Source of the DNA: Geobacteraceae bacterium GWC2_53_11
Lineage (GTDB): Bacteria; Desulfobacterota; Desulfuromonadia; Geobacterales; Pseudopelobacteraceae
DNA length: 47,158 nt
Assembly (NCBI GenBank): GCA_001802645.1
Contig: MGZJ01000076.1
Location: forward strand, 8,968 to 56,125
Reading direction: 5' to 3'
Shown here: one piece after another, positions 1 to 47,158 of the stretch
How the letters are laid out: each line of letters begins with the position of its first letter
How positions within the stretch are numbered: position 1 is the stretch's first letter
Program-made: the position numbers and the translations under genes
Notes under the pieces: generated by a model
Seen by the model: only the letters and a program-made list of their open reading frames with translations
What the model was told of the DNA's origin: nothing
Databases searched by the model: none

Positions 1-1073
1 CGGATCAGGCAGCTGTCTTTTCTCAGGTCAACAAAGCAGTTGAGCGGCTCCATGGTGGCGTGGGCCAGGTACGGCACGGTGAAAACCGCCTTGACTCTGT
101 CGGGGTGCTTGGACAGAACGGTCGGCGCATCGCCGTCCTTGCGCGCTATCAGCCCGGTAGTATTGGCCAGTTGCGCATATTCTTCATGCATGGCCGGGGT
201 GGAGATTCCGCCCCATTTTCCGTCGTTCCAGGAAATCTCCAGCAGATCGCGCCCCTTCAGCGCCTGCCAGAAATCATCGGCAGCTACGGCAATTCCGGCT
301 TCTACGGCAACCACGGCCCGGACACCGGGGTGCGCCTTGGCCATGTCGGCATTAAAATGTGCCACCTTTCCGCCAAAAACAGGGGGGCGCGCAATTACGA
401 CGGTCAGCATGCCCGGTTCATGCACATCAATACCGAAAAGAGCCGTGCCGTTGATCTTGGCCGGGCTGTCCAGGCGTTTGGCCGGGGTGCCGAGCAGATT
501 CTTCTTACCTGTTTTCAGTTTCGGACTCTTTGGCACCGGCAACTGTGCAGCTTTTTCAGTCAGTGCGCCGTAACCGAGGCGAGCGCCGGAAGGGCTGATG
601 ACAAAACCGTTTTCAGCCCGGCAACGGGCCGGATCGATCCGCCATTCCTGAGCTGCAGCGGCAATCAGCATTTCGCGGGCCGCCGCTCCAGCCAGGGAGA
701 GACGCTCCCATTCCGAACGCACGCTGCTGCTGCCGCCGGTCACCATGAACGGTCCGAACTGGGCATGGTTGTACTCCGGCGCCACCGGAGAAGCCGTAAA
801 TGTTACCTTTCGCCAGTCGCAGCAGAGTTCTTCCGCCACCAGCATGGGGAGAGAGGTATATACCCCCTGTCCCATCTCGGATTTATTGACGATCACGGTT
901 ATCTTGTCATCCCGCCCGATGCTCAGATACGCGTTGGGGACAAACGTTTCCGGAGCGGCCGCCTGCGCATTACGGCAGCCAAAGGGAAGATGGCAGGCCA
1001 GCACCAGTCCGCCCCCCACCAGGGCGCCGGTCTGTATAAACTGCCGCCGCGTCATTGCATATCCTTTGTTCAT
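1..1073 (-). CDS. Molybdopterin-binding large subunit of an isoquinoline 1-oxidoreductase-like hydroxylase (partial, 3' end off the left edge)
   Basis: Large subunit of a xanthine-oxidase-superfamily molybdenum hydroxylase, the IorB/aldehyde-oxidase type that hydroxylates aldehydes or N-heterocycles. Only the first ~357 residues are inside the window. The start is ATG at 1073, overlapping the stop of the small-subunit gene as ATGA. An in-frame ATG at 1055 is an alternative. The N-terminus carries a twin-arginine signal (T8-R9-R10-Q-F followed by a Gly/Leu/Ala stretch), so the holoenzyme is probably exported folded with its cofactor by Tat. Visible family features are the segment around [21 protein letters not shown] and the later HATMEPLNC motif, typical of IorB proteins. 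The physiological substrate cannot be told from sequence. Family assignment is firm and substrate is open. Confidence 0.88.
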
Positions 1074-1540
1074 GGCGTTTTCCCCCTTTTAGCCGGTTTG
1101 GTGCCGCTGGCGGTATGGATCGCCCTGCGGATGCGGCCATAGGTGCCGCATCGGCATAAATTGCCGGACATGGCGCGATCAATGTCCGCGTCGGCAGGTT
1201 TCGGTGTCCGGGCCATTAGAGCCACCGCTGACATGATCTGACCCGGTTGGCAGTACCCGCACTGGGATACTTCCTCGGCCAGCCAGGCCTGCTTGAGCGG
1301 ATGATTCTCCGGTATGCCTTCGATGGTGGTAATGGCCCTGTCCTGCACATCTCCTACCGGAGTAATGCAGGAGCGCTTCGGATCGCCATCCACCAGTACC
1401 GTGCAGGCGCCGCACAATCCGGCTCCGCAGCCGAATTTGGTGCCGGTCATGTGCAAGTGATCCCGCAACACCCACAGGAGCGGGGTGTCCACACCGGCAT
1501 CAGTTTGTAGTCTTGTTCCGTTTACCAGTAATGTAATCAT
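1070..1540 (-). CDS. [2Fe-2S] small subunit of the isoquinoline 1-oxidoreductase-like hydroxylase
   Basis: Iron-sulfur subunit passing electrons from the molybdenum centre to an acceptor. 156 residues, the normal length of IorA/CoxS/XdhC-type subunits. A plant-type ferredoxin domain comes first, with cluster cysteines C38, C43, C46 and C58 (motif [15 protein letters not shown]). A helical domain follows with the second cluster, C94 and C97 ([11 protein letters not shown]) and C129 and C131 (NLCRCGTY). No signal peptide is present, so it presumably travels with the Tat-dependent large subunit. The gene precedes and overlaps the large-subunit gene by 4 bp, which implies translational coupling. 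No FAD subunit is adjacent, as in two-subunit Ior-type enzymes that deliver electrons to cytochromes. Confidence 0.92.
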
Positions 1541-1581
1541 GGTTTCATTCCTTCCCTGCGTAGTGAATTATGCTTCTCTAC

Positions 1582-2874
1582 TTAAGCCGAAAGAGTGAAG
1601 TAAAAGGTAGCCCCTTTATCCGGCGCTCCTTCGGCCCATATCCTTCCACCGTGGCGATTGATGATGCGCTGTACTATGGAGAGTCCGATGCCGGTGCCGC
1701 TAAACTCACGGGAACCATGCAGTCGCTGAAACGGGATAAACAACTTGCCGCCGTAGGCCATATTAAAACCGGCGCCATTGTCGCGTACAAAATACGTTAT
1801 TCTTGAAGCGGTTTCGCTGCCGCCGAACTCGATAACCGGCATCTGTTTTTGTTCAGTAAATTTCCAGGCGTTGCCCAGCAGATTTTCCAGGGCCGCCCGC
1901 AACAGGTGCGAATCTCCATGGGTGGTCAGGCTGTCGTGGATGATAAACTCCATCTGCCGCTCCGGTTGCATTTGCTGCAGCTCATCCGCAATTGAGTGTG
2001 CCAGAGCGCTGAGATCAACCGGTTCGTGAGTCATATCACTCCGCGTAACCCTCGAAAGTTTGAGCATGTCGTCGATAAGCTGGGCCATGCGCTGACTTGC
2101 GCCGCGCACCCGTTGCAGATAATCCTTGCCCTGCTCATCCAGGACGCCGGAATAATCTTCCAGTAGTGCCTGGCTGAAACCGTCGATGCCGCGCAGGGGC
2201 GTTCGCAGGTCGTGGGATACGGAGTAGGAGAACGCCTCCAGTTCGGTGTTGGCGGCTTCGAGCTGGACGGTGCGCTCGGCAACCCGCTGTTCCAATTGAC
2301 TGTTCAAGGCCTTGATCTCATCCTGTACCAGCCGGCGCTCCGCTATTTCCTCCTCCAGCTGGAGAGCCTGTTCCTGAAGGTTCTCCTGTGCTGCCTGACG
2401 CTCGGCAATTTCTTCTTCCAGCAACACCGCCTGTTCGTGAAGTTCTTCCTGCTGTTTGGCAAGCTGGACGGTCATGCTGTCAAACGCCTGCGCCAGTTGG
2501 GATATCTCGCTAACCCCCCTGATTCCGGTGCGTGCGCTCAAGTTGCCGCTGGCTACCTCCCCGATGACCGAGAGAAGCCGTTCGATGCGCCTGGTGATAA
2601 GGAGGTGCAGGAACGCCGACAGAACAAGCGCGAAACAGAAGAACAAGACAGCCTGCCTCGCAGTATCGTGGTAGGCTTCCTGCCGGGCCTGCGCCAAGCG
2701 GGCTGAGTAGTCAAAACCTGCCCGTGACACCCCGATATCCCGGCTGACGAGCAGAAACTGTTGTTTCTGGTCACCCAATCTCTCGCTGACTTCATACACT
2801 TCAAGTATGAGCGTGATGCCCATGACCAGCACGGGGATTATGAAACGAAGCCTGAAGAGTGATTGTAGTTTCAC
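1582..2874 (-). CDS. Membrane HAMP-domain sensor histidine kinase
   Basis: 430-residue sensor kinase. Order: TM1 about 8-26, a short periplasmic loop of only ~45 residues, TM2 about 74-94, HAMP 95-147, a Glu/Gln-rich coiled coil about 135-215, then HisKA with phospho-acceptor H221 in YSVSHDLRTPLRG, and a HATPase domain (N-box ENLLGNAWKF, G1 DNGAGF, G2 GTGIGLSIV). The small extracytoplasmic loop suggests sensing in or near the membrane or via HAMP. The start is GTG at 2874 with GGGAG 7 nt upstream. It is the third gene of a minus-strand operon after a small response regulator and a hybrid kinase, 27 bp behind the latter. The catalytic half closely resembles the kinase at 16518-18041, whose neighbours are also paralogous. 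The signal is unknown. Confidence 0.9.
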   Translation of the reverse strand: MKLQSLFRLRFIIPVLVMGITLILEVYEVSERLGDQKQQFLLVSRDIGVSRAGFDYSARLAQARQEAYHDTARQAVLFFCFALVLSAFLHLLITRRIERLLSVIGEVASGNLSARTGIRGVSEISQLAQAFDSMTVQLAKQQEELHEQAVLLEEEIAERQAAQENLQEQALQLEEEIAERRLVQDEIKALNSQLEQRVAERTVQLEAANTELEAFSYSVSHDLRTPLRGIDGFSQALLEDYSGVLDEQGKDYLQRVRGASQRMAQLIDDMLKLSRVTRSDMTHEPVDLSALAHSIADELQQMQPERQMEFIIHDSLTTHGDSHLLRAALENLLGNAWKFTEQKQMPVIEFGGSETASRITYFVRDNGAGFNMAYGGKLFIPFQRLHGSREFSGTGIGLSIVQRIINRHGGRIWAEGAPDKGATFYFTLSA

Positions 2875-2901
2875 GACCGAACTCCCTGAACCTGCCTTCT
2901 G

Positions 2902-5211
2902 TCACTCTGATCTGTCGAGTACTTCCCGCACTTTTTTGAGAAGAACCATCGGACTTACCGGTTTGGTCAGAAATTCCAGTTCGCTGTAGAGCATCCCCCG
3001 TTTATGAATAATGTCGGCTGAATAGCCGCTGACGAAGAACGACCTGATACCGGGACTGATCGCCCGGATCTGCTCAAACGCCTCGTTGCCGTTCAGTTTC
3101 GGCATGATGATATCCAGAATCACGAGCGAGATGGTGTTCCGGTGCTCACGGAACTTTTGCACTGCATCTGACCCGTCAACGGCGGTGATGACCGCATAAC
3201 CGAACATGGTGAGTATTTTTTCCAGCAGGCTCAGCAACAGCGGGTCGTCATCAGCCACGAGGATCGTTTCGCTCCCGGTGCTGACACTCTCCTCCTCATG
3301 GCCGTTCTTTGCTTCGACAGCCTTCCTGATGACCGGCAGGTAGATTTTGAAGGTTGTGCCGTTGCCCGGTTCGCTGGATACGATGATAAAGCCGTTGTGC
3401 TGCTTGATAATGCCGTAGACGATGGAAAGGCCGAGTCCGGTTCCTTTGCCAACCTCCTTGGTGGTGAAAAACGGTTCGAACAACTTGTTGATGGTGTCTT
3501 CATTCATGCCGGTGCCGGTATCGGTTACGCTGATCAGCGCATATTCTCCTGCTACGCCGTGCCCCTGGGTGTTGATGAAGCCAGCGTCAAGCTCAACCAG
3601 GTCCGTCATAATCCTGATAGTGCCGCCGGAGGGCATGGCGTCCCGGGCATTTGTGGCAAGGTTCATCAATACCTGCTCGATTTGGCCGCTGTCCGCATTG
3701 ATCGTCATGGTGGCATGCTTGAGCGAGGTCGTGAGTTCGATGTCCTCGCCAAGAATGCGCTGCAAAAATTTATACACATTCATGACAAGATGGTTCAGGT
3801 TGATCGGCAGAGGGTTGATCACCTGCTTTCTGCTGAAGGTGAGCAGGCTCCTGGTCAGCTCGGCTGCCCTGTCGGCGGCGGCAAGAACGTGATGAATGTT
3901 TTCCCTGCCGGGATCATTCTCGGGCATTTCCATTTCCAGGATGCTGCTGAAACCGATAATTGCGGTGAGGATGTTGTTGAAATCATGGGCGATCCCGCCT
4001 GCCAGCTGGCCGATAGCCTCCATCTTCTGGGCATGAATGAGTTGGGCTTCCAGTGTCTTCTGCTCGTTGATATTTCTGGCAATGCAGATAGAACGCTGCA
4101 ATATGCCATCCGGGCCTACCAGTGGCGATACGCTGGCACTGAAATACCCTCCCAGATGCGGCGCCATGAATTCCATGGCGTGGCTGTGGCCATCCGCCAT
4201 CAGTCTGGTGTAAGGGCAGTTCTCCGGAGGACAGTGGCTTTCGTGGATTGCCCGGTAACAGTACAGACCCCGGGCTTCTGAGGGTGTGAGCTCCAGCTTT
4301 GCCGCCAGTGCGGTATTGGCTTTGACGATCCGGTATTCAATATCGAGGATCATGACCGGATCGGTAATGGCATCAAAGGTCCGTTCCCACTCCTGCTTGG
4401 CATTGAGGATGGTCTCCTCAGCCACTTTACGCTCGGTAATGTCGGTCACAATTCCGTCATAGGCGATGAGCGTTCCTTCCAGGTCGTGGCGAGGCACAAG
4501 CATGTTGCGTATCCAGCAGATACGCCCATCTTTATGGATGATGCGATGTTCCAGAGGTGTCGGTTCCATGCCCGCTATGACCAGATTGGCCTGATCCAGT
4601 ACCACCTGACAGTCGTCCTTGTGTACCATACGGAACCAGAGATTCGGATCGGCGGCGTACTCTTCCGGTGTATAGCCGCTTACCTGTGTGCAGCCGTAAC
4701 TGTGGCTCGTAGCAACCGGCCTGCCGTTCTCTATTCGAACGGTGTAGACATAGTTGGTCACCGATTCCAGCAACCGCCGGTACCTTTCCGTGCTCTCCCG
4801 CAATGCTTCCTCAGCCTGGCGTCGCTTGTAGCGATCCTCCGCTTCGGTTATTTCCCGTTCGATGACCGGCACCAGTCTGGCCAGATTGCCCTTGACGATG
4901 TAGTCATGGGCGCCGGTCTTCATGAGCTGTACCGCTGTTTCTTCGCCGATCTTGCCGGAAACAATGATAAACGGGATGTCGAGACCGCTCTGCTTGAGGA
5001 TTTTCAAGGCATCCATGCCGCAAAATGAGGGCATGGCAAAATCTGAAAGGATTACGTCAATTTTACGTGCCGAGAGTTGCTGTCTCATGGCTTCTTCGGT
5101 ATCAACCCGCTCCCACTGAGGTTCGTAGCCGCTATTTTTCAGCTCCCGTACCAGCAACAGGGCATCGTCTTCGCAGTCTTCGACAATCAATACGGGGAGC
5201 GGCTTTTTCAT
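2902..5211 (-). CDS. Hybrid sensor kinase REC-PAS-PAS-HisKA-HATPase-REC (soluble)
   Basis: 769-residue cytoplasmic hybrid kinase with no membrane segment. N-terminal REC about 6-120 (acceptor D57, Lys K107), PAS1 about 142-262, PAS2 about 275-385, HisKA with H409 in [11 protein letters not shown], HATPase about 505-625 (N-box [22 protein letters not shown]), and C-terminal REC about 648-765 (acceptor D700, DIIMP). PAS2 contains a Cys/His-rich stretch (C318, H323, C327, C332, Pro-rich) also found in the kinase at 21251-23719. Input by phosphorylation of the first REC plus PAS ligands is likely. The start ATG overlaps the stop of the upstream response regulator gene (ATGA), so the two are translationally coupled. 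The output partner is not evident. Confidence 0.92.
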
Positions 5212-5660
5212 ACTCTCTCCCGCTGTACCGGCGATTCATTCAGGAGCAGCCAGTACAGCCCCAGGTTCTGTACCGCTTCACTGAACTGGACGAAATCCAC
5301 CGGCTTGCGGATATAGCTGTTGCAGCCAAGCTTATAGCTGCTGACGATGTCCTGTTCTTCCCGGGAAGAGGTCAGAATCACTACCGGAACGAGTGCGCTC
5401 CGTTCGTCGGTGCGCATGCGGTGCAGCACTTCCAGTCCGTCAATCTTGGGCAGCTTCAGGTCGAGCAGCACTACCGTCGGCATGTTGTCCGTGTCCCGTC
5501 CTGCATGGGCGCCGGTCCCGAGAAGAAAATCGAGCGCTTCAGCGCCGTCACGAGCCACGACAAGATCGTTCAGGATATTATTCTTCCTGATGGCTCGCCT
5601 GGTCAGCTCTTCGTCATCAGGATTGTCCTCGACCAGCAGAATCCATTTATTGTCGTTCAT
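5208..5660 (-). CDS. Single-domain response regulator (Rcp1-like)
   Basis: 150-residue stand-alone receiver. Acidic pocket E11/D12, acceptor D67 in VVLLDLKLPK, switch Thr/Ser in ILTSS, and conserved Lys K119 in YIRKPVDF. The C-terminal LGLYWLLLNE is typical of the small receivers paired with phytochrome-type or HAMP kinases. With no output domain it probably works as a phosphotransfer intermediate between the kinases encoded just downstream. First gene of the operon 5660 to 1582. A good sigma-54 promoter match lies 48-63 bp upstream of the start. A paralogue with D and K at identical positions is at 18174-18614. Confidence 0.92.
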   Translation of the reverse strand: MNDNKWILLVEDNPDDEELTRRAIRKNNILNDLVVARDGAEALDFLLGTGAHAGRDTDNMPTVVLLDLKLPKIDGLEVLHRMRTDERSALVPVVILTSSREEQDIVSSYKLGCNSYIRKPVDFVQFSEAVQNLGLYWLLLNESPVQRERV

Positions 5661-5707
5661 GGCTTTCTCCGTACGTCAGGTTCGCACTATTCGGGTGTAT
5701 ATGGTGA

Positions 5708-5723
5708 TGCAGACAGCCTGCCA
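5708..5723 (-). promoter_or_regulatory. Candidate sigma-54 promoter for the response-regulator/kinase operon
   Basis: On the minus strand the sequence reads TGGCAGGCTGTCTGCA. It has GG (5722-5721) and GC (5710-5709) with exactly 10 bp between, matching the TGGCAC-N5-TTGCA type -24/-12 consensus well. A start site about 12 nt downstream would leave a leader of ~35 nt before the ATG at 5660. The rest of the 202-bp gap to the desaturase shows nothing recognisable. Confidence 0.55.
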
Positions 5724-5862
5724 ATAGCTGTATGATGCAACATGCCGGTTTTATAGGTGTATTGTTTGGAGATGTCGTGAGTCGTGAGAATGTATTAAGC
5801 AACTGTCGTTGCAGGGTACATACCGTTGACGTTGGAAAGCGGCGCTTGAGAGATGCAGAGGA

Positions 5863-6921
5863 TTATGTTGCTGATGAAACGTTTGTGGCAGGTTTGGATG
5901 GCCGGTTTTTCAGTGACCGGAAGCTTACCATGCGGTGCTGTTGCTCGTCATAGAGGTTCAGGTGCAGTGAGCCGAAACTCTTCCGGAGCGTCAACGGAGT
6001 TACCGTTTGAAGTTCCGGTATTTCTTCGTAGCATTGCTGGAGATGATAGTTGGGGATGCCGGGCCGGACATGATGGACGTGATGAAAGCCGATGTTGCCC
6101 GTAGCCCACTGGAGCAGCTTCGGCAGCTGATAATAGGAAGCTCCCTCCATGGCAACCCGCCACGGATCCCAGTTGTCGTGCCGTGCCCAATATACCCCTT
6201 CGAACTGGTGCTGGTTGTAGAACAGCCATACGCCGAGAGTTGCGGCCAGTATCAGCACCGGCAGTTGCACCAGGAGGTAGGTCTTGAATCCGATGGTCAT
6301 GCTGACGGTCACGACGACGGCGGCAAGTGCCAGGTTGGTGAAAATAACGCTGATGAAGTCGATTTTTTTTGCTCCCGGAGACGGATAGCGGTTGCGCAGC
6401 AGAAAGTAATACAGCGGGCCGATACCGAACATAATGAGGGGATGCCGGTACAGCCGGTAGGCAAGACGTTTGAGCGGCGGTGCGGTCAGGTATTCCTCCA
6501 CGGTCATGGTGGTTATATCTCCCATGCCGCGACGATCCAGGTCTCCAACGGTAATGTGGTGCCCGGCATGGCTGCGCCGCCAGTCGTGAAAGGCGGTGAA
6601 CGTCATGATGCCGCACAGGTACCCCACGTTCCTGTTCCAGCGGGGCGAGGGGAGGAATGATCCGTGGGTGCAGTCGTGAAACAGGATAAAGATGCGGGAA
6701 AACAGTGCCGCAGTCGGTACACCGAGAGCGAGGGTGACAGGGTAGGGGTAGCCGAGTCGTACGGTCCGCACCATCAGGGCCAGAAACAGGATATACGGGA
6801 TGATCGAGGAGAAAAGCTGCCAGATGGCCCGTGCGCTCTCCGGTTTGGCATACTGCGCGGTTTTTTTGTACCACTCCGGTTTTTCAACTTTTGCAATGAT
6901 CAGTACTGGATTGAAGGACAT
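5863..6921 (-). CDS. Membrane fatty acid desaturase (acyl-lipid/acyl-CoA type)
   Basis: 352-residue membrane di-iron desaturase that introduces a double bond into fatty acyl chains. All three histidine boxes are present: H82-DCT-H86, H118-AG-HH122 and H280-HVHH284. Hydrophobic pairs lie about 36-80, 160-178 and 188-232. The His boxes and overall layout fit the DesA/delta-12-like superfamily, but regiospecificity cannot be assigned. ATG at 6921 is chosen because GGGAG lies 6 nt upstream. An upstream in-frame TTG (6936) overlaps that ribosome site and is unlikely. It stands alone between signalling operons with its own probable sigma-70 promoter, and likely serves membrane-fluidity adjustment. 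Confidence 0.9.
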   Translation of the reverse strand: MSFNPVLIIAKVEKPEWYKKTAQYAKPESARAIWQLFSSIIPYILFLALMVRTVRLGYPYPVTLALGVPTAALFSRIFILFHDCTHGSFLPSPRWNRNVGYLCGIMTFTAFHDWRRSHAGHHITVGDLDRRGMGDITTMTVEEYLTAPPLKRLAYRLYRHPLIMFGIGPLYYFLLRNRYPSPGAKKIDFISVIFTNLALAAVVVTVSMTIGFKTYLLVQLPVLILAATLGVWLFYNQHQFEGVYWARHDNWDPWRVAMEGASYYQLPKLLQWATGNIGFHHVHHVRPGIPNYHLQQCYEEIPELQTVTPLTLRKSFGSLHLNLYDEQQHRMVSFRSLKNRPSKPATNVSSAT

Positions 6922-6965
6922 GAAGAGCTCCCGCAATGGGTTGGTTAAATGGAGTTATAGTGATA

Positions 6966-6993
6966 AAGATAGCAAAAATACTTCAGTTCTCAA
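6966..6993 (-). promoter_or_regulatory. Candidate sigma-70 promoter of the desaturase gene
   Basis: Minus strand TTGAGA (6993-6988), 16-bp spacer, TATCTT (6971-6966), about 45 bp upstream of the ATG in an A/T-rich stretch. Plausible housekeeping promoter, assigned by eye. Confidence 0.4.
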
Positions 6994-7022
6994 GCTGTGT
7001 TGACCAGTTTTGTTTTTGCATT

Positions 7023-7157
7023 TTGTCCCCCTCCTTCCTTTCAAGGAGGGGTTAGGGGTGGTTGCCTTTGATTCTCATCAATCTTAAGGATAGAACGAAG
7101 TCAAAATCCAAAATCTGACCACCCCCCAACCCCCTCCTTAAAAACAGGAGGGGGGGC
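7023..7157. repeat. Pair of REP-like palindromes
   Basis: Two C/G-rich palindromic units. The first (7023-7090) has the cores CCCCTCCTT and AAGGAGGGG followed by TTAGGGGTGGT and a tail running to CAATCTTAAGGA. The same unit including its tail recurs reverse-complemented at 34481-34545. The second (7117-7157) begins GACCACCCCC and ends in a G run. They sit between the desaturase gene and the 3' end of the HD-GYP gene and may also act as transcript-end hairpins. Confidence 0.75.
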
Positions 7158-7184
7158 TTAAACATACTTCGCATGGCTTTCCTG

Positions 7185-9113
7185 TCACGCCTGCAACTCA
7201 TCGGAGTTCAGGCAGACGCTGACAACGTGTGGATCGAAATGCGTTCCCGCCAGTGACTGAATATGCTCCCGCACTTTTTCTACTGACCAGGAGGAACGGT
7301 AGACCCGATCGGAGCGCAATGCGTCCCACACATCAACAACTGCAAAAATCCGTGCCACGAGGGGGATCTGTTCTCCCTTCAGACCAAGCGGGTAGCCGGT
7401 TCCGTCCCATTTTTCGTGATGGGAGTAGGGTATGTCCAGTGCCGAGCGGAGGTATCGGATGGGTGACAGCATCTCATAGGCAAAAATGGTATGCTTTTTC
7501 ATGACGACCCACTCGGTCTCGGTCAGCGCCTCATGTTTGAGCAGAATGTCGTCAGGAATTCCCATTTTGCCGATGTCGTGAAGCAGCGCGCCCCAGCGGA
7601 CCTGCACCAGTTCCGCATCGCTCAAGCCGAACCGGCGGGCCAGCTTGACGGTTAAATCCGCGGCCCGCTGCGTATGTCCTTCCGTCTCGTTGTCGCGCAG
7701 TTCCAGTGCCCGCGACCACCCTTCAATGGTGGCATCATACGCCTGGAACAGCTCGGTATTGGTGCGTTGCAGGTTGTCGAACAGCGAAACATTATCGATG
7801 GCAATCGCAGCCTGGGCCGCGAGCGCCTTGAGAAATTCCAGCCACTCATCATCGCGTTCGACCCGGCTGCGATGAAATACTTCCAGCACCCCCATAATCC
7901 GCCCTTTTGCAATGAGCGGGACGCCGTGATAACTGACAAAATTCTCACCGGCCAGGAGCATCTTGCGTATATAGCTGTCCTGTTCCGTTTCCAGATCGGG
8001 AATATGAATAGTTCTGCGCTCCTGGGCCGCGAGTCCGGCATACCCCTCGCCCAACCGCTGGCGGGCATGTTCGATGGCTTTGGTGTGAAAACCGCGCCCG
8101 GCAACATGTTCCAGCGTGTGGGACGTATGGTTGAACAGCAGCACATCGGCGGCGTCAACTTCGAGCTGGACAATGACGTGGGTGAGAAGCGTCGCCAGGC
8201 TGAGATTCAGGTCGAAACTGAAATTGATGGCGCGGTCGATTTCCACAAGAGCGGTCAGATGCTCAAGGTGCCGCTTGATACTTTCATCGGCGCACTTGAT
8301 ATCGCTGATATCCGTGAATATTACGACAATCTGCTGCAATTGCGCGCTGCTGTCGAATTCGGGATAGGCGTTGACCAGACCCCAGCGGTTCTGTCCGGAA
8401 TCGCTCAGGGCAATCCCCATGACGAAATTTTTCAATACCTGTCCCGAGTCGATCACCTTGTTGATGGGATACTCTTCATAGGGCATCCGGCTGCCATCCT
8501 CGCGGACAAACTGCCATTCCAGATCGCGGACTTTTCTGTTAAGCATCCGCTCCGCAGGTATCTCCAGTAATTGCGCTGCTTCAGGATTACAGTGGAGAAC
8601 CGTTGTGTCAGGTGCGTGGACAAGAACACCGACGGGAAGATTTTCAATCAGCGACCAATGTGTTTCCTCTTTCGCCAGTAATGCCTGCTCGGCACGTTTG
8701 CGGTCGCTGATGTCACGGATATTGCACTGGATTACTTTTTCGTTGCCGACTTGATACACGTTGCTGACAAATTCCACCTGGACCAGACGGCCTTCTTTTG
8801 ATTTGAGCGGGAGGGTATCGTAGCGGATATATTCGTTTTTCTGCAGCTCCAGAAAGGCGTTTCTGCTGGCATCGATATCTTTGAACGCGCCAACTTCCCA
8901 GAGCTTTTTTTCCACAAATTCTTCCCGGGAGTATCCTAACATTGTGATTAAATACGGGTTGACGTCGCTGATTAAGCCGGTCTCGGCATTCAGAATCAAA
9001 ATGCCGTCCTGTGCCGTTTCAAAGAGTCTGCGGTAGCGAAGTTCGGAATTTACGAGCGCCTGTTCGTCTGTTTTTTTGTCTGGTGCCTTTGCTGTTGTAA
9101 TTGGCTGTTTCAC
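7185..9113 (-). CDS. PAS-PAS-GAF-HD-GYP cyclic di-GMP phosphodiesterase
   Basis: 642-residue soluble protein predicted to hydrolyse c-di-GMP. PAS1 about 22-140, PAS2 about 148-278, GAF about 285-445, and HD-GYP about 455-640. Catalytic-domain landmarks are intact: H512-D513 in LLHDIGKMGIPD and HHEKWDGTGYP at 565-575, so it should be active. Two PAS and one GAF allow ligand- or redox-controlled hydrolysis. GTG start with AGGAG 6 nt upstream. It lies 103 bp downstream of the PAS-GGDEF gene on the same strand, so opposing c-di-GMP enzymes are neighbours. Confidence 0.93.
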   Translation of the reverse strand: MKQPITTAKAPDKKTDEQALVNSELRYRRLFETAQDGILILNAETGLISDVNPYLITMLGYSREEFVEKKLWEVGAFKDIDASRNAFLELQKNEYIRYDTLPLKSKEGRLVQVEFVSNVYQVGNEKVIQCNIRDISDRKRAEQALLAKEETHWSLIENLPVGVLVHAPDTTVLHCNPEAAQLLEIPAERMLNRKVRDLEWQFVREDGSRMPYEEYPINKVIDSGQVLKNFVMGIALSDSGQNRWGLVNAYPEFDSSAQLQQIVVIFTDISDIKCADESIKRHLEHLTALVEIDRAINFSFDLNLSLATLLTHVIVQLEVDAADVLLFNHTSHTLEHVAGRGFHTKAIEHARQRLGEGYAGLAAQERRTIHIPDLETEQDSYIRKMLLAGENFVSYHGVPLIAKGRIMGVLEVFHRSRVERDDEWLEFLKALAAQAAIAIDNVSLFDNLQRTNTELFQAYDATIEGWSRALELRDNETEGHTQRAADLTVKLARRFGLSDAELVQVRWGALLHDIGKMGIPDDILLKHEALTETEWVVMKKHTIFAYEMLSPIRYLRSALDIPYSHHEKWDGTGYPLGLKGEQIPLVARIFAVVDVWDALRSDRVYRSSWSVEKVREHIQSLAGTHFDPHVVSVCLNSDELQA

Positions 9114-9160
9114 ACGCAGCTCCTGTCATTTCTTTATCCCTCATCCCTCATAAAAAACCA

Positions 9161-9188
9161 TTGAGAGATGAGAGTTGAGAGATGAGAA
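9161..9188. repeat. Two tandem 14-bp direct repeats
   Basis: TTGAGAGATGAGAG (9161-9174) is followed immediately by TTGAGAGATGAGAA (9175-9188), 13 of 14 identical, in the gap between the GGDEF gene's stop and the HD-GYP gene's start. Its role is unknown; a protein-binding site is possible. Confidence 0.6.
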
Positions 9189-9216
9189 CGTCAAAATCAC
9201 TCCTCACTCCAGACCC

Positions 9217-12144
9217 TTACCCCTTCTGCACCGATTTATGCCGGTACATCCTCTCATCGCTCAGTTTCAATGCTTCAGTAAGCTGGTCCTTGCTGTCCGC
9301 GGAGGCAACTCCGAACGCGATGCTTACCTGGCCGGAGGTGGCTTCAGGCGAGCTTTTAATCCTCTCGACCGCTTCCTCCGCAACAACGGCATCCGTGAAG
9401 GGAAGGAGAACGGCAAACTCGTCCCCGCCGATACGGGCTACAATGTCCTCGGCCCGGAACGCATCCAGGATAATCCGTGCGGCCAGCCGGATCAGGTTGT
9501 CTCCCGCATCATGCCCCATGGTGTCATTAACACACTTCAGCCCGTTTACATCCGCCATCACGATGCTTATGGGGAACAGTCTGCCGTGGGAAAGCCGCTC
9601 CAGCTCTTCATCAAAAAACGCCCGGTTATAGAGGCCGGTCAGAATGTCGTGGGTGCTGTCATGACGGAGCGAAACTTCGATCTCCTTGCGGCTGGTAATG
9701 TCATGGGCGATGCCGATGATGCCGATGACCGCTCCCGCGTCATTGAAGATGGGGGTTTTAATTTTCTCCACATACTGGACATTCCCCTCCCGATCAACAA
9801 TGGTCTCCTCGAAATAGGTGCGTGTGCCGGTGGACATGACCTCTCGCGAGTTTTTTTCGTATTTCACCGCCCGTTCCCGCGGATAAATATCATAATCGTT
9901 CTTTCCGACCAGATCCTTGGGGGCCACGCCAAACAATTTGCCGAATGGCTCGTTTACCGCTAGATACCTGCCGTCCTTATCCTTCAGCCAGGCGCTGTTG
10001 GGGATGTTGTCCAGAATCGCCTGCTGCTGGCGAATAACCTCGCCGATCCGCTCCTCCGCCAGCTTGCGCACGGTAATGTCTTCCATGGCCAGAAGGATAA
10101 CGCGTGAACGGATGTCTTTGCGATATACCTCGCGGGCGTTGAGGCGAATAATCTTACGGCCGATTCCGACAAAATCATGCTCCACTTCATAGCCGTTGAA
10201 CACGGTAGAAAGCGGCAGGATATCCTCAAAGAGGATCCTCAATTTGGGGATGTCCCACTGCCGGTTGCCGATGTCGTAGATGAAATTGCCGATGGTAGCC
10301 TCGGGGGTGACTTTGAACGTCTCGTAGAAGCTGTGGTTGGCGGTGAGAATCTTCAGGTCGGAATCGAGGACCATCAGCGGCTCGCGCACGGTTTCCACGA
10401 TGTTTTCGGCATATTCCCGTGCCGCCTGGATTTCCGTTTCCAATTGCTTCCGTTCGGTGATGTCTTCCATGGCCAGCAGGATAATGTGTGAGCCGATTTT
10501 TTCCCGGAAAATATGGCGGGCGTTGAGCAGAATGGTTTTGCGGCCGATGTCGGGGAATTCGTGTTCTACTTCATAGCCGTTGAACACGGTGTCATTGGGG
10601 AGGATATCCTCGAAAAGCACCCGCAGTTTTGGAATGTCCCATTGCCGGTTGCCGAGGTCGTAGATGAAATGACCGATGGTGTCCGTGGGATTTACTTTGA
10701 ACGTTTCGTAGAAGCTGTGGTTTGCGGTCAGAATCTTCAACTCCGAATCCAACACCACCAGTGGCTCGCGCACAGTTTCAACAATATTCTCGGCGTATTC
10801 CAGGGCTTCCTGGATCTTGATTTCCAGCTGTTTACGTTCAGTGATGTCCCGGGCAATGGTGAGCAGGTACTGTTCATTATCGATGTCAATAAGTTCCGCG
10901 GACAGCAGAGCGAGTAACAAGTCACCGTTTTTTCGTTTGAGCGTGACTTCCAGGTTTTGTACGGATGCCTGTTCTTCCATCATTCGTACAAGCGTGGCCC
11001 TATCAGTACCGTCTTCCCAGAGGTCAAGCTCATGCGAGGTTCTGCCGATTATTTCGTCACGTTGGTACCCCAGTGTGTGCAAAAAAGTCTGGTTGATATC
11101 AATGAATCTGCCCTCTTTTAAGGTGGAAATACTGATCAACGCCGGCACCGAATGAAAGATTTTGGTGAACTTCTGTTCCGATTTTTTGAGCGCCTCTGCC
11201 ACCTGCCGGTGCTCGGTGACGTCCCTCATAATCCCGATGGCGTGCCATTTCCCCTTGATGTTGAGAGCCGATACGGAAAGATCCAAAGGGAATTCCGTGC
11301 CGTCCTTCCGGAGCCCGATTACTTCCGACCATTTGCCCACCAGTGGTCCGGCGCCACTCTCCTTGAAGGAAGTCCGTCCCTGTTTCTGGACATTACCGAA
11401 GCGTTCCGGTGTGAAGAGCAGGTGGAAATCCTGACCAATGATCTCTGAAGAAGGGCAACCAAACATTTTTTCCGTTGCAGCATTACAGGTCGTAACCACA
11501 CCGCTGTCATCCATCATTAAAATGGCGTCAACCGCCATTTCCGCCAGCTTGTACAGCCGTTGTTCACTCTCCTGCAGTGCCGTTTCCGCCTGTTTGCGTC
11601 CGGTTATGTCAATCAGGGCAAGGTGACACTCCGCCTTCGAAGTTATGGCCATGCCCTCGATCTGTACGACAACCGGAAGATGTTCCTTGTATGTGAGAGT
11701 TACTTCGCACGATGCCTTGTCCGGGGACGTAAAGATAGTGTTGATGAAGTCATTGAAATCGGGACGACTGTCTCCGGATATGAACTGCTCGAACCGCCGG
11801 CCGATTAACCGTTCGCGCTCAGCATTCAGGAGACCGGCACCCCTCAGGTTAATGCCGATAATGCCGGTCTCACGGGTGAGGGTAACATAGCCGACAGGCG
11901 CAAAATCATAGAGATCGGTGTAACTTTCCAGAACCTTGGCTGTTTCGTCCCTGGTCTGGCAAAGTTCCGCATTCTGCATTTCCAGCTCAATCTTGTGAAT
12001 CTCAAGTTCCTGGACAAGCTTCTGCATCGTTTCATCGGTTTCGTATGTGGGAGTTGCCATCGTTTTTATCTTCAATAATTCCTCCGCACGGCTGCGTAGT
12101 GAGTCGGTTGATGCTGGCGGAGTGGTGTTATGTGTTTTTTTCAT
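9217..12144 (-). CDS. Multi-PAS diguanylate cyclase (six PAS-like modules plus GGDEF)
   Basis: 975-residue soluble protein predicted to make c-di-GMP from GTP. About six PAS/PAC modules in series (starting near 60, 190, 320, 440, 570 and 690), then GGDEF about 810-970. The active site RIGGDEF is intact (GGDEF at 906-910), and an RxxD inhibitory site (R897-D900) lies five residues before it, so product feedback is likely. Modules 4 and 5 are tandem duplicates of 128 residues (DNA 10455-10838 and 10071-10454), sharing ENIVETVREPL and NRQWDIPKLR. ATG at 12144 is chosen for AGGA 6 nt upstream. An earlier ATG (12180) lies inside the UbiB-like gene. No EAL domain follows. Confidence 0.92.
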   Translation of the reverse strand: MKKTHNTTPPASTDSLRSRAEELLKIKTMATPTYETDETMQKLVQELEIHKIELEMQNAELCQTRDETAKVLESYTDLYDFAPVGYVTLTRETGIIGINLRGAGLLNAERERLIGRRFEQFISGDSRPDFNDFINTIFTSPDKASCEVTLTYKEHLPVVVQIEGMAITSKAECHLALIDITGRKQAETALQESEQRLYKLAEMAVDAILMMDDSGVVTTCNAATEKMFGCPSSEIIGQDFHLLFTPERFGNVQKQGRTSFKESGAGPLVGKWSEVIGLRKDGTEFPLDLSVSALNIKGKWHAIGIMRDVTEHRQVAEALKKSEQKFTKIFHSVPALISISTLKEGRFIDINQTFLHTLGYQRDEIIGRTSHELDLWEDGTDRATLVRMMEEQASVQNLEVTLKRKNGDLLLALLSAELIDIDNEQYLLTIARDITERKQLEIKIQEALEYAENIVETVREPLVVLDSELKILTANHSFYETFKVNPTDTIGHFIYDLGNRQWDIPKLRVLFEDILPNDTVFNGYEVEHEFPDIGRKTILLNARHIFREKIGSHIILLAMEDITERKQLETEIQAAREYAENIVETVREPLMVLDSDLKILTANHSFYETFKVTPEATIGNFIYDIGNRQWDIPKLRILFEDILPLSTVFNGYEVEHDFVGIGRKIIRLNAREVYRKDIRSRVILLAMEDITVRKLAEERIGEVIRQQQAILDNIPNSAWLKDKDGRYLAVNEPFGKLFGVAPKDLVGKNDYDIYPRERAVKYEKNSREVMSTGTRTYFEETIVDREGNVQYVEKIKTPIFNDAGAVIGIIGIAHDITSRKEIEVSLRHDSTHDILTGLYNRAFFDEELERLSHGRLFPISIVMADVNGLKCVNDTMGHDAGDNLIRLAARIILDAFRAEDIVARIGGDEFAVLLPFTDAVVAEEAVERIKSSPEATSGQVSIAFGVASADSKDQLTEALKLSDERMYRHKSVQKG

Positions 12145-12154
12145 TGCAGATCCT

Positions 12155-13789
12155 TTACCGTCGGCCACCGCCGCGTCCATGGTCGCGCCGCAATGTCCCG
12201 ATCCAGACGATGAGAGTCCCCAAAATACCGGCTATAACCATGACTTCACCGACAATATGATGATAGTCGCCCACAGAAGAGACCGTCAGCATCGAACCGC
12301 CTATCACAAGAGCCGCCGCTGCCATGGCAATCGTGAGCCGTTCGAGGATCCGGCTGATGCGTCCCCCCAGCGCCTCCACGGCAGGAACCTGCAGCCGGCC
12401 GATATTGCCTTCGGCTACACGCCGGAGGACGCGGCGCGTGTCGCCGGGCGCATCATTTACCAGCCGCTCCATTTCACGTGCAAGCCTGGTGGTCTTCTCT
12501 TTTATCCGCTCCAATGAGAAATGTTTCTCGGTCAGGCGCGTGATTTCTGCGCGGAACGAACCCATGTAGTTATGGTCAGGGTCCAGTTCACGTATCATCG
12601 ATTCCAGGATGACAAAGGTGCGCGTCAGCAGGAAAAACTCGCCGGGATTATGGACGCCATGCCGGCTCCCGGCACGCAGCAGTGAATCGAACGAATCGCC
12701 GATGGAAACTTCCGTCAGATCGTTGCGGTGTATTTCATAGAGCACGGTCTTTATGTCCATCAACAACGCAGCACGGTTGACCTTTTCGCTCCCTTGCGGC
12801 GCCATTTCCAGATACGCTTCGGTAGCGGCCCGCGCATCTCCTTTGACAACCGCTTCGAGAAGGAGTGTCAGTGACTCCCGCATCGGCTCGTCAAGCTCGC
12901 CCGTCATGCCGAAATCAAGCAGGGAGAGCCGCCCGTCGGGCAGAACCAGGACATTGCCGGGATGCGGGTCGGCGTGAAACAACCCCTCTTCAAAAATAGT
13001 TTGCAGCGTCAGCCGGACCAGGGTGTTGATCAGGCCCGGCATTTCTTCCGGGTGCTTCTTGGCGTAGAGATCCACCCGCTCGCCGGTTGAAAACTCCATG
13101 GTGAGCACATTTCCGCTTGAGCGCTCCGCCACGACATCAGGAATCCAGAGACCGGGGATATCCGCCAACGCGGTGCGAAAGAGCATGATGGAACGTGCTT
13201 CGTGACTGAAGTCGGTTTCCCGGTTCAGGCTGTTGGCAAATTCACTCACCAGAACGGGAAGGTCGAGCGCCCGCAAACGGGGGACAAAGCTTTCCACCAG
13301 CGTTACCAGGTAGGACATTGCCGCGATGTCAGTTGATATCATCTCTTCGAGACCGGGCCGCTGTATCTTTACGGCCACGCGCCGTCCGTCATGCATGGTC
13401 GCTTCGTGTACCTGGGCAATCGTGGCGGCAGCGAGAGGCGTTTCACCGAACGATGCGAACAGCTCCGTCAAAGGAGCGTTCAGTTCGGCCTCAATTGTTG
13501 CGCGCACGGCGTCAATCCCAAGTGCAGGCAGCTGGTCGTGCAGCTGTTCCAATTCTTGTATATACATATCCGGCAGCAGGTCACGCCGCATGGCGAGAAC
13601 CTGCCCGAACTTGAGAAACGTGAGCCCCAGTTCCTCAAAGGTTTCCCGCACCTCTTTCGGAGGCGGCCAATGATTGCTGCCGCGCAGGGAACCCAGAAAC
13701 TTGTGCCGGGCAAGCACCCGCAGGATCTGCACCAGTCGCGGCGCTGCCCGCAGCAGGCTGCTATTATCCGGATCAATCATTACCGACAT
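12155..13789 (-). CDS. ubiB: UbiB/ABC1-family atypical protein kinase-like protein
   Basis: 544-residue ABC1/UbiB/COQ8-type protein, an atypical kinase-fold ATPase associated with ubiquinone biosynthesis in well-studied bacteria. Visible motifs are K60-FGQ (LTFLKFGQVLAMR), the Ala-rich loop at 120-128 ending ATIAQVH, VAVKIQRPG with K141, FHADPHPGN and LLDFGMTGEL. Two C-terminal hydrophobic helices (about 490-535) anchor it in the membrane, as usual in the family. Start ATG at 13789 with GGGAG 6 nt upstream. It lies between a small membrane peptide gene and the PAS-GGDEF gene, whose start is only ~10 bp downstream of its stop. No other quinone gene is nearby, so the exact role here is inferred. 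Confidence 0.9.
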   Translation of the reverse strand: MSVMIDPDNSSLLRAAPRLVQILRVLARHKFLGSLRGSNHWPPPKEVRETFEELGLTFLKFGQVLAMRRDLLPDMYIQELEQLHDQLPALGIDAVRATIEAELNAPLTELFASFGETPLAAATIAQVHEATMHDGRRVAVKIQRPGLEEMISTDIAAMSYLVTLVESFVPRLRALDLPVLVSEFANSLNRETDFSHEARSIMLFRTALADIPGLWIPDVVAERSSGNVLTMEFSTGERVDLYAKKHPEEMPGLINTLVRLTLQTIFEEGLFHADPHPGNVLVLPDGRLSLLDFGMTGELDEPMRESLTLLLEAVVKGDARAATEAYLEMAPQGSEKVNRAALLMDIKTVLYEIHRNDLTEVSIGDSFDSLLRAGSRHGVHNPGEFFLLTRTFVILESMIRELDPDHNYMGSFRAEITRLTEKHFSLERIKEKTTRLAREMERLVNDAPGDTRRVLRRVAEGNIGRLQVPAVEALGGRISRILERLTIAMAAAALVIGGSMLTVSSVGDYHHIVGEVMVIAGILGTLIVWIGTLRRDHGRGGGRR

Positions 13790-13827
13790 ACATTACTCCC
13801 GTTAAGGTGTCCCGGAATCGCCGGACA

Positions 13828-13953
13828 TTAATCCTCGTACTTTGCCCAATACTTCACACGACTGTCCGATTCCTCGCCCATGTGCCATCTGCTCACGATT
13901 ACATAGGCAATGACGAACCATACCCATATAAAAACCATTCCGATTATGCTCAT
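13828..13953 (-). CDS. Small single-helix membrane peptide (41 aa)
   Basis: Short ORF: a hydrophobic helix from residue ~3 to 20 (IIGMVFIWVWFVIAYVIV), then a charged tail ending KYWAKYED. AAGGAGG lies 7-8 nt before the ATG, an excellent ribosome site, which argues for real translation. It sits between the thioesterase gene and the UbiB-like gene, same strand, with 38-48 bp gaps. The function is unrecognised; topology suggests N-out or N-in with a cytoplasmic charged tail. Confidence 0.6.
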   Translation of the reverse strand: MSIIGMVFIWVWFVIAYVIVSRWHMGEESDSRVKYWAKYED

Positions 13954-14001
13954 GATGTCCTCCTTTTTTATGTGTGCTTTCTGTGCACAGATGCCTGCTT
14001 G

Positions 14002-15129
14002 TTACACTATCGAGTGATGCTCCACCAGTGACCGTAAACACCGGTGTGCCGCCAGGTAGCGGGCATCCTCGCTGTAGGTGGTCGGGTAAATTTCCGGCAC
14101 CGGTTGATGCCGGTGATTGCTGTCCACGTTGGCGAACGTGAAGAAACAGGAATTTGAAAGAGCCTTGGTGGTGCGGTCACGGCTGGTTCGTTCGATGCTT
14201 GCTTCGACACAGATGAAACTGCCGCTGGTGTAAACAACTCTTGATGTGAAGTGAAGCGTGTCGCCGATTCGCACCGGCTGAAAGAAGTTGATTCTGGTCA
14301 CAGCGGCTATGATGGGACGATTCGGCGCAATCAGTTCGGCACAGATGGATGAAAGCTCAAATGCCCGCCGGATAAGATAGCCGCCAAAAATGGACAGCGG
14401 AACATTCTCATTTTCCGGGTACATCCGTTCCCATGATTCCGTAACGAGCCGCCCTGCCTTGTATCCCCTGAAACATGTTTCATCCTGACTTCGTCTCCCG
14501 ACCAGACCCTGTTCATCCTGAGCTTGGTGAAGCGCAGTGAGCATTTCATATTCTTCCCGCGACGGCGGCTCCGACAGGAGTTCTTGCTGTCGCTGATACT
14601 CAGCCCGGCTGGCTTCAGCCTTGGCAGCCCGCTTCTTTTCCTTTTGATCCAGATACTCAAGCGGCGGCAGGGCAATACTCTGTTCCTCGCCGCCACTCCC
14701 GGACCGGGCTACCATGGTGAAGTGGCATGATGCAATATGGAGTGCCTGATCACCGGGCTGTTCCACCCGGATACCGACGACGAGAGATGAACGCCCCACA
14801 TGGTTGATGCGGGCACGGAAGGCTATGTCGCGTGTTACGTCTGCCGGGTGACGGACAAAAACATCGTTTATGGCTGCCGTTACCACACGGGCTTCAGGGT
14901 GGGAGCGCCTGACGTAGGCAAGTGCTGTCTCCTCGGCGATCTTGTCCAGTACCTCCAGCAGGAGTCCGAAGCGGAGGTTTCCCTGAAGTGGTTCGTCCAG
15001 CACCATGAAACGGTGGCGCAGCTTCGGATCGCTTCCGAGCGGCAGAATCTGGTGATGCGTCGTTTCGTTGGGTCTGGGCATGGCCGTGGTCCAATCCTGT
15101 TCTGGTTTTACACGGATTATCAGCATCAT
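14002..15129 (-). CDS. Double-hotdog acyl-CoA thioesterase family protein
   Basis: 375-residue protein with two hotdog-fold halves, about 35-165 and 235-350, separated by a Lys/Glu/Ala-rich linker (about 175-205). The layout resembles ACOT9/BFIT-type acyl-CoA thioesterases. Landmarks: GNLRFGLLLEVLDKIAEETA in half one (family N/D..G...LLE..D), NVPLSIFGGYLIRRAFELS in half two, followed by strands NFFQPVRIGDTLHFTSRVVY and SFICVEASIERT. Predicted to hydrolyse acyl-CoA thioesters in the cytoplasm. Start is uncertain: ATG 15129 or 15126 have weak ribosome sites, and ATG 15081 would remove 16 residues. First gene of the minus-strand group leading through the small peptide and UbiB-like genes. Confidence 0.82.
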   Translation of the reverse strand: MMLIIRVKPEQDWTTAMPRPNETTHHQILPLGSDPKLRHRFMVLDEPLQGNLRFGLLLEVLDKIAEETALAYVRRSHPEARVVTAAINDVFVRHPADVTRDIAFRARINHVGRSSLVVGIRVEQPGDQALHIASCHFTMVARSGSGGEEQSIALPPLEYLDQKEKKRAAKAEASRAEYQRQQELLSEPPSREEYEMLTALHQAQDEQGLVGRRSQDETCFRGYKAGRLVTESWERMYPENENVPLSIFGGYLIRRAFELSSICAELIAPNRPIIAAVTRINFFQPVRIGDTLHFTSRVVYTSGSFICVEASIERTSRDRTTKALSNSCFFTFANVDSNHRHQPVPEIYPTTYSEDARYLAAHRCLRSLVEHHSIV

Positions 15130-15296
15130 TCATGCCATGCCTTGAATACGTGCAACTTCATGTAATCAGTATGTTACGGCGTATAATGCCGTTTTTGGCG
15201 TAAAGGGATAGCAACAATTTTAGCAGGGCAGGGTGCTGATACAGGTACCGGGCCGGTACACCGGTGGATTGGGCCTTCAGCAACATTGTTTGCCCC

Positions 15297-15312
15297 TGCA
15301 ACAACTGTTGCA
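15297..15312. promoter_or_regulatory. Palindrome, possible regulator-binding site
   Basis: TGCAACA-AC-TGTTGCA, perfect 7-bp arms. It lies ~185 bp upstream of the sigma-54 promoter match at 15483, a distance usual for enhancer-binding proteins. Confidence 0.4.
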
Positions 15313-15353
15313 CTTCCTAAGTGATACTCACCCTCCTCCCCACAACAGTTTTC

Positions 15354-15367
15354 CTCAAGATCTTGAG
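15354..15367. promoter_or_regulatory. Palindrome CTCAAGATCTTGAG, possible regulator-binding site
   Basis: Perfect 14-bp dyad, ~120 bp upstream of the sigma-54 match at 15483. Possibly an upstream activating site. Confidence 0.4.
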
Positions 15368-15482
15368 ACTTCCGCAGAAAATTGAGAGTAAAAACTCGTT
15401 TACTTTGCCAGGTTGTACGTGCTGATTGTTCTAACTATCCGTTGTTACGTAATAAATTACTTGCTGCGAAATATTAGATACT

Positions 15483-15498
15483 TGGCAGGCTCTATGCC
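15483..15498 (+). promoter_or_regulatory. Candidate sigma-54 promoter
   Basis: TGGCAGGCTCTATGCC with GG (15484-15485) and GC (15496-15497) exactly 10 bp apart. It closely resembles the site upstream of the response regulator at 5660. No ORF with a good start follows until 15716, but a strong terminator does at 15601-15645. Confidence 0.45.
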
Positions 15499-15508
15499 TT
15501 ACTAACAA

Positions 15509-15645
15509 TGATTCTGTGAATTGCTGCCTAAACTGAATAGTGAAAGTAGTGACGATGGTAAACACACAGGTTAACGTGCCTGCACCGTAAGGCACCGGCA
15601 GCAGGGAAACAGGATTGCTTTCATTCAGCCTGTTCCCCTGCTTTT
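15509..15645 (+). ncRNA. Candidate sigma-54-dependent small RNA (~135 nt)
   Basis: Inferred transcript between the sigma-54 match at 15483-15498 and the hairpin terminator ending at 15645. No convincing ORF lies within it. It contains further short self-complementary segments (GTGCC and GGCAC near 15577-15596). I do not recognise a known RNA family. Both boundaries are predictions. Confidence 0.35.
15601..15645 (+). terminator. Strong intrinsic terminator
   Basis: GCAGGGAAACAGG (15601-15613) pairs with CCTGTTCCCCTGC (15629-15641), 12 of 13 positions, followed by TTTT (15642-15645). It ends a plus-strand transcript even though no annotated gene precedes it on that strand. Confidence 0.7.
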
Positions 15646-15715
15646 CCAAATGGATTCAAGCGTCAACATTCATGTTGTCAGCTGAAAATAGAGTAACGGA
15701 AAGGACGTGGGCAAG

Positions 15716-15850
15716 ATGATGATCTATATGTTTTCATTGGGTGCATTGGCGGTAATAACATTTTTGATTCAGGTCCGGCACTACAGGCATTCGCACTTCG
15801 AAATACAAATGGATTTTCCGATGAGTCTGAATCCGGAGGCCGGTATTTAG
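15716..15850 (+). CDS. Small membrane peptide (44 aa), unknown
   Basis: Short ORF starting MMIYMFSLGALAVITFLIQV, a single N-terminal transmembrane helix, then a His-rich basic stretch (HYRHSHFE) and a short tail. A purine-rich GGAAAGGA lies 11 bp upstream and GGG nearer the start, so initiation is plausible. It is followed by a hairpin (15873-15900). No family is recognised and moderate doubt remains that it is translated. Confidence 0.4.
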   Translation: MMIYMFSLGALAVITFLIQVRHYRHSHFEIQMDFPMSLNPEAGI

Positions 15851-15872
15851 CAGTAGAAGCAGCATAACAGCA

Positions 15873-15903
15873 GGAGGAGACAGACGTTCAGTCTGCCTCC
15901 TTT
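15873..15903 (+). terminator. Hairpin with short T run
   Basis: GGAGG-a-GACAGAC pairs with GTCTG-CCTCC across a small loop (15873-15900), followed by TTT. It sits between the 44-aa ORF and the ribosome site of the LuxR-type regulator, so it could terminate or attenuate. Confidence 0.45.
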
Positions 15904-15926
15904 CGCCTGTTTTAAAAGGAGACGCT

Positions 15927-16373
15927 GTGAACATCAAGATCCTTCTTGCCGATGACGAAACAAGTATGCGCGAAGCCCTGCGCAGGCTGCTGGAACTGTA
16001 CGAAACTGACGTGGATTACGACGGCGGAGACGTTACGGTTGCGTGTGCAGGTGAACTCAAGCCGGACGCCGTTGTTATTGATATCGCCATGCCCGGTCTG
16101 AACTGCATCGATGTTACCCACCGGACGGTCGGTGAGTATATCCACAACCAGTTGAATGCTGAAACCGCTATGATTTCCATTCTTACGCCCCGGGAACGTG
16201 ATGTACTCAAGCTAGTATCCGAAGGGCGGAGCAACTCGCAGATTGCCGCCGATCTGGACATCAGCGCAAAAACAGTCGATACACACCGGCAAAACCTTAT
16301 GGCTAAACTGGAAATCAGGGGCATAGCCGATCTCACCAAGTACGCAATCCGCGAAGGAATCACCGCACTCTGA
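15927..16373 (+). CDS. LuxR/NarL-type response regulator with internally deleted receiver
   Basis: 148 residues against ~205-215 for the family. The receiver start is intact (D9, D10, acceptor D52 in VVIDIAMPGLN), but after VTHR (66) the chain jumps directly to the interdomain linker. Beta4, alpha4, beta5 with the conserved Lys, and alpha5 are therefore missing. The LuxR helix-turn-helix is complete at about 85-145 (LTPRERDVLKLVSEGRSNSQIAADLDISAKTVDTHRQNLMAKL). Start GTG with AAAAGGAG 6 nt upstream. Probably binds DNA constitutively or in a phosphorylation-independent way. Upstream of a kinase but separated by 144 bp containing a GATTAC-GTAATC palindrome (16479-16490). Confidence 0.88.
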   Translation: MNIKILLADDETSMREALRRLLELYETDVDYDGGDVTVACAGELKPDAVVIDIAMPGLNCIDVTHRTVGEYIHNQLNAETAMISILTPRERDVLKLVSEGRSNSQIAADLDISAKTVDTHRQNLMAKLEIRGIADLTKYAIREGITAL

Positions 16374-16517
16374 CATCTCGTAGCGTTCGCTCTCCGTTAC
16401 CACACAACACGACCGTCGTCTCAGGACTTCTCCCGATAGTAATAACCATTACAGAAACGTAAACTACGGGATCAGCCGGATTACGTAATCTGCGTTTGGG
16501 CAAGGGGAACAGTAATA

Positions 16518-18041
16518 ATGAAAATCAGGACCCGTCTCCACATCGTGACCGCTGCTTCCGCCGCCATGGTCATAATTATGGCGCTTCTGGTCTACTGGTC
16601 GCAGCACCGGCTTGCCATAGCAAACAAGGCAAAGAACCTGGCGGACGAGATCGTCAGCAGTGTCTTTGAACGCAATACGCTGAGAAACGACTATCTCAAT
16701 AACGACAACCAGCGGGCCAAAGAGCAGTGGTTTTTGAAACAGAATCAGCTCAGTGACCTTTTGAGGTCGGCACCGGCCAATTTGGTCTCGATTAGTGACC
16801 GGGAGATTTTTACCGACATACAGAAAACAATGGAGGGAAGCTCGGCCATATTTCAACAGATTTTGAGCAACCGGGAGGGCAGCAGAGGCGGTGCGCCTCG
16901 CACATCCGGGGCAATCGAGATCGAAAACAGGCTGGTGGCGCAGCTGCTGCTCAAATTCCTGGATACCATCGCCGATGCCCGTAAGCTGCAAACAGCTGGA
17001 AACGAGCTGATTGAATCCACCCAGAAGACCGCTGCCAAGGTTTCTCTCGCCATTATAGTCTCCGTATCACTCTTCGTAATTTTTGTCGCCTGGTCTCTTG
17101 GCCGCATCATCAGCAAAGGAATCAAAAGCCTGCAACTGGGCGCGACCGCCATCGGTGCAGGGAACCTTCATTACACAATACCCCTCACGGGCGAGGACGA
17201 GTTCTCATCCGTGGCAGTGGCCTTCAACACCATGTCCGGGAAACTTGCCGAGTCCCATTCCGCCCTGGAACAGGATCTTGTGGCGCGAAAGCGGGCCGCC
17301 AACGAAATTGAGGGGTTGAACCAGGAACTGAGCCATACTGTTGCGCAGCTTCAGGGCGCCAACCAGGAGCTGGAGGCTTTTGCCTATTCGGTCTCCCATG
17401 ATCTGCGGGCACCGCTCAGGGCCATGGGCGGTTTCAGTGTGGCTCTTATCGAAGACTTCGGCGACACGCTGGAGGCGGAAGCGCGCGACTACCTCAATGA
17501 AATCGTCCTCGGCAGCAGGCATATGGGGCAGTTGATTGACGGCCTGCTCACCCTGTCGCGCAGCACCAGGGGGGAATTGCGCCATGACCGGGTAGACCTT
17601 TCAGCCATGGCTGATCGCATCCGTGTTGAGTTGGGAAAGGCAGAGCCGCAGCGACGGGTGACGTGGCGGATCGAGGCAGGTTTAAGCGGGGGAGGGGATG
17701 CGCGGATGATCGAAGTGATCATGAGAAATCTGCTTGAAAACGCCTGGAAATACACCGCAGCTGTGGCGGAACCGCTTATTCGTGTTTATAGCGAGCTGGA
17801 GAAGGGCGAACGCTATTACTGTGTCGCGGATAACGGCGCCGGGTTTGATATGGCTCACGCAGAGAAGCTCTTTCAGCCGTTCCAGCGTCTGCACCGGCAG
17901 GACGAATTTCCCGGCATCGGCATCGGCCTGGCCACGGCCCAGCGCATTGTACACCGCCACGGCGGCACCATCCACGCGACCGGCACGCCGCATAAAGGGG
18001 CGTTGTTCAGCTTTTCGCTGCCGTACGGGGAAGAACAATAA
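16518..18041 (+). CDS. Membrane HAMP-domain sensor histidine kinase
   Basis: 507 residues. TM1 about 7-27; periplasmic helical sensor about 28-173 (predicted four-helix-bundle type); TM2 about 175-195; HAMP about 196-250; coiled coil about 250-285; HisKA with H294 in YSVSHDLRAPLRA; HATPase with NLLENAWKY, DNGAGFD and GIGIGLATAQ. The catalytic part is a paralogue of the kinase at 1582-2874, but the sensor is much longer. It is followed by a small receiver and a hybrid kinase, the same gene set as at 1582-5660 in a different order. ATG start preceded by AAGGGGA. The signal is unknown. Confidence 0.9.
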   Translation: MKIRTRLHIVTAASAAMVIIMALLVYWSQHRLAIANKAKNLADEIVSSVFERNTLRNDYLNNDNQRAKEQWFLKQNQLSDLLRSAPANLVSISDREIFTDIQKTMEGSSAIFQQILSNREGSRGGAPRTSGAIEIENRLVAQLLLKFLDTIADARKLQTAGNELIESTQKTAAKVSLAIIVSVSLFVIFVAWSLGRIISKGIKSLQLGATAIGAGNLHYTIPLTGEDEFSSVAVAFNTMSGKLAESHSALEQDLVARKRAANEIEGLNQELSHTVAQLQGANQELEAFAYSVSHDLRAPLRAMGGFSVALIEDFGDTLEAEARDYLNEIVLGSRHMGQLIDGLLTLSRSTRGELRHDRVDLSAMADRIRVELGKAEPQRRVTWRIEAGLSGGGDARMIEVIMRNLLENAWKYTAAVAEPLIRVYSELEKGERYYCVADNGAGFDMAHAEKLFQPFQRLHRQDEFPGIGIGLATAQRIVHRHGGTIHATGTPHKGALFSFSLPYGEEQ

Positions 18042-18050
18042 CCAAAAGCC

Positions 18051-18130
18051 GACCACCCCCAGCCCCTCCTTATCAAGGAGGGGAGCTTTTGAAATCACCC
18101 TCCTAGTTTAGGAGGGGTTAGGGGTGGTCA
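18051..18130. repeat. REP-like palindromic repeat pair
   Basis: Starts GACCACCCCCAGCCCCTCC, then two hairpins with cores CTCCTTATCAAGGAG and CCTCCTAGTTTAGGAGG, and ends in GGGGTTAGGGGTGGTC. Same family as 7117-7157. It sits between a kinase gene and its likely partner receiver. Confidence 0.75.
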
Positions 18131-18173
18131 GGTTTAGCTTGAAAAACCATTGAACAACAACAGGAGAAAACCA

Positions 18174-18614
18174 ATGAACATCAACAAAACCATACTGCTG
18201 GTGGAAGACAATTCCCAGGATGAGAAACTGATCCTCCGTGCGCTGCGCAAGGTTAATCTGGCCAATCAGGTGGATGTGGTACGCGACGGGCAGCAGGCGC
18301 TTGATTACCTGTTCAGGGAAGGAGAGTTTGCCGGTCGAAACGGAGATGACGTCCCCGCCATAGTGCTGCTCGATATCGGCCTGCCGCGCGTCAGTGGCCT
18401 GGAAGTCCTGAAACGGTTGCGGAATGACCCGAGAACCCGCCTTCAGCCGGTGGTGATTCTGACCTCATCCGATGAAGAGCGAGATCGTCTGGCAAGTTAT
18501 GAAGACGGCGCCAACAGTTTTGTGCGCAAACCACTCGATTTCACAGAATTCGCCGAAACGGTAGCTCATCTCGGCATCTACTGGCTGGCGGTCAACAAAC
18601 CGCCGCAGGAGTGA
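18174..18614 (+). CDS. Single-domain response regulator (Rcp1-like)
   Basis: 146-residue receiver: E11/D12 acidic pocket, acceptor D67 in IVLLDIGLPR, TSS switch, K119 in FVRKPLDF, and the tail LGIYWLAVN. Paralogue of the receiver at 5208-5660, with the key residues at the same numbers. ATG at 18174 is chosen because AGGAG lies 7 nt upstream; an in-frame TTG at 18150 lacks one. The next gene starts 7 bp after its stop. Probably shuttles phosphate between the HAMP kinase upstream and the hybrid kinase downstream. Confidence 0.92.
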   Translation: MNINKTILLVEDNSQDEKLILRALRKVNLANQVDVVRDGQQALDYLFREGEFAGRNGDDVPAIVLLDIGLPRVSGLEVLKRLRNDPRTRLQPVVILTSSDEERDRLASYEDGANSFVRKPLDFTEFAETVAHLGIYWLAVNKPPQE

Positions 18615-18621
18615 ACAAATA

Positions 18622-20193
18622 ATGTCTGAACCGTTAAATATCCTGGTTGTTGAAGATAGTCATGCCGATTTCCTGATGGTCGAGCGCCATCTGAAACAAA
18701 ACGGGCTGGCAGTCGCCTGTAGCCGCGTGGACACCCTTGACGCTCTGAAAGAGGCAATCAGCAAGGAACGCTGGGATCTTGTGCTGGCAGACTACAGCGT
18801 GCCCCAACTCAGCTTTCAGCAGAATCTGAACCTGCTGCAGGAAGCACACCCCGACCTGCCGGTGATCATGGTTACCGGTACCGTAGGCGAAGAAAAGGCG
18901 GTGGAACTCCTCAAGCTGGGGGTCTGCGACTTTGTGCTCAAGGGTAATCTGGCCCGTCTGGTGCCGGTCATCGAGCGCAGCTTGAGGGACATCACGGAGC
19001 GCAAGGGTAAACGCGCTGTCGAAGAACAGTACCGCCAGGCCCAGAGGATGGAAGCGGTCGGCCAGCTGGCTGGAGGCGTGGCTCATGACTTCAATAATAT
19101 CCTGCAGGCAATTTTGGGATATTCCCATCTGATTCTGGCCAAAGCGGACGGCAACGAACCGGTTAAACATTATGTCGAAGAATTACTGAAAGCCTCCACG
19201 AGAGCTGCTGATCTTACCAAAAGCCTGCTGGCATTCAGTAGAAAGCAGGCGGTAACCCTGGAGGTAATCGAGCTCAACGAAGTGATACAGGGAAACGAAG
19301 CGTTTCTCCGCAGGCTAATCAGAGAAGATATCGAGCTGAAGGTAACCTGCTCAGGGGAGCCACTTACTGTTCTGGCTGATCGCGGGCAGATAGAGCAAGT
19401 GTTCATGAACCTCGTCACCAATGGCCGTGACGCCATGCCGAACGGCGGCATGCTGACTATTGAGACACGGCTTGTAGCGCTGGATCAGGATTTTATAGAA
19501 GCCCACGGCTATGGCACAGCCGGTTTGTTTTCTTCATTTTCGGTTTCAGACAGTGGCTGTGGCATGGACAAGAGTACGCAGTCACACATATTTGAGCCTT
19601 TCTTCACCACGAAAGAACAGGGGGAGGGGACCGGTCTTGGTCTTTCGATGGTGTATGGCATCGTCAAGAAGCATGACGGCTACATCACCGTCTACAGTGA
19701 GCCCGGAATAGGTACGATCTTCAAAGTATATCTGCCTCTCATACAGGCCTCGATACTCGCAGGCGAAAAAGATGTTCAGAAGGCGGTTCCCCTGCGTGGC
19801 GGGAACGAGACCATACTGGTGGGCGAGGACGATGATGCCCTGCGCCGGTTGTCCCGAAATGTGCTGGGGCACTACGGCTATAACGTAATAGAGGCGGTGG
19901 ACGGTCAGGACGCAGTGGACAAGTTTGTTGCATACGGGAAGAGCATCGACCTCGTTATTCTCGACGCTATCATGCCGAAAAAAAACGGCAAACAGGCGTG
20001 CGACGAGATGAGGAGGATGCGCCCTGACCTACAGGTGCTTTTTGTCAGCGGCTACACGAGGGATATTTTTGCGGATGGCAAGGCGTTTGATGAAAACTCC
20101 GTATTTATCCAGAAACCGGTTGCTCCTGACGTGCTTTTGGCAGAGGTGAGGAAGTTGCTGGATAAAAGAATCTCCATCGGAGATGCCAATTGA
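18622..20193 (+). CDS. Hybrid histidine kinase REC-HisKA-HATPase-REC
   Basis: 523 residues, soluble. REC1 about 6-120 (acceptor D57, [14 protein letters not shown] after the Lys), HisKA with H155 in [11 protein letters not shown], HATPase (NLVTNGRDAMP, GTGLGLSMVYG), and REC2 about 400-515 (VILDAIMPKK). It is the PAS-less counterpart of the 769-residue hybrid at 2902-5211: both share REC1 ending in [15 protein letters not shown] and the AHDFNNIL kinase core. It is second in a tight plus-strand operon. Its stop TGA overlaps the TTG start of the next gene. Confidence 0.91.
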   Translation: MSEPLNILVVEDSHADFLMVERHLKQNGLAVACSRVDTLDALKEAISKERWDLVLADYSVPQLSFQQNLNLLQEAHPDLPVIMVTGTVGEEKAVELLKLGVCDFVLKGNLARLVPVIERSLRDITERKGKRAVEEQYRQAQRMEAVGQLAGGVAHDFNNILQAILGYSHLILAKADGNEPVKHYVEELLKASTRAADLTKSLLAFSRKQAVTLEVIELNEVIQGNEAFLRRLIREDIELKVTCSGEPLTVLADRGQIEQVFMNLVTNGRDAMPNGGMLTIETRLVALDQDFIEAHGYGTAGLFSSFSVSDSGCGMDKSTQSHIFEPFFTTKEQGEGTGLGLSMVYGIVKKHDGYITVYSEPGIGTIFKVYLPLIQASILAGEKDVQKAVPLRGGNETILVGEDDDALRRLSRNVLGHYGYNVIEAVDGQDAVDKFVAYGKSIDLVILDAIMPKKNGKQACDEMRRMRPDLQVLFVSGYTRDIFADGKAFDENSVFIQKPVAPDVLLAEVRKLLDKRISIGDAN

Positions 20194-21254
20194 ATAAAGA
20201 TAATCCCGTCATACTCTGTGTTGATGATGAACCGGGCAACCTGAAGCTTCTGGAAAGAACACTTGGCACGTCCGGTTATGAGGTTATCAAGGCCGGTGAT
20301 GGCCGGGAAGCGCTCGATATAATCGCCAGCCGCACGGTCGATCTGGTGCTCACCGATGTCATGATGCCGGGGATCGACGGGTTTGAAACCTGCCGACAGA
20401 TCAAGGGGGATGAACGGTACCGGCATATTCCGGTGGTCATGATCACCGCGCTTGACTCCAAAACGGATCGCATCCGTGGCATCGAGGCGGGAGCGGACGA
20501 ATTTCTTGCCAAGCCGTATGACCATGGCGAGGTGCTGGCACGGGTAAAAATGCTGCTCAGAACCAAACAACTCGATGAAATGCTCGATGATGATGCGTTT
20601 GCCTATACGGTACATTCCCTCGCCAGGGCCTCGGAAGCCAATGACGAGGACACCGGTGACCACATTTTGAGGGTTGGCGAATACTGCGCCATTGTGGCGG
20701 AGCGGCTTGGGCTTGCGGAACAGTGGGTACAGAGCATCAAGCTGCAGGCAACCCTGCACGATGTCGGCAAGGTACACATCCCGTCGTACATATTGAAGAA
20801 ACCGGGTGAACTCACCCCGGAAGAGTGGATTATCATGAGACTCCATACCGTGATGGGGGCGAAGATTATCGGCGACCATCCGAAGTTCAGCATCGCCAAA
20901 CAGATCGCGCTTTCCCACCATGAACGATGGGATGGAAGCGGCTATCCGTTCGGCTTTTCCGGCGAGCAGACTCCTCTTGAGGGGAGAATCATGAACATTG
21001 CCGACCAGTATGACGCCTTGCGGAATGCGCGGGTCTACAAACCGGCCCTCGACCATGCCACGACAGTGCGCATCATTACCGGGGGGGACGGCAGGACGAT
21101 GCCGCAGCATTTCGATCCGCAGGTGTTGAAAGCGTTTGTGGCAACCGCATCTCTATTTGAAGCGGTATATGAACAATTTACCGCAAATTCCGGGTTGATA
21201 CGACAAACCGAGGTTTTGAAAACCTCGGAGGTCTCCATGGTAGTGAATATATGA
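20190..21254 (+). CDS. REC-HD-GYP response regulator, c-di-GMP phosphodiesterase
   Basis: 354 residues: receiver about 5-122 (acceptor D56 in LVLTDVMMPG, LAKPYD Lys) followed by HD-GYP about 135-335. Catalytic landmarks are intact: H190-D191 in LHDVGKVHIP and HHERWDGSGYP at 243-253. It should hydrolyse c-di-GMP when phosphorylated by the adjacent hybrid kinase. TTG start overlapping the previous stop (TTGA), with GGAG 8 nt upstream. Its own stop overlaps the next ATG (ATGA), so translation through the operon is coupled. Confidence 0.93.
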   Translation: MNKDNPVILCVDDEPGNLKLLERTLGTSGYEVIKAGDGREALDIIASRTVDLVLTDVMMPGIDGFETCRQIKGDERYRHIPVVMITALDSKTDRIRGIEAGADEFLAKPYDHGEVLARVKMLLRTKQLDEMLDDDAFAYTVHSLARASEANDEDTGDHILRVGEYCAIVAERLGLAEQWVQSIKLQATLHDVGKVHIPSYILKKPGELTPEEWIIMRLHTVMGAKIIGDHPKFSIAKQIALSHHERWDGSGYPFGFSGEQTPLEGRIMNIADQYDALRNARVYKPALDHATTVRIITGGDGRTMPQHFDPQVLKAFVATASLFEAVYEQFTANSGLIRQTEVLKTSEVSMVVNI

Positions 21255-23719
21255 AATCCCGGTTCTCAACACTGAACAGCAAATATCTTCGCATTTTCGT
21301 CATCGCGATCATTTTGACCATCGCATCCGGCTGGTTTCTCACCGACTTTCTGGGCAGGGTTGCGGAAACAGAATTCAAGGGAAAGGTTAATCGTGATGCA
21401 CATCTTACATTATCCTTCCTTCATGACAATCTGGATGATGTGACAAACACCGTAAAGTCGTTGGCCCCGGCAGATGCGATTGTTGCTGCGCTTACTTCGG
21501 GTAGTTCGTACGATATTGAACGGGCAAACAAACTGCTTGACCGTATCAAAAACAACTTTGAGATGTCACACTGCTTCCTCATGGACAGTACTGGTCTGAC
21601 AATCGCTTCATCAAACAGAAACGATAAAAACGGATTTGTCGGCAAATCCTTCGCCTTCAGGCCCTTTTTTACCAGTGCGGTGGCAGGCAAGCTAACCACG
21701 TATTTTGCTCTTGGTCTCCTCACCGGTGAAAGAGGCTATTTTGCGGCAGCGCCGGTAGTCAACAGCAGTGGCACGATTACAGGCGTTGTCGTCATCAAGA
21801 GGGACATCACCCCGGTCGCGGAGTTTTTCAGGAACTATACTCATGCATTCCTGGTCAGTCCCGACGGGGTCATTTTCATCACAAGCAAGGAGGAACACCT
21901 TTACAAAACCTTATGGCCGATTGATGAGAGTACACGTTCCGAGCTGCTCGCATCGAGGCAGTTCGGCAGTATCTCGTTTGAACCGTTGCTGGCGGCAGAG
22001 CCCGTGACGGAAACGTATGTCAGGTTTGAAAACGAGGATCATTACCTGCAGCGTCTTCCATTCGGCAGTGATGGCTGGTCACTGGTGTTGATGGATGACC
22101 CGCACATCATTTCAAGTTACCGCATGTTCGGTGTCATTCTCACCATTGTGTTTAGTCTGCTGCTCCTGTTTTTCTTTAGTTTGCTGCTGTACAAAAACAG
22201 GTCGCTGGAGGCGACCCGAAGTCTGCTCAAGTCCAAGGATGACTGGGGGCGGACGTTCGATACGGTGCCTGATCTCATCGCAATAATTGATGCCGATTAC
22301 CGCATAACAAGCATTAACCGGGCAATGGCGGAGCGATTGAACATTTCCGCGCAAGTTGCGGTTGGTAGCCACTGTTTTGAACTGCTGCATGGTTCTCAGG
22401 AGCCGCCCCCTTCCTGTCCCCATGAGAAGATGCTCCTGTCGGGCAAAATAGAATCCGAGGCCATGTTTCAAAAGAACCTGAATGGTGATTTTATCGTAAC
22501 GGCGGCTCCAATCCTTGCTGAAGACGGCACAATCGAGTCATCCATTCTTGTGATGCACGATATCAGTGATTTAAAAAAATTGGAGAGGTCACAGAAAGAG
22601 TATGCACAGCGGCTTGAGTTCGTGCTGGAAGGGTCAAACGACGCCACCTGGGAGTGGGACATGATTACCGGCCAGGGCATCCTCAATAAGCGATATTACG
22701 AAATGATCGAATGTACCCCCGGAGAAGTTGATTTCGATTTTGCATCTTTCATAAACACCATACACCCCGATGATGTAGCCAATGTGCAGCGGCGCCTGCA
22801 AGATTATCTTGAAGGAAAATGCGACAGGTATGAAGCCCATTACCGCATGGTCTCGAAGTCCGGAAAACTCCGGTATGTTATGGGAAGGGGAAAGATAGTC
22901 CGGTATGACGAAGAGGGCAGACCGATCAGGATGGCCGGGCTTATTACCGACATCACCGAAATAAAACGACTCAGCGAAGAGATCAACAGAATCAGTAATC
23001 TGGAATCGATCGGCCTCCTCTCCGGCGGCCTGGCCCATGACTTCAACAACGTGCTGAACATAATTTACGGCAACATCACCTTTGTCAAGATGCTTGCAGA
23101 GGGCAACACGGCACTTGTTGAACCCCTCACGGACGCGGAAGAAGCATGTGAACGCGCCAAGGATCTCGGCCTCCGCCTACAGTCCTTTTCGCAGGGTGGT
23201 ACTCCGTTCAGGGAACCGATAGCGCTTTCCGCTCTCATTGAGGATACCGCAGGAAATCTCTTCAAAGGTTCACACATCTCGCACAGTATTTCCGCTCCGG
23301 ATGCCCCCCTTCCACTGGACGCAGACCCGCGCCAGATCAGGCAGCTGTTTGAAAATCTGCTGACCAATGCAAAAGATGCCATGACGGACTGCGGGACAGT
23401 CAAGGTCTCTATTGAAAACTGTGAAGTCGATGGCAACAAGGGACTGTCCCTCAGATCAGGTCCCTATGTCCGTATTGCAATTCAGGACAACGGCCCAGGT
23501 ATTCCGGAGGCAAATCTTTCGAAGATTTTCGATCCCTATTTTTCGACCAAGGACACCTACAGTCAAAGAGGGATGGGGCTCGGACTCTCGATCTGCCATG
23601 CCATCATGAAGCGTCACAACGGACACATTTCCGTGGAATCCACCGTGGGAACCGGTACCAGCGTTACCATGTATCTACCGGCTTTCGTGGAGAAAGCACA
23701 GGTTACACCCGAGGGGTGA
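21251..23719 (+). CDS. Cache-domain sensor histidine kinase with two PAS domains
   Basis: 822 residues. TM1 about 13-35, a large periplasmic Cache-type sensor about 36-290, TM2 about 293-318, PAS1 about 332-455, PAS2 about 460-580, HisKA with the acceptor His in GGLAHDFNNVL (about 597), HATPase (NLLTNAKDAM, DNGPGIP, GMGLGLSICHAIMKRHNG). The Cache ligand is probably a small organic compound. PAS1 has the Cys/His/Pro-rich segment (HCFELLHG then PPPSCP) seen also in the kinase at 2902-5211. ATG overlaps the previous stop. The likely targets are the two REC-HD-GYP-type proteins that flank it. Confidence 0.9.
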   Translation: MKSRFSTLNSKYLRIFVIAIILTIASGWFLTDFLGRVAETEFKGKVNRDAHLTLSFLHDNLDDVTNTVKSLAPADAIVAALTSGSSYDIERANKLLDRIKNNFEMSHCFLMDSTGLTIASSNRNDKNGFVGKSFAFRPFFTSAVAGKLTTYFALGLLTGERGYFAAAPVVNSSGTITGVVVIKRDITPVAEFFRNYTHAFLVSPDGVIFITSKEEHLYKTLWPIDESTRSELLASRQFGSISFEPLLAAEPVTETYVRFENEDHYLQRLPFGSDGWSLVLMDDPHIISSYRMFGVILTIVFSLLLLFFFSLLLYKNRSLEATRSLLKSKDDWGRTFDTVPDLIAIIDADYRITSINRAMAERLNISAQVAVGSHCFELLHGSQEPPPSCPHEKMLLSGKIESEAMFQKNLNGDFIVTAAPILAEDGTIESSILVMHDISDLKKLERSQKEYAQRLEFVLEGSNDATWEWDMITGQGILNKRYYEMIECTPGEVDFDFASFINTIHPDDVANVQRRLQDYLEGKCDRYEAHYRMVSKSGKLRYVMGRGKIVRYDEEGRPIRMAGLITDITEIKRLSEEINRISNLESIGLLSGGLAHDFNNVLNIIYGNITFVKMLAEGNTALVEPLTDAEEACERAKDLGLRLQSFSQGGTPFREPIALSALIEDTAGNLFKGSHISHSISAPDAPLPLDADPRQIRQLFENLLTNAKDAMTDCGTVKVSIENCEVDGNKGLSLRSGPYVRIAIQDNGPGIPEANLSKIFDPYFSTKDTYSQRGMGLGLSICHAIMKRHNGHISVESTVGTGTSVTMYLPAFVEKAQVTPEG

Positions 23720-23726
23720 TTACTAT

Positions 23727-25004
23727 ATGACAAACGAGACGTACAAGATTCTCATAGTGGACGATGAAGAACCGAATCGAAAGTTGTTGTCCCGTTTTTT
23801 GACGTGTGAACAGTACACACTGTACAGCGCCGAAAACGGAGTAGAGGCGCTGGAACTGGCTAAAACGATAAGCCCTGATCTTGTCCTTCTTGATGTGTCC
23901 ATGCCGGTGATGGACGGCTATCAGGTTTGCCGGACTCTCAAGGCGGACGAAACTACGAAAAAGATTCCCGTCATCTTTGTGACTGCCCTGCAAAAAATCG
24001 ATGATGAAGCCAACGGGTTTGAAGCCGGTGCGGTGGACTATATTACCAAGCCGGTCAACGCCGCTGTCGTGCAGGCGCGCGTCAAGGCTCATCTGTCTCT
24101 CAAAGAGACACAGGATGCGGCGGATGATTGGAATTCAAATCTCAAGAAACGGCTGTTACAAAGCGTTGCGACCATTCGCGAAAAGACCCAGGCACTTGTT
24201 TCTGCGGAAGAGCGCGCTTCCGGTCTGCACGGGTATTTACTTGCCGTGGAACTGATGTCAGGCGCTTTTGAGATGATGGAAAACCGTCACGGTGTCCATG
24301 CCCGTGCGGTCAGCGAGTTGGCAGGCGATGCCGCGCGCAAGATGAATCTCGGCGCTGAGGCGGTGGCTAAGATCAGGCTGGCCGGTCTTATGCACGATGC
24401 CGGGACACTGGGAGGCATACGAGGTGCATCAGTCAAGCCCGAAACGGACATGTCCGCCAACGAACTGGAAAAATTTCACAATCATCCAGCACTGGGACAG
24501 GAGCTGTTCAAGTCGTTTGAAGAGCTGCATGATGTGGGAGAAATGGTCATGTTTCATCATGAAGCCTTCGATGGGAGCGGTTTTCCCGACGGGTTGAGAG
24601 GTGATGACATTCCTCTCGGCGCTCGCCTGATAGCTATTGCCGATTTTATCGAAAAGGCGGCAAGCTCCGTGTCTGGTGAACATGCGGAATATTCACTCAT
24701 GAAGGCACGCCTGCACGCAGGCACGTTGCTTGATCCAAGCCTGATTTCGTATTTTTCGTCGATTACCCGAATCCTGTATTTTGAGGGGAAAAAGTCCGGT
24801 ATGACAGGAGAAGTTGAAGTTCCCCCCCATGAGCTGATCTCAGGTATGCAGCTGTCACGTGATCTGTCAAATGAAGCCGGGGTGTTGTTGCTACAGAAGG
24901 GGGATACGCTGGACGCCGCCGGTATTGCTCTCATTCGCCGTACCAGGCGCATGAGAGGTTCTTCCGAGGGTGGTGTGTGGATGATGGTAACCTGTCCGGA
25001 ATAA
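23727..25004 (+). CDS. REC protein with degenerate HD-GYP domain
   Basis: 425 residues: receiver about 5-122 (acceptor D56 in LVLLDVSMPV, ITKPVN Lys), a helical linker about 123-170, an HD-GYP-like domain about 172-330, and a C-terminal ~75-residue segment (from ELISGMQLSRDL) of a kind found at the ends of some HD-GYP-related proteins. H223-D224 are present, but the motif reads HDAGTLGG instead of HDIGK, and GYP reads GFP (HHEAFDGSGFPDGL, 277-290). Enzyme activity is therefore doubtful and a c-di-GMP-binding or protein-interaction role is possible. Last gene of the plus-strand operon, 8 bp after the kinase, convergent with the NtrC-like gene 27 bp away. Confidence 0.87.
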   Translation: MTNETYKILIVDDEEPNRKLLSRFLTCEQYTLYSAENGVEALELAKTISPDLVLLDVSMPVMDGYQVCRTLKADETTKKIPVIFVTALQKIDDEANGFEAGAVDYITKPVNAAVVQARVKAHLSLKETQDAADDWNSNLKKRLLQSVATIREKTQALVSAEERASGLHGYLLAVELMSGAFEMMENRHGVHARAVSELAGDAARKMNLGAEAVAKIRLAGLMHDAGTLGGIRGASVKPETDMSANELEKFHNHPALGQELFKSFEELHDVGEMVMFHHEAFDGSGFPDGLRGDDIPLGARLIAIADFIEKAASSVSGEHAEYSLMKARLHAGTLLDPSLISYFSSITRILYFEGKKSGMTGEVEVPPHELISGMQLSRDLSNEAGVLLLQKGDTLDAAGIALIRRTRRMRGSSEGGVWMMVTCPE

Positions 25005-25031
25005 TTTTTGTTCGTAAACCGGGTAGTATTC

Positions 25032-26579
25032 TTATTGCCGCACAATCCCGAATTTTTTTATGCGGAAGCGTAGTGTGCTGGGGTTGAGGCCAAGGAGCAG
25101 CGCTGCCCCGTTCTTACCGTCGATCCGCCACCCGGTTTTGGTGAGCACCTGAATGATAAGATCGCGTTCCAATGCACCAAGGGCTTTGACGTCGTGTATA
25201 ACCGGTCCTTCGCTTCTCCGGAACGTATCAAAGTTGTCCAGTACCTGTAATGAACTCCCCTGACTGATAATGACCGCACGCTCGATGACGCTTTCCAGTT
25301 CCCGCACGTTGCCGGGCCAATGGTATGCCTGAAGGATATTCAGGGTTTCTTTGGTCACGGTCTCAATGTTCTTGCCGATCTTCTTGTTGAATTTGGCGAC
25401 AAAATGATTGACGAGCGGCGGGATGTCTTCCGTGCGCTGCCGGAGCGGCGGGATGGTGATAGGAAACACGTTGAGCCGGTAGAACAGGTCTTCCCTGAAT
25501 CTGCCGTTATTGACCTCTTCCCTCAGGTTGCGGTTGGTTGCTGCGATGATTCGTACATCGGTTTTTATGGTGCGGGGGCTGCCCAGCCGTTCGAATTCGC
25601 CGTCCTGAATGACCCGGAGCAGCTTGGATTGCAGCTCCAGCGGCATCTCGCCGATTTCATCAAGGAATATGGTGCCGCGGTCAGCCAGCTCGAAGCGTCC
25701 GATCTGCCGGGTATCGGAACCGGTAAACGCACCCCGCTCACGCCCGAACAGCTCGCTTTCCACCAGGGCGGCGGGCAGGGTTGTGCAGTTTATTGTTATC
25801 AAGGGGAGGTGCTTGCGGGATGAGCTGCTGTGGATGGCGCGTGCGATTACTCCCTTGCCCGTGCCGGTCTCGCCAAGTAGCAGAACGGTCGCATTCATGG
25901 GCGCCACCTGTTCGACCCGCATGAATACGTCGGAAATGGCCGGGCTGTGACCAATAATCTCGCCGAAATTGTCCTGCCGGGCAACCTCCTGCTGCAGGTA
26001 GATGTTCTCCGCCTGGAGCCGGTCTTTCAAGAGCTTGATTTCCGCATACGCACTCTGAAGAGATAGTTCCGCCTTCGTACGTTCCCCTATTTCCTGCGTG
26101 AGCTGCACATTTGACCCGGTCAGCTCTCCGGTCCGCTTCTGTACGGTCTGTTCCAGCACCCTGTTGTCCTGCTCGACCTGCTTGTACAGCAGCCGCACTT
26201 CCAGGATGTTGTGAATTCGTGTTGTGACCTCGGCCAGATCAATCGGCTTGCTGATGAAATCCTTTGCGCCGGCTTCCAGTGCCCGCTGTTTATGACCCGG
26301 CTGGGAGGTGATCACGATGACCGGAACGTAGCTGCCGGTTTCGATCGCCTTCAACCCTTCCATGACCTTGAAGCCATCCATGCCGGGCATCTGGAGGTCG
26401 AGCAGAATCAGGTCATAGCGGTTCTTTACGTAGAGGTCGCAAACCAGGCGCGGATCCGAGGTAGACGTGACGTGAGTGTATCCGGCTCTGCCGAGCATTT
26501 GCTCAAGCAGCTGGACATTCGCTTCCAGGTCGTCCACCACCAGAATTTTGGCGTTGAGTATGTCGGAAATATTAACCAT
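25032..26579 (-). CDS. NtrC-family sigma-54 activator (REC-coiled coil-AAA+-HTH)
   Basis: 515 residues. Receiver about 10-125 (acceptor D61 in LILLDLQMPG), a long coiled coil about 130-203, an AAA+ sigma-54 interaction domain about 205-445 with Walker A GETGTGKG (236-243), Walker B GTIFLDEIGE, an arginine-finger region, and a C-terminal Fis-type helix-turn-helix about 465-512. The sigma-54-contacting loop reads GAFTGS (283-288) rather than the usual GAFTGA. The receiver is a close paralogue of that in the REC-GGDEF protein encoded just upstream. It should activate sigma-54 promoters, several candidates for which lie in this window. ATG at 26579 with a modest ribosome site. Confidence 0.93.
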   Translation of the reverse strand: MVNISDILNAKILVVDDLEANVQLLEQMLGRAGYTHVTSTSDPRLVCDLYVKNRYDLILLDLQMPGMDGFKVMEGLKAIETGSYVPVIVITSQPGHKQRALEAGAKDFISKPIDLAEVTTRIHNILEVRLLYKQVEQDNRVLEQTVQKRTGELTGSNVQLTQEIGERTKAELSLQSAYAEIKLLKDRLQAENIYLQQEVARQDNFGEIIGHSPAISDVFMRVEQVAPMNATVLLLGETGTGKGVIARAIHSSSSRKHLPLITINCTTLPAALVESELFGRERGAFTGSDTRQIGRFELADRGTIFLDEIGEMPLELQSKLLRVIQDGEFERLGSPRTIKTDVRIIAATNRNLREEVNNGRFREDLFYRLNVFPITIPPLRQRTEDIPPLVNHFVAKFNKKIGKNIETVTKETLNILQAYHWPGNVRELESVIERAVIISQGSSLQVLDNFDTFRRSEGPVIHDVKALGALERDLIIQVLTKTGWRIDGKNGAALLLGLNPSTLRFRIKKFGIVRQ

Positions 26580-26612
26580 CAGCTATTATCCTGTGAATTT
26601 AGTTCTTCGAGT

Positions 26613-26708
26613 CAACCCCCCTCAATCCCCCCTTGTCAGGGGGGAGGCTTTAAAGTCTCCCCTGATAAGTACCCTCTGGGGCATAAAGGGAGATTTAGAG
26701 GGGTTGGT
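26613..26708. repeat. REP-like repeat pair, second unit carrying an 18-nt insert
   Basis: First palindrome around CCCCCCTTGTCAGGGGGG (26626-26645). Second palindrome TCTCCCCTGATAAG...GGGAGA is interrupted at its apex by TACCCTCTGGGGCATAAA (26670-26687), the same 18 nt found in another REP at 44583-44600. It sits between the cyclase gene and the NtrC-like gene. Confidence 0.7.
26670..26687. other. 18-nt insert at a REP apex (copy 1)
   Basis: TACCCTCTGGGGCATAAA, flanked by AG on the left and GG on the right, splitting an otherwise continuous palindrome. Identical to 44583-44600. Confidence 0.6.
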
Positions 26709-26709
26709 T

Positions 26710-27645
26710 TTAGTCAGTGAGTTCTGCAATTCTCCACGCATTCTTCCCCGCATGCTTGGCTTCATACAGAGCCGCGTCCGCGCTCTTCAGCAGCGCTTCC
26801 GTGTCTTCGCCATGGTCGGGATAGATACTGATGCCTGCGCTGGTGGTTATGTTGACGGTCTTACCTTCGATGCTGTAAGGGTGCGATATGGACTCGATGG
26901 CCCGCATTGCAACCGTGGTGGCATACTTGGCACCGCTGACGTGCCACAGGGCAATCAGGAACTCGTCACCCCCCAGGCGCGCCACCGTATCCTCTTCACG
27001 TACGACCGCCACCAGGCGTTCGGCGACCATTTTCAGCAGCGCATCTCCAACACCGTGTCCCAGCGTGTCATTGACCTGCTTGAAGCCGTCCAGGTCCAGA
27101 TACAGAACCGCCATGGCACTCCGGTTCCTGCGGGCGTGGACCAGCGCCATCGTCATCCGGTCGGCCAGCAGGCGTCTGTTCGCCAACCCGGTCAGCGGGT
27201 CGTTCAGCGCCAGTGCTTCCAGCATTGTGGCGTAGTTACGGGCCGTTTCGTGCAGCAGGCGTACTTCCAGCATGTTATGAACCCGCATCAACACCTCGGC
27301 GAGATCGAACGGCTTGCTGACGAAATCTTTCGCCCCTCCCTGTAGTGCGCGTAATTTATGAGCGGGCTGGGCGGTTATGGCCAGTACCGGCAGATAACCA
27401 TCCGCTTCAATCTCCTTCAGGCCATCCATAACTTCAAAGCCGCTCAAACCGGGCATCTGCAGGTCGAGCAGGATCAGGTCATAGTGGTTGGCGCGATGCA
27501 GCGGGCAGACGGTATGCGGATCCCTGGTCGAGGTGACACGCGTATAACCCGCATTTTTCAGCATCTGTTCAAGCAGCTGCACATTGGCTTCCATGTCATC
27601 TACGACCAGAATGCCGGCATTCAGGAAATCGGCTGGACTCAGCAT
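26710..27645 (-). CDS. REC-GGDEF response regulator, diguanylate cyclase
   Basis: 311 residues, PleD/WspR-like layout with one receiver (about 10-128, acceptor D61 in LILLDLQMPG, SKPFD Lys) and GGDEF about 140-305. The active site RLGGDEF is intact (225-229), with an RxxD inhibitory site R216-D219 five residues before it, so phosphorylation-driven and product-inhibited c-di-GMP synthesis is expected. The ATG overlaps by 1 bp the stop of the upstream PAS-rich kinase (TAATG), with GGGAG 7 nt upstream. That kinase is the obvious phospho-donor. Its receiver resembles that of the NtrC-like regulator next door. Confidence 0.94.
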   Translation of the reverse strand: MLSPADFLNAGILVVDDMEANVQLLEQMLKNAGYTRVTSTRDPHTVCPLHRANHYDLILLDLQMPGLSGFEVMDGLKEIEADGYLPVLAITAQPAHKLRALQGGAKDFVSKPFDLAEVLMRVHNMLEVRLLHETARNYATMLEALALNDPLTGLANRRLLADRMTMALVHARRNRSAMAVLYLDLDGFKQVNDTLGHGVGDALLKMVAERLVAVVREEDTVARLGGDEFLIALWHVSGAKYATTVAMRAIESISHPYSIEGKTVNITTSAGISIYPDHGEDTEALLKSADAALYEAKHAGKNAWRIAELTD

Positions 27646-30600
27646 TATGAGGCTCCCTTGCCCGTTTCGACCTCCGAGCTGTTTTCCGCATATTCAAGTG
27701 CAAGATCCAGCGCATCCATAAATTCAACGACGTTGATCGGTTTGGTGAGATAGCGGAAAAACCCTGATTCCAGCCCTTTCTTGATGTCGTGGGGCATGGC
27801 ATTAGCGCTGATGGCAAGCACCGGAATATGTGCCGTTTCCGGATCTTCGCGCAGGATTTTCAGCGCCTGGATACCGCTCATGCCCGACAAGTGGATATCC
27901 ATCAGGATCACCTCCGGATGATGGGTGCGAGCCATCTCGATACCGAGTTTGCCGCTTGTTGCGCTCAGCAGGTGCAGGTCGGGCCGGCGGGCGATGAGCT
28001 GTTCGACCAGCTGCATGTTTGCCAGATTGTCTTCGACATACAAAAGAGTTCTCAGAGCCGCTCCGTGCTGTACATGCGCCTGATGCGGCGCATGTACCTC
28101 GGCGGTGCCCGCACCGGATTGCGGTGCCGTTGCCAGGTTCAGCTCGAACCAGAACATGCTCCCTTCACCGGAGTTGCTTTCCACTCCGATAGTGCCGTCC
28201 ATCAGTTCAACCAGCCGTTTGCTCATCACCAGCCCGATGCCGGTGCCTTCTTCGGCGCTGGCTTCCTGGCCAAGGCGGTTGAACGGCTGAAAAAGCTGTG
28301 CGCATTTTTCCGGTGTCAGGCCATCACCGGTGTCGTGGACGCTGATACGGATCCTCTTATCGGAAATTATGCTGCAGGTGACTTCGACCGTACCCTGGTC
28401 CCGGTTGTATTTAATCGCATTGGAAAGCAGGTTGATCAGAACCTGCTTGACCCTGGTTCGATCTGCATTGACATGGATAGGGGCTTCAAGGCGGGGGAAA
28501 CTCAGACGGATCCCTTTCTTCTGTACCTGTGGTTCGATCATGGACTGGCATTCAAGCATGACGTCGATCAGCGACATCGGTTCCAGCGACAACGACAACC
28601 GGCCTGATTCGATCAGGGCGAGATCGAGAATTTCATTGATCAGTTCCAGTAGATACCACCCCGCCTTGAGGATCTGGTTGATGCTGGCTTTCTGGGTTTC
28701 CGTGGGCACCGGCGCACCGGATTCGATGAGTTGGGCGAAGCCGAGGATCGCGTTGAGCGGTGAACGCAACTCATGGCTCATGCTGGAAAGGAAATCCGAT
28801 TTCGAGAGGTTGGCTTTCTCGGCTACCGAGCGGGCGCTCTCCAGTTCGATATTCTTTTCCTGCAACACCTGGTCAAGGCGCTTGCGTTCGGTGATGTCAC
28901 GGGCCGCGGCAAACACCCCCTGCAGTTTCCGGTCCCGGTCGTAGAAGGTGGTCGCGTTAAAGGAGACCACCGTTTCCTTGCCGTCCCGGGCGCGGGCGGT
29001 GAGCTCATAGTTGGTGACCTTCTTCTCCCGCAGAACCTGTTTGATGCTTTTCTCGGCCATGTCGGGATTGGTGAAGTAGTTCTTGAAGGGTGCTCCGATC
29101 AGTTCATCGCGCGTGCAGTCGGTGAGTACCTCCATCTGCTTGTTGACGTCGGTAATGATGCCGGACGGATCTGTGGTCATGATTGCGTCGATGTTGGATT
29201 CGAACAGGGAACGTGTGTAGAACTGATGGTCGCGCAGCCGTTGGCCGAGCTGTTTTTGCTCCGCCTCGATCTGCTTGCGCGCCGTGTTGTCGGTGCCGAT
29301 CAGCAGGTAGCCGATGATGGCGTCCTGGTCGTCGCGCAGGGCCGTGACGGACACGACCGCCGGAAAGCGGCTGCCGTCCTTGCGGATGTAGGTCAACTCG
29401 TAAATGTCCTCGATGCCGCGCGAAGCCTTGAAAACAAGTGCTTCAAAACCGGGGGTGATCAGGGTGCCGAGTTCAAGGCTCAATTCTTCGGCGCGGGCGA
29501 TGACTTCCTGCGGATCGGAAATATCTGCCGGGGTGATGGTGTTCATTACTTCGGCAGCGGTGTACCCCAGCATCCGTTCCGCGCCGACGTTGAAGATCTG
29601 GATGACCCCCTTCGCGTCGGTGGCGATGCTGGAAAAGTTGGCGCTGTTGAAAATCGCATTCTGAAGCGCTCCTGCCTGAAGCAGCGCTTCCTCAGCCTGC
29701 TTGCGGGCGGTGTTGTCGGTACCGATCAGCAGGTAGCCGATGATGGTATCCTGTTCGTCGCGCAGCGCCGTGACGGACACGACCGCCGGAAAACGGCTGC
29801 CGTCCTTGCGGATGTAGGTCAGCTCGTAAATATCCTCGATGCCGCGTGAAGCCTTGAATACCAGAGCCTCGAAACCGGGGGTGATCGCGGTGCCGAGCTC
29901 CAGGCTCAATTCTCCAGCGCGGGCGATAACTTCCAGTGGATCGGAAATATCCGCCGGGGTGATCTTGTTCATCACTTCGGCGGCGGTGTACCCCAGCATC
30001 CGTTCTGCGCCGACGTTGAAGATCTGGATGACTCCTTTCGCGTCGGTGGCGATACTGGAAAAGTTTGCGCTGTTGAAAATCGCATTCTGGAGGGCCCCAG
30101 CCTGAAGCAGCGCTTCTTCAGCCTGTTTGCGTGCGGTGTTGTCGGTACCGATCAATAGATAGCCGATGATGGTGTCCTGTTCGTCGCGCAGGGCCGTAAC
30201 GGACACGACCGCCGGGAAGCGGCTGCCGTCCTTGCGGATGTAGGTCAACTCGTAAATATCCTCGATACCACGTGAAGCCTTGAATACCAGGGCCTCGAAA
30301 CCGGGGGTGATCGGAGTGCCGAGCTCCCGGCTCAACTCTTCGGCGCGGGCGATAACTTCCTGTGGATCGGAAATATCAGCCGGGGTGATCTTGTTCATCA
30401 CTTCTTCGGCCGTATAGCCGAGCATCCGTTCCGCGCCGACGTTGAAGATCTGGATGACCCCCTTCGCGTCGGTGGCGATGCTGGAAAAGTTGGCGCTGTT
30501 GAAGATAGCATTCTGGAGCGCCCCTGTTTTAAGCAGGGTAGCTTCGCTGCGGACCTCGGAATCTGTTGACCCGTCGCGCTTTTCTGATGGTCTCTTAGTG

Positions 30601-30656
30601 TTTGTGACGATTTTTTTATCAATACTGTTTTTCAAGGTGATCTCACTTTTGTTCAT
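27645..30656 (-). CDS. Soluble hybrid kinase with three near-identical PAS repeats, a fourth PAS, HisKA-HATPase and REC
   Basis: 1003 residues with no membrane segment. Three PAS/PAC units of 142 residues (about 45-186, 187-328, 329-470) are almost identical, each beginning GALQNAIFNSANFSSIATDA and containing RKDGSRFPAVVSVTALRD. A divergent fourth PAS lies about 480-595, HisKA has H628 in MSHELRSPLNAIL, then HATPase (GTGIGLVMSKRLVELM) and a C-terminal REC about 865-985 (VILMDIHLSG). The ATG start has no clear ribosome site and lies 17 bp after the Old Yellow Enzyme gene, suggesting read-through. Translationally coupled to the downstream cyclase. Tandem identity implies recent duplication or gene conversion. 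Confidence 0.92.
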   Translation of the reverse strand: MNKSEITLKNSIDKKIVTNTKRPSEKRDGSTDSEVRSEATLLKTGALQNAIFNSANFSSIATDAKGVIQIFNVGAERMLGYTAEEVMNKITPADISDPQEVIARAEELSRELGTPITPGFEALVFKASRGIEDIYELTYIRKDGSRFPAVVSVTALRDEQDTIIGYLLIGTDNTARKQAEEALLQAGALQNAIFNSANFSSIATDAKGVIQIFNVGAERMLGYTAAEVMNKITPADISDPLEVIARAGELSLELGTAITPGFEALVFKASRGIEDIYELTYIRKDGSRFPAVVSVTALRDEQDTIIGYLLIGTDNTARKQAEEALLQAGALQNAIFNSANFSSIATDAKGVIQIFNVGAERMLGYTAAEVMNTITPADISDPQEVIARAEELSLELGTLITPGFEALVFKASRGIEDIYELTYIRKDGSRFPAVVSVTALRDDQDAIIGYLLIGTDNTARKQIEAEQKQLGQRLRDHQFYTRSLFESNIDAIMTTDPSGIITDVNKQMEVLTDCTRDELIGAPFKNYFTNPDMAEKSIKQVLREKKVTNYELTARARDGKETVVSFNATTFYDRDRKLQGVFAAARDITERKRLDQVLQEKNIELESARSVAEKANLSKSDFLSSMSHELRSPLNAILGFAQLIESGAPVPTETQKASINQILKAGWYLLELINEILDLALIESGRLSLSLEPMSLIDVMLECQSMIEPQVQKKGIRLSFPRLEAPIHVNADRTRVKQVLINLLSNAIKYNRDQGTVEVTCSIISDKRIRISVHDTGDGLTPEKCAQLFQPFNRLGQEASAEEGTGIGLVMSKRLVELMDGTIGVESNSGEGSMFWFELNLATAPQSGAGTAEVHAPHQAHVQHGAALRTLLYVEDNLANMQLVEQLIARRPDLHLLSATSGKLGIEMARTHHPEVILMDIHLSGMSGIQALKILREDPETAHIPVLAISANAMPHDIKKGLESGFFRYLTKPINVVEFMDALDLALEYAENSSEVETGKGAS
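29247..30524 (-). repeat. Three tandem 426-bp coding repeats (PAS modules)
   Basis: Units at about 30524-30099, 30098-29673 and 29672-29247. The anchor GTGTTGTCGG recurs at 29284, 29710 and 30136, exactly 426 bp apart, in frame (142 codons). Most differences are single-base and synonymous. Confidence 0.9.
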
Positions 30657-30673
30657 GTAGTTAGAAAAACAGA

Positions 30674-31735
30674 TTATTTTGCCCGTAAATACTGATTAGG
30701 CCACTGCGCTTCCGTCTGAAGTGCCCTGGCGGCATGGAGCGGCCAGTAGGGATCGCGCAGCAACTCCCGTCCCAGCAGCACCACATCGGCCTGGCCGGTG
30801 GCGACTATCTGCTCTGCCTGGGCCGGTTCCGTAATGAAGCCGACCGCGCCGCTGGCGATTCCCGCCTCACTTCGTACCCGTGCCGCAAAGGGCACCTGAA
30901 AGCCCGGACCGAAGGGTACCGGCTCATTCGGAACGGCAAATCCGGATGAACAGTCGATCAGATCAACACCGATTTCCTTGAGATGGCGGGCCAGGCTGAC
31001 TGACTGGTCGATATCCCATCCCCCTTCCAGCCAATCGGTTGCCGAGATGCGCACAAAGAACGGCAGCTTGGAAGGCCACTCCTCCCGCACCGCTTTGGCC
31101 ACCCGCAAGGGGAAGCGAAGCCGGTTCTCCAGGCTGCCGCCGTACTGGTCATCCCGCTGGTTGACCAACGGTGAGAGGAATTCGTGGAGCAGGTAGCCGT
31201 GGGCCATGTGCAGTTCAACCACCTGGAACCCGGCGGTAAATGCACGTTTGGCAGCCGCGCGGAACTGGGTTTCAACTTCGTCCATTTCCTCAAGAGTCAG
31301 GGCCCGGGGAACCGGGTGGCCGGTGTCAAACGGGGTAGCAGTTGGGGCAAGGGGTTGCCAGCCGCATGCATCCAAGCCGAGTGGACCGCCGCCGAGCCAC
31401 GGTAGCGAGCATGAGCCTTTGCGCCCGGCGTGGGCGAGTTGGATCCCCGCCACAGCTCCCTGCTCACGGATAAAACGGGTGATGGGCTCAAATGCAGCTG
31501 TATGGGCGTCGCTCCAGATGCCGCTGTCGTCGGGACTGATTCGTCCTTCGGGACTCACCGCGGTTGCCTCGACCATGACAAGACCTGCGCCCCCTACGGC
31601 ACGACTGCCGAGATGGACGAGGTGCCAGTCGGTCGGTAAACCGTCGTGGCTGGAATACTGGCACATGGGGGAAACGAAAATCCGGTTGCGAAAGGTAATG
31701 GTTCGCATGGTTAATGGTGAAAACAGAGTGCTCAT
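30674..31735 (-). CDS. Old Yellow Enzyme-family NADH:flavin oxidoreductase (YqjM-like)
   Basis: 353-residue FMN-dependent ene-reductase that reduces activated C=C bonds with NAD(P)H. YqjM-type signatures: SPMCQYSS near residue 25 with the redox-tuning Cys, HAGRKGS (substrate/FMN-binding His and the shortened loop), VELHMAHGYLLHEFLSP, and VLLGRELLRDPYWPLHAA at the end. ATG at 31735 is chosen because GGGAG lies ~6 nt upstream; the reading frame stays open upstream only through a REP element. Cytoplasmic. The next gene downstream is the PAS-rich kinase, 17 bp away, though a functional link is not evident. Confidence 0.92.
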   Translation of the reverse strand: MSTLFSPLTMRTITFRNRIFVSPMCQYSSHDGLPTDWHLVHLGSRAVGGAGLVMVEATAVSPEGRISPDDSGIWSDAHTAAFEPITRFIREQGAVAGIQLAHAGRKGSCSLPWLGGGPLGLDACGWQPLAPTATPFDTGHPVPRALTLEEMDEVETQFRAAAKRAFTAGFQVVELHMAHGYLLHEFLSPLVNQRDDQYGGSLENRLRFPLRVAKAVREEWPSKLPFFVRISATDWLEGGWDIDQSVSLARHLKEIGVDLIDCSSGFAVPNEPVPFGPGFQVPFAARVRSEAGIASGAVGFITEPAQAEQIVATGQADVVLLGRELLRDPYWPLHAARALQTEAQWPNQYLRAK

Positions 31736-31770
31736 GTCGTCTCCCGAATGTTGCTCTGATATTAGAATTA

Positions 31771-31903
31771 ATCTCCCGCTATGGCGGTAAAACAATCCCC
31801 TCTCCCTGAGGGAGAGGGTTAGGGTGAGGGGGAAACAGTGGTTTGTATGGCACAGCTGCCCCCTCATCCGGCCTTCGGCCACCTTCTCCCTCAGGGAGAA
31901 GGG
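31771..31903. repeat. Intact composite REP element (two linked palindromes)
   Basis: ATCTCCCGCTATGGCGGTAA, then palindrome A (CCCTCTCCCTGAGGGAGAGGG, arms about 31798-31818) followed by TTAGGGTGAGGGGGA, a ~25-bp spacer, and palindrome B (CCGGCCTTCGGCC, then CCTTCTCCCTCAGGGAGAAGG). The same composite, in reverse orientation, occurs at 44570-45956 where it is split by an IS110 element, so this copy defines the pre-insertion sequence. Confidence 0.8.
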
Positions 31904-31929
31904 AATATCGGTAGTAATGTAGCGCTCAG

Positions 31930-32427
31930 TTATTTTTTCATCATTTTTTTATGCGGTTTTTTCTCATTGTGCTTCATCGGCATCATTTTCTTCATCTTTT
32001 TAAACTGATCGTCGGACAACTGTGTCCGCACCTCTTTCATGGCCTGTAACATCTCCAGATGATGGTTGGTTTTGATCTCGGAAATTTTTTTGACTGCTGC
32101 TGTGGCCTTGTCCAGATCGAAATCCTTAACTTCCATGATTTCCTTGAGCTCAAGCTCCGCAATCTTTAAATCAGCTTTAAACCTGACCTGCTTTTTCTGC
32201 ATGCCGGTATGCAGTGGTTTCAATTTCGCAATCTGGTCGTCGGTCATGCCAAGTTTGTCCGCATGCTCAAGGCACATTCCCGTCATGTTGTCCATCTTGT
32301 CCATAGAGCCCATTTCCATCATATGCCCATGTCCCTCCATATGGTTTTTCATGGGCATATCCATCATTTGGGCAAACGCGGGTACGGCAAAGAGAACCAT
32401 CACCACCAACGAAAGTACTGTTTTCAT
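31930..32427 (-). CDS. Met/His-rich periplasmic Spy/CpxP-like protein
   Basis: 165 residues. A cleavable signal peptide (MKTVLSLVVMVLFAVPAFA) is followed by a Met/His-rich segment (about 20-50, repeated MxxM and HGH), then a helical region with degenerate LTXXQ-type motifs (MTDDQIAKL and LSDDQFKKM), and a Lys/Met/His tail. The fold and composition resemble Spy/CpxP and metal-resistance periplasmic chaperones; copper or other soft-metal binding is likely but inferred. ATG at 32427 is chosen because AAGGAGG lies 8 nt upstream; the ATG two codons earlier is too close. A perfect 10-bp-arm inverted repeat and a sigma-54 match lie immediately upstream. Confidence 0.82.
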   Translation of the reverse strand: MKTVLSLVVMVLFAVPAFAQMMDMPMKNHMEGHGHMMEMGSMDKMDNMTGMCLEHADKLGMTDDQIAKLKPLHTGMQKKQVRFKADLKIAELELKEIMEVKDFDLDKATAAVKKISEIKTNHHLEMLQAMKEVRTQLSDDQFKKMKKMMPMKHNEKKPHKKMMKK

Positions 32428-32447
32428 GTTCATTTCCTCCTTGGGTG

Positions 32448-32470
32448 AGACGTAAAACCATTTTACGTCT
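32448..32470. promoter_or_regulatory. Perfect inverted repeat (10-bp arms) in the leader of the Spy-like gene
   Basis: Arms AGACGTAAAA and TTTTACGTCT around a 3-nt centre, ending ~21 nt before the start codon and just upstream of the AAGGAGG ribosome site. It could be a repressor operator or, in the RNA, a hairpin controlling translation. Confidence 0.6.
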
Positions 32471-32495
32471 ATTTTCTTGTCTATCAGGTGCATTC

Positions 32496-32511
32496 AGCAG
32501 TAACCATGCCA
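32496..32511 (-). promoter_or_regulatory. Candidate sigma-54 promoter of the Spy-like gene
   Basis: Minus strand TGGCATGGTTACTGCT: GG (32510-32509) and GC (32498-32497), 10 bp between. Predicted start near 32485 gives a ~58-nt leader containing the inverted repeat. Confidence 0.5.
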
Positions 32512-32693
32512 GCAAATAGTGATCAAATCACAACACAATCATGGTGTTACGATCATCTCACACACAGGAAAAGCTACAAATGTTGCAGTTGGCTGGTGGA
32601 ATATCCCGGCAAGCGCCTTCTTAAGAGGGCCGGACTGCGTGCAACAATGGCTATTGGTGCAATAATAGTTGCACGTTTGCTATCTGCTGTTTT

Positions 32694-32863
32694 GTGCGAA
32701 GGCGCACGAGGGATGTGTCATGCCGTGAATCCCGGATACCGGGCGGACACTGATACAAGGAACGGTCGAAAAGGATCATGCCGGTGAGGGAAGAGTGCCG
32801 CACTCTGCGTGGTTCAATAGGAATACCTGAAACAGGAAAGACCGGCCTTTTACTGCCGGTCTT
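32694..32863. other. Hairpin-rich non-coding segment, possible structured RNA or terminator region
   Basis: Within the 536-bp gap between the sigma-54 site at 32511 and the flavoprotein gene end. Consecutive hairpins: GTGCG/CGCAC (32694-32707); GTGTC/GACAC (32715-32750) enclosing CCCGG-ATA-CCGGG (32731-32743); AGAGTG-CCG-CACTCT (32792-32806); CCTG/CAGG (32826-32836); and AAGACCGGC/GCCGGTCTT (32838-32863). No credible ORF. Strand is undecided; the last stem could terminate transcripts. The rest of the gap (32864-33047) holds nothing recognised. Confidence 0.4.
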
Positions 32864-33047
32864 CCATTGAAACGTGTCCCCGATGTGTCTGTTGACTATC
32901 CGTAACAGGTTCGGCTCACAATCGTTGGACTAAATTAAATAGCCAATCGTGGCCGCGGAGGCACGCACTGAAAACTTCTTATCTATAATTTTATGCTAGG
33001 CTTTTATGCGGATAACTACAACATAAATATTTGTAATACTGATGTTT

Positions 33048-34382
33048 TTATACTTTTTTGACCGCATTGTTCGCGGCAATGAGGAGCGGATCCCATACCG
33101 GAGCGTACAGCGGTGAATAACTGAGATCAAGTTCAGCCAGTTCAAAGACCGTCATTTGCTTGTAAAGTGCCGTTGCCAGGACATCCAGCCGTTTTGCGAC
33201 CACATCCTGGCCGATCATCTGCCCGCCCAGCAGCAGGCCGGTGCCCTTTTCGCACAGGAGCACAATACGCATCGTGCCGCCTCCCGGGAAAGCGCCCCTG
33301 GTCGGTGTGTCCACAAAGGTTTTAGCGTAACGGTAGCCGCTCTCCTCGATCTGTCTTTCGCTGAGGCCGGTTGTGGCGACTGTCAGGTCAAAGAATTTGA
33401 AGACGGCGGTCTGGTCGATGCCGTGAAACATCTTCATGGCCTTGTTATTCACGATGTTGCTGCCGATTAACCGTCCCTGCTTGTTCGCCGTCGGTCCGAG
33501 CGGCATGAAGCCGTTTTTGCCCAACTGGCGAACGTAGTGCTCGGCGCAGTCTCCGGCGGCAAAGGTATCCGGCAGGCTGGTCCGTAAATACCGGTCAACC
33601 TTCACCGCTCCGGCAACCCCCAATTCGCCCCCGGCTGCCGAAAACAGCCCGGTATTCGGTTGGATTCCGATGGAAACGACGACCATACCCGCTTTAAACT
33701 CTCCGGTCGCCGTTTTTACTACGTCGGCATTTTTCTCGATAATGTCTACGCCGGTATGGAGTCTGATCCCTTTTTCTTCGAGCTTTTCCAAGACCTTGCT
33801 GCGGATTTCTTCGGCAAACGAGGGGAGTATGGTTGCTGCTCTCTCAAGGATGACCGGCGTGATTTTCATGTTGTAGAGGACATCCACCAGCTCCAGATTC
33901 GTATAGCCGGAACCGATGAGCAGTGCGCTGGTCGGTGCCTGGTCATAGATGGTGTTTTTTACCAGCCGCGTGTCGGCAAGGGTCTTGAAATAGAATACAT
34001 CGGCAGCGTCAAAGCCGGGCAAGTCCAGCCGGCGCGGTGTTGTGCCGGTGGCATAGACAAGGAAGTCGTAGGTTTCATGATACTGCCGGGCCTGATGAGT
34101 ATCGGAAACCGTTACTGTCTTGTTGACCGGGTCAATTGCAATGACCTCCTGATTCAGCCGGTAATCAATACCCCGTCCGGTGCGGATTTCATCAAGATTC
34201 AGTGCGTACAGATCCTCGACCGGTTTATCTTTGTAGAACAGGTTGTAGGGCATGCCGCAGGCTGCGTAAGAAACGTCGTCGGATTTTTCCAGAACGATAA
34301 CCCGGGCGTCAGGATCCTCTCGTTTGATCTGACTGGCCGCCGACAATCCACCTGCAATCCCGCCGATAATTACTGTTTTCAT
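33048..34382 (-). CDS. CoA-disulfide reductase-like FAD/NAD(P) oxidoreductase
   Basis: 444 residues, the usual length of single-cysteine flavoprotein disulfide reductases (CoA-disulfide reductase, NADH oxidase or polysulfide reductase). N-terminal FAD site VIIGGIAGGLSAASQ, redox-active C42 in SYAACGMPY, NAD-binding segment ALLIGSGYTNLELVDVL, second FAD motif TFAAGDCAEH, and C-terminal dimerisation domain. No rhodanese domain is fused. Substrate (CoA disulfide, polysulfide or O2) is undecided. ATG at 34382 is chosen with AGGG upstream; an earlier ATG at 34406 would add 8 residues. Divergent from wrbA, with a near-consensus sigma-54 promoter about 48-63 bp upstream. Confidence 0.87.
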   Translation of the reverse strand: MKTVIIGGIAGGLSAASQIKREDPDARVIVLEKSDDVSYAACGMPYNLFYKDKPVEDLYALNLDEIRTGRGIDYRLNQEVIAIDPVNKTVTVSDTHQARQYHETYDFLVYATGTTPRRLDLPGFDAADVFYFKTLADTRLVKNTIYDQAPTSALLIGSGYTNLELVDVLYNMKITPVILERAATILPSFAEEIRSKVLEKLEEKGIRLHTGVDIIEKNADVVKTATGEFKAGMVVVSIGIQPNTGLFSAAGGELGVAGAVKVDRYLRTSLPDTFAAGDCAEHYVRQLGKNGFMPLGPTANKQGRLIGSNIVNNKAMKMFHGIDQTAVFKFFDLTVATTGLSERQIEESGYRYAKTFVDTPTRGAFPGGGTMRIVLLCEKGTGLLLGGQMIGQDVVAKRLDVLATALYKQMTVFELAELDLSYSPLYAPVWDPLLIAANNAVKKV

Positions 34383-34429
34383 CTCTGTCCCTTCCGCTCT
34401 CATCAATTGTTATGAATGTGATTGCAATT

Positions 34430-34445
34430 GGCAACTTGTGTGCCA
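34430..34445 (-). promoter_or_regulatory. Candidate sigma-54 promoter of the CoA-disulfide reductase-like gene
   Basis: Minus strand TGGCACACAAGTTGCC, the best -24/-12 match in the window (TGGCAC, then TTGC; GG and GC 10 bp apart). Predicted start near 34419, a ~37-nt leader. The same bases form a TTGGCA-N7-TGCCAA dyad. Confidence 0.6.
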
Positions 34446-34454
34446 AAATAATAT

Positions 34455-34470
34455 TGGCGCTGATTTTGCT
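34455..34470 (+). promoter_or_regulatory. Candidate sigma-54 promoter of wrbA
   Basis: TGGCGCTGATTTTGCT on the plus strand: GG (34456-34457) and GC (34468-34469), 10 bp apart, with the TTGCT -12 box. It lies back-to-back with the minus-strand promoter 10 bp away. The leader to wrbA would contain the REP at 34481-34545. Confidence 0.5.
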
Positions 34471-34480
34471 AATACATTTA

Positions 34481-34545
34481 TCCTTAAGATTGATGAGAAC
34501 CAAAAGCAACCACCCCTAACCCCTTGTAAAGGAAGGAGGGGGACT
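34481..34545. repeat. REP-like element
   Basis: TCCTTAAGATTGATGAGAAC, then AACCACCCCTAACCCC and a short palindrome ending GGAGGGGGAC. It is the reverse complement of 7023-7090 over nearly its full length, defining a ~65-bp repeat unit larger than the palindrome. It lies in the predicted wrbA leader. Confidence 0.75.
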
Positions 34546-34576
34546 AAATGCATAAAACAACCAAAAGGAGAACAAT

Positions 34577-35191
34577 ATGTGCAACGTATTGATCGTGCAT
34601 TACAGTATGTATGGCCATATCTACAAAATGGCAGAGGCGGTTGCCGAAGGTGTCCGTGAGGTTGCCGGGTGCGATGTGACAATCAAGCGCGTTCCCGAGA
34701 CGCTGTCCGATGAGGTGCTGGGCATGATGGGCGCCCTGGAGGCCCAAAAAAGCATGGCTCATATTCCGGTTGCCACGGTGGCTGATCTGGCGGAGGCCGA
34801 TGCCATTATCTTCGGCACGCCGACCCGTTTCGGCAACATGTGCGGGCAGATGCGCCAGTTTCTGGATGCCACGGGGCAGTTGTGGATGAAAGGTGCGCTG
34901 GTCGGCAAGCCGGGCAGTGTCTTTGCCAGTTCCGCCACCCAGCATGGGGGCCAGGAATCCACCATCCTCAGTTTTCATACTACTCTGCTGCATCAGGGTA
35001 TGGTGGTCATCGGTCTGCCGTATGCTTTTGCGGGGCAGATGGGAATCGGCGAGATAACCGGCTGTTCACCCTATGGCGCCTCGACGATCACCGGCGGTCA
35101 GGGCGAGCGGATGCCGAGCGACAACGAACTGGCCGGCGCCCGCTTCCAGGGCGCTCACGTGGCGCGTATTGCCTTGAAACTTAAAGGCTAA
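34577..35191 (+). CDS. wrbA: NAD(P)H:quinone oxidoreductase WrbA
   Basis: 204-residue flavodoxin-like FMN quinone reductase. FMN-phosphate loop near the N-terminus ([20 protein letters not shown]), [47 protein letters not shown], and [24 protein letters not shown] are all classical WrbA segments, and the length matches the family. Performs two-electron quinone reduction that avoids semiquinones, in oxidative stress defence. ATG preceded by AAAAGGAG. Divergent from the disulfide-reductase-like flavoprotein and followed, after 139 bp, by a cytochrome c lipoprotein gene. Confidence 0.95.
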
Positions 35192-35204
35192 AACCATTCA
35201 CTCT

Positions 35205-35306
35205 CGCAAAGGCGCAAAGGCGCAAAGAAAACCTGGAACCTGAATGATAACGGCCTTAAACGTTTTCAGTCTGTTTGATCTTCTTTGCGTTCTTTGCGCC
35301 TTTGCG
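35205..35306. repeat. Long-spaced inverted repeat CGCAAAGGCGCAAAG
   Basis: Left arm CGCAAAGGCGCAAAG (35205-35219, with one more CGCAAAG after it) and exact complement CTTTGCGCCTTTGCG (35292-35306, with an additional CTTTGCG before it), ~72 bp apart. It looks like a dispersed repeat element between wrbA and the cytochrome gene, whose ribosome site follows. Confidence 0.7.
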
Positions 35307-35330
35307 CGATACAGGTTAAAGAGGTTACCT

Positions 35331-35711
35331 ATGTTCAGAATGACGACAAAAGCAGGTGCAGCAGTGCTTGTCACCGCCTGTTTACTGACAGCCTGCTCGA
35401 AAGAAGCGCCGCAAAATACGGCATCATCAGTGCCGCCCCAGGCGGCACCGGTGCAGCCGGAGCAGCAGCAAACCGGCGAGGCCCTGTTCAAACAATTTTG
35501 CTCCAGCTGTCACCCCGACGGCGGCAACGTCTCCGATCCCAAAAAATCTCTCCATGGCGCTGCGCTGCGCAAAAACAACATCGCTACGGCTGATGACATT
35601 GTCCGCATCATGCGCAACCCCGGAGCCCGCATGCTCAGGTTCGATGCGGCGACCATCTCCGACAGGGATGCGTATGTAATTGCCGACTATGTCTTGAAAA
35701 CGTTCAGATGA
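35331..35711 (+). CDS. Small monoheme c-type cytochrome lipoprotein
   Basis: 126 residues. Signal peptide with lipobox LLTAC (Cys22), so it is membrane-tethered after export. A Pro/Gln/Ala-rich linker (about 23-48) is followed by a class I cytochrome c domain with one heme site C57-SSC-H61. Met in GARMLRFD is a plausible axial ligand, and YVIADYVLKTF is the usual C-terminal helix. Presumed electron carrier in the periplasm. ATG at 35331 with GAGG 6 nt upstream is preferred over an earlier in-frame start. It converges on the AI-2E-type permease gene with 9 bp between stops. Confidence 0.88.
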   Translation: MFRMTTKAGAAVLVTACLLTACSKEAPQNTASSVPPQAAPVQPEQQQTGEALFKQFCSSCHPDGGNVSDPKKSLHGAALRKNNIATADDIVRIMRNPGARMLRFDAATISDRDAYVIADYVLKTFR

Positions 35712-35720
35712 ATGGGATGG

Positions 35721-36797
35721 TTATGAAGGATCGTTTCCTTGCTGAAGCGCCGGTTCCTGACGGGACTCTGCGAAAAAAACCAGAACGAGTGCCAGGATTA
35801 CCGGACCCGCCACCACCCCGGTAATTCCAAACGCCAGGATCCCGCCGAGCACACCAAGTATAATGATCAGAATGTGCAGTTTGGCTATGCCGCTGATAAA
35901 CAGGGGACGCAGAATGTTGTCAATGCCGCTGACAGCTACGACACCCCAGGCGATAAGCAGCAGCGCATGAAGCGTCTGGCCGTGCATCAGCAGGTAAAGC
36001 GCACCGGGAAGCCAGATCAGGGCGGTGCCTATGACCGGTATCAGGGCGCAGATAGCCATCAAGGCGCCAAACAGGATCGGCGAAGGTAATCCGGCGACCT
36101 TGAATCCCAGTCCCCCAAGCGCTCCCTGTACGAGGCAGGTCAGAACGATGCCGTACATGACCGCACCAAGTACCCGTTTAATCGTATCACTGATGGTTGT
36201 TTTCAATCCCTCCCTGATATCTACCACCCGCCAGAAGTGTTTCAGAAATTTTGCGCCATCCTTGTAGAAGAAAAAGAGCGAAATTACCATCAACATAAGT
36301 TTAAAGAGGAACTCGAAAAAATTCTTCAAAATCCCTGTTGAATAGTTCAGCAGGGTGGCAAGACCTTTTTTAACGGCCGGCAGCAACATGGCATCCGGAT
36401 CAAGATTGAGTGAACTGGTCAGCGGCTTGATCCTTTCCAGCCAGGGAATAACGGCCGGATGAGTGAGAAGGTTAGCCACCGCAAGACCGCTGCCGTCTGC
36501 AGTCGCATTTTCCAGGTATTGATACGCCAGGGCAGCCTCCCGTGAAACGGTGACGATCAGGCCGACAAGGGGAATAATGACTGCCAGGACAACCGCCGCC
36601 GTCATCAGTGCTGCCGCGGCGATTTCGCGTCCTTTGCAGCGGGTGAGGAGCTTTTCGTAGAGGGAGAGGGTGATGACGCAGATTGCTCCGGCCCATACCA
36701 AAGCGCCCAGAAAAGGGGATAGAATGGTGTAGAGCAGATAGGCGAGCAGCAGGGCAAAGGTAAAAGTCAGAAGTGTGGTGAATAAGGAACGATCCAT
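35721..36797 (-). CDS. AI-2E family (PerM/YdiK-like) membrane transporter
   Basis: 358-residue polytopic protein with about eight hydrophobic segments. An N-terminal helix pair at about 8-38, then a helix near 58-85, an amphipathic soluble region about 88-150, and C-terminal helices including GALMAICALIPVIGTALIWLPGALYLL and the conserved end of the family (ISGIAKLHILIIILGVLGGILAFGITGVVAGPVILAL). The family includes TqsA and PerM-type exporters and some Na+/H+ antiporters, so substrate is unknown. It lies 58 bp behind nhaA on the same strand, which makes a role in ion homeostasis worth considering. Confidence 0.9.
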   Translation of the reverse strand: MDRSLFTTLLTFTFALLLAYLLYTILSPFLGALVWAGAICVITLSLYEKLLTRCKGREIAAAALMTAAVVLAVIIPLVGLIVTVSREAALAYQYLENATADGSGLAVANLLTHPAVIPWLERIKPLTSSLNLDPDAMLLPAVKKGLATLLNYSTGILKNFFEFLFKLMLMVISLFFFYKDGAKFLKHFWRVVDIREGLKTTISDTIKRVLGAVMYGIVLTCLVQGALGGLGFKVAGLPSPILFGALMAICALIPVIGTALIWLPGALYLLMHGQTLHALLLIAWGVVAVSGIDNILRPLFISGIAKLHILIIILGVLGGILAFGITGVVAGPVILALVLVFFAESRQEPALQQGNDPS

Positions 36798-36854
36798 GTC
36801 GTGGCAACCTTTCTGGTGAGTTGTGTCGCATGACGCAGAATAACGGTCAGGGTT

Positions 36855-38039
36855 TCATCCGGCCTGACCGGGGACATGGGCTGATTGTTTGCGCAAAACA
36901 AGAAAGCCGACGGTTCCTGCCGCTAATGAACCAAGCAGGATACTGATCTTTGAGCTCTGGGCGGTTTCGGGATTACCGAAGGCCAGCAAGGCGATGAAGA
37001 TAGACATGGTGAACCCGATCCCTCCCAGAAAACCGGCGCCGATGATGTGTCTCCAGGACACATCATCCGGCAGGCGGGATAAGCCTACTTTAACAGCCAG
37101 AACGCTGAACAGGGTGATGCCGAGCGGTTTACCCAGGAACAAACCTGCGAAAATTCCAAAACTGTTGGATGATGTCAAACCTTCAAGCCAGTTTCCTGCG
37201 AGGACAATACCGGTATTTGCCAGCGCAAAAAGCGGCATGATGATGAATGCCACCGGTTTATGCAAGAGATGCTGCAATCGGTAGGAGGGAGATTTTTTGT
37301 CTCCATTCCTGAACGGGATGGCAAAAGCCAGCAAAACACCCGCAATTGTGGCATGGACACCCGATTGGAGCATAAAGTACCACATGAAAATACCCGGAAT
37401 AAGATACGCAGTTAACTTGTTTACCCCTAAGCGATTCAGGATCAGCAGTCCGGCATAAATTCCCAGTGCCAGGACGAAATAGAGAAGCGAAAAGTCCCCT
37501 TGATAAAACAGAGCAATAACAAGAATTGCACCCAGATCGTCTATGATGGCTAATGCCGCAAGATAAACTTTCAGAGAAGCTGGAACGCTATTTCCAAGCA
37601 GTGCAAGCACCCCAAGTGCAAACGCAATATCCGTTGCCATCGGAATGCCGGCGCCGCCTTGGGTTGCAGTTCCGCTGTTAAGCAGGAAGTGGAGCAGAGC
37701 AGGTACAACCATACCGCCAAAAGCTGCAATAATTGGTAAAGACGCATTTTGGGGGGTAGAGAGTTCACCAATATATAGTTCCCTTTCAATCTCAAGCCCG
37801 ATTAAAAGAAAGAATATTGCCATCAAACCATCATTGATCCAGTGCTCTAAACTGTATTTTAGAGAGAAGGTATCGCCAATGCCGATGGCGACTTTTGTGT
37901 GCCATAACTCCAGGTAATCTGTTCCAAAGCTGGAATTGGCAAGAGTGATCGAAGCAATAGTGCAGAGAATCAGGATGATTCCCGAAGTTTTTTCGCTCTC
38001 GAAAAAATCGATAAATAACGTGGTCAGGTTTGTTTTCAT
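36855..38039 (-). CDS. nhaA: Na+/H+ antiporter NhaA
   Basis: 394 residues, close to the 388 of the E. coli protein. About twelve hydrophobic segments. The sodium-site aspartates are visible as D167-D168 (AIIDDLGAI), with the equivalent of the third in PMATDIAFALG (D137). It exchanges cytoplasmic Na+ (or Li+) for H+ and protects against salt and alkaline stress. ATG at 38039 is chosen; an in-frame TTG at 38066 would add nine residues. Located downstream of the trehalose genes on the same strand after a 90-bp gap, so both sodium export and compatible-solute synthesis are encoded together. Confidence 0.95.
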   Translation of the reverse strand: MKTNLTTLFIDFFESEKTSGIILILCTIASITLANSSFGTDYLELWHTKVAIGIGDTFSLKYSLEHWINDGLMAIFFLLIGLEIERELYIGELSTPQNASLPIIAAFGGMVVPALLHFLLNSGTATQGGAGIPMATDIAFALGVLALLGNSVPASLKVYLAALAIIDDLGAILVIALFYQGDFSLLYFVLALGIYAGLLILNRLGVNKLTAYLIPGIFMWYFMLQSGVHATIAGVLLAFAIPFRNGDKKSPSYRLQHLLHKPVAFIIMPLFALANTGIVLAGNWLEGLTSSNSFGIFAGLFLGKPLGITLFSVLAVKVGLSRLPDDVSWRHIIGAGFLGGIGFTMSIFIALLAFGNPETAQSSKISILLGSLAAGTVGFLVLRKQSAHVPGQAG

Positions 38040-38129
38040 AGATTTAATGGCCACCAATCTTTGCAATGGTTATATGTGTAAATTGCTCCAAACGTCGGGC
38101 TGTGGAAACATTGCATGGTTGTGTCTCTC

Positions 38130-38894
38130 TCAACAGTGAGATTCCAGTACCGCTACCGTTGAATTGAGAACGCCCAACAACTCCGATTGTTTTTTCAGGT
38201 AATACGGTGCAGCAGTCTGATTGTCCATGCCAATATGTATGCCTAAAACATCAACATTTTGCAGCCTGAAGACTTCTTCGTCCGTTACATCGTCGCCAAA
38301 AAAAATCGCTCGTTTTAACCCGAACATCTCCATTGCGGCTACAAGCGCCGCTCCTTTGGTGAATGCCTCCATTGGAAGAACATTGACGACAAATTTGCCG
38401 CCAATTATTCTCGGAGCAGGGTCGAGTTTTTCGATTGCAGCGTAGATACGTGTGAGGGCGTTCTCCGCATCGGCTGCCTTACGATAATGGAGTGTAACAG
38501 ATTCACCCTTGAACTCGATTTCCACCCCCTGTTCCTGGTGAAGCATGCTGTGCAGACATTCATGCCATTTCTGGCAAATAGTGGCATGTCGGCAGTTCAG
38601 GTTTTCTTCTTGATCAGGCCATTCAGCACCATGATTGCCGACGAGCAATTGCGGCTGCAAGGCAAGAATTGTCATGGCATCCTGTCTCGATCTGCCGGTA
38701 ATTACGGCAACTGTTGCCAGCTTTGTCAGCCGTTTCAAAGTGATTCGGACCGGTTCTTCAATCGTTGCAGCAGAGTAGTCCTCTACAATCGGAGCCAGGG
38801 TGCCGTCCAGGTCAAATGCGAAAAGGGTGTCGGGCGCTACATAGCGAGCAAGAGCTTCAACTCCCTTCTGACTTAATACATACGTTGCGTTCAA
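38130..38894 (-). CDS. otsB: Trehalose-6-phosphate phosphatase
   Basis: 254-residue HAD-superfamily phosphatase converting trehalose-6-phosphate to trehalose. HAD motif I FDLDGTLAP (nucleophile Asp), motif II VITGRS, the GNHGAEW segment typical of OtsB, and motif IV FFGDDVTDEEVF are all present. The start is TTG at 38894, overlapping the otsA stop as TTGA, with GGGAG 6 nt upstream. Translation is therefore coupled to otsA, which suits two consecutive steps of one pathway. Confidence 0.94.
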   Translation of the reverse strand: MNATYVLSQKGVEALARYVAPDTLFAFDLDGTLAPIVEDYSAATIEEPVRITLKRLTKLATVAVITGRSRQDAMTILALQPQLLVGNHGAEWPDQEENLNCRHATICQKWHECLHSMLHQEQGVEIEFKGESVTLHYRKAADAENALTRIYAAIEKLDPAPRIIGGKFVVNVLPMEAFTKGAALVAAMEMFGLKRAIFFGDDVTDEEVFRLQNVDVLGIHIGMDNQTAAPYYLKKQSELLGVLNSTVAVLESHC

Positions 38895-41131
38895 GATTCT
38901 CTCCCTATTCTGGCAGCCAGCTTTTCCCGCTGTCGAACACGGGCAGCGTCAAGGAGCATTCTACCGGCCCAGCGGTAAACGTTGAAGTCCCGTACCTGAG
39001 CCCGCATGCTGCGCATCCGCTCCTGCTGTTCATATTCCGGCATGGTCAGTCCCTGATAGAGCGCCTCGGCGGTTTGTTCTACATGATAGGGGTTGACAAT
39101 CAGCGCCTCGTACAACTCGTTGGCAGCACCGGTAAACTGGCTCAGGACCAGCACACCCCGTTCATCGTCACGGGCAGCAATGTATTCCTTGGCAACCAGG
39201 TTCATGCCGTCATGGAGGCTGGTGACCATGCAGACCTGTGCCGCCCGGTAATAGCGGTTCACCTGATCCGGCTCATGGTGCTCAGCCTTAAGTATAATTG
39301 CCTTGCGACCGTCACGGCTGAAGCGCTCGTTGATCCGTTTCTCCAGAGCGTACAATCTCGCTTCGAAGGCCCGATACTCCTCAAGCACCGAGCGGCTTGG
39401 AGCCGCGATCTGGATAAAGCTGAAGCGCCCCACCAGTTCGGGGTGCAGCTCAAGCATGCGCTCAACCGCATTGAAACGTTCCAGAATCCCCTTGGTATAG
39501 TCCATCCGGTCAACGCCGACCCCCAACAGATAATCTGAAGGGAGACCCAGTTCCGCCAAAATCTCCGCCTTGGTCTGTTCCACCGGCGGCAGCTCCCCCT
39601 GCCATGGTGGTGGCCACTGGATCGAAATAGGGTAGCTCTCCACCATGGTCAGTTGGCCGCGGCATGAGATTGTTGACGATTCGTGTTCGATACGGGTTTC
39701 CAGGTAGCGATCCACCGTCTCCAGAAAGTTTTTGCAGTGATACGGTGTATGAAAACCGAGAATGGTACTGCCCAGCATCCCTTTCAGCAGTTCTTCTCGC
39801 CAGGGACAGATGCCGAACGACTCCGGGTTTGGCCATGGTATATGCCAGAAGGTGATGATGGTAGACTTCGGCAATGCCTTACGGATCATCCCCGGCAGCA
39901 GGGCAAAGTGGTAATCCTGCACCAGCACCACGGGGTTGTCGCTGTCTGCCTCTTTTACCACTGCATCGGCAAAGCGCTGGTTGATTCTCACATACTGCTC
40001 CCAGTCGCTGGTGCGAAAAACCGGCCGGACGTGAGCAATATGGCAAAGCGGCCAAAGGCCCTCGTTGGCAAATCCGTAATAATATCCCTTTTCCTCTTCC
40101 TCACTCATCCAGATACGCCGCAGGTTGTACTCCGGCATATCCGGCGGGACCATGACACGGTCGTGGGCGTCAACAGTTTCACGATCGGCATTGCCGCTGC
40201 CATGGGCAATCCAGGTGCCGGAACAGGCACGCATGACCGGTTCAACAGCGGTAACCAGTCCGCTGGCAGGACGGTGTACCTGGATTTCACCATCCTTTAT
40301 GCTATGGATGTACGGCTCGCGGTTTGAGACTACAATTATTTTTTCTCCGGTCAGCTGTTTATGCAGCAGTTTACGGAGGGTATCCGGACTCCAGGTTATC
40401 GTGCTGTCATCGGCCAGACGCCTCTCTGCATCAAGGGATCGCAGCAACGTTTTCAGATCACCCACCAGCGGCTGCAACTCTGATTCAATCGCCGGCTGAG
40501 CAAACGGTTTAATGATACCCTCGCCACGCAGCATGGCGCGCACGCCTTCCATCCACCCCTGCCAGCTCAGGTGCGCCACGAATACGGTGATCAGTGAGAT
40601 GACCACCCCAAGCACGATAAACAGAAGAATGACATAGTTACGGGTATCGGCACTGCGGCGCACCATATAACTCATGTCGTGAACAAGCACCAGAGAACCG
40701 ATCTGTGTGCCGTTTTGTTCAATAGCATTGACTGAAAGATGGACCGGACCCTGGGGAAGCGTTATCAGGTGAAGAGACTTACGGTTGTTTTCATTGGCGG
40801 AACTGCACGATATTTCCGCAGGAAACAACGGGGTTCGATAGATAAGCTTCAGTTCCTTATTGCAGAACCCAAGGGCTAACAGACGTTCATCCTTGGTAGC
40901 CCGAAGCAGAAGGTTATTTATCTTTTGCCTGTTTTCCAGGGTCATCAGTTCCTGAAGAGGGTCCTGCAGGGTGCTGGTTATAAGCCGTGACCTGATATCC
41001 ATATCCCGGACAGACCAGCGTAGTGTCAGTTTATCCACCAGCGGAACAACGGCAAGGGCAAGCAGACCCAAGGCTACTACCAACGGTATGACAAAACGTA
41101 AAGAGAGTTTAAGTGATCTGAATCCGCGCAT
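38891..41131 (-). CDS. otsA: Membrane-anchored trehalose-6-phosphate synthase (receptor-like N-terminus fused to OtsA)
   Basis: 746 residues against ~470 for a plain OtsA. Residues ~1-260 form a sensor-like module: TM1 about 12-31, periplasmic domain about 32-163, TM2 about 165-187, then a HAMP-like helical stretch ([21 protein letters not shown]). The GT20 domain follows from about 265 ([58 protein letters not shown]), with substrate and UDP/ADP-glucose site motifs intact. It makes trehalose-6-phosphate at the membrane. Start ATG with AAAAGGAG 6 nt upstream. 50 bp behind treS, 4-bp overlap with otsB. Control of synthesis by an external or membrane signal is inferred. Confidence 0.92.
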
Positions 41132-41181
41132 TAATTGCTCCTTTTAGAATCACTCTGATTCGACACATCCCGGTTTACCGA

Positions 41182-44100
41182 TCATGAACAACGGCATTCC
41201 CGCAGCAGTATCTCAATCGCTCGTAAGGGGATGTCGATTCGGTCTGGGCGATTTATCAGCTCGTTTCCGAGCTCGTGGATCGCTTTGTCAATCAGGAAAC
41301 AGCGCAGCATGATTACCAGTTCTGACCGATTTTCCGGTACCAGCGGTGAGTTTTTCATGGTGTGCAGGTATGCCTTCAGGTACGAGCCGCTGACGTAGAG
41401 ATACCATGCCTCCAGCCACTGTTCGAGTAGAGGGATGTCGTCACGATGGCCTGAACTGTGCTGAACCAGCGTAGTCATAGCCGCATAGTGAAATGAGTGG
41501 ATCATGCCGGCAACATCCCGTAGCGGGGATCGTTTCAGGCGACGCTCACTCAGTGAATGTACCGGTTCTCCTTCAAAATCAATGAAGACGAAATCCTTGC
41601 CGGTAAACAGCGCCTGACCGAGATGAAAATCTCCATGAATCCTGCACTTCATCGCCGATAATCGCCGACCGGTAATTTTCTGCAGACAGCCAATAATTTC
41701 ATTCTCAGCGGCAAGAATCTGCGTCGCTCTTTTTCGTTGTTCGTTATCAGTTAGACGCGGAAGATTGACAGCAAGTGTCTGAAAGTTTCTCCGCACAAGT
41801 CCTCGCATGGACTGGAAGAGTGAGCGCTGGTAGAGGGTGGAAAATTCTTCCATACTCCAGGAACTGTCAGTTGAGCTGGTGGCCAATGCCCGGTGCATCT
41901 CTGCAGTGCGCCTGCCGAGCAACAAAGCCATTTCCAAATGCAGGCCACGTACGAGGTTCCTGAATTGATCCGGGATGCCGCTGTCTACGACTTCCAGCAG
42001 AGTTGGAAGGGGAGTTGGAAGCTTTGGCAGATCATGTTTATGAGAGAGCAGATGCTCTACAAATTGAGTGAGACTTGTCATGGTGTTTCGCCAGGCATCT
42101 CCGTGACTGGAAATGCAGGTTTGAAGTATGCCGAGATCATAAACAGTGCCGCCGGCAGAACGGAATTGAATCCCCCCGGCATAGGCCGGCACATTATGAA
42201 ATCTTTTTTTATCGGCCAGAAATCTGAGGATTTCCGGTTCCGGATTGGTCCCTTCCTCTAACCTCCGGTACATTTTGAAGAGCAGCCGGTCACCATACAG
42301 AATGCTGGTATTATTCTGTTCAACCGTTGCAACTCTGCTGGGAAACAATTCCTGCCTGGGTGGATTGCTCTTTGTTATACCGCTGCCGCGCAAACCGACA
42401 AGGTGGGAACCGTTTGTGCCATGTGATTTTGTGCGGCTGATCATCAGCTCCAGGAGCAATTCCCGGAATTCTTCAAAGTAGATTGCATCGCACAGAACTC
42501 CCTCCACATCTCCGATCAGCAGTGTTGTTATGGTTGCCAACGGATGCCGGTCCGTAAGGGCCAGTACCTGTTCGTTTGAAAGCCAGGTCATGGGGATAAG
42601 ATAGGTCTCGGGGTCCCACTCGGTGTAAGCGACCTGAATGAAAGTCAGCAGAACCATGTGATCATCCTGCTTTAGCTGACAACTGTCGATCACGCTGATC
42701 TGGGTGATCACCCGCCCTTTACCGCAAAACCAGAAAACACGTTGTAGATAGTGGGGCATGACGATGCTGCATAAACGCTCACCAGTTTTGCCTTTCAACA
42801 CGTCCCACCAGGGATGTCCTTCCCGCAGTTTAAGTTTCTGAGCGTCCTCGTGAGGTTCGGTCTGCGCTTCTGTGCTGCGCAGCTCAAACCAGAAATAGTC
42901 GTATGGTCCCATGGTGAAGTGGTATCTGGATTCCTGAATTATGGGGAAGCGGTTGCGGCTGAAGACCTCTTCGGGGATCATGCCTGCATAACGTGAAAGA
43001 TCGACGGTAACCGTTTGAGAAAAGCGTGAAAGATTGATGACAACAAGAATCTTTTCCTCCTCAACGCTACGTGTGAAGCTCAAGACTTTCGGGTTGTCTG
43101 ACGCCAGCATTTCCAGGCTGCCGCAGCCAAACGCCTTGAAACGCTTTCGCATGGCGATAGTGCGCCGCATCCACCAGAGCAGGGACGACGGATTGCGTTC
43201 CTGGTTTTCCACGTTGATCGATTCATAGTGATATTCCGGCTCAATTATGACCGGTAGAAACAGCTTCTGCGGACTTGCCTTGGAAAATCCGGCGTTTCGG
43301 TCCGGATTCCACTGCATCGGGGTACGGACGCCGTTCCGGTCGCCCAGATAATAGTTGTCGCCCATACCGATTTCATCGCCATAGTAGATGATCGGGGTGC
43401 CCGGAAGGGAGAAGAGCAGGATATTCATCAACTCGATTTTGCGGAGATTATTCTCCATCAGGGGCGCCAGCCGACGGCGGATGCCGAGATTGATGCGCGC
43501 CCTCGGATCTGAAGCATATGCCCGGTACATGTAGTCTCGCTCCTCATCGGTCACCATCTCCAGGGTCAACTCGTCATGATTGCGCAGGAATATTGCCCAT
43601 TGGCATCCCTTGGGAATAGCAGGAGTCTGATCGAGAATGTCGACAATCGGAAAACGGTCTTCCATCTCGATTGCCATGAACATGCGCGGCATGAGCGGGA
43701 AATGAAATGCCATGTTGCTTTCATCGCCGCTGCCGAAATAAGCGGCGGCGTCTTCCGGCCACTGGTTCGCCTCCGAAAGCAGCAGACGGTTTTTAAACTT
43801 GTTATCAAGGTGGGAGCGCAGTTTTTTGAGGAACGCATGGGTTTCGGGAAGATTTTCACAATTGGTGCCTTCCCGCTCAAACAGGTAGGGAACTGCGTCG
43901 AGCCGTACCCCGTCAACGCCCATTTGCATCCAGAAGTCGATCACCTTCAGCATTTCGGCCTGTACTTTGGGATTGTCAAAATTGAGATCCGGTTGATGGG
44001 AATAGAAACGGTGCCAGTAATAAGCCTTGGCCACCGGATCCCAGGTCCAGTTGGAGGTCTCAAAATCCTGAAAAATAATGCGTGCCTCGTGGTACTTCTC

Positions 44101-44526
44101 CGGCGTGTCGCTCCAGACATAGAAATCCCTGTGAGCTGACCCGGTCTTGGCGGTGCGGGCGCGCTGGAACCATGGATGCTGATCAGAGGTGTGGTTAAGC
44201 ACCAGTTCGGTGATGACGCGGATGCCGCGCTTGTGGGCGGCATGAAGCAGCAGCTTGAATTCACGAAGGGTGCTGTAGATAGGATTGACATCATAGTAGT
44301 CAGCGATGTCATAGCCGTCGTCCCGCTGGGGAGAGGGATAGAACGGAAGCAGCCAGAGTGCCGTAACGCCAAGTTGCTGAAGGTAGTCAAGTTTGCCGAT
44401 CAAACCGAGGAAATCGCCGGTGCCGTCACTGCTGGAATCAGCAAAAGCCTTTATGTGGACTTGATAAATAATGGCATCCCGATACCAGAACGGGTTGTCC
44501 TCAAGTAGGGAATCTTCATGACGCAT
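41182..44526 (-). CDS. treS: Trehalose synthase-maltokinase fusion (TreS-Pep2 type)
   Basis: 1114-residue fusion. The N-terminal ~550 residues are a GH13 trehalose synthase (NPFWYRDAIIYQVHIKAFAD, catalytic segment GVRLDAVPYLFE, acid/base region LLSEANQWPED, FLRNHDELTLEM), interconverting maltose and trehalose. The C-terminal half, from about 560, is a maltokinase-like aminoglycoside-phosphotransferase fold with RIHGDFHLGQ and FIDFEGEP, making maltose-1-phosphate. Such fusions feed GlgE-type glucan synthesis, although no glgE is visible here. ATG at 44526 is supported by AAGGAGG 8 nt upstream. It precedes otsA; its upstream gap contains a REP element and an IS110 insertion in the opposite direction. 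Confidence 0.94.
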   Translation of the reverse strand: MRHEDSLLEDNPFWYRDAIIYQVHIKAFADSSSDGTGDFLGLIGKLDYLQQLGVTALWLLPFYPSPQRDDGYDIADYYDVNPIYSTLREFKLLLHAAHKRGIRVITELVLNHTSDQHPWFQRARTAKTGSAHRDFYVWSDTPEKYHEARIIFQDFETSNWTWDPVAKAYYWHRFYSHQPDLNFDNPKVQAEMLKVIDFWMQMGVDGVRLDAVPYLFEREGTNCENLPETHAFLKKLRSHLDNKFKNRLLLSEANQWPEDAAAYFGSGDESNMAFHFPLMPRMFMAIEMEDRFPIVDILDQTPAIPKGCQWAIFLRNHDELTLEMVTDEERDYMYRAYASDPRARINLGIRRRLAPLMENNLRKIELMNILLFSLPGTPIIYYGDEIGMGDNYYLGDRNGVRTPMQWNPDRNAGFSKASPQKLFLPVIIEPEYHYESINVENQERNPSSLLWWMRRTIAMRKRFKAFGCGSLEMLASDNPKVLSFTRSVEEEKILVVINLSRFSQTVTVDLSRYAGMIPEEVFSRNRFPIIQESRYHFTMGPYDYFWFELRSTEAQTEPHEDAQKLKLREGHPWWDVLKGKTGERLCSIVMPHYLQRVFWFCGKGRVITQISVIDSCQLKQDDHMVLLTFIQVAYTEWDPETYLIPMTWLSNEQVLALTDRHPLATITTLLIGDVEGVLCDAIYFEEFRELLLELMISRTKSHGTNGSHLVGLRGSGITKSNPPRQELFPSRVATVEQNNTSILYGDRLLFKMYRRLEEGTNPEPEILRFLADKKRFHNVPAYAGGIQFRSAGGTVYDLGILQTCISSHGDAWRNTMTSLTQFVEHLLSHKHDLPKLPTPLPTLLEVVDSGIPDQFRNLVRGLHLEMALLLGRRTAEMHRALATSSTDSSWSMEEFSTLYQRSLFQSMRGLVRRNFQTLAVNLPRLTDNEQRKRATQILAAENEIIGCLQKITGRRLSAMKCRIHGDFHLGQALFTGKDFVFIDFEGEPVHSLSERRLKRSPLRDVAGMIHSFHYAAMTTLVQHSSGHRDDIPLLEQWLEAWYLYVSGSYLKAYLHTMKNSPLVPENRSELVIMLRCFLIDKAIHELGNELINRPDRIDIPLRAIEILLRECRCS

Positions 44527-44569
44527 ATGGGTATCCTCCTTGCTGATTACTGCTGTTCTGCCGCTCTTC

Positions 44570-44674
44570 CCTTCTCCCTGAGTACCCTCTGGGGCATAAA
44601 GGAGAAGGTGGCCGAAGGCCGGGTGAGGGGGAAAGCGTGCCTGATACACCAACGTTCCCCCTCACCCTAACCCT
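44570..44674. repeat. Left part of a composite REP element split by IS110
   Basis: Palindrome B (CCTTCTCCCTGAG...GGAGAAGG, interrupted by the 18-nt insert at 44583-44600; GGCCGAAGGCC), a spacer, then the first half of palindrome A (CCCCCTCACCCTAACCCT), ending at the CT core 44673-44674. It continues at 45912. Confidence 0.75.
44583..44600. other. 18-nt insert at a REP apex (copy 2)
   Basis: TACCCTCTGGGGCATAAA, identical to 26670-26687 and again flanked by AG and GG. Without it the palindrome would read CTTCTCCCTGAGGGAGAAG, as in the intact copy near 31883-31903. Confidence 0.6.
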
Positions 44675-44720
44675 TGTATGATCCAAAAGGCGTTAGGTTC
44701 GTTTTTGTTGTATGCTCCAA
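44674..44720 (+). repeat. Direct repeat of the IS110 left end
   Basis: TTGTATGATCCAA at 44674-44686 recurs as TTGTATGCTCCAA at 44708-44720 (12 of 13). A sub-terminal copy of the end, possibly a recombinase or RNA contact. Confidence 0.5.
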
Positions 44721-44903
44721 GTACTTGCTCCGGGACGCTGGAGTAAGTAAGTCGGAAAGGTGAATCTGTTCCTAGCCCAAGGTCTTTGAACCTGTGGGAG
44801 AGATGAGATCCCTTTCTGTATGCTTTGTTCCCAAAAGTTGGACGGTATCTTAAGCCTCCTATTCAGGATGAGCTTGAATTAGCAAGGGAAGCTGGAACAA
44901 AGT
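44690..44903 (+). ncRNA. Predicted IS110 bridge RNA
   Basis: Non-coding RNA predicted to specify both target and donor DNA for the recombinase. 5' stem-loop: TACTTGCTCC (44722-44731) with GGAGTAAGTA (44740-44749). Target loop: outer stem AAAGG/CCTTT and ATCT/AGAT (44756-44767 with 44806-44815), inner hairpin AGGT/ACCT (44780-44793). The left internal strand CCTAGCCC (44771-44778) matches the left target and the right strand CCTGTGGGAGAG (44791-44802) is complementary to the right target. Donor loop: outer stem GCTTTGTTCC/GGAACAAAGT (44822-44831 with 44894-44903), ACGGTATCT (44842-44850) identical to the right end at 45905-45913, inner hairpin 44850-44877, and GCAAG (44882-44886) complementary to the left end plus core. 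The 5' end is inferred from the junction promoter. Confidence 0.8.
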
Positions 44904-44930
44904 TAACTTTAACGTATCAAGGAGCTGCCT

Positions 44931-45896
44931 GTGAAAACTGTTCTTGGAATCGACCTGGCAAAGAAAAAATTTGACGTTGCTTTGTTAAACAACGGCAAAT
45001 GCAGATCCAAGGTTTTTGAAAACAATCCAGCCGGGTTTTCTTCATTACTAACCTGGCTGGCAAAAAATGGTGTCCAAAGCGTTTATGCCTGCATGGAGGC
45101 TACCGGCAACTACGGAGAAGCGCTTGCCAAGTTTCTTCATGAAGCCGGTCATTCTGTAAGCGTAACCAATCCTGCTCGGATCAAGGCGTTCGGACAATCA
45201 GAGTTGCTGCGTACCAAGAATGACAAGGCGGATGCCAAACTGATTGCTCGTTTCTGTGAAAAAATGGAGCCGACGCTCTGGCAGCCACCGCCCGCAGAAA
45301 TTGAGTATCTGAGAGGTCTTGGTCGCCGCCGTGACGCGCTCATCAGTATGCGCACACAGGAACTCAACCGTCAGGAAACCGCTAACGAAACGGTCAATTC
45401 ATCTGTTCAGACAGTGCTTGAGTGTCTGGACAAAGAGATTGAACAGATCAGCAAACTTATCAAAGATCACATCTCCAAACACCCAGGTCTCAAGCATAAA
45501 CTGGATTTGCTCAACTCGATACCGGGTGTTGGTCCGTCAACAATCGAAGCCATTCTTTCAGAGATCAACGCTTTTGAAGGCTTCGAAACGATTGAGCAAG
45601 TTGTTGCCTACATGGGACTTTCGCCCAAAGAGCACACTTCCGGCACTTCCGTTAAAGGCAAATCCGCTATCTGCAAAATCGGCAATGCACGACTGAGAAA
45701 AGCTCTGTATATGCCTGCATTATCGGCAATTACACACAATCCAATTGTCAAAGCCCTGTACGACAGAATGAAGGCAAAATCAAAGAACGGTATGGTGATC
45801 GCCTGCGCTTGCATGAAAAAACTGGTGCATCTGATTTATGGTGTAATCAAAACAAACAAGCCATTTGACCCAGCATACACACTAAAAACAACTTGA
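44931..45896 (+). CDS. IS110-family transposase (RNA-guided DEDD recombinase)
   Basis: 321-residue recombinase. N-terminal RuvC-like DEDD domain: D8 in GIDLAKKKFDV, E in CMEATGNYGE, and D residues in RTKNDKADAKLIARFC. A coiled-coil segment lies about 155-190. The C-terminal Tnp domain (transposase_20) has the helix-hairpin-helix-like SIPGVGPSTIEAILSEI, then YMGLSPKEHTSGTSVKGKSAICKIGNARLRKALYMPALSA with the conserved Ser. GTG start with AAGGAG 6 nt upstream. The TGA stop overlaps the TTGACT hexamer of the right end. Length and motifs are complete with no frameshift. Confidence 0.95.
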   Translation: MKTVLGIDLAKKKFDVALLNNGKCRSKVFENNPAGFSSLLTWLAKNGVQSVYACMEATGNYGEALAKFLHEAGHSVSVTNPARIKAFGQSELLRTKNDKADAKLIARFCEKMEPTLWQPPPAEIEYLRGLGRRRDALISMRTQELNRQETANETVNSSVQTVLECLDKEIEQISKLIKDHISKHPGLKHKLDLLNSIPGVGPSTIEAILSEINAFEGFETIEQVVAYMGLSPKEHTSGTSVKGKSAICKIGNARLRKALYMPALSAITHNPIVKALYDRMKAKSKNGMVIACACMKKLVHLIYGVIKTNKPFDPAYTLKTT

Positions 45897-45911
45897 CTAC
45901 GATAACGGTAT
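45893..45911 (+). promoter_or_regulatory. Outward -35 element at the IS110 right end (circle-junction promoter half)
   Basis: TTGACT (45893-45898) points out of the element. When the ends are joined through CT, it lies 17 bp from TATGAT (44677-44682) at the left end, a near-consensus sigma-70 promoter that would drive the bridge RNA and transposase from the excised circle. Confidence 0.75.
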
Positions 45912-45956
45912 CTCTCCCGCAGGGAGAGGGGATTGTTTATCGCCATAGCGGGAGAT
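45912..45956. repeat. Right part of the composite REP element split by IS110
   Basis: Starts with the second CT core, then CTCCCGCAGGGAGAGGGG (rest of palindrome A), ATTGTTTATCGCCATAGCGG and GAGATT. It matches the reverse complement of 31771-31812. Confidence 0.8.
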
Positions 45957-45969
45957 TGGATCTACTCAG

Positions 45970-47158
45970 CTATCCTCCTTGCTTTGCTCTGCCGTAGCGT
46001 TCCAACTGCTTCCGCATCGACGCTGCCAGCCCCTCCGGCAGCATGTCCCAGGTAAAGCGCCACTCCCAGTTGCCGAAAGCGGTGCCGGGTATGTTCATGC
46101 GCGCCAGGCTATCCAGTTTCAGGATGTCCTGGAACGGCATGATTGCCGTATCGGCGACAGACATCAGTGCGGCTCGGATCAGGTCGCCCTCCGGGTCTTC
46201 TCCCGGTGTGCCCAGATAGGCATTCATCTCGAACCGCTCCGCCTCTGAAATGGCTGCATACCATCCTTTGGAAGTGTCGTTGTCATGGGTGCCGGTATAG
46301 ACGACACTCCGTTTGACGTGGTTATGGGGGAGGTACGGATCGGACGGGCCGGAATCAAAAGCAAACTGCAGGATCTTCATGCCGGGGAAGTTGTAGCGGT
46401 CACGCAACGCTTCGACTTCGGGGGTGATCACCCCCAGATCCTCCGCAATGATCGGCAGCGTACCCATGGCTGCCTGGACGGCATCAAACAGCCGCTCTCC
46501 CGGCCCCTTGATCCAGAGCCCGTTCTCGGCTGTCTTCTCGTGCGCCGGAATCTGCCAGGCTGCTTCGAAACCGCGGAAGTGATCGATCCGGACGATATCG
46601 AACAGCTCGAACATCGAGGCAAAACGGTCGATCCACCACACATAACCTTTCTGTGCCATGACATCCCAGTCGTAGTGCGGATTGCCCCACAGCTGGCCGG
46701 TTGTCGTGAAGTAGTCAGGCGGCACGCCCGCTACGACCGTGGGGTTTCCCCTGGAATCAAGGAGGAACAGATCGCCATGGCTCCAGACGTCGGCAGAATC
46801 ATGGGCGACAAAGATGGGAATATCTCCGATCACGGCGATGCCGCGCTGGTTGGCATAGCTGCGCAGCTCCTGCCATTGCCGGGAAAACTGCCATTGCAGA
46901 TATTTCTGAACCGTGATTTCGTGATCCAGTTCGTGCGACAGTTTAAGGCGCATCTCAGGTGTCGGATGGGATGCTTCCCGGGGCCACTGGTTCCAGCTCC
47001 TGCCGTTGTAGCGCTGCTTCAGCGCCATAAACAGGGCAAAGTCGTGCAGCCAGGGGGTGGTGGCGCAGAAATGGCCGAATTCAAACGTCCGGGGTGATTC
47101 GTCATGGGCCAGGAAGTTCGCCCCGGCCTGCTGCAGCAGCTCCATTTTGGCCGTTGCA
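45970..47158 (-). CDS. malQ: 4-alpha-glucanotransferase (amylomaltase), 5' end off the right edge
   Basis: GH77 disproportionating enzyme that transfers alpha-1,4-glucan segments. The last ~396 of the usual ~500 residues are inside the window; the frame is open to the edge. Family landmarks: GIAVIGDIPIFVAHDSADVW, AGVPPDYFTTTGQLWGNPHYDW, nucleophile region IVRIDHFRGFEAAW, acid/base region PIIAEDLGVITPEVE, YTGTHDNDTSKGW and a C-terminal NIPGTAFGNWEWRF. It is upstream of and codirectional with treS-maltokinase. Before the IS110 insertion the gap between them would have been ~200 bp, so malQ-treS-otsA-otsB was probably one operon for maltodextrin and trehalose metabolism. Confidence 0.94.
   Translation of the reverse strand, partial: ATAKMELLQQAGANFLAHDESPRTFEFGHFCATTPWLHDFALFMALKQRYNGRSWNQWPREASHPTPEMRLKLSHELDHEITVQKYLQWQFSRQWQELRSYANQRGIAVIGDIPIFVAHDSADVWSHGDLFLLDSRGNPTVVAGVPPDYFTTTGQLWGNPHYDWDVMAQKGYVWWIDRFASMFELFDIVRIDHFRGFEAAWQIPAHEKTAENGLWIKGPGERLFDAVQAAMGTLPIIAEDLGVITPEVEALRDRYNFPGMKILQFAFDSGPSDPYLPHNHVKRSVVYTGTHDNDTSKGWYAAISEAERFEMNAYLGTPGEDPEGDLIRAALMSVADTAIMPFQDILKLDSLARMNIPGTAFGNWEWRFTWDMLPEGLAASMRKQLERYGRAKQGG

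What the first reader, a model, noticed from the sequence alone, without database searches (positions are those of the whole stretch)
44675..44903. IS110 bridge RNA can be read out: guides match the actual target and donor
Seen directly: the 5' non-coding region folds into two loops. In the first, CCTAGCCC (44771-44778) equals the left target CCTAACCC with one G-T wobble, and CCTGTGGGAGAG (44791-44802) is the complement of the right target CTCTCCCGCAGG with one wobble. In the second, ACGGTATCT (44842-44850) equals the element's right end (45905-45913), and GCAAG (44882-44886) pairs with the left end across the core. Outer and inner stems frame each guide pair. This is the architecture established for IS621-type bridge RNAs, here for an element whose target is a REP palindrome.
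Basis: partly seen in the sequence, partly recalled or inferred. Interest (0 to 1): 0.9.

Follow-up and report, generated by a model that had tools for sequence, protein, structure and literature searches.

The report
IS621-like bridge RNA, REP target
A jumping gene in this bacterium carries the same kind of two-ended guide RNA that was described in 2024 for its relative IS621, with guide letters that match both the repeat it sits in and its own ends: a clear but ordinary new member of a known family.

Summary
The finding is real and is a standard IS621-type bridge RNA. The element (44675-45913, CT core, 321-aa DEDD/Ser recombinase, 43% identical to IS621) sits in one arm of a REP-like hairpin. 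Its left end folds into a 5' hairpin, a target loop and a donor loop. A covariance model built from seven relatives, without IS621, recognises the E. coli IS621 left end (41 bits, E 5e-10). The fold covaries (8 doubly changed pairs). In 19 elements the target loop fits its own left flank better than foreign flanks (0 of 20,000 permutations); the right flank fits more weakly (12 elements, 20 of 20,000; L083 fails).

Corrections: the right target guide is 7 nt (44796-44802), not 12; the extra CCTGT is inner stem plus linker and recurs in IS621 and relatives with other targets.

REP targeting is not new: IS621 does it. Transcription and activity are untested here. New member of a known kind.

The parts
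44675..45913 (+). IS110-family (IS621-type) element, 1239 bp counting one CT core; left non-coding end 44675-44930, right non-coding end 45897-45913
   Evidence: Flanks joined at the core restore a repeat unit found elsewhere in the genome; ORF; core position inferred from the IS621 rule
44666..44674 (+). left target positions 1-7 CCTAACC plus CT core (44673-44674)
44677..44682 (+). -10-like TATGAT; with the -35-like TTGACT of the right end it forms a promoter (17-nt spacer) only in the circular form
   Evidence: no + strand promoter match in the linear form 44550-46000
44725..44746 (+). 5' hairpin of the bridge RNA
44754..44817 (+). target-binding loop: outer stem 44754-44767 with 44806-44817, inner stem 44781-44783 with 44790-44792
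44771..44778 (+). left target guide CCUAGCCC, fits target positions 1-8 with one G.T pair; the next base A does not pair with core T (position 9)
44796..44802 (+). right target guide GGGAGAG, 7 of 7 with target positions 8-14 (CTCTCCC)
44803..44804 (+). target-loop handshake bases AU, fit donor positions 7 and 6 (T, A)
   Evidence: rule
44823..44902 (+). donor-binding loop: outer stem 44823-44831 with 44895-44902, inner stem 44852-44859 with 44866-44875
44842..44849 (+). left donor guide ACGGUAUC, identical to the right end 45905-45912
44878..44886 (+). right donor guide, split as in IS621: AU (44878-44879), two skipped bases, G (G.T pair), CAAG (44883-44886)
44887..44888 (+). donor-loop handshake bases GG, fit target positions 7 and 6 (C, C)
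44931..45896 (+). 321-aa IS110 recombinase; catalytic residues D8, E56, D98, D101, S237
45893..45898 (+). -35-like TTGACT overlapping the end of the ORF, half of the circle-junction promoter
45912..45918 (+). CT core and right target CTCTCCC; the arm continues into the hairpin CCCTCTCCC-GCA-GGGAGAGGG once the flanks are joined
31810..31830 (-). free (unoccupied) repeat unit with the same 14-nt target CCTAACCCTCTCCC

Best explanation
An IS110-family, IS621-type insertion sequence whose left end encodes a bridge RNA. Inferred working: the element excises as a circle; the joined ends create a sigma-70-like promoter that drives the RNA; the RNA binds the DEDD/Ser recombinase as two dimers. The target loop pairs with both strands of the repeat arm CCTAACC-CT-CTCCC (left guide with the bottom strand, right guide with the top strand), and the donor loop pairs likewise with the joined ends GGTAT-CT-TGTAT. 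Top strands are cut after the CT core, exchanged with help of the handshake bases, and the junction is resolved, so the element inserts without target duplication. Shown here: sequence fit, fold with covariation, homology of protein and RNA to IS621, guide-flank tracking across relatives, and the restored empty site. Inferred from IS621 work: transcription, binding, catalysis. Present activity is unknown.
For: Nearest solved structures IS621 and ISCro4; five catalytic residues kept; fold z -3.2 and covariation in 7 relatives; R2 finds IS621, R1 27 of 29 chosen loci; own-flank fit 0 of 20,000 permutations left, 20 of 20,000 right; shuffled left ends 0 of 3000; four of four handshake bases fit; circle promoter; empty site restored.
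Against: No RNA or recombination data. Only one copy, so its own site choice cannot be tested. Left guide does not pair with core T, unlike IS621. L083's right flank does not fit its guide (1.5 of 5). Relative L002/L063 (68% identical) has no bridge-RNA match upstream, and R1 matched only 22 of the first 46 sources, some of which lack the upstream DNA. One of five covariation measures, further pair types, lies below its shuffles (16 against 18.7). Right-flank fit is modest (8 of 12 own, 20 of 132 cross pairs at 4 or more of 5). Half of 14 circle junctions tested gave weak promoter matches of 7-8 of 12.
Confidence: 0.94

Rival explanations
1. The left end is a structured 5' untranslated region or riboregulator of the recombinase gene (compare the small RNAs reported for ISPpu9), and the fit to the flanks is a by-product of a low-complexity C-rich repeat.
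For: The left target fit alone is common in shuffled left ends (1226 of 3000). ISPpu9 small RNAs regulate its transposase (abstract start in the listing).
Against: The ordered guide set is not reached by shuffles (0 of 3000); loops follow flanks in elements with quite different targets (0 of 20,000); homology to the IS621 bridge RNA.
Confidence: 0.03
2. A bridge RNA with an unusually long, 12-nt right target guide.
For: 12 nt are complementary with one G.T pair; 6 of 3000 shuffles reach this.
Against: CCTGT stands at the same place in IS621, L003, L054 and L083 irrespective of target and overlaps the inner stem. In 13 of 13 free units with CCTARCCCTCTCCC the base opposite its U is T, not G.
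Confidence: 0.04
3. A decayed element: the RNA and ends are relics and the element no longer moves.
For: Single copy in the genome; remnants without a gene occur in relatives (L057, L060).
Against: Intact ORF with catalytic residues, intact guides, ends and circle promoter.
Confidence: 0.25

Closest known systems
IS621 bridge RNA and recombinase of E. coli (Durrant et al. 2024, PMC11208160; Hiraizumi et al. 2024, PMC11208158)
   Same: Domain make-up, catalytic residues, CT core, bridge RNA in the left end, 5' hairpin plus target and donor loops, split right donor guide, handshake bases, circle-junction promoter, insertion into a REP
   Different: 43% protein identity; other REP family; right target guide fits 7 of 7 here (4 nt in the IS621 structure); left guide does not pair with core T; about 35 nt between the predicted RNA start and the 5' hairpin, where IS621 has almost none
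ISCro4 recombinase (PDB 9t56)
   Same: Second-best match among solved structures, E 1.3e-73
   Different: Its bridge RNA and target were not examined here
IS1111/IS110 seekRNA (Siddiquee et al. 2024, PMC11187229; passages seen)
   Same: Target-complementary RNA from the non-coding region; natural reprogramming between relatives
   Different: IS1111 types carry the RNA downstream of the gene with the two target matches in reversed order
REP-specific IS such as ISPpu9, ISPpu10, ISPa11 (Tobes and Pareja 2006, PMC1525189; abstract seen)
   Same: Specific insertion into REP
   Different: Other hosts and REP families; no guide reading in the abstract

Membership tests
IS110 family, IS621-type | DEDD RuvC-like domain (PF01548) and C-terminal PF02371 domain | tested here: met
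   93 and 90 bits, over both cut-offs
IS110 family, IS621-type | Catalytic D, E, D, D and S | tested here: met
   D8, E56, D98, D101, S237 align with IS621 D11, E60, D102, D105, S241
IS110 family, IS621-type | Long non-coding left end, short right end, CT core, no target duplication | tested here: met
   256 and 17 nt; joined flanks restore a repeat unit found elsewhere
IS621-type bridge RNA | 5' hairpin, target loop and donor loop, conserved by covariation and homologous to the IS621 RNA | tested here: met
IS621-type bridge RNA | Guides complementary to own target and donor | tested here: met
   relatives, with failures told there (L083 right flank)
IS621-type bridge RNA | Left target guide also pairs with the T of the core (9 nt in IS621) | tested here: not met
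   A at that place here and in L054, G in L083; the 2024 survey speaks of eight or nine nucleotides, so I treat this as variation, not as a defining feature
IS621-type bridge RNA | Handshake bases fit the non-cognate DNA | tested here: met
   Four of four in this element; in relatives weakly informative
IS621-type bridge RNA | RNA transcribed from the circle junction and bound by the recombinase | not testable with these tools
   Only a promoter-like match across the joined ends
IS621-type bridge RNA | RNA-guided recombination | not testable with these tools
   Needs an assay
IS1111 group | Long non-coding end with the RNA downstream of the gene | tested here: not met
   Right end is 17 nt, RNA lies upstream; sub-terminal inverted repeats were not scanned for

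The most novel reading that the evidence does not exclude
REP-targeting bridge RNAs keep a built-in G.T wobble in the left target guide so that one guide serves several repeat variants: here CCUAGCCC can read both the CCTAGCCC-type units (10) and the CCTAACCC-type units (3) that carry CTCTCCC, and IS621 also has G against A of its target. Against it: in E. coli H240 all 55 free sites found are A-type and 8 of 9 IS621 copies sit in A-type sites, so there the wobble is not explained by variant coverage and might instead tune pairing strength.
Probability: 0.12. Interest if true: 0.4.

Novelty: new member of a known kind. Interest (0 to 1): 0.2.

Why it matters
It is an independent, sequence-only confirmation of the bridge-RNA rules, down to the handshake bases, in a Geobacter-like bacterium, and it adds a natural guide with a full 7-nt right target arm and relatives with naturally changed guides, useful as test cases. 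It changes no concept.

Tried and rejected
Rfam at gathering thresholds gave no match in the window. A second copy in the own genome was sought and not found; the assembly has 91 contigs, so a collapsed repeat cannot be excluded. A phylum-wide protein search gave only the own genome (1 of 395 at E 1e-85). The first RNAalifold structure put pairs inside the left donor guide; I replaced it by a hand-drawn structure modelled on IS621. A first script for the donor handshake picked wrong stretches in several rows. The second gives 17 of 19 paired at target position 7 and 8 of 19 at position 6 but mis-picks L022, L084 and L101; reading those three by eye gives 18 of 19 at position 7, L084 being the exception. 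Most elements have C at position 7 and G in the guide, so this says little; L098, with both changed, fits. The wobble-as-variant-coverage idea was tested on IS621 and not supported. A second promoter in the 5' leader was looked for by eye only.

Rows dropped: of 27 model matches 20 entered the guide table; L004, L018, L019, L065, L070, L087 and L094 were left out because I assigned no left junction. L096 was dropped as a duplicate guide, leaving 19. For the right flank, six of the 20 rows had none (L057, L021, L022, L014, L085, L086), L096 was dropped again and L088 was dropped because its right end was found only with a mismatch, leaving 12. The left guides were chosen by eye as best-fitting 9-mers; removes that bias by taking the best offset for own and foreign targets alike. 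The right guide was anchored on a following AT, so the target-loop handshake AT is not an independent result in relatives.

Full report
What is there. The window holds one IS110-family element between a left flank ...CCCTCACCCTAACC-CT and a right flank CT-CTCCCGCAGGGAGAGGGG. Counting one CT core it spans 44675-45913. The recombinase ORF is 44931-45896 (321 aa, GTG start), with both IS110 Pfam domains. Among PDB chains its best matches are IS621 (3.4e-74) and ISCro4 (1.3e-73). It is 43% identical to the IS621 protein of locus L095, and the five residues whose mutation abolished IS621 recombination (D11, E60, D102, D105, S241; section read) are present as D8, E56, D98, D101, S237.

The insertion site. 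Joining the flanks gives TTCCCCCTCACCCTAACCCTCTCCCGCAGGGAGAGGGGATTG, close to a unit found elsewhere in the genome. A search of the own genome for the 14-nt target with up to one mismatch gave 32 places, against 2 for the reversed control pattern. Thirty became loci and were read: 10 CCTAGCCCTCTCCC, 3 CCTAACCCTCTCCC, 9 CCTAACCCTCCCCC, 7 CCTAACCCCCTCCC, 1 CCCAACCCTCTCCC; the two not read are CCTAACCCTCCCCC. The first two types form a small hairpin (as CCCTCTCCC-TCA-GGGAGAGGG in most copies). In this window the unit stands beside an inverted GGCCGAAGGCC arm both at the insertion and at a free unit at 31810-31880. Calling it a REP rests on this form and dispersal. Two Y1_Tnp (PF01797) genes exist in the genome but no such unit was seen beside them with the strings I searched.

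The RNA. The left end folds as a 5' hairpin and two stem-loops, -73 kcal/mol against a mean of -59 for 200 shuffles. An alignment of seven elements (A4) with a structure drawn after IS621 gives 97.8% paired cells (37.0-55.5% when the partner is slid by 1-3 columns), 8 pairs with changes on both sides (6 of 500 shuffles as high), and a covariation score that 0 of 500 shuffles reach; the number of further pair types is lower than in the shuffles (16 against 18.7). The structure was fitted to these sequences, which favours it in the slide control. A model from four of them (R1) matched 22 of 46 sources in a first search and 27 of 29 chosen sources in a second, among them Leptolyngbya, Deinococcus, Xanthomonas and enterobacterial IS110 loci and the E. 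coli IS621 left end at 20 bits. The unmatched sources include more distant elements, sources without the upstream DNA, and L002/L063, a 68%-identical relative with 1005 bases upstream, whose left end seems replaced. The model from seven elements (R2) matched 11 of 14 sources, IS621 at 41.3 bits, E 5e-10, and in the window only this place. Where a recombinase gene was mapped, the matches lie directly before it or overlap its start. IS621 was in neither training set.

Guides here. In the numbering of Hiraizumi et al. (sections read) the left target guide CCUAGCCC fits positions 1-8 with one G.T pair and does not pair at position 9; the right target guide GGGAGAG fits 7 of 7; the left donor guide is identical to the right end; the right donor guide has the IS621 form, A-U, two skipped bases, a G.T pair and CAAG. 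The handshake bases AU and GG fit donor positions 7, 6 and target positions 7, 6, four of four.

Chance. Shuffled left ends did not reach the ordered sum of the four guides (0 of 3000) nor all three scored guides together (0 of 2000). Alone, the left target guide is not striking (1226 of 3000 with wobbles counted fully, 59 of 2000 with a wobble counted half).

Guides in relatives. Of the 27 model matches 20 were given a left junction; 7 were not and are not counted. With one duplicate removed, 19 elements score a mean of 6.61 of 7 against their own left flank and 4.88 against foreign ones (334 cross pairs); 15 of 19 own and 6 of 334 cross pairs reach 6.5; 0 of 20,000 permutations equal the true assignment, and the same holds for 15 elements after removing four with shared or near-shared targets. 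For the right flank 12 elements are usable: mean 3.88 of 5 against 3.17, 8 of 12 own and 20 of 132 cross pairs at 4 or more, 20 of 20,000 permutations as high. The clearest failure is L083, whose right flank (CCGGAAT) does not fit its guide GGGGGAG although its left guide fits positions 1-8; a later rearrangement at that end is my guess. L054, 72% identical in protein, has target AATCCCC-CT-CGATC and guides AAUCCCCC and GAUUGAG.

Expression. In 44550-46000 the + strand has no sigma-70-like match by the scan used. Joining the ends gives TTGACT-17 nt-TATGAT. Of 14 elements with both ends, this one and L054, L083, L003, L084, L098 and L101 give 9-10 of 12 matches at a 17-nt spacing; the other seven, IS621 included, give 7-8. 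A promoter made by the circle is described for IS621. The predicted start here lies about 35 nt before the 5' hairpin, a leader that IS621 hardly has; its role is unknown.

Distribution. One copy in the own genome of 91 contigs; DNA matches in 6 of 98 genomes, protein matches at E 1e-60 in 3 of 76 of the family, at E 1e-85 in 4 of 141 of the order and 1 of 395 of a phylum sample, the own genome included each time. The genus looks Geobacter-like: a genome of the same genus (G017) has a contig as long as one titled Geobacter sp. with the same kind of match; this is an inference.

What is known. That IS110 elements carry such RNAs (predicted in 85.7% of IS110 group members), that IS621 prefers a CT core and that IS110 elements insert into REP, and the circle promoter are in Durrant et al. 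2024 (sections read, passages). Siddiquee et al. 2024 report natural reprogramming (passages). REP-specific IS are listed by Tobes and Pareja 2006 (abstract). In the open-access library, Geobacter with IS110 gave 11 papers and Geobacter with repetitive extragenic palindromic gave 1, none with a title or abstract start on this element (listings only); ISfinder could not be searched. So this is a new member of a known kind, well supported and of low surprise.

The wobble. Both this guide and that of IS621 have G against A of the target. Here one guide can so read two unit types of the genome. In E. coli H240, 8 of 9 IS621 copies sit at ATCAGGCCT and 1 at ATCGGGCCT, and 55 of 55 free sites found with ATCRGGCCTACR are of the A type, so variant coverage does not explain the wobble there.

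Noticed in passing
window 44610-44628 (+) and 31862-31880 (-): A second repeat arm, GGCCGAAGGCCGG[GA]TGAGG, stands inverted beside the target unit at both places, as in composite REP pairs (BIME-like; the name is recalled).
   Followed up: partly
L086 1240-1330: Pantoea IS110 element with a tandem duplication of the first part of its left end, including the start of the target loop.
   Followed up: no
L057 1499-1609; L060 1461-1546: Bridge-RNA remnants without a recombinase gene match; in L057 the left target guide still fits the left flank at 8 of 9 positions.
   Followed up: partly
L002 1-1005: A 68%-identical relative keeps a normal right end but has no recognisable bridge RNA upstream; only the last stretch before the gene resembles the others.
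   Followed up: no
L021 and L022: Two elements of one uncultured genome have the same left flank, but L022's left guide fits it 9 of 9 while L021's has one mismatch and one wobble and equals the flank of L014, another genome.
   Followed up: no
window 44683-44724: A leader of about 35 nt between the predicted RNA start and the 5' hairpin, also in L003, L054 and L083, hardly present in IS621.
   Followed up: no
window 41182-44652 (-) and 45970-47145 (-): The long ORFs on both sides look like a trehalose synthase/maltokinase fusion and a 4-alpha-glucanotransferase (named from memory of such sequences, not searched).
   Followed up: no
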